This document shows, in pieces, positions 1 through 25,583 of a stretch of DNA of 25,583 nt. A program made the translations under genes and the position numbers. The DNA lies in IMG/VR virus record IMGVR_UViG_3300012006_000026, positions 1 through 25,583 of that record; one strand, 5' to 3'. Origin of the DNA: a virus. The notes below the pieces were generated by a model. It ran no database searches, had not been told where the DNA came from, and was given only the letters and a program-made list of their open reading frames with translations. Position 1 is the stretch's first letter. Each line of letters starts with the position of its first letter.

Positions 1-59
1 ATTTTAAAGACTCGGATCTCGTAAATGATCTCGCAGCAGAATACGCGAGCGAATCATGA
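1..59 (+). CDS. 3' end of an upstream phage gene (partial)
   Basis: An open frame enters from the left edge in frame 3 and ends at the TGA at 57-59. Only 18 C-terminal residues are visible, ending EYASES. Its stop overlaps the ATG at 56 of the next small ORF in an ATGA arrangement, which is the junction style used throughout this operon and supports it being a real gene end. Too little is present to name a family. Confidence 0.55.
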   Translation, partial: FKDSDLVNDLAAEYASES

Positions 60-148
60 GCTTTTTAGAGGTGGTCGGCGCTGGCGTATGCGGAGTTGCA
101 ACGCTGGCGGCAAGCTGGGTATTTGTTGTTTTGTTGTTCTCAATTTAA
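56..148 (+). CDS. 30-residue hydrophobic membrane microprotein
   Basis: A 30-codon ORF starts at an ATG that overlaps the upstream stop (ATGA) and ends in TAA just before the strong GGAGG of the annealing-protein gene. The product begins MSFLEVVGAG and is almost entirely hydrophobic from residue 6 to the end, with a final stretch WVFVVLLFSI, so it would be a single-pass membrane peptide. No clear Shine-Dalgarno precedes it; translation would depend on coupling to the upstream gene. I do not recognise a family. Microproteins of this kind are common in phage early operons, and the ORF could be spurious, but position, coupling and composition favour it being real. Confidence 0.5.
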   Translation: MSFLEVVGAGVCGVATLAASWVFVVLLFSI

Positions 149-159
149 TCGGAGGATTT

Positions 160-741
160 ATGCAAAAATCAGATAGTATCGCAGCATTAGCGGCCGCTTT
201 ATCCAAGGCGCAAGGTTCTATTCGTGGCGCGGTAAAAGACAGCGACAACCCGTTTTTTAAATCGCGGTATGCAGACCTGGCAAGCGTAGTCGAGGCTATC
301 CGTTGCGCTTTTTCGGAAAACGGCCTGTCCTACACGCAAATCATCGCGCCGAGCGAAAAAGAGGAAGTTTGCGTTGAAACCGTAATTCTACACGCTTCTG
401 GTGAGTGGCTATCGTGCGGCGTGCTTTCCCTGCCCGTTTCTAAATCGGACGCGCAAGGCTACGGATCCGCGCTCACATATGCTCGCCGATACGGCCTTAG
501 CGCAGCGGCCGGCGTAGCACCAGAAGACGATGACGGCAATGCCGCAGCCAGCGCAAGACCTCCTAAACCAGCTATGGACTGCTCTAAACATCTCCTAGCG
601 TTCGCGGCAGCCCCTACGCTTGAAGACCTATCGAAAGTATTCACGGTCGCTTATAAAGCGGCGCAATCGCAGCAAGACTCGGCGGCTATGTCAACGCTTA
701 CCGGCGCTAAGAATAAACGCAAATCCGAGCTGTCGGTATGA
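160..741 (+). CDS. erf: ERF-family single-strand annealing protein
   Basis: 193-residue protein of the ERF superfamily, the recombinases that anneal complementary single strands during phage recombination (P22 Erf is the type member). Family features visible are NPFFKSRYADLASV at 30-43, an N-terminal helix rich in Ala, and the conserved block GYGSALTYARRYGLSAAAGV at 100-119 followed by an acidic EDDDGNA. The start at 160 is chosen because GGAGG lies at 151-155; a longer in-frame start at 25 would overlap the upstream genes and lacks family similarity. The C-terminal 60 residues are variable and end in a basic KNKRKSE stretch. It is joined by ATGA to the exonuclease gene, the usual annealase-exonuclease pairing. 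Confidence 0.9.
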   Translation: MQKSDSIAALAAALSKAQGSIRGAVKDSDNPFFKSRYADLASVVEAIRCAFSENGLSYTQIIAPSEKEEVCVETVILHASGEWLSCGVLSLPVSKSDAQGYGSALTYARRYGLSAAAGVAPEDDDGNAAASARPPKPAMDCSKHLLAFAAAPTLEDLSKVFTVAYKAAQSQQDSAAMSTLTGAKNKRKSELSV

Positions 742-1349
742 AAGTCATAGACGCAGAGCAAGGTACCGCGGAATGGCTCGCCGGACGAGCAGGCAAGGTA
801 ACCGCCTCGATGATATCGGCCGTGGAGTCTAAAATCGATACCGCGTCTTATAAAGACTATCAAGCGCAGCTGGTTGCCGAGATTTTAACTGGGAAACCTC
901 AGGGTTCGGGGTTTTCTAACGAGGCAATGCAGTTTGGCATAGATACCGAACCGCTAGCACGATCCGCTTACGAAGCGGAGACTGGCCGTAATGTCGATGA
1001 GATAGGGTTATGCATACATCCTACGATAGAACGGTCAGGAGCCAGCCCCGATGGCCTGGTAGGCGATTCTGGTCTGCTAGAGATTAAATGCCCGAAAGTT
1101 GCTACTCATCTCGGTTATTTGGTAGCGAACTCGGTCCCGGCTAAATACAAAAATCAGATGATGTGGCAAATGGCTTGCACCGAACGCGATTGGTGCGATT
1201 TCGTGAGTTTCCGACCTGACTTGCCAGAGCATTTACAGCTATTCTTAATCCGGTTTAACCGCGACAATAAGAGGATAGCCGAGATGGAAGCCGCCGTGAT
1301 CAAGTTCCTGGCCGGCGTTGACGCTATGATCGACAAGCTAAATGAATAA
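738..1349 (+). CDS. YqaJ-like / lambda Exo-type recombination exonuclease
   Basis: 203-residue nuclease of the YqaJ viral recombinase family (PD-(D/E)XK fold), which resects double-strand ends to give the single strands used by the annealing protein. Visible motifs are QGTAEWLAGRAGKVTAS at 8-24, the helix with FGIDTEPLARSAYE at 67-79, the catalytic SPDGL (Asp105) and LEIKCPK (Glu115, Lys117) pair, and QMMWQMACT at 140-148 that supplies the conserved Gln/Tyr-region helix. Length matches the family. It starts in an ATGA overlap with the ERF gene and its own stop overlaps the next gene by 8 bases (ATGAATAA), so the three genes are translationally coupled. Confidence 0.92.
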   Translation: MKVIDAEQGTAEWLAGRAGKVTASMISAVESKIDTASYKDYQAQLVAEILTGKPQGSGFSNEAMQFGIDTEPLARSAYEAETGRNVDEIGLCIHPTIERSGASPDGLVGDSGLLEIKCPKVATHLGYLVANSVPAKYKNQMMWQMACTERDWCDFVSFRPDLPEHLQLFLIRFNRDNKRIAEMEAAVIKFLAGVDAMIDKLNE

Positions 1350-1632
1350 GCTACAACGGCATTACGGCGTCGTGGCAGCGCTCGGCTGTCTTGTTTGTAG
1401 AGATACTGGCATGGAAATAAGTCACACGCCGGCGCAGCTTCATCACCCCTATGGCCGTAAAGGCAACAAAGAATACAAGGTAATACCGCTATGCTTTCAT
1501 CATCACCAGTCTGGCGCTAGAAACGAGTTATTTGTGTCTTTGCATCCTTGGAAGCGCGAGTTTGAGGCTCGATACGGGACCGAAAAGGACTTGCTTTCTA
1601 AAGTCGAGGATCTGATCAATGCCAAAACCTGA
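1342..1632 (+). CDS. Ref-like HNH nuclease (recombination enhancement family)
   Basis: 96-residue protein with a CxxC pair (Cys16, Cys19), HHPYGRKG at 34-41 and PLCFHHHQSG at 49-58, the pattern of the small phage HNH proteins related to P1 Ref, a RecA-dependent nuclease that cuts at D-loops. The His cluster and the two Cys would bind metal, and the C-terminal helix EFEARYGTEKDLL is typical of the family. It overlaps the exonuclease stop by 8 bases and the next gene by 14 bases. Function in homologous recombination is supported by both family and neighbours; the dependence on RecA is known only for P1 Ref and is inferred here. A general HNH structure-specific nuclease is the alternative. Confidence 0.8.
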   Translation: MNKLQRHYGVVAALGCLVCRDTGMEISHTPAQLHHPYGRKGNKEYKVIPLCFHHHQSGARNELFVSLHPWKREFEARYGTEKDLLSKVEDLINAKT

Positions 1633-1948
1633 AATAATTAGATGCCCGACCTGCCATCGCAAACGAACTAGGACTAGCGCGGCAAATGGCCGTTACTGGC
1701 TATTGCTCCATCTAATCGCTGACAAAGTAAAACCGGAAGGCGTAGCGCATAGCGCCGAGGTCTGGCACGAGTATTTTAAACAACGCTTCCTAGGCATGGA
1801 TGAGTTTATTTTACCTAATAAAAAAATAATACGCACTCAGAAATCAACCGCAGAACTAGAAACACAAGGATTTTCGGACTATATGTCGCAAGTAGAAATA
1901 TGGGCAATGGACCGAGATGTTTACATGGACGAAGCAGACCCCACTTAA
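1619..1948 (+). CDS. ninB: NinB / lambda Orf-like recombination mediator
   Basis: 109-residue protein of the NinB family (lambda Orf), which binds single-stranded DNA and SSB and substitutes for RecFOR functions. The diagnostic core is present: NGRYWLLLHLIADKV at 23-37, AEVWHEYFKQRFLG at 46-59, LPNKKI, STAEL at 77-81 and FSDYMSQVE at 85-93. It is shorter than lambda NinB (about 145 residues): the N-terminal beta region is replaced by a short segment with CPTC (Cys9, Cys12) and a basic HRKRTRT run. It overlaps the Ref-like gene by 14 bases. The annotation is firm for the core; the role of the short N-terminus is unknown. Confidence 0.88.
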   Translation: MPKPEIIRCPTCHRKRTRTSAANGRYWLLLHLIADKVKPEGVAHSAEVWHEYFKQRFLGMDEFILPNKKIIRTQKSTAELETQGFSDYMSQVEIWAMDRDVYMDEADPT

Positions 1949-1960
1949 AAGGAAATAATC

Positions 1961-2215
1961 ATGGCCGATTTTACGCAAAAAGACCTGTCAGGCTCTATTT
2001 TTAAAAACCTGAAAAAAACAACCGACAATCAACCCCATATGTCTGGTTCCGCATTGATAAACGGAGTCGATTACTGGGTGTCGGCGTGGACTAAACCGGC
2101 CGACAAAAACGGTAACCGCTGGCAAAGCTTATCATTTACGGTAAAAGACCAACCTAAAACACGTGAGCAAGCCGAGAAATCCGTATCCGATCTTGATGAT
2201 GATATTCCTTTTTAG
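1961..2215 (+). CDS. small protein with SSB-like acidic C-terminal tail
   Basis: 84-residue protein with a beta-strand pattern (GSALINGVDYWVSAW, NRWQSLSFTVK) and a C-terminal tip DLDDDIPF at 77-84. The DDDIPF end matches the C-terminal peptide of bacterial single-strand binding proteins, which docks RecO, PriA, exonuclease I and other partners. The body does not match canonical SSB in length, but small beta-rich phage proteins of this type occur beside recombination genes. AGGA at 1950-1953 lies about 7 bases upstream of the ATG. Together with its position in the recombination block this suggests a single-strand DNA binding or SSB-mimic role; DNA binding itself is inference. Confidence 0.65.
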   Translation: MADFTQKDLSGSIFKNLKKTTDNQPHMSGSALINGVDYWVSAWTKPADKNGNRWQSLSFTVKDQPKTREQAEKSVSDLDDDIPF

Positions 2216-2223
2216 AGGTCATT

Positions 2224-2475
2224 ATGAGCAGCAACTCATGGAGCCAGCTTGACCGCGAATATACCGAGCGCGAAGATTATCTAGCCAACCGCGCAGAGGA
2301 GCGCAAGACGGTAATAAACGCTTGCCCGTTCTGCGGGCATGATGATGTTGAAGTTGACGAGATAGAGATCGGCATCATTGCGATCTGCTGCCCCGAATGC
2401 CTGACCATCGGACCGCACCAGGACGGTATGCAGTCTGTTGAACTGGCCATCGAAAAATGGAACCGCAGAAAATGA
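2224..2475 (+). CDS. Lar-family restriction alleviation zinc protein
   Basis: 83-residue protein with a charged N-terminal helix followed by a zinc-ribbon: CPFCGHD at 34-40 and CCPEC at 55-59, then a short helix ending IEKWNRRK. The CPFCG...C..C...A...WNRR layout is that of the Lar (Rac prophage) restriction-alleviation family, which reduces type I restriction of incoming DNA. Many phage proteins share this small fold and not all have been shown to affect restriction, so the family call is firm and the activity is inferred. AGAGG sits just upstream of the ATG, and the stop overlaps the next gene in an ATGA. Confidence 0.75.
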   Translation: MSSNSWSQLDREYTEREDYLANRAEERKTVINACPFCGHDDVEVDEIEIGIIAICCPECLTIGPHQDGMQSVELAIEKWNRRK

Positions 2476-3050
2476 AAGAATTTAGACTTAAGGTTTCTGT
2501 TCGCAATAACTTGCTTTTATCCGCAATTGAATCGCAGGGTTACGTTTCTGTTGCTGAGTTTGAGAGAGCTTGCGCGCTTGGCTCTGGCAGCATAAATAAT
2601 CTTGTCGCAATGCGAGAAGCGCCCATCTTGCAAAGCGGAGAGTTTTCGCAGAAAGCAAAGCTGGTTATGGAGGTGCTTGGCGCGGCACCCACTGACCTTT
2701 GGACTGAGCAGCAATTGACTATCAAACTCAAAACGAACAGCGGAGAACGGGCTATAGATGCAAACCTTGTGCAGCATTTGCTTGAGCAGAAAAACCGAAA
2801 CGACTACCTGCCATCACCTGAAGATTTATTATTGGCGGCAGAAACATCAGCAATAGTAAATGAGGTTTTGGGAACGCTTAACCCGCGAGAAAAAGAAGTG
2901 CTGCACGAAAGATTTAACAATGATTCTACTCTTGATGAAGTTGGCAAAATTCACGGTGTTCATGCAGAACGAGTTCGGCAAATAGAGGCAAAGGCTTTGC
3001 GAAAGCTGCGCGACAAAAAACGTGCGCCAATTTTAAAGGAGTTTTATTGA
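2472..3050 (+). CDS. transcription regulator: Cro-like HTH fused to sigma-70 region 4
   Basis: 192-residue protein in two parts. Residues 10-80 look like a Cro/CI-type helix-turn-helix (RNNLLLSAIESQG, VAEFERACALGSGSINNLV, then AKLVMEVLGAAPTDLWT). Residues 124-180 match sigma-70 region 4: TLNPREKEVLHERF, LDEVGKIHGVHAERVRQIEA, KALRKLR, the -35 recognition helix-turn-helix. Sigma region 2, needed for core binding and -10 melting, is absent, so it is unlikely to be a complete sigma factor; it may act at -35 elements or on the RNA polymerase flap as a phage regulator. The start at 2472 is chosen because it forms an ATGA with the Lar stop; an in-frame ATG at 2457 would add five residues. Confidence 0.78.
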   Translation: MKEFRLKVSVRNNLLLSAIESQGYVSVAEFERACALGSGSINNLVAMREAPILQSGEFSQKAKLVMEVLGAAPTDLWTEQQLTIKLKTNSGERAIDANLVQHLLEQKNRNDYLPSPEDLLLAAETSAIVNEVLGTLNPREKEVLHERFNNDSTLDEVGKIHGVHAERVRQIEAKALRKLRDKKRAPILKEFY

Positions 3051-3079
3051 TGCCCTCCATAATTGAGCAGAAAAAATGA
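3050..3079 (+). CDS. possible 9-codon coupling ORF
   Basis: AAAGGAG at 3035-3041 is one of the best Shine-Dalgarno sequences in the operon and stands 8 bases before an ATG at 3050. That ATG opens a 9-residue frame (MPSIIEQKK) whose TGA overlaps the ATG of the next gene at 3076. The start also overlaps the regulator stop (TGATG). It may be a translational coupler or leader peptide for the small-gene string. No other sign of coding is possible at this length. Confidence 0.35.
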   Translation: MPSIIEQKK

Positions 3080-3231
3080 CACTGACGCAATTCAAAGTAG
3101 TCCTTGAAAAGTTTATGTTAGCCCGCGCCAGATACCTAGACACGCGCACCGCCAGGGCGTCCAAGGCGTGGAAAGAAGCCGATCTGGAATTAGCATTAGC
3201 CTACAACAAATATACGGGAGCCAGAAAATGA
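3076..3231 (+). CDS. small helical protein, unknown function (51 aa)
   Basis: 51-residue basic helical protein starting MTLTQFKVVL, too short for most ORF callers. It has a heptad-like pattern through AWKEADLELALAYNKY. The start overlaps the 9-codon ORF in an ATGA and the stop overlaps the following gene in an ATGA, which supports it being translated. No family recognised; it could act as a small adaptor or be a minor host-interaction protein, but nothing in the sequence decides. Confidence 0.6.
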   Translation: MTLTQFKVVLEKFMLARARYLDTRTARASKAWKEADLELALAYNKYTGARK

Positions 3232-3383
3232 CCGACGAATACAAAGCCAAGTTGAAGCTGGCAATAGCCTACCTGCGTAGCAGGAACAAGTATCTGCTCG
3301 ACGGTTGCGCGTGGGTGCCGACGAATGCAGCAAGCACTAACGTGGCGCTGACGATGCAGCAGTATAGGGAGGAGATGAAATGA
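3228..3383 (+). CDS. small protein, unknown function (51 aa)
   Basis: 51-residue protein beginning MTDEYKAKLKLAIAYLRSRN, with a basic amphipathic first half and a C-terminal helix LTMQQYREEMK. The start at 3228 is preferred over an in-frame start at 3168 because it forms an ATGA with the previous stop. The last codons contain GGGAGGAG (3367-3374), which serves as the Shine-Dalgarno of the next gene. Family not recognised. Confidence 0.62.
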   Translation: MTDEYKAKLKLAIAYLRSRNKYLLDGCAWVPTNAASTNVALTMQQYREEMK

Positions 3384-3616
3384 CCCACTCACCGCGTCAC
3401 AATGTTGGAAGCGTTGCAGAGCCGCACTGGGTTGTTGACGAAGAGCATTACCTCAAGGCGGTTGCTGATTCGGATCATTTCTTTGCGTGTTGGCAAGATA
3501 CGCTAGAGCAGCGCGACAAGTTGGCAGAAGCGTTGAAAAAGTTAGACGAGGAAGGTGGATTGGGCTTAGACAAACACGCCCGAATTCGTGAAGCCCTAAA
3601 GGAGTGCGGGAAATGA
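3380..3616 (+). CDS. small acidic/coiled-coil protein, unknown function (78 aa)
   Basis: 78-residue protein; residues 22-57 form a predicted coiled coil (EHYLKAVADSDHFF, LEQRDKLAEALKKLDEE). It ends LKECGK, the same six residues that end the protein at 4203-4580, because both gene ends carry an identical 18-base segment that holds the next gene's Shine-Dalgarno. It is coupled by ATGA overlaps on both sides. Proteins with a His-Trp start and an LEQRD helix are common in phage accessory regions, but no function is known to me. Confidence 0.65.
   Translation: MTHSPRHNVGSVAEPHWVVDEEHYLKAVADSDHFFACWQDTLEQRDKLAEALKKLDEEGGLGLDKHARIREALKECGK
3599..3616 (+). repeat. 18-base gene-junction repeat, copy 1
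   Basis: The sequence AAGGAGTGCGGGAAATGA is identical to 4563-4580. It encodes KECGK-stop of the upstream gene, carries the Shine-Dalgarno AAGGAG, and ends in the ATGA overlap that starts the next gene. Flanking sequence is not conserved. Confidence 0.85.
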
Positions 3617-3840
3617 GAGACGAATACAAAAACATTGAAACGGTAAAGCGTCTTGATTTTGACCACCTTGATATGCTTGTGAGTGAGCGTATCGGTGCGC
3701 TTAAAATCTACGCGCAGAGCATGAATGAATCAGATGTGCATGATGCTATCTGCCGCGACCTGATACTGCCTTGTGTTTACACGCTGGCGAAGTTTTTGGA
3801 GTCTGTGAAGATTGGGGATGAGGAGAAGAACGGTGGCTAA
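3613..3840 (+). CDS. small protein, unknown function (75 aa)
   Basis: 75-residue protein starting MRDEYKNIET. The start at 3613 forms an ATGA with the previous stop and has AAGGAG at 3599-3604; an in-frame GTG at 3604 is part of that ribosome site and is rejected. The product is mostly helical (LDMLVSERIGALKIYAQSM, HDAICRDLILPCVYTLAKF) and acidic at its end. The stop overlaps the next gene's GTG by 8 bases. Not recognised. Confidence 0.65.
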   Translation: MRDEYKNIETVKRLDFDHLDMLVSERIGALKIYAQSMNESDVHDAICRDLILPCVYTLAKFLESVKIGDEEKNGG

Positions 3841-4057
3841 ATTACCTTACACGTTTACGATCTGCCCCCCGAACGACGCGCCAAAACTATTCACCGTAGC
3901 GTCACCACAAATGCTAATGATGGTTAAGCAAAGCCTGAACGGTGATCTGACGATTGACCAGAGGCGAAACGGCGCGTGGCAGTCGTGGGAAGGAAGGCCG
4001 ATGGGGGCAAACATTGAAGACCTGATGGAAGCGGATAGAAAGGAGCGCATGAAATGA
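3833..4057 (+). CDS. small protein, unknown function (74 aa)
   Basis: 74-residue protein beginning at a GTG (AKLPYTFTICPPND follows). AGGAG at 3821-3825 is 7 bases upstream of this GTG, so it is chosen over in-frame TTG (3812) and ATG (3818) codons that would sit on or before the ribosome site. The product combines a beta-rich half (KLPYTFTICPP, KLFTVASPQ) with a helical acidic end. It is coupled at both ends: 8-base overlap before, ATGA after. Family not recognised. Confidence 0.6.
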   Translation: MAKLPYTFTICPPNDAPKLFTVASPQMLMMVKQSLNGDLTIDQRRNGAWQSWEGRPMGANIEDLMEADRKERMK

Positions 4058-4215
4058 GCATCTGGGATAGTCTTTGTGAGGAAAAGCTAATGGACTGGGG
4101 CATCGTGGACAGGCACCGCAAACGGGCTTATGCGGAGGGTTTTCGTGACGGTGTGCTGATGGGGTGCTTGATGGTGGTTATATTTGGTGGAGGGATTGCG
4201 CTGTGGATAAAGTAA
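4054..4215 (+). CDS. small single-pass membrane protein (53 aa)
   Basis: 53-residue ORF below the usual length cutoff, starting MSIWDSLCEE at an ATGA overlap with the previous stop and preceded by AAGGAG at 4040-4045. The first 33 residues are charged and basic (DRHRKRAYAEGFRDG) and residues 34-52 are a clear membrane segment (VLMGCLMVVIFGGGIALWI), giving a likely inner-membrane protein with a cytoplasmic N-terminus. Its stop overlaps the next gene's GTG start. Unknown function; candidates are superinfection exclusion or host-membrane effects, without direct support. Confidence 0.6.
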   Translation: MSIWDSLCEEKLMDWGIVDRHRKRAYAEGFRDGVLMGCLMVVIFGGGIALWIK

Positions 4216-4580
4216 GTGATACGCCGAAAACGGATGCGCTGTTGATTGACGCCAAGACTGGCAGAACAATTATCGTTGGCGAAACTTTCGAGCGACTTGA
4301 AGTGCTGTGCCGCGAACTTGAACGCGAACTCGCGGAACAGAAGGAGCAGTACCGCGTTCTGACGGATGAAATGCTTGTGATGATGGATGAGCGTAACGCG
4401 GCGGAGGCGCGGAGCAACCTGCTTGCCTGTGCGTTAAGAGCTTTACTGTCAAAATGTCCTGACTGCGGCGGGACGGGTGAGGTAGGCACTGGAATAATAC
4501 AAATGGGGCAACCAGCCCAGATGCCGTGTTTCGTGTGCGCGGGTGAGCGTCAAATATTGTTGAAGGAGTGCGGGAAATGA
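4203..4580 (+). CDS. coiled-coil protein with DnaJ-like zinc ribbon, unknown function
   Basis: 125-residue protein read from a GTG at 4203, with GGAGGG at 4190-4195 seven bases upstream; a longer frame from 4164 overlaps the membrane protein. The N-terminus SDTPKTDAL is a motif seen at the start of many small phage proteins. Residues 28-70 are a long charged coiled coil (LCRELERELAEQKEQY), followed by a zinc-binding element with CPDCGGTG at 85-92 and CFVC at 109-112, resembling the DnaJ central repeats. It ends LKECGK, identical to the end of the 78-residue protein at 3380. Coupled by ATGA to the next gene. Role unknown. Confidence 0.68.
   Translation: MDKVSDTPKTDALLIDAKTGRTIIVGETFERLEVLCRELERELAEQKEQYRVLTDEMLVMMDERNAAEARSNLLACALRALLSKCPDCGGTGEVGTGIIQMGQPAQMPCFVCAGERQILLKECGK
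4563..4580 (+). repeat. 18-base gene-junction repeat, copy 2
   Basis: Second exact copy of the junction at 3599-3616, again joining an LKECGK-ending protein to the next ORF. Suggests duplication or recombination of small-gene cassettes at their junctions. Confidence 0.85.
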
Positions 4581-4831
4581 ACCTGACACCTTTACTAGCT
4601 TTTTCAACACTGGAATTCTGCATAATCGTCGCGCTGATTTTTGGTTACTTTCACATGGAAAAGAAAGAAAACCAGATGCGCGAGGATTGGAACGAGGACT
4701 TGATCGACTTGGGTATTGCTTGGCGCTTATATGTTAAATCAATCGGCGGGGATTGGAACGTCTACGTCAAGAGCCGGCGGCGGTTTTACGAGCAGTTTAA
4801 TGCAGGGGAAAATTCCCGCCCACGGGATTAA
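4577..4831 (+). CDS. small membrane protein, last gene of the plus-strand operon
   Basis: 84-residue protein begun at the ATGA overlap (4577) with AAGGAG at 4563-4568. Residues 4-25 form one membrane segment (LLAFSTLEFCIIVALIFGYF) followed by a charged, basic and aromatic cytoplasmic domain (MEKKENQMREDWNEDL, SRRRFYEQFN). The last 35 bases overlap the end of the convergent minus-strand gene at 4797. In-frame GTG at 4568 is inside the ribosome site and rejected. Function unknown. Confidence 0.6.
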   Translation: MNLTPLLAFSTLEFCIIVALIFGYFHMEKKENQMREDWNEDLIDLGIAWRLYVKSIGGDWNVYVKSRRRFYEQFNAGENSRPRD

Positions 4832-5327
4832 GCGCACCCGCCGGCGCAGCGGAGAAGGATTCTGTGCCGACAGGCACATGGTCGCCGTTCCACGGGCTTT
4901 CGTTGATCGGGCCGTAGCAGCTCGCCAGCTTCACGCCGTTTACTGGTTTAGCCTGAATCTCGCAAGAAAACGACCACATATTGCTCATGCCGGATTCTTT
5001 GGTTGTTACAAATTTAGTTACCGTCATTGCAGTAACCGCCCAGGTAGGCGCTTGCGGATAGCTGGTGACGGTCGAGAACAGCGACCAGACTTTGCCCGGC
5101 GCGGCCTTGCAGGAGCCGTTCATCAGCGACAGATCGGCAATGCCTTTGCCGGTCAAGATCGGACAGACCGCCACGCCCTCGGCAAACTTTTTTCCGTTGA
5201 CTACAATCGTCTTGCCGGTCGGCGTTGTGCTGGACGCAGCGCACAGGGCAAATTGGCCGTTACAGATAGACAAGTCCATAGCCTGCGCGGAACCGGCCAT
5301 CAGTGCAAAAATCAATAGGGTTTTCAT
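4797..5327 (-). CDS. secreted six-cysteine protein, unknown function
   Basis: 176-residue protein with a classic signal peptide (MKTLLIFALMAGSAQA, cleavage after residue 16) and six cysteines at about 22, 29, 55, 73, 122 and 137, suggesting three disulfides in the periplasm. The mature part is beta-rich. It is the last gene of the late operon and its ATG overlaps the endolysin stop (ATGA), so it is made with the lysis proteins. I do not recognise a named family. It might assist lysis, protect or modify the envelope, or exclude superinfecting phage; only export is supported directly. Its last 35 bases overlap the convergent plus-strand gene. Confidence 0.72.
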   Translation of the reverse strand: MKTLLIFALMAGSAQAMDLSICNGQFALCAASSTTPTGKTIVVNGKKFAEGVAVCPILTGKGIADLSLMNGSCKAAPGKVWSLFSTVTSYPQAPTWAVTAMTVTKFVTTKESGMSNMWSFSCEIQAKPVNGVKLASCYGPINESPWNGDHVPVGTESFSAAPAGALNPVGGNFPLH

Positions 5328-5836
5328 GCAATCATGCCCTCTGCGGTTTGTTTGACTTCAGAAACCCGGCGCAACCAGCCCTTTCCAAAATGCTCAAAAG
5401 TCGGCAGGCCACGATAAAACTGTTCTTTGGCGGCGCTGAATTTTTCTAGAAACTCGTCGGGGTCGGTATTTGTCGCCACGCCGATTGTGGCCGGCCCGAC
5501 GATGCCGTCTGCGGCTGTTCCTAACGCCGTTTGCAGCGTTTTAGACGCCCTGCCCACACCGGCATTCACCGCAAAGTCAAAGACCGCGTAATCGACGCCT
5601 AGTGGCAATTCATCACACTTGCAGGCATCCCAGTATCTGGCCTTGTAGAAGGGTGCTACGATCTCGGGCGTCAATCCGCGCATCTCGGCCTCGTCAACCG
5701 GGTGCCCGACGTAGGATTCCCACGCTTTTTTAGTCACGCCTAAGTTAGTCATGCCGCCGGGATCGGCGTTGTGATTGGAAAATCCACCTTCCGACTTCAG
5801 CACCAACGCCAAAGACGCCGGCCAGTTACTTAGCAT
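5324..5836 (-). CDS. endolysin, GH108 N-acetylmuramidase
   Basis: 170-residue peptidoglycan hydrolase. The N-terminal glycosyl hydrolase 108 domain carries the catalytic SEGGFSN (Glu16) and the conserved DPGGMTNLGVTKKAWE at 25-40; KARYWDACKCDELP and YAVFDFAVNAGVG follow, and the C-terminal third (LQTALGTAADGIVGPATIG) is the predicted PG_binding_3 region. Full length for the family. It cleaves the glycan backbone after the holin opens the membrane. No signal peptide or SAR segment is visible, so export depends on the holin. The start overlaps the preceding membrane-protein gene by 11 bases, and the stop overlaps the secreted protein gene by ATGA. Confidence 0.92.
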   Translation of the reverse strand: MLSNWPASLALVLKSEGGFSNHNADPGGMTNLGVTKKAWESYVGHPVDEAEMRGLTPEIVAPFYKARYWDACKCDELPLGVDYAVFDFAVNAGVGRASKTLQTALGTAADGIVGPATIGVATNTDPDEFLEKFSAAKEQFYRGLPTFEHFGKGWLRRVSEVKQTAEGMIA

Positions 5837-6053
5837 TTTCTTCGCCTGAGTTTGAGAATTTTATACCCGCCAACAAGCCAATAAACCCACCAATAATCGT
5901 TTGAAAAGCAGGTGCTAGCAGTTTAAAAATTTCTTCGTTGTCCACTTGATGATCAAATAGTCCAATGCACAATGCACACACCATTCCGACGATTACAATG
6001 CACAGCGTAAAGCTGACCATGACCGTCACAACAAATGTCAGCTTTTCTTTCAC
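5826..6053 (-). CDS. two-helix small membrane protein, possible holin or antiholin
   Basis: 75-residue protein from a GTG that overlaps the stop of the 3TM holin gene (GTGA). It has two membrane segments, about 6-33 (LTFVVTVMVSFTLCIVIVGM) and 46-65 (LLAPAFQTIIGGFIGLLAGI), separated by a short acidic loop (DHQVDNEE). The size and topology fit a class II holin or a holin regulator, and the location directly before the endolysin supports a lysis role. A longer frame to 6281 is a shadow of the holin gene. No specific family is recognised. Confidence 0.65.
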   Translation of the reverse strand: MKEKLTFVVTVMVSFTLCIVIVGMVCALCIGLFDHQVDNEEIFKLLAPAFQTIIGGFIGLLAGIKFSNSGEENAK

Positions 6054-6484
6054 CGCTTGCCCTCGGCGCCCTTGACCTTTTCGACCGAGCGCATGGCGCC
6101 TAGCCCCAACATGCCCATCAATATCTGCATGGTCAGATCGCTGTTGATGACCGGAAAGTCGCCGCCATAGCCAAACCAGACTTTGGCCGCAAACCGGGCG
6201 AACGGCTCGACCAGCGCAGCGTAGGCCAGCCCGGCGCCGCACACCCAGCCGATAGCCGGACGCCACCCCGCAACAAACCAATTGGTGCTTTTGGCTTCCT
6301 CGATGTTGGTCTGGATTTGCAGCTTTGCCAGATCGGTGTCTGCGGCAAGCTGCGCCAGATCGCCGTTTTGCTGCATCTTCAGCAGCTCAAGCTGCGCTGC
6401 GGCTTTCTTCTCTGGGTCAGGGAAAAACCTTTCAATCAGGCTTTGAGCAGCCGAAAACAACCCAGAAATTACCAGCGGATTCAC
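6050..6484 (-). CDS. 3TM-type phage holin
   Basis: 144-residue protein resembling the family of holins with three transmembrane helices known from gene transfer agents and many proteobacterial phages. Residues 22-66 form a charged helical region (PEKKAAAQLELLKMQQ), then NWFVAGWRPAIGWVCGAGLA at 68-87 starts the first obvious membrane segment, with another at about 117-131 and the conserved end LGLGAMRSVEKVKG at 126-139. Start is a GTG in a GTGA overlap with the preceding gene. It would form the membrane lesion that releases the endolysin. Confidence 0.82.
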   Translation of the reverse strand: MNPLVISGLFSAAQSLIERFFPDPEKKAAAQLELLKMQQNGDLAQLAADTDLAKLQIQTNIEEAKSTNWFVAGWRPAIGWVCGAGLAYAALVEPFARFAAKVWFGYGGDFPVINSDLTMQILMGMLGLGAMRSVEKVKGAEGKR

Positions 6485-6714
6485 TTGTCAGCCTTGTTTT
6501 CCAATTTCTCAAATATTTTTGCCAACATCGCTTTGATGTCCCGAATGTCCTCGCGGTAATCATCTTTCGCAACGTACTCTTTGGGCAAATCCTCGCGCAG
6601 CGAAGCGAGATCAGATTTTAGTTCTTTGACCGCAGCCCACAGTTCACGAGCAAACCAGCCCAAAACCGTAAAGCCGCAAGCGAGTAGACCGTTTATTAGG
6701 TGTTGGTTTTCCAT
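6481..6714 (-). CDS. small membrane-anchored coiled-coil protein of the lysis cassette
   Basis: 77-residue protein with one N-terminal membrane segment (INGLLACGFTVLGWFA, about 7-22) followed by a long charged coiled coil (ELWAAVKELKSDLASLREDL, DYREDIRDIKAMLAKIFEKL). This type occurs next to holins and endolysins in many phages and resembles XhlA-like membrane-associated proteins. The layout, membrane anchor plus coiled coil, also matches inner-membrane spanins (Rz), although it is short for that. It is coupled by GTGA to the holin gene. Exact role unproven. Confidence 0.68.
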   Translation of the reverse strand: MENQHLINGLLACGFTVLGWFARELWAAVKELKSDLASLREDLPKEYVAKDDYREDIRDIKAMLAKIFEKLENKADK

Positions 6715-6716
6715 GA

Positions 6717-7439
6717 TTATGACTTCATGATGTAGGCAAGCGACCAGTACGGCGGCAAGTTTGCGTTCGTGCCGCTAACGCCGGCATTGGCGTTCGTCGT
6801 GGTAACGCTTGCAAATCCGGTGCTTGAGGTAATTGCGCCGTATCCGGTGGTGCTGCCGCTGCCGCCAGCAAGCGCGGTGCCGCCAGTACCGTAAGTCTGT
6901 GTGGTGTGCGTATGCCCCGCATCGGTCGACGTTGCCGTGTGGGTATGCGTTACGGTAATCGCATCAGCCGAGCCGCCGTTAGCGCCTACGGAGTAAGTGC
7001 TGCCGGCGCCGACTATAAACCGATTCCGCAGATCCGGCGTGCCGTTTGTGCCATCGCACAGATACCAGCCGCTAGGCACAGCACCAATTGCACCAGACCA
7101 GATTGAGATCAGCCCGGCCGGGATCGTGGCACCACTGGCAGGCGCAGTTCCGATAATGCCGTAAAGGTTGTCATAAGATTGGATTGTTACGCCAGCCGAG
7201 TCTTTAAGCACAAATTTGTAGTTGTAACCATAAGTCAGCCATAACTCGTTTTGCGGCCGGCCATCGGTGCCTAGCACAATCGGGTTAGTGTTGGCAGTCG
7301 TGCCGTTAACGTCCGTATAGGTAGCCAGCGGCGTGCTGGAGCCGGCCTGGTAGGTATAGAGCAGGCCGCCGTTAAGCGGCAGGCCGGTGGTCGTCAGGAA
7401 CTGAAAGCCGTTACCGATGGGAGATAGGTTGACTGCCAT
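6717..7439 (-). CDS. tail fibre protein with tail-collar domain
   Basis: 240-residue virion protein. Residues 1-90 are a beta-rich virion-attachment region (GLPLNGGLLYTYQAGSSTPL, VLGTDGRPQNELWL). Residues 106-150 are a phage tail-collar domain: IPAGLISIWSGA, VPSGWYLCDG at 121-130, TPDLRNRFIVGAG at 134-146. A His-rich stretch (THTHTATSTDAGHTHTT, 164-180) follows, as in trimeric short tail fibres where it can bind metal along the fibre axis. The end LPPYWSLAYIMKS is the usual C-terminus of this family. It lies between ejection and lysis genes, apart from the other fibre genes, and probably forms receptor-contacting fibres. Confidence 0.87.
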   Translation of the reverse strand: MAVNLSPIGNGFQFLTTTGLPLNGGLLYTYQAGSSTPLATYTDVNGTTANTNPIVLGTDGRPQNELWLTYGYNYKFVLKDSAGVTIQSYDNLYGIIGTAPASGATIPAGLISIWSGAIGAVPSGWYLCDGTNGTPDLRNRFIVGAGSTYSVGANGGSADAITVTHTHTATSTDAGHTHTTQTYGTGGTALAGGSGSTTGYGAITSSTGFASVTTTNANAGVSGTNANLPPYWSLAYIMKS

Positions 7440-7442
7440 TTG

Positions 7443-9905
7443 TTAATCCTTTTTTCCAATATCTTTTAATCGAATTCCTGCGGTTCTTGACAGTCTACGC
7501 TCGGACTCTGCGGCTTTTTCGGTTGCTTCTTTTGCGGCTAATGCTTTTTCTTGGCGTGCCTTAAACATTCCTTTAATTGGTTCAGCAATTACAACGCTAG
7601 CGCCGCCAGTGGCTTTTGCTAATGCAGCCTCTGCAAGAGTTTGACTAATTTTTTTAGCTGCGCTAATGGCTGCATTTTGCTCTCCGACCAGTTCCGTATT
7701 TGATACGTTGACTGCGTGAACACCTCTTACATGCTCGGTCTTTCGCGCTACATCTGCCAAATCTTGCAAACTTTTTGTCGCAACATTACCAAACATTACT
7801 GGCAAATTTGATTTGTGAGTTTCAAATATGATCTTGTTTAGTGCTGCTTGACTTACTTTGCCTTCGTTGTTTTTAATGCCAGAGCGCAGTTTAAACTGAT
7901 CAACCTTTGCGGCGTTAAGCGCCTGATGCTCTGGCGTGTCGCGTCCGATAATGTCTAACATACGCTGTATATTAACCTCTGGCGTTTTTTCTCCGTAGTG
8001 ACGCTCAAGGAACGTGTTGGCGGCCGGATGCGGAATACCAAGTTCAATCTCTGCGGCAGTCCTTGTGTCGCTTGCCGCTGCTTTGTAAGCGGGTATTTTT
8101 TCCTTGTTTTTTAGATCAACAACTAATGATCTCGCTTCATCATATAGCGGCTTGTATTTAGCAAACTCGCCTTTTAACGGCACGTTCTCAAGTTGCGTTC
8201 TGACGATAGATGCGGCTTGACGCGCCAAAGGGTTTTGGTTTGTTCTCGCAATCGTTGCCGTGTCTGTCCTGAAATTCTCGTATTCTTCGGCGGTCAAATA
8301 ACCTTTTTTAAGCGCATCCTCCAGATCGCCGCGCAACTCGGATGGCAAGTATTTAGTCTTGCCCTTTTTCTTTAACTCGGCGTCTATGTTGTTTTTCAGT
8401 CCTTCAACGTCAATAGCGGATTGCCCGGTGCCGGTCGCGTTGTTTGCTTTGTCGTATGCTTCCTTAATGCGCTGTTCGTGCGCCACCATGTCGGCCTTCA
8501 TCTTTTCAAGCGGCATGTTTGCCAACCTGACAGGATCGGTTTCGTAAACGTCAGGCGCAATGTTCTGCTTAATAGAATTAAATCCTTCGACCAGTTTAGG
8601 GTCGCGTTCCTCTAAGCGTGCTTGCAGCGCCGGGTCTTTTAACCGGTCGTTCATCTCACGCGACATTAAGCTGGTGTTTTGCAACGCTTCGCCCTCTGTC
8701 GGCGTAATGCCAAACTTGGCAAACTGGTTATGATTTTCAATTGCGCTCAAAGTTTCCGGCGTGTATTGGCTTGCCGGAACGTTCTTGAATTTCTCTTGAA
8801 TTTCAGGCGTAGCATCGGCAAGCGCAGTCTTAATAGACGATTCAAGCTGCGTTGCCGCGGCGCCACCGCTTTGCATACCAGCGGCCGGCGCAACCTCTGG
8901 AACCACCGCAGGTGCCTTTTTCTGCGCGAACTGATCGGCAAGCTGCTGGCGCGTAGTCGCAACGTCCCTGGCAAACTCAACCGCGCCTTTGCCGGCTTGA
9001 ACTGCCACTTTTGAGCCAGCTTTAATTGCGCCAGGCGCCGCTAGTGACAGAGTTTGAATCATGCTCTCTACGTCTTGAACTGGCGCCCCAGTCTTATCTG
9101 AGATCCATTGAGCGCCCTTGCCCACGTTTTCGCCAACAAAGCCCATGATCCGCGTAGCCGCCTCGCCGGTATAACCCGGTTCGTGTTCAATGTTCGCCAG
9201 CCGACCGGTCAGGTTCTGATAAGGTTCGCTGATTTTTCTTTGTATCTGTTGTGCGCCTTCTGGCGTGGTAAACGGACGCGCCACGTTATAAGCAACTTGC
9301 CCTATGGTGGCCGGCACTGCGCCTATAGCGATATCCGCAAGCGCCGAGGCTGGCTGTAATATTTTCTTTGCTATATCACCCACCGACGATACCTGCGTCG
9401 TGTAGCCGGTATCCTGCACGCGCTGGCGTATCCTAGCGCCCTGACGCGCCATCATTGGGTTAACGGCAACACCTGTCTGCGCTTCGGTTAGTTGTTCTTC
9501 TTCAAGTTTGGGAGGCGCAACAATATTGACGAGTCGAGAAGGCTGAAGTCTATCAATTTCCTCTGCAAGTTTTTGACTTGCAGGTGCTTGTGATTTTTTT
9601 ATGCTTAAAGAAATAAAATTATCTAGTTCGGATGTTTGAGCGCCGGAAAGGTTGTTTTGTTCTTTTGCAAGTTCTTCGTTTAATGTTTTAAGAGCGTTTG
9701 GATTGTTTCTATTTTTTTCTATTTCCGATCTAATCGAAACAATGTTTCCTTTGTGCATTTCGGATTTATTTTGCAATCCAATTATTTCAGATGTTGCGGG
9801 AGGCGTTGTCGCAGTCTCTTGAGTTGCGGCAGACGCAACAGGCGATCCCATAGACCTACTAATAAAATCGTCTATTGATTCTCTAGAATAATTAACGGCA
9901 GCCAT
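7443..9905 (-). CDS. large internal virion / DNA ejection protein
   Basis: 820-residue predominantly helical protein following two other putative ejection proteins. It has a coiled-coil N-terminal part, a hydrophobic segment at about 186-207 (SALADIAIGAVPATIGQVAY), a Gly/Ala-rich amphipathic region (GAIKAGSKVAVQAGKGAVEF) and long charged helices to a basic C-terminus. Membrane-prone, helical giant proteins in this place of P22/BPP-1-like genomes are ejected with the DNA. No lytic transglycosylase or other enzyme motif was seen. A short motif is repeated at 9-18 (ESIDDFISRS) and 92-101 (SELDNFISLS). It starts in a TAATG overlap with the 515-residue gene. Call rests on position and composition. 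Confidence 0.62.
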   Translation of the reverse strand: MAAVNYSRESIDDFISRSMGSPVASAATQETATTPPATSEIIGLQNKSEMHKGNIVSIRSEIEKNRNNPNALKTLNEELAKEQNNLSGAQTSELDNFISLSIKKSQAPASQKLAEEIDRLQPSRLVNIVAPPKLEEEQLTEAQTGVAVNPMMARQGARIRQRVQDTGYTTQVSSVGDIAKKILQPASALADIAIGAVPATIGQVAYNVARPFTTPEGAQQIQRKISEPYQNLTGRLANIEHEPGYTGEAATRIMGFVGENVGKGAQWISDKTGAPVQDVESMIQTLSLAAPGAIKAGSKVAVQAGKGAVEFARDVATTRQQLADQFAQKKAPAVVPEVAPAAGMQSGGAAATQLESSIKTALADATPEIQEKFKNVPASQYTPETLSAIENHNQFAKFGITPTEGEALQNTSLMSREMNDRLKDPALQARLEERDPKLVEGFNSIKQNIAPDVYETDPVRLANMPLEKMKADMVAHEQRIKEAYDKANNATGTGQSAIDVEGLKNNIDAELKKKGKTKYLPSELRGDLEDALKKGYLTAEEYENFRTDTATIARTNQNPLARQAASIVRTQLENVPLKGEFAKYKPLYDEARSLVVDLKNKEKIPAYKAAASDTRTAAEIELGIPHPAANTFLERHYGEKTPEVNIQRMLDIIGRDTPEHQALNAAKVDQFKLRSGIKNNEGKVSQAALNKIIFETHKSNLPVMFGNVATKSLQDLADVARKTEHVRGVHAVNVSNTELVGEQNAAISAAKKISQTLAEAALAKATGGASVVIAEPIKGMFKARQEKALAAKEATEKAAESERRLSRTAGIRLKDIGKKD

Positions 9906-11452
9906 TATTTTTTCCCTTGAATTAAATCATTCAAAGTATTAACTTTTAATTTAAGAATTTCAAGTTTTTGCTTTCCTTCTGCGCCGCGACCCAATTCATA
10001 CATTAGGCTTTTCATTCCATCAGTATCGTTATTTTTCATCAAATCCATCAAACGCAAAGCATTAACATCAGCAACCGTTGACCATTTGTTTTGAAAATCA
10101 CGCGCAGCAAACGGACTATTATTGTTTGCCGCAACTGAATTATTTACGCCTTCATTAAAAAATCCTGTAGCCCCAGAAAGAGCACGATTAACTCTGGCTG
10201 TGCTCTTAATTGCGGCAGGCGTCCATTCTGTAGTCCCTGCCATTTGTGCGGCAATGCCCCTGGCGGCATCAGTTCCAAGACCGGCATTAGCCGCAAGATT
10301 GGCAGTCTCTAGCGACATATAATGACCTAATGATTGCCTATTTTTTGTTGCATCTGAAGTCCACGGAATTAAAGCAAATCCGCCACCAAGTCGTGCAGCG
10401 GTTTGTGCGCCAAAACCTGCAAGCGCGTTATCAGCAAGCCCAATAATTTGATTATTATTTGCCTGGCTTTGTTCAACAGTTTTAGCTGCTTCATTGGCAT
10501 TTATTTGTATATTCTTTGCCAATGCCATTGTTTTTTCTGATTCGCCAGGAGGGATTCTGGCGGTGGGAATGGCATTAATAACAGGCGCAACCGGTCCTGT
10601 TGATGCGCTTGGTGCGCCTTGAACGGGTGCAGTTGGCGGTTGTGTGCCAGCCGCTGGCAATCCTGCTGCAGGAATATCAAATTCACCAATCATGGCCCCA
10701 TTCGGCGCTGATATTTCCATAGTTGGTGCGTTTGTAATTGGATTGATCCTGCCTGTTGATTTGTAGATATAAGGCACATTTTGTCGAATGTTCGGTGCGC
10801 TAAGTTCTCCTGAAATTGGATCTCTGTTTAATTGCTGCCCACTTGCGCCGATAACCGCTTGCGGCAGGCTTAACCCTCGTTGCTCACTGGATGTCATGCC
10901 GCTTTGGATCATATTTTGAAAATATGGATTAAAACTGTTTGGATCTTGCAAGGCTTTAGCCATGCCCGGCGCAGTCAATGCAAACAACTTTTTCTCAGGA
11001 ATGCCACGATTTTTAGCCTCTGCTGCAATTTCTTGCATGACCTCAGTCGGCCCTAACGGATTTGCTTTTATGTTATCTGGCAGCAATCGCGGATCATTAG
11101 CAAAGCCGCCAACTATTTTTGCATAAGCGGAATGCTGTATGTCATCAAGTCCAAACGCAGCTTTTAAAGCGCCAATTCTTGATGTTTCTGCTTCGCTTGC
11201 AGCTTGGCTAATTCTAGGTGCTTGCGTTCCTACGGAAACGGCAGTTTCTGCGCCTTGTTTTTCCAGTAACATAGGATTCATCTGCCGCGCCTGCTCGACA
11301 GTCTGCTGCGCCGCCTGCAACTGTAGCGGGTTTAATTGTCGAGCTTGTTGCAACGCTTGCGCTTGCGTAGCAATGTTCATCATATCGCCTAGCGACATGT
11401 TAGGTGCTGGCGCTATGCTTGATTTTGCAGGTTCAAAATTAAAATCAGCCAT
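9905..11452 (-). CDS. internal virion / DNA ejection protein
   Basis: 515-residue protein with a Gln-rich helical N-terminus holding an 18-residue-spaced repeat (QARQLNPLQL at 36-45, QARQMNPMLL at 54-63), a Pro/Ala-rich linker near 265-300 (PAAGLPAAGTQPPTAPVQG) and a helical C-terminus. This organisation is seen in the middle-sized ejection proteins of BPP-1-like podoviruses, and it lies between the p32-like protein and the 820-residue ejection protein. It ends in TAATG with the 820-residue gene, so production is likely coupled. Enzymatic motifs are not evident. The call is from context and composition. Confidence 0.62.
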   Translation of the reverse strand: MADFNFEPAKSSIAPAPNMSLGDMMNIATQAQALQQARQLNPLQLQAAQQTVEQARQMNPMLLEKQGAETAVSVGTQAPRISQAASEAETSRIGALKAAFGLDDIQHSAYAKIVGGFANDPRLLPDNIKANPLGPTEVMQEIAAEAKNRGIPEKKLFALTAPGMAKALQDPNSFNPYFQNMIQSGMTSSEQRGLSLPQAVIGASGQQLNRDPISGELSAPNIRQNVPYIYKSTGRINPITNAPTMEISAPNGAMIGEFDIPAAGLPAAGTQPPTAPVQGAPSASTGPVAPVINAIPTARIPPGESEKTMALAKNIQINANEAAKTVEQSQANNNQIIGLADNALAGFGAQTAARLGGGFALIPWTSDATKNRQSLGHYMSLETANLAANAGLGTDAARGIAAQMAGTTEWTPAAIKSTARVNRALSGATGFFNEGVNNSVAANNNSPFAARDFQNKWSTVADVNALRLMDLMKNNDTDGMKSLMYELGRGAEGKQKLEILKLKVNTLNDLIQGKK

Positions 11453-11470
11453 GATTTTATTATTCCTTAA

Positions 11471-12313
11471 TTAAGGTTTGTTGTAATTTTGGCCGTAATT
11501 TATAGGCGGCGGCGTATAGCCCGGATACAACGGGCTTTGACTGCCCATCACAGAACTACCCACTGGTTGAGTAGTATCAACAGGCGTAACCGCGTTCCCA
11601 GTAGGCGCGAGATAACTGCCAACGGAATAAGCATTGCCAGCGCCTTTTATAGCATCGCCATACGCCTGTGCTTGCCCAAGTGTGCCTGCGGCCTGTGCTT
11701 TTCCTGCACTCATACCAATTTGACTTATATTGTTTGCCATATTGGTTCCGGCCGTATTGGTTGCATTTTGACCTTCTCTACCAATACCAGCAATGCTTGC
11801 CAGCGTGTTGTATATGCCGGTGCGCTGCGATTGGTAGTTATTAAAGGCGTTCTGATACGCACCGCCAGCAATGCTCTGCGTTGTATTCTGCAAGCCTTGC
11901 AGCGCATTACCGCCAATCAATCCACCGCCTACGTTAGCCGCGGCGTTTGCAGCCTGCTGGCCTTGCTGGAGTTGCCAATCGTAATTTGGCGACAAACCGT
12001 TTTTTAGATCCTCGGCATTAAACTGGTGCTGCAAGTAACCGCTACCTTGCTGCGTGCCGGTAGGATTGCCTTGCGCGTCATAGGTCTGGTATTGGCCTGT
12101 AGACATTGCGCCAATATTATTTAACGCGCCGTAACCGGTTGCACGATATCCTGATTCTTGTTGTGCAATCCTGTCAAAGTTAGCTTTTTGTTGCGCTTGT
12201 GCCGCAGCAGCCGCTTGCTGTTGTTGCGCTGCGGCGTCTTTAGCTGCGCCAGCATTTAGATACCCACTAACCAGTGATGTTCCACCCACTACCGCCGCTG
12301 CGACCCATGTCAT
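11471..12313 (-). CDS. DNA transfer / ejection protein, p32-like
   Basis: 280-residue low-complexity protein with an N-terminal hydrophobic stretch (WVAAAVVGGTSLVSGYLNAG), an Ala/Gln-rich coiled coil (AAQQQQAAAAAQAQQ), then a Gly/Asn/Gln-rich region with NYDWQLQQGQQAANAAANV and AYQNAFNNYQSQRTGIYNTL. This layout is that of the small ejection proteins annotated as DNA transfer protein p32 in BPP-1-like phages and functionally comparable to P22 gp7. It ends in a disordered Pro/Tyr-rich tail. Located first in the three-gene ejection block. Recognition is from recalled family pattern and synteny. Confidence 0.7.
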   Translation of the reverse strand: MTWVAAAVVGGTSLVSGYLNAGAAKDAAAQQQQAAAAAQAQQKANFDRIAQQESGYRATGYGALNNIGAMSTGQYQTYDAQGNPTGTQQGSGYLQHQFNAEDLKNGLSPNYDWQLQQGQQAANAAANVGGGLIGGNALQGLQNTTQSIAGGAYQNAFNNYQSQRTGIYNTLASIAGIGREGQNATNTAGTNMANNISQIGMSAGKAQAAGTLGQAQAYGDAIKGAGNAYSVGSYLAPTGNAVTPVDTTQPVGSSVMGSQSPLYPGYTPPPINYGQNYNKP

Positions 12314-12314
12314 T

Positions 12315-12764
12315 TTAGTTTCCTTCCAAAATATGCAGATTGTTGCTTAGTTTTAATTTGTTGGTCGCATCAAACAACGCAAGTTCGTCAGGCTCGACTA
12401 ATTCGCTTTCGATATCGTCCAGATCGGTCTTATCGGTAACGTGAAACGTAATGCCGATAGAATCTTCAACCGCGTAGGTGACGCGCTTTGTGCCTGGCTG
12501 CGACTCTATAACATCACCCGCGTTCAGCGTTCGCATACCAGTTTCAGACCACGCAAGGATCTGGCCTTTAGCGCACAAGAACAGATGCGCCTTCTTGTGA
12601 ACCTTACCCACTATCGTCGTGCCAGCCGGTCTAAAGACTTTCCGGCAATACATGCCGCCAGCAAAATAATGCTCGGTCGGCAGCTCAATCTGCGGCATCT
12701 TGACCATTTCTGCTTGCAGACGATTAATCTGCTCCAGACTCGGCGGCAGTTCGATCAGGTTCAT
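12315..12764 (-). CDS. cupin-fold phage protein
   Basis: 149-residue protein starting MNLIELPPSLEQINRLQAEM. Residues 45-125 have the cupin beta-barrel pattern: FAGGMYCRKVFRPAGT, VGKVHKKAHLFLCAKGQI, TLNAGDVIESQPGTKRVTYA, SIGITFHV. Single His residues (KVHKKAHLF) could be metal ligands, but the full cupin metal set is not obvious. Start 12764 is chosen for its ATGA overlap with the preceding gene; a longer frame from 12872 is within that gene. Cupin proteins occur among virion genes of many podoviruses; whether this is structural or enzymatic is unknown. Confidence 0.68.
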   Translation of the reverse strand: MNLIELPPSLEQINRLQAEMVKMPQIELPTEHYFAGGMYCRKVFRPAGTTIVGKVHKKAHLFLCAKGQILAWSETGMRTLNAGDVIESQPGTKRVTYAVEDSIGITFHVTDKTDLDDIESELVEPDELALFDATNKLKLSNNLHILEGN

Positions 12765-13336
12765 GCGCTTACCTGAGAGACGGTAACAATAATTGAAGGA
12801 GCAGCCGGGATAGATGGGGAAGTTTGCGCCGCAATGTATTTGATTGAAGTAGTCGCAATGCTTGTAGACCAATAAAACTGTATGTAATCGAAAGCATTTA
12901 AGCTCAGCACGTAATTAATCGCAAATATAGTGTGGCCGTTGTCCACGCCATGCTTGGCCGGTACAGAGACTAAACTAGCGGTATTTGCTACATTTGATCC
13001 GTTTTTCTGTATCCAAACATAAACGTCGGATACAGATGCCGCGGTATTCATTAATTGAATGCTAAATTGAAAATTATAAACGCCGGTAGCTTGGCAAATA
13101 ATTTGAGACGTTACATTGCCCAAATAAATACCGTTTGATAAATCTGTCGTGTTTATTGTTATTGCAGTCGGCGTGTTGGCAACCGCCGTTTGCGATACCG
13201 TATCCGAAAATGCACCGTAAAATACAGTCCGACCCAAACCTAGCAAATAGAGCAGCCATTCCCGCGTCGGCCTGTTGCTTGACGTATCAAGGAACGCGGA
13301 TCGCGGTATGTTGATATTTGAAATGTTTGAAGCCAT
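12761..13336 (-). CDS. beta-sandwich virion protein (C1q/TNF-like pattern)
   Basis: 191-residue beta-rich protein with alternating strands typical of a jelly-roll: GVYNFQFSIQLMNTAAS, VYVWIQKNGSNVANTAS, HTIFAINYVLSLNAFDYIQF. The N-terminal part (NIPRSAFLDTSSNRPTREWL) looks like an attachment helix. Proteins of this shape occur next to the gp10-like gene in related phages and are thought to decorate the tail. It overlaps the gp10-like stop by one base (TAATG) and the cupin gene by ATGA. The fold call is by pattern only. Confidence 0.55.
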   Translation of the reverse strand: MASNISNINIPRSAFLDTSSNRPTREWLLYLLGLGRTVFYGAFSDTVSQTAVANTPTAITINTTDLSNGIYLGNVTSQIICQATGVYNFQFSIQLMNTAASVSDVYVWIQKNGSNVANTASLVSVPAKHGVDNGHTIFAINYVLSLNAFDYIQFYWSTSIATTSIKYIAAQTSPSIPAAPSIIVTVSQVSA

Positions 13337-15198
13337 TAATTTTCGCCCTGACTGGCTTTCAAGTTTGCAGAAATAATTACGGCCTTGATCGGATCCGTTA
13401 CGGTTACTTCAAACACCCGGTCCCGCGTCTGCCCAAGTCGGCGCCAGATTGCGCGGTTTTTGTAGGAGCCCGTCAGACCTATAGTGGTCCAGTGCTCGCT
13501 TGACCAGGTGCTGCCGCCATCGTCAGACCAGCGCAGCATTGCCTGCGGATCGTTACCCTGTCCGGTGGAGAGCCCAACGCCCGGCTGGAACTGGATCTGC
13601 AGCTCGTCAAAATACTGCCTTTGCAAGTCCGTCACGATATGCGGAGCGCGTCTCAGGCGTTTAATCGGCTGGCCGTTGTCCGTGTAGTTATTGCGGTCTA
13701 GTTTGTAAATAATGCCGTTTGCGTAGTCTCCAACCAGCACATTGCCCTGGAACAACGCGGCGCAATTACCTCGGCAACGGTGGTAGACGTTGTTGTTGTC
13801 GTTATAAAGCCACTTGTGCCACATCGTAGTGGTCGCGTCGTAAGCCCACGTTATATCAATCGTCGGGAAACTCACAACGTAGACTTCGTGACCCTCGAGC
13901 TGGTAAGTCCACGCCACGGCATCGCTGATCGTTTGCCCGGTAAGCGTGTTTTCTACCGCGTGCGTGCTAATACGGCTTGGCACATAACCATTCATCATCA
14001 CTATTTCAGCTTGGCCGCGAATGTTTCTAGACACATAAGCAAACGAATTGCCAACGCGAGCCATAGAAAAAACAGCCGCAATACCGTGTTGCGTCGAAGT
14101 TCCCGGTATGCGCTGAAAAGCAAAAGGCACGCTCCCAGTATCGACCCAAACCTCTGAGCTATTCTCGCCCAGCAGATAAACTTCGCGATGGTCGACTATG
14201 AGAGAAACCAGATTATCAGGAGCCCCGTCCTTGCTTGCAAAGCTCAAAGCCGCGGTGATCGGAGACAAAAGACCGCTGGCAGCCCATTGCTGCGTACTGG
14301 GACGGTTATAAACAAAATAGTTATCCACAATGTCGACTACGTTTGCGCCAGTAAAGGCTCCGTCAGTCGATGGAATAATTGTGTAATTTAGCCCGTAGAG
14401 CGTGCCGGAAGAAAACGTCTGCGAGTTGTTGATGGTATACGTGCCAGCGCCGCCAGTTCCCGTTCCTAGCGCCGTAATGATGGTGTTGGTAGTAACCCCT
14501 GCCCCGCGCACCGTCTGACCGACATATAGCGTTCCAGACGTTACCGCGGTCACGGTTAGCGTAGTTGTCGCCATTGAGCCGGTTACCACCGCGCCAACTG
14601 TGGCAGAATTCATGGTTTCGCTGGAAATCGTTTGCGAGTTGTTGACCGTATAAGTGCCGACCCCGCCCGTCCCGGTTCCGAGTGCGGTAATCACGGTTTC
14701 AGCAGATATTGACAAGCCAAACAACGCCTGGCTGATTGCTATCGTGCCGCTGGTCATTGCGGTGACGGTCAAAGTCGTGCCGGTAATTGACCCGGTAAAG
14801 ACCGCCGCAGCCGGGCTTGAAATGCGCCAGGTATAACGGTAGGTGCCATCAACAATGTAGACGTTTAGACCGTTATCGGTAATGCCCACAGATCCGGCAC
14901 TGCTGTTCAACACGCCGACGATGGTCGGAACAAGATTAGAAGTTAGAACGTAGATATACGGGCCACCTACCGCAACGATCTGAGCGCCACCAGATACCGT
15001 TCGCATCCCGCGCACTTCCTGCGAAGTTTGCAATACGACTTGAGAAGTCAGTCCAGGAGTCGGGTATAGCGCCACCACGCCGCGGTCGCCAGGCTGTTTA
15101 AGCGGATCTATTTCAGGAAAGTAATTAATGCACTCCTGCGCGTCCTGATAGATGCTGGGCGCCTCGTAGCTGGGACCGACAAAGCCGAAGTCAGGCAT
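13336..15198 (-). CDS. P22 gp10-like packaged-DNA stabilisation protein with two inserted repeat domains
   Basis: 620-residue tail hub/needle-attachment protein. The N-terminus ([20 protein letters not shown], then [11 protein letters not shown] and [16 protein letters not shown]) and the C-terminal body ([69 protein letters not shown]) match the P22 gp10 stabilisation family, which closes the portal after packaging. P22 gp10 is about 472 residues; the excess comes from residues 134-267, which hold two tandem 63-residue beta-rich modules. Coupled by TAATG to both neighbours. The core assignment is strong; the role of the inserts is unknown. Confidence 0.88.
14398..14586 (-). repeat. inserted beta module, copy 2 in gp10-like protein
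   Basis: Codes for residues 205-267: starts [20 protein letters not shown], contains [20 protein letters not shown] and ends SQTFSSGTL. Follows copy 1 after an eight-residue linker. Confidence 0.9.
14611..14799 (-). repeat. inserted beta module, copy 1 in gp10-like protein
   Basis: Codes for residues 134-196: starts [20 protein letters not shown], contains [20 protein letters not shown] and ends SQTISSETM. Same length and register as copy 2. DNA is clearly alike but diverged (by eye about three quarters identical in the best stretch, with TGCGAGTTGTTGA shared exactly). Confidence 0.9.
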
Positions 15199-16166
15199 TA
15201 CCGGAAACCCCCGTACATAATCCAGCCAGCGTCCTTCTGTCGGCCTGTAATTATCGCGTCAGGATAGCTGGCAACCATCGGCGGCTTCATGTTTGTGCGT
15301 TTCAACGTTGCTTTTGCCTGCGCTGCATAGCTTGTAATCATGCCGATCTGCGTCTGCGAGGCTTTCCCATACATAGGCATTAGCCTTTCGGCCAGGCACC
15401 AGCGCAGCGCCATGTTGTAGCCCTGCGGTAGCGCAAAAACATCGTTTTGCGTCTGGTAATTGCGAAACTGAGTATCGGTGAAGATATGAAGCTCACCCTG
15501 CGCCGGTGCTGGCCAAACAAAGATATTGCCGAGGATTTCGGCAGGCTGATAATAGATAGCCTTTGGCCACGGCCCGTTCATTGTTTTGAGACCAATGGAA
15601 TTGTATTGGTCAAAGTTTAAAACCGCGACCGGATAGTCCAGCCCACCACCAATTATCGGAGCGCCGTTAGCGGTTGTTGAGATGCGAACATAGGCTGAAG
15701 TCAGGCTTAAAGGTCGCTGGTAATAAGCCGAAACCGTCGTGCTGGACGCGGTTTGACTTGGCGTTATCGTATAAGTCCCGACCTCGTTGACGTTGCCGCC
15801 AGCGCCTGTATTGAAGCCCACGATGGTCGTGCCGGCTGTGATGCCGGTTCCAGACAGCGTTTGACCAATAGCAATAGCGCCAGATCCGATAGCGGTGACG
15901 GTCAGTGTCGTGCCAGATATTGACCCTGTAAAGCTGGCGCCGATCTGACCGCCTGGACCAATGGTGTATTGAGTCTGATTATTCGTGGTCGTAAATATGA
16001 TCTCGGTCTTGTAATAGACCATCATGCCCTCGTTGCTCCACTGGTCAAGCATGTCGTTGAGCATGTCAAATGCATCCTGCGAGGCTTCAGGACTAGGCGT
16101 TTCTCCCGCCGCCAGCGCACCAATATCTTTTAGTGCGCGGCTGATGATATCTATGGGCATTGTCAT
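15198..16166 (-). CDS. P22 gp4-like tail accessory factor with one inserted repeat domain
   Basis: 322-residue head-to-tail adaptor. The N-terminal helix block ([40 protein letters not shown]) and the later [40 protein letters not shown] and GYNMAL region match the P22 tail accessory factor family. P22 gp4 is 166 residues, but relatives of BPP-1 type are longer. Residues 79-145 are a beta module related to the two in the gp10-like protein, lying between YTIGPGGQI and [11 protein letters not shown]. The gene ends in TAATG with the gp10-like gene. It would bind the portal base and receive gp10. Confidence 0.87.
15732..15932 (-). repeat. inserted beta module, copy 3 in gp4-like protein
   Basis: Codes for residues 79-145: starts [20 protein letters not shown], contains [17 protein letters not shown]; four residues longer than the gp10 copies in the Gly-rich turn ([10 protein letters not shown]). 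Same motif order as copies 1 and 2. Confidence 0.88.
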
Positions 16167-16169
16167 AAT

Positions 16170-16451
16170 TTAATCCTTGAACGGCTTAAATGCGTTTTTC
16201 ATCCACGGTAGATCAACCTTTTCGACCGTCACCGCCTGTTCGTCGAGCCTGTCTGTAATCGCGTGCGCAGATTCGTGATCTACCCAAGAAATAATGTCTT
16301 GTTGCGTAACATCCTCAAGCGGCTTTATTAATACTGGGTTCTTAAACGTCCAGTGGCCTTCAGTGGAAATATCCCCGGCAACAACGTGATAATAAGCAGA
16401 CGTTATCAGGTCGCCCTTTAACGTAATGCCTTTAATTTTCCAGTTGTACAT
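16170..16451 (-). CDS. small conserved phage protein, tail-region (93 aa)
   Basis: 93-residue protein beginning MYNWKIKGITLKGDLITSAY. It has a beta-rich first half (YYHVVAGDISTEGHWTFKNP) and a helical second half (VTQQDIISWVDHESAHAI). Proteins with the start M-Y-x-W-K-I-x-G are familiar from many aquatic phages near fibre genes, without an assigned function. It overlaps the preceding gene by 20 bases. A tail assembly role is only suggested by position. Confidence 0.68.
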   Translation of the reverse strand: MYNWKIKGITLKGDLITSAYYHVVAGDISTEGHWTFKNPVLIKPLEDVTQQDIISWVDHESAHAITDRLDEQAVTVEKVDLPWMKNAFKPFKD

Positions 16452-16794
16452 CCCATGCTTTCAATTCTTCGTCCCACGCATACATTTTTCCATCAACAGG
16501 CATCGGAGTGGGAGCTTCCCACCGACAAGTCTGTTCGCTCAGAACCCATGACTGATACGGTTGCGGAGCGATAAACGCGTCACGCGCTGCGTCGTAAGAG
16601 TAGCCAATTCCGGCATAATTCTTACGCATCTTGCCGTTGTAGCTGGTCTGCTTCCAATCGCCACCAAGCAAACGCTCACAGAACGCAGCGCCGATATGCT
16701 CTAGTTCAACGCCTTCTGCGTTTGCAGTATCCGCATTGCCGACCACGATCACTTGAATGACCAGACCATTTTCTATTTTGGCGAAATGGCTCAT
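16432..16794 (-). CDS. small conserved phage protein, tail-associated (120 aa)
   Basis: 120-residue protein from MSHFAKIENGLVIQVIVVGN. It contains WKQTSYNGKMRKNYAGIGYS, YDAARDAFIAPQPYQSWVLS, and ends with a WEAPTPMPVDGKMYAWDEE block. This family is widespread in marine and freshwater phages next to tail-fibre genes; I know it only as uncharacterised or as a putative tail assembly chaperone. Start 16794 is chosen for its ATGA overlap with the adhesin gene; the longer frame to 16821 would run nine codons into it. Confidence 0.72.
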   Translation of the reverse strand: MSHFAKIENGLVIQVIVVGNADTANAEGVELEHIGAAFCERLLGGDWKQTSYNGKMRKNYAGIGYSYDAARDAFIAPQPYQSWVLSEQTCRWEAPTPMPVDGKMYAWDEELKAWDVQLEN

Positions 16795-17642
16795 ATCGTA
16801 ATGCTTCCGGAACCCGTCCATTTGTAGACCCGGTAGCCGCCAGCCACGGTAATCGTCGGAGAGCCGGTTGTGGACGTTGCAGCAGGGTAGGTATCCGCGT
16901 AACGAATAATTACAATGCCTGACCCGCCAGCACCGCCAGCACTACCGCCACCACCACCGCCGCCGCCAGTGTTGGCCGTTCCAGACGTTGCTGGAACAGT
17001 AATACCAACATTACCCGCACCACCACCGCCATTGCCGCCAGTTCCCGGCGTATTCCCTGTAACGGAATTGCCACCACCACCACCGCCGCCGCCATAGAAA
17101 GTTGCCGATCCCGATATTGACGATGAAAGGCCAACGCCGCCATTGCCGCAAGTAGACGTAGGTGACGCATCAACTCCATTACCTCCAACCGCACCAGCAC
17201 CACCACCGCCGCCACCAGCCCTAGCATTTATACTGGCAAAATTACCAGAACCACCATTGTTGCCTTGCCCTGACGGTGTTGCAGTTCCTCCCGCAGTTGT
17301 TCCAACACCAGCACCGCCGCCGCCACTACCGCCGTTGCCCCCAGTGTTGCCGGTAGGTGCATTGCTGCCATACCCGCCGCCAGCAGACGTTATGGTTGAA
17401 AACGCCGAATCCACACCAACCGTTCCGTTTGCCGCAGTTCCACCTGGTCCACCACCGCCAACCGTTACCGTCAAAGCAACGCCAGCAGCAACCGCAAACC
17501 CGCTGGCAGTTCTGTATCCACCCGCACCGCCGCCACCACCCGCAAGACTACCGCCCCCGCCGCCACCGGCAACAACCAAATACTCAACCGTTGGCGTTGC
17601 ATTAACACCAGTCGTTAAAAAGAAATTCTTAGCGGCAAACAT
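16791..17642 (-). CDS. glycine-rich tail adhesin
   Basis: 283-residue protein. After a short N-terminus (MFAAKNFFLTTGVNATP) come EYLVVAGGGGGGS and about 200 residues of glycine-rich loops (GGGGGAGGYRTASG, GNGGSGGGGAGVG, FYGGGGGGGGNS), ending in GGSGIVIIRYADTYPA and GGYRVYKWTGSGSITI. This is the known glycine-rich phage fibre-tip domain, related in type to polyglycine-sandwich adhesins, and probably binds the host receptor. Start at 17642 overlaps the tail-fibre stop by one base; a longer frame to 17759 lies inside the fibre gene. The repetitive coding DNA creates long proline-rich reading frames on the other strand that are not genes. Confidence 0.83.
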   Translation of the reverse strand: MFAAKNFFLTTGVNATPTVEYLVVAGGGGGGSLAGGGGGAGGYRTASGFAVAAGVALTVTVGGGGPGGTAANGTVGVDSAFSTITSAGGGYGSNAPTGNTGGNGGSGGGGAGVGTTAGGTATPSGQGNNGGSGNFASINARAGGGGGGAGAVGGNGVDASPTSTCGNGGVGLSSSISGSATFYGGGGGGGGNSVTGNTPGTGGNGGGGAGNVGITVPATSGTANTGGGGGGGGSAGGAGGSGIVIIRYADTYPAATSTTGSPTITVAGGYRVYKWTGSGSITI

Positions 17643-19024
17643 TAAGGTGTGTAACCTTGAGCGATTGAGCCATACCAATTTGTACCGTCGGCAAGAAATG
17701 TCAGAATATCCATTTTGCCTGCGGTTGCGGTAATTGTTGGTGTGCCAGAAGTTCCCCATTTAACCGGAGGGCCGCTTACTCCAAATGTTGCCGTTCCGTT
17801 GCCGGTAGCGGCAGCTTGTTTAAGCAGCAAAACAAAAGACTTGCCAGCAGTTGCAGTTGGCATGGTAAACGCGCAAGCGGTAGAAGCGGTCAAGGTAGCG
17901 GTCTGCACCGTTCCGTTAGTCAATACAAAAGTCGATGCAGTTGTCACCGTTCCTATTGCAACCACCGATTCAACGTAATTTGTGACGGTTGGATTGTTAA
18001 CGGTTGGGCTGGTATCCAGCACCATCTTGCCGGTTCCAGTAACCGCGTTCGTCAGCGTCACGCCGCCGTAGGTGATAGCGCCTGTTGATGTCAGCCCAGC
18101 GGTGCTAAGAACACCAGTGCTAGGGTTAAAGCTCAGTTTCGTTGAGCTTGTATTGTTCCCGGTGATCGTGCCTGTGGTCACGCTCGACAACAGCGGATAA
18201 CGAGTTGCATTTGTTGTCGTGTCATCAGTAATCGTAATGCCGGCAAACGGCGTAGTCCAAGTCGGAGCGCCAGCAGTGGCAGACGTAAGAACCTGACCAG
18301 TTGTGCCGGCCGCAGTGAAAGCGTAGGCAGTGCCGGTCCCGTAAGGCACAGCACCCGCGGTTGGTGTAGCCGTTCCAGCAGTGCCGCCTAGATTGATCGC
18401 AACCGGGCTTGTCAGGCTAAATACAGATCCGGCTAGGGTTAGCCCGGTTCCTGCCGTATAAGATGTCCCGCCGCTAAACTGCGTGAAATTGATAGCAGTA
18501 ACGCCTAGCGTGCCGCCTGCGTTGCTGGTGCAGACCCAGCCGGTGTCGGCAAGAGTAGTGCCGGTCTCAATGAACGTGAACGCCCCAGGAACTTGCGCCC
18601 ACGTACTCATGTCTGTGGATCTTGCCCACGCGCCAGCGGCAACAACATAGATGCCATTTTCCGCGGCCGCTGTTTGATTCTTAACCAGACAACGATCACC
18701 AGCAACAAGCGCAATACCGTCTACAGTCTGCGTGCCTGATAGCGTAATGTTTCCAGTCGTGCTGGCAACAACAGAGTCTTTGATATCCAGTCCCTGCGCT
18801 ACCGCGTCGACGTACGCTTTATTTGTAATATCCAGCGGATTAACAGGCGTAGCGGCTATCGTGCCACTCGTCAGCGTAGCCACGCCAGAAATAGGCGCAG
18901 AGAAATAATCGCCAGCAGGACCGACAAACGTAACTATCGAATGATACTGATCGAAGATGCCCTGAACGGGCACGATGTTGACAGTCGTTGTCAGCGCTGT
19001 GCTGTTGCTGTTGGTCGTACTCAT
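17642..19024 (-). CDS. tail fibre protein
   Basis: 460-residue beta-rich fibre. Residues 60-80 (NPLDITNKAYVDAVAQGLD) and 81-186 (VVASTTGNITLSGTQTVDGI, LVAGDRCLVKNQTAAAENGI, TGWVCTSNAG, INFTQFSGG) form a fibre domain common to many phages, followed by repetitive Thr/Gly-rich shaft (KLSFNPSTGVLSTAGLTSTG) and a C-terminal knob-like region (GKMDILTFLADGTNWYGSIA). It immediately precedes the glycine-rich adhesin gene with TAATG overlap, so the two probably assemble together as shaft and tip. Confidence 0.84.
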   Translation of the reverse strand: MSTTNSNSTALTTTVNIVPVQGIFDQYHSIVTFVGPAGDYFSAPISGVATLTSGTIAATPVNPLDITNKAYVDAVAQGLDIKDSVVASTTGNITLSGTQTVDGIALVAGDRCLVKNQTAAAENGIYVVAAGAWARSTDMSTWAQVPGAFTFIETGTTLADTGWVCTSNAGGTLGVTAINFTQFSGGTSYTAGTGLTLAGSVFSLTSPVAINLGGTAGTATPTAGAVPYGTGTAYAFTAAGTTGQVLTSATAGAPTWTTPFAGITITDDTTTNATRYPLLSSVTTGTITGNNTSSTKLSFNPSTGVLSTAGLTSTGAITYGGVTLTNAVTGTGKMVLDTSPTVNNPTVTNYVESVVAIGTVTTASTFVLTNGTVQTATLTASTACAFTMPTATAGKSFVLLLKQAAATGNGTATFGVSGPPVKWGTSGTPTITATAGKMDILTFLADGTNWYGSIAQGYTP

Positions 19025-19036
19025 AGCGACAGCCCT

Positions 19037-19375
19037 TTAATCAGCCTGCGTTGCGGTGATATAAAGCGTGTTCGTTCCGCTGCTGATGCCCTTAATGTAG
19101 AACGGTGCTTTCGGCGCTGCGATAATGATCGGAAACGTCATCGCCGCGGGCAGAACAAACGAGCCGCTGATGCCGGTCGTTGCAATCGTCGGCGTAGTCA
19201 CCGTGGCGTTGTTCGACAGTTCAATCGCGGCCTTGCCAGTGCCGGTATTAAGCAGGCTCACATAATTGGTTTGATCGTTTGTGCTTGCCGTAATCAGCAA
19301 TGCACTGCTTGCGCTCGTAGTCAGATCGAGCGCAAAACACGGCCCACTCAGACGCATCACATTGGTGTTGGTCAT
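19037..19375 (-). CDS. small beta-rich virion protein, unknown function (112 aa)
   Basis: 112-residue Thr/Ser/Ala-rich protein with strand-like segments (ALLITASTNDQTNYVSLLNT, AAIELSNNATVTTPTIATTG, FPIIIAAPKAPFYIKGISSG, TNTLYITATQ). Composition fits a beta-sandwich structural protein. It lies between the terminator after the 143-residue gene and the tail fibre, and may be a fibre-attachment or decoration protein. Not recognised. Confidence 0.6.
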   Translation of the reverse strand: MTNTNVMRLSGPCFALDLTTSASSALLITASTNDQTNYVSLLNTGTGKAAIELSNNATVTTPTIATTGISGSFVLPAAMTFPIIIAAPKAPFYIKGISSGTNTLYITATQAD

Positions 19376-19393
19376 CTTTTACCCCTAAAAACA

Positions 19394-19426
19394 GAAAAAG
19401 CCGCCCCTTTAGAGAACGGCTTTTTC
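19394..19426 (-). terminator. intrinsic terminator (symmetric)
   Basis: Perfect 10-base inverted repeat GAAAAAGCCG / CGGCTTTTTC around a 13-base loop in the only sizeable gap of the late operon (19376-19439). Read on the minus strand the CGGCTTTTTC arm is followed by TGTTTTTAGG, so it would partly stop late transcripts after the coat and 143-residue genes. The symmetry lets it also act on the plus strand. Confidence 0.8.
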
Positions 19427-19439
19427 GGTTGTTTACATT

Positions 19440-19871
19440 TTAGAACGAGCTAAAGTCAGTGCCGTAGATGTAAATGTCTACGGTGCCGCCAGATACCGCG
19501 GTGCCAACTTTAACGTAAAAGTTTTGCGCCGACAGGTTAAGCACGCCGGTTGCGGTAACAACGGTTGACTTCGTAACATACGTTGACGCAGTGTTACTCG
19601 TCAGTGCAGCGTTCGTCACGACTTCAGTGCCAGCGCCAGCCGGTTGCGTCCAGATGGCGAGATAGCCAGCGGATACGTCTTTATTGGCATTCGTGATGAC
19701 CACGTTCGTGATGTTGTAGGTTGACGAGTTGATAACGCTCATAACCTGCGGAGCATCGCCAGTGACGTTCAACGACACGCCGGTTGCGGAGGCAAGCAAA
19801 CGGATTGCCTGATTGCTAGTAAGCCCTTGCGGGTGAATGGTGCTAACTGAAGCGGGGCCGGGATTCGCCAT
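19440..19871 (-). CDS. small beta-rich virion protein, possible head decoration (143 aa)
   Basis: 143-residue protein beginning MANPGPASVSTIHPQGLTSN, with beta segments (YNITNVVITNANKDVSAGYL, AIWTQPAGAGTEVV, LNLSAQNFYVKVG, TVDIYIYGTDF). It follows the coat gene directly, with AAAAGGAAACA before its ATG, and is enclosed by two hairpin terminators, which suggests high and separately set expression. Position and composition suggest a capsid decoration or head-fibre protein; no family was recognised. Confidence 0.62.
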   Translation of the reverse strand: MANPGPASVSTIHPQGLTSNQAIRLLASATGVSLNVTGDAPQVMSVINSSTYNITNVVITNANKDVSAGYLAIWTQPAGAGTEVVTNAALTSNTASTYVTKSTVVTATGVLNLSAQNFYVKVGTAVSGGTVDIYIYGTDFSSF

Positions 19872-19895
19872 GATTGTTTCCTTTTAAAAGTTTAA

Positions 19896-19922
19896 AACGG
19901 AGCGCATTTCTGCGCCCCCGTT
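19896..19922 (-). terminator. hairpin terminator or attenuator after the coat gene
   Basis: On the minus strand AACGGGGGCGC AGAAAT GCGCTCCGTT forms an imperfect GC-rich hairpin followed by TTAAACTTTTAAAAGG. It lies in the 53-base gap between the coat stop and the next ATG, just before that gene's ribosome site, so it may thin transcription or protect the coat mRNA 3' end. Confidence 0.6.
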
Positions 19923-19924
19923 TA

Positions 19925-21172
19925 TTAAGCAGCAACGCGACAGGCAAGCTCGGGATACAGCGGCGCCCAACCGTAGAGAACGTCCAAACGCGTCGGAATG
20001 CTGTCGTTGTTGATCGTGTATTGACGCACCACACGCATCGACAGACCCAGTTCCTTGTCGCTCGCACGCCCAGCAAAGTGCACGCCTTCCGGCAGCTCAA
20101 GATCGGCAACCGCCAAGCAGAAAGCATTGCGGTGCATGATGATGTTCTGCGGGCTGACAACGCCAGTGTTGTTGAACGGCGTAACCGTCGACGCACCAGG
20201 CGAGGTAACCGACACGTTCTGGAATTGACCGGCAGTGATAACCGCAGGCGAAACAACAACGCTGGTCGTGCCGGAAGTCGCAACCGTCACATCGGCTTGC
20301 ACAACAAAGTTGCGGAGCTTGTTGGAGCCATACGCTTGACGGTTCTGCGGGTTAACCGCATAGACGTTAGCGATCTGGATGACGTCGCCCTGCTTCAGGC
20401 CAGCGGTCGCAGTTGACACCGACAACGCGATGGTCGAGGTCGAAGCCCAGCCGGTCGTCAGGAAGCCCGTAGCGGTCGCGGTTTGGCAGGAGAACGAAGT
20501 CGCCGTGGCATACGAACCGAACGTCTGGTTCACCACGTTCTGATCCATCTTCCAGTTCATGCCGGAACTGTCCGTTCCCATCATGCCCTTTTCGTATTGC
20601 TTGCTGATCTTCGGGTTCGGGTTGAACAATCCTTTCAGCGAGTCAACGATGGTCGCACTGGTGAACGGTTCGATCACGCAACTACGGCGACCATCACGCG
20701 GCGCACCTTCAGCGTCAAGGTAGGCGCCAGCGGTCAGGTAGGTGATCAAGCCAGTCGGCGGCGTGCCGGCGGTGCCAACGATGTTGGCGGTCGCATTCTT
20801 CGCCATTAACAGACCATCACGATCCATCTTGTTAGCAATTGCGGCAACGGCCGGTTTCAGCACGCGATCACTGAACATATCCAGCGACAGTGCCAGATCC
20901 TGAGTCGTGAACTGCGTGTCAACGTGGAACTGCGTGGAAAGCGTAACCGGCACGCTGGTTTCGTTGAAATCTTCGACGTTAAGCGCCGGGCCCGTAGTTC
21001 CGATAAAGCGACCCGGTTTCCGGACGTTGACGGTTGCGCCGATCTTGGCGCCGACAACCGCAAACTGGTCATCATAGTTACGGTCGACTTCGCTGGTGAA
21101 CGTCAATTCGTTTTCAAGCACCATCAGTGCTTCGTTAGTGATTTTGCTGATAGTCAGCAGATTATTAGCCAT
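19925..21172 (-). CDS. major capsid protein, P22 coat-like
   Basis: 415-residue coat protein of the P22 gp5 family (HK97 fold). Visible features include the N-terminal helix ANNLLTISKITNEALMVLEN, TFTSEVDRNYDDQFAVVGAK, the E-loop-like GATVNVRKPGRFIGTTGP, DTQFTTQDLALSLDMFSDRV, a beta-rich middle likely corresponding to the inserted I-domain (FSCQTATATGFLTTGWASTS), the block QNIIMHRNAFCLAVADLELP and the C-terminal SIPTRLDVLYGWAPLYPELA. Length is near P22 gp5 (430). AGGA precedes the ATG by about 9 bases. It is located after the scaffold and is the main head shell subunit. Confidence 0.92.
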   Translation of the reverse strand: MANNLLTISKITNEALMVLENELTFTSEVDRNYDDQFAVVGAKIGATVNVRKPGRFIGTTGPALNVEDFNETSVPVTLSTQFHVDTQFTTQDLALSLDMFSDRVLKPAVAAIANKMDRDGLLMAKNATANIVGTAGTPPTGLITYLTAGAYLDAEGAPRDGRRSCVIEPFTSATIVDSLKGLFNPNPKISKQYEKGMMGTDSSGMNWKMDQNVVNQTFGSYATATSFSCQTATATGFLTTGWASTSTIALSVSTATAGLKQGDVIQIANVYAVNPQNRQAYGSNKLRNFVVQADVTVATSGTTSVVVSPAVITAGQFQNVSVTSPGASTVTPFNNTGVVSPQNIIMHRNAFCLAVADLELPEGVHFAGRASDKELGLSMRVVRQYTINNDSIPTRLDVLYGWAPLYPELACRVAA

Positions 21173-21200
21173 GATATTTTTTCCTAAATGGGATTAGTGG

Positions 21201-22118
21201 TCAACGGATCTTCCCGGCTTGCCGCGCTGCTTTCCAGTTCTGATAACTTCCGTGAAACTCGCCTTTAGAGTCCACTTTGAAATCAGAACCGCTTGCAGCG
21301 CCGCGGATCGGGCTGATCGGTGCTGGTGCTTTTGATCGCGTAACAGACTGAGCAGACTCAGCAGACTTTTCCAATCGTGCTTCCAGTTTCCCAATTTCAC
21401 GAATCGCAGTAATCAGCGGCATTTCGTTGAGTTTAAGCGCGAACTCCTCGTTCTCTGCCAAGTGATACAGGATTCTCGGCCCGATATCACTCTCTAGGAT
21501 GGCGTCACGCACCGTGTCGTTTACGGTGACGGTTGAGCTTTCCACCATCTCGGCAAAGTCCGGTATCTCGGCCTTTGTCGCCTTGAGTCGAGTTTCCCAA
21601 CCTTTTAAAAGTTTGGTTTGCTCGGCCGCGGCGCGTTTCTCAGCGTCCTGCCTATCTCTGTTTGCTAACGCAGCTTCTGCGGAATATTCAGCCAACGCTT
21701 TTGCATACTCAAAAGCATCGGTAAATTGCTCGGGCTTTGGTTCTGTGATCGCGGTCGATTTAACTTCTGGTTTCGACCCGCTTTCTAGTTCCCTAACCCG
21801 CGCCTCTAGTGTTTGTCGGGCTTCGCGTTCCTGTTGTGCTTCAGCTTTCGCCTGGTCGCGTGCCTTCGATAACGTAGAGAACCGCCGTTCTAGCTTGGGA
21901 TTCTGTTTTTTTTCGTCTGTTGTGTCTGTTACTTCTGCCTCTGGTTCACTCTGCTCGGCTTCGACTTCCGGCTCCGATTGCTCGGCCTCGGAAGGTGCGC
22001 GATCAGCTAATCCCAATTTATCGGCATTAAATGCGGCCAAAGTTTCGCCGGTAACAATGCTGCCGGCTTGCTTTGGTTCTTGCGTGACTTCGTTCTGCGT
22101 GTCGGCCATATTATTCAT
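21201..22118 (-). CDS. capsid scaffolding protein
   Basis: 305-residue highly charged helical protein between portal and coat genes, the place of P22 gene 8 (303 residues). The N-terminus is acidic with a short tandem repeat (EAEQSEPE at 44-51 and 53-60), the middle is coiled coil (STLSKARDQAKAEAQQERE, AEQTKLLKGWETRLKATKAE), and the C-terminus is basic (YQNWKAARQAGKIR), fitting a coat-binding tail. It directs coat assembly and is then released. The start is uncertain between 22118 and an in-frame ATG at 22109: GGAG lies 3 and 12 bases away respectively, neither ideal. Confidence 0.85.
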   Translation of the reverse strand: MNNMADTQNEVTQEPKQAGSIVTGETLAAFNADKLGLADRAPSEAEQSEPEVEAEQSEPEAEVTDTTDEKKQNPKLERRFSTLSKARDQAKAEAQQEREARQTLEARVRELESGSKPEVKSTAITEPKPEQFTDAFEYAKALAEYSAEAALANRDRQDAEKRAAAEQTKLLKGWETRLKATKAEIPDFAEMVESSTVTVNDTVRDAILESDIGPRILYHLAENEEFALKLNEMPLITAIREIGKLEARLEKSAESAQSVTRSKAPAPISPIRGAASGSDFKVDSKGEFHGSYQNWKAARQAGKIR

Positions 22119-22156
22119 AAGCTCCGTATTCCCCGCAAAACCTGCGGTATGGTTTT

Positions 22157-22186
22157 TTTATACTCTTTTACGGTATTTATTGTCTA
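22157..22186 (-). promoter_or_regulatory. possible promoter for scaffold-coat genes
   Basis: On the minus strand TAGACA (22186-22181) and TATAAA (22162-22157) are separated by 18 bases, each one mismatch from the sigma-70 consensus. The -35 lies at the very end of the portal gene and the -10 in the 58-base gap before the scaffold gene, one of the few gaps in the late operon. A small hairpin (CCGCA/TGCGG, 22133-22147) would sit in the 5' leader. Judged from sequence only. Confidence 0.35.
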
Positions 22187-24288
22187 GTGGTTAGCGGATT
22201 GGCGCCCTGTTCAATATCTTGGGCGGCGGTTTGGGCAAATTGATACTGCTCCTGATTGCGCCGATCGATCTCGGCTTCTAGGCGTTTGGTGTCCATGTGG
22301 TGCAGCATAAGCTGGACGATTGCGTCCAGTTCCGTCTTGTTCTGACTGGTAATAGCTCTGGTATTCTGGTCGTTGACCTTGACCTCGGCCATAGTTTCGG
22401 TGTTGTGCGCCCTGGCGGTGACGTCCATCAGCTTCCTGCGGTTTGCCCCTTCTTCCTTGATTTGGGCAATAGATCCGCGGTTGTCGATCTCGAGCTGCAT
22501 CGCCATCATCTGCTGCTTCATCTGCTCGATGGTTTGCTTGCCCTGCGCGAGCTGCATCTGCACCTGCGGCGGGATCGGGCTTTTATCGTCAATCTGCGCC
22601 AGCGGGTTGCTGGCCGCCAAGCGGTCGGCAATCACATCGGCGCCGGGAAAGTCCATGTTCCTGAAGATCAGGTCGCCGGCAATCTTGAACAAATCCTGAT
22701 TTGCCATCATGGGAGCCATTGCTTCTACGGCCTGCTGGCGCTTGCTATTATAGCCCGGGCCCGTGTCCATCACCACATCGTATTCGCCCACGGTAATGTC
22801 GTTTAAGACCTGCCCAACAGCGGTTTTCTCGTTAACCGTGATCAGGTCGGGCTGGCCATCGTCACCGATAATCCGCATCACCCGCTGACCGTCGTAGATT
22901 TTGGGTATCAGGTCGAGAATGATCTTGCCGGTGAATTTGATGCTGCGAGTCAAGTTGTCGTAGTAATGGAAGTTCGACATGTCCCCTTGTTGCTGTGCAC
23001 CATTTAACGCTTTGCCGCTGACATTGCCAGGCATCTGTTGTGCCGGATCGAATATGCCAAGCACAGTTTGCAGGTCATCCGATATGGCGGCAGCCGCGGT
23101 CATCACGCCAGCAGGCGGCGGTTCCGGCTGTAGACGGACCGGCACTGGTGCTGTCCGGCCATCAATGTCCGTTTGCTTGTAGCGCAAGACAGGCGAGGAT
23201 TTGACGTTCGCAGCAGCCCATTCTGTCTCATGCCCTTCGTCTTGACCTTCGGCCAGCAGCCACTTAGCTTTCGGCGCCAAAGCAACCGACTCGGTCATGC
23301 TGGTGCGCCAAAAGTTATACATCCTCTGCGGATCTTTGGCGAACCGCACCAGACCAAACTTTTTACGTTTATCGTCAACTATGACCTGCTGCCCGTAGAC
23401 CGGCACGATCGGAATAAACCGTCCCGGCCAATCCTGTTCTTCCAGGACTTCCATTGTGGTCAGCTTGCACCACTTAATTACCTTTTTGTAGCTCGGGCGC
23501 TCGTCGATGATTTGAATACCGGCCAGCAAGAGAACATCCGCGCTTGGCAGCTCGTCCTTGAATATCTTGGTTCCGTCAGAGAGCAGGACAAGCGTAGCCT
23601 TTTCGCGCTCAGTCCAGAAGTATTCAGCGATCCGAATGTCCTCTTTAGTCATCCATTCCGCAGCATCGTCCCCCGTAGCTTTTGGTTGGAATCCCTGCCC
23701 GTCGTCCTTGCCGGGATACATCTTGCGGAATTGCGCTTTCGGAATCATCGTCGTGATAATTGCCCGTTCAGCATCGGATCCATCTGGCGCCGTGGAATTG
23801 GGGTCAAAATAGACGGTAAACGGGTTTTCAATTGCCTTGATGAATATTTCCTGATCGAACGAATCCTCCCTTACATATTCCGTCACCACGCGCCAGAAAC
23901 CCCAGCCCATCCTGACCGAGTAATCAAAAGCGTTGTCATAGGCGTGGTCTGCATTGCTGTTTAGCTCAATGTGCCGGGTAATACCCTCAATAACCTCGGC
24001 AACCTTTGCGTCGGCCTGCGTGTTGGTCGGGTGCACCTTAATCCGCGGTCGTTGCTGGCGCTGCTGGTTGGTCACCTGCCGCACGTAAGCATCGATCTTG
24101 TTGATGGTCAGGCAAGGTCTAGCCTCAAGATTCCGGCTGTTCTGGATCTCGGTCGGCCACTGGTCACCCGCGGCAAACTTCAAGTCCTCGAGCGCTTCCA
24201 TCCGGTTGCTGGACTCGGCATCCCCGCACAAGCGCAGGAACTTGACCGCCTCCTCTATCCGCGGATCATTGTCAAATTGGCTGTTCAT
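22177..24288 (-). CDS. portal protein, P22-like
   Basis: 703-residue portal of the P22 gp1 family (725 residues in P22). Recognisable are the N-terminal DPRIEEAVKFLRLCGDAESS, LEDLKFAAGDQWP, RPCLTINKIDAYVRQVTNQQ with RPRIKVHP, the stem/wing region NPFTVYFDPNSTAPDGSDAE, FIPIVPVYGQQVIVDDKRKK and a C-terminal Gln-rich coiled coil (QMQLAQGKQTIEQMKQQMMA) matching the P22 barrel helix. The ATG at 24288 overlaps the homing endonuclease stop as ATGA; an in-frame TTG at 24297 is less likely. It forms the dodecameric packaging and ejection channel. Confidence 0.93.
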   Translation of the reverse strand: MNSQFDNDPRIEEAVKFLRLCGDAESSNRMEALEDLKFAAGDQWPTEIQNSRNLEARPCLTINKIDAYVRQVTNQQRQQRPRIKVHPTNTQADAKVAEVIEGITRHIELNSNADHAYDNAFDYSVRMGWGFWRVVTEYVREDSFDQEIFIKAIENPFTVYFDPNSTAPDGSDAERAIITTMIPKAQFRKMYPGKDDGQGFQPKATGDDAAEWMTKEDIRIAEYFWTEREKATLVLLSDGTKIFKDELPSADVLLLAGIQIIDERPSYKKVIKWCKLTTMEVLEEQDWPGRFIPIVPVYGQQVIVDDKRKKFGLVRFAKDPQRMYNFWRTSMTESVALAPKAKWLLAEGQDEGHETEWAAANVKSSPVLRYKQTDIDGRTAPVPVRLQPEPPPAGVMTAAAAISDDLQTVLGIFDPAQQMPGNVSGKALNGAQQQGDMSNFHYYDNLTRSIKFTGKIILDLIPKIYDGQRVMRIIGDDGQPDLITVNEKTAVGQVLNDITVGEYDVVMDTGPGYNSKRQQAVEAMAPMMANQDLFKIAGDLIFRNMDFPGADVIADRLAASNPLAQIDDKSPIPPQVQMQLAQGKQTIEQMKQQMMAMQLEIDNRGSIAQIKEEGANRRKLMDVTARAHNTETMAEVKVNDQNTRAITSQNKTELDAIVQLMLHHMDTKRLEAEIDRRNQEQYQFAQTAAQDIEQGANPLTTRQ

Positions 24289-24740
24289 ATTGTGCAACCC
24301 TCATGCAGTTTTCTTTTCGCATTTACATAAACAGAATGCGCTATTTCTGGACTGCTAAAAGTTCCCAACCATTGATTGCCAGATGGTGTTCTTATTGCAG
24401 CACTAAATTTATTTCCTCGTTTTGATACACCAAGAAATCCTATTTTATTATCTGATCTTGCTTTGCGTTGATTTTGCATATTTACGGAACGTGATACATC
24501 ACGCAAATTATTAATAGAATTATTCTGAGGATTTCCATCTATATGGTCAATATCGCCACTAGGCCAAACACCATAAATATAAAGCCACGCCAATCTATGA
24601 GCGCGATATATCGCACCATCAACACCAATTCTAATTCTTCTATTGTCTAAAGTTCCAACTACCTTTCCATTCTTAGTAAAAAGACCAGTATCAGAACAAT
24701 AAATAATTAATTCTTTTAATCGTTTTTGAGTAATTATCAT
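24285..24740 (-). CDS. free-standing HNH-AP2 homing endonuclease
   Basis: 151-residue protein with an HNH_3 core: YRAHRLAWLYIYG at 45-57, DIDHIDGNPQNNSINNLRDV at 63-82 (His48, Asp65-His66, Asn77-Asn78), then an AP2-like DNA-binding domain (FLGVSKRGNKFSAAI, WLGTFSSPEIAHSVYVNAKR). It is AT-rich compared with both neighbours and lies exactly between the terminase stop (TAATG) and the portal start (ATGA), typical of a mobile homing gene. The ATG at 24740 is used; an in-frame GTG at 24752 would add four residues inside the terminase gene. It probably cuts alleles lacking it and spreads by repair. Confidence 0.9.
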   Translation of the reverse strand: MIITQKRLKELIIYCSDTGLFTKNGKVVGTLDNRRIRIGVDGAIYRAHRLAWLYIYGVWPSGDIDHIDGNPQNNSINNLRDVSRSVNMQNQRKARSDNKIGFLGVSKRGNKFSAAIRTPSGNQWLGTFSSPEIAHSVYVNAKRKLHEGCTI

Positions 24741-25583
24741 TAGTTCATCCACCCCGCATTTTCAAATTGTTGAATTCTAGGTTTCCGCGGCTTGCGCGGC
24801 TCGTTGACCATCAGGCCGATATATCTAAAAGCGTCTGCACCGTGGCTGTATTCGTCGTGTAGCGGTGACTTGCTGAAGCTGCCGTATGCGTCTGTCTCAT
24901 ACCGATAATGGCGCAGGCAATTGATGCCATCGGCTGCGTTCTCGCGGTCAAACCAGCAATTAGGGAAGATGGTTCTGGCTGCGTTGATTGAGTCCACTAC
25001 CGGCACCCGCGGGATGATGTTCACCCGATAGCCGGCAGCCCGGACGATCTCCTCGATGCTCTTGCCATTGGCGGCCAGCGTCTTGTTTTCAGCATCATGC
25101 GGCAGCCAAAGCGTGTCGTAGACGTAGCCGAACTTCTGCATCTCGGCCAGATACCAACTCATGGTCTGCTGGATGTTTTCAAAATATCGAATTAGCCTGG
25201 TCTCCATGCCAACGAATTGCAGGAACCAGATAGCCGTAGCGTCCGACCAGCCCAAGTCAAAGATGGCGTGCACAGGCTTGGACGGGTCATATATAACCCT
25301 TGTCAAACGGCCTTGAATGTCGGCCATCTGCAATTCTTTAGCGAAGATCGCACCGTCCACGTTCTGCCGGCACAGCCCTTCCCAGACGTTGTTATAGGCT
25401 TCAGTATCGCGGTTCTTTAAAGCGTCTTTCTCAAGCTCCAGCGTGTGTGGGAACCACGGGTTATCGTTCCAGTTAACCTTCTGCACCACGCAGTCATCAG
25501 GCGGCTTCAGCACGAAACGCTCGTAAGTCTCGTCGGTCTCAAGCTCCGGATTGAACGAGATCCAGATCTCGCTATTGTCCTTG
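24740..25583 (-). CDS. terminase large subunit (partial, C-terminal part)
   Basis: The last 280 residues of a packaging motor gene whose 5' end lies outside the window. The visible part begins in the end of the ATPase domain (SEIWISFNPELETDETYERF, then VQKVNWNDNPWFP and EAYNNVWEG, typical of PBSX/Terminase_3-type large subunits) and continues through the RNase H-like nuclease: AIFDLGWSDATAIW with Asp109 and Asp114 of the visible part, DTLWLPHDAENK, and the final HDEYSHGADAFRY. These acidic residues form the metal site that cuts concatemeric DNA. The protein ends at a TAATG junction with the homing endonuclease. Confidence 0.92.
   Translation of the reverse strand, partial: KDNSEIWISFNPELETDETYERFVLKPPDDCVVQKVNWNDNPWFPHTLELEKDALKNRDTEAYNNVWEGLCRQNVDGAIFAKELQMADIQGRLTRVIYDPSKPVHAIFDLGWSDATAIWFLQFVGMETRLIRYFENIQQTMSWYLAEMQKFGYVYDTLWLPHDAENKTLAANGKSIEEIVRAAGYRVNIIPRVPVVDSINAARTIFPNCWFDRENAADGINCLRHYRYETDAYGSFSKSPLHDEYSHGADAFRYIGLMVNEPRKPRKPRIQQFENAGWMN

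Follow-up and report, generated by a model that had tools for sequence, protein, structure and literature searches.

A promiscuous small beta domain inserted into two tail-connector proteins of a P22-like podovirus lineage

Two adjacent tail-connector proteins of a P22-like podovirus carry three copies of one domain of about 63 residues, placed as clean insertions into loops of conserved tail machinery. The same module recurs in capsid, sheath, baseplate, neck and fibre proteins, and is thus a promiscuous accessory domain of virions. In the lineage studied here, its simplest history is one insertion into the gp4-like adaptor and one insertion of a pair into the gp10-like hub, and it may provide a multivalent surface of weak contacts on the tail exterior. 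The stretch of DNA analysed (hereafter the window) is the IMG/VR virus record IMGVR_UViG_3300012006_000026, which comprises 25,583 bases.

According to profile matches, the minus-strand late genes of the window are those of a P22-like podovirus, including a portal (phrog_156), a scaffold (phrog_8865), a major head protein (phrog_283) and a DNA ejection protein (phrog_598), together with the two module-bearing connector genes. The first of these encodes a gp10-like head-closure (Hc3) or packaged-DNA stabilisation protein of 620 aa with two modules (13336..15198, minus strand), which matches phrog_578 (E 3e-103) and PF11134 (E 4e-8, above the cut-off). In hmmsearch, its core matches the solved P22 gp10, Pam1 and Pan3 chains with E values of 2e-14 to 4e-33, and by this core profile the protein is assigned to the P22 gp10/head closure Hc3 group. 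The second encodes a gp4-like tail adaptor of 322 aa with one module (15198..16166, minus strand), which matches phrog_12985 (E 2e-45) and the SU10 adaptor family PF24175 (E 1e-7, above the cut-off). Its predicted fold resembles P22 gp4 and T7-type adaptors: the core of the model aligns with P22 gp4 at Z 14.8 over 107 residues, and the model aligns with T7/N4-type adaptors at Z about 10–11 over 170–217 residues, i.e. over the helices plus the beta-domain. Profile matches and the modelled helix bundle together place this protein among the P22 gp4/SU10-type tail adaptors.

The neighbouring genes include, directly upstream of the gp4-like gene, one for a 322-aa glycine-rich protein (16791–17759, minus strand; PF21722 Gly_rich_2, E 7e-21; phrog_2295), and one for a 460-aa protein (17642–19024, minus strand) that matches both the head-decoration family phrog_2647 and the tail-fibre family phrog_11518. 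Adjoining gp10 is the gene for a 191-aa protein (12761–13336, minus strand) that may be a small fibre or spike head; its C1q-type match is weak and lies under the cut-off of Pfam (E 0.003).

A sequence-only reading of the window had proposed three copies of one beta-rich module in these two proteins, and open reading frame coordinates together with a search of the record confirm their positions. The gp10-like protein contains copy 1 at residues 134–196 (14611..14799, minus strand) and copy 2 at residues 205–267 (14398..14586, minus strand), and the gp4-like protein contains its copy at residues 79–145 (15732..15932, minus strand). When the record is searched with one copy, exactly three places are found (E 7e-33, 3e-18 and 9e-13). 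The three copies share about 62–65% protein identity, and their pairwise alignments score 13–18 s.d. above 2000 composition-preserving shuffles, none of which reaches half the real score. The modules consist of about 50% threonine, serine and glycine, compared with 25% in the gp10 core, and are almost uncharged, with a median of 1–2 charged residues. Also as proposed, the gp10-like protein is about 150 residues longer than P22 gp10, exceeding the solved P22 chain (472 residues) by 148.

The module is predicted to fold on its own. With two flanking residues on each side, gp10 copy 1 is modelled by AlphaFold2 from 85 sequences at pLDDT 97.8 and pTM 0.84, as a small all-beta domain whose first and last strands are long, in agreement with the idea of a separate, self-folding unit. 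Within the predicted structure of the gp4-like protein, the module has a pLDDT of 77–94. Among solved structures, the isolated module fits best to chain 1 of PDB 8eci from Arthrobacter phage Bridgette (Z 6.9, rmsd 1.8 Å over 59 residues, 24% identity), to which Foldseek assigns a probability of 1.00 but an E value of 0.075. Bridgette has dimeric cement proteins that bridge capsomeres (PMC13033339), and this chain is presumably one of them. It is a separate chain of 124 residues rather than an insert, and no sequence match to it was found. The next matches are a tail-tube chain of phage Mystique (Z 5.6) and the N-terminal barrels of F1-ATPase (Z about 5); Z values of 5–7 may reflect just a common arrangement. 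The matches listed are other small beta barrels with no Ig entry among them, an absence that excludes nothing.

The domain family appears to be uncurated. Scans of 45 module copies against Pfam and NCBIfam, and PDB sequence searches with the module profile and a single copy, yield chance-level matches only. All 45 copies match a stretch of phrog_21413 (function unknown) and phrog_38233 (tail fibre protein), but these are long whole-protein families, and no model exists for the module alone.

We mapped the insertion borders by aligning both window proteins with those of 12 annotated phages, which yielded sharp borders against module-free homologues. In the gp4-like proteins of phages L166 and L168–L173, only about 3–5 residues stand between the motif (Y)T(I/L)G-x-x-G and the next RP, whereas in the window and in phages L163 and L164 a module lies between the two. 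The gp4 module splits YTIGPGG from RPL, as had been suggested, and the whole insert spans approximately residues 74–150 (15717..15947, minus strand). The gp10 insert, including linkers, spans approximately residues 128–271 (14386..14817, minus strand) and separates the two strands of a hairpin (RYTWRIS/YTIIPS) that are joined by about 3 residues in all 11 usable homologues; the protein of phage L167 is too divergent to place. In a profile alignment, this point falls near residues 120–126 of solved P22 gp10, and canonical propeller topology suggests that it is the outer hairpin of a propeller blade. These homologues include L163 and L164, at 59–64% identity, yet the gp4 module is present in both phages. 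An unrelated insert of about 40 residues occurs in another loop, after GVGL, in the gp10-like proteins of L163 and L173, indicating that the gp10 hub tolerates inserts at a second site. The adaptor of Xanthomonas phage PBR31 (L165) also has an insert in the same loop as the gp4 module, but the module profile matches it only at E 0.01–0.02 in a search of eight proteins, and we do not claim homology.

We then counted modules across related loci. Each viral-contig scan contributes at most its best 80 loci, so the counts hold for this sample and are no measure of frequencies in nature. Among 233 distinct full-length gp10-like proteins, 110 have no module, 106 have two, 15 have three and two have four, with lengths of 463–565 aa for module-free and 618–836 aa for module-bearing members. 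None of the 233 contains a single module, for which one ancestral insertion of a pair is the only explanation on offer. The 242 sampled gp4-like proteins divide into 29 without a module, 201 with one and 12 with two, and in the sampled loci gp10 modules are confined to those whose gp4 also bears a module.

In a quick maximum-likelihood tree of the gp10 core, built without bootstrap and after removal of the modules, a single branch (SH-aLRT 98) separates the 62 module-bearing rows from all others. Module presence requires a single change on this tree, compared with about 43 for shuffled labels. These 62 rows are nested among 103 rows, in which the gp4 module is present in all 97 members with a readable gp4; no loss of it was seen among these 97. 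The simplest history suggested by these sequences is thus one gp4 insertion, then the entry of a pair into gp10 as one event, and later further gains. The earlier notion of a module "inserted three times" holds for the number of copies, but the copies in the window are more simply explained by two events. A further adaptor lineage (L130), 38% identical overall with the module included, carries the module in the corresponding loop, possibly through an independent insertion. A tree built from the short modules themselves has poor resolution and points to no donor of the copies. In close pairs, pN/pS is 0.16–0.17 for the modules and 0.11–0.13 for the cores; these are rough ratios with synonymous sites near saturation, and they point to purifying selection on the gp4 and gp10 modules.

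Beyond the two connector proteins, relatives of the module are encoded by at least 368 stretches in viral contigs and, in a search with the three window copies, by 48 stretches of genome contigs from bacteria and archaea. The proteins that carry the module match tail sheath (phrog_205/DUF3383), baseplate wedge (phrog_6/Baseplate_J), neck terminator (PF23961), minor head (PF23982) and cement (PF22758) proteins, as well as capsid, tail-fibre and spike families. The expectation that similar units occur in many phage structural proteins is thus borne out. The module is also present in a few bacterial proteins that have RHS, Big_1 or laminin-G domains, and predicted viral structures (BFVD) add a tip attachment protein J and an HK97-type major capsid protein. 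Its predicted fold also appears, at 36–48% identity, in collagen-repeat proteins of Indivirus ILV1, a giant eukaryotic virus (A0A1V0SCQ2 and A0A1V0SDM6_2). In phage records, tblastn with a single 63-aa copy gives no match at 1e-3, and the consensus at E up to 10 gives only partial matches of about 25 aa in five records; this low yield is probably due to low-complexity masking of the T/S/G-rich sequence. A plasmid search returned one partial match only.

The reuse of accessory domains across virion proteins is a known phenomenon. About one in four tailed phages has Ig-like folds on its structural proteins (Fraser et al. 2006, as cited in PMC6867891). Similar to the module, phage Ig-like domains are small beta domains reused in capsid, tail and fibre proteins and present or absent among relatives, and the module shares their promiscuous occurrence. 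It differs from them in being inserted into internal loops of connector proteins, in gp10 as a pair, and a Pfam scan of the 45 copies finds no Ig-family match above chance level (best Big_6, E 0.099, in two members). A parallel in placement is phage SU10, in which extra beta domains are inserted into the same two kinds of protein, the adaptor and the propeller hub; in SU10, four Ig-like domains sit between blades 2 and 3 (PMC9509320). As far as our tools show, the openly accessible journal literature does not describe such a module placed in the two connector proteins of a single lineage.

How might the module act? We propose that, in a lineage of P22-like short-tailed phages, this small all-beta domain entered surface loops of two tail-connector proteins. 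The gp4-like adaptor would have received it once, and a hairpin of the gp10-like hub would have received a pair in one step. If the tail assembles like that of P22, with 12 gp4 and 6 gp10 subunits by homology, it would display about 24 module copies. Homology also suggests that they face outward, since the gp4 module lies in a beta-domain corresponding to the outer fibre-dock region of T7 and SU10 adaptors. Through many weak contacts, the modules could then keep the tail close to the envelope of the host or to the glycans on it. We favour this role by analogy with phage Douge, whose capsid and tail tube bear Ig-like domains that bind host glycans (PMC13033339); glycan binding is a feature of the Douge domains and would extend to the module by analogy only. 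We give this adhesion reading about an even chance. In its favour are the mostly exposed nature of the other host proteins, the clean insertions, the confidently predicted fold, the presence of 2–4 copies in gp10 and 1–2 in gp4, the purifying selection and the lack of loss in the clade. Against it, the module's matches include no known glycan-binding fold, the modules are neither faster-evolving nor swapped, as host-range determinants often are, and they are almost uncharged; moreover, the closest solved match comes from a capsid entry, where cementing is at least as likely.

The main rival, which we consider possible though rather unlikely, is that the modules serve as structural cement or as a fibre dock, bracing the adaptor–hub junction or clamping fibres or spikes with no host contact. 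According to published structures, a fibre-dock beta-domain is present in the adaptors of T7 and SU10 but absent from those of P22 and Sf6 (PMC9509320, PMC6702177), and the gp4 module sits in such a dock-like domain. In T7 and SU10, the fibres attach to the dock of the adaptor and to loops of the hub, and the Ig-like nozzle domains of SU10 touch one another as well as the fibre dock (PMC9509320). The Bridgette capsid match and the absence of loss in the clade would also fit an assembly role. However, the domain occurs in sheaths, capsids, necks and bacterial proteins without any such shared partner, and module-free relatives at 59–64% identity assemble the same hub. An improbable alternative is that the module has no selected role and is a neutral or hitchhiking stuffer, soluble and tolerated because the loops are permissive; insertion in a hairpin loop and promiscuous spread would suit it, but the purifying selection, to which keeping the fold soluble could contribute, and zero loss among 97 readable members are hard to explain in this way.

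Diversification had also been suggested. In one such reading, the module would be a cassette swapped between phages or copies to alter host range, as its presence in many unrelated virion proteins might imply. For gp4 and gp10 we regard this as very improbable. The gp10 tree shows a single gain, and module identity rises with core identity while staying slightly lower (0.70–0.73 at a core identity near 0.8). Copy 1 of gp10 is closer to copy 1 of other phages (0.69) than to copy 2 of the same protein (0.56), which gives no sign of homogenisation or ongoing swapping. Together with the purifying selection, these comparisons argue that the copies were inherited vertically after one insertion each and are not being shuffled. 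Finally, that the regions are integral to the gp4 and gp10 folds is next to impossible: the module is always present in its own clade, but the module-free gp10-like and gp4-like relatives counted above contradict the prediction that all homologues carry it, and the domain is predicted to fold alone.

Returning to the adhesion reading, its boldest form, which we offer as speculation, would be that an undescribed, very widespread, charge-poor small beta-barrel is inserted in capsids, sheaths, necks and tail hubs, and that in this lineage about 24 copies ring the portal–tail junction as a second, non-fibre attachment surface. Few accessory domains are known that phages reuse across virion proteins, and the finding adds to them a family for which no curated model exists. 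It also supplies a natural series, running from module-free tails to tails with the module in gp4 only, then in gp4 together with a gp10 pair, and then with gp10 triplets, in which the effect of an added domain is testable in otherwise similar tails. With a profile of the module, many phage proteins whose function is unknown would gain an annotation for part of their length.
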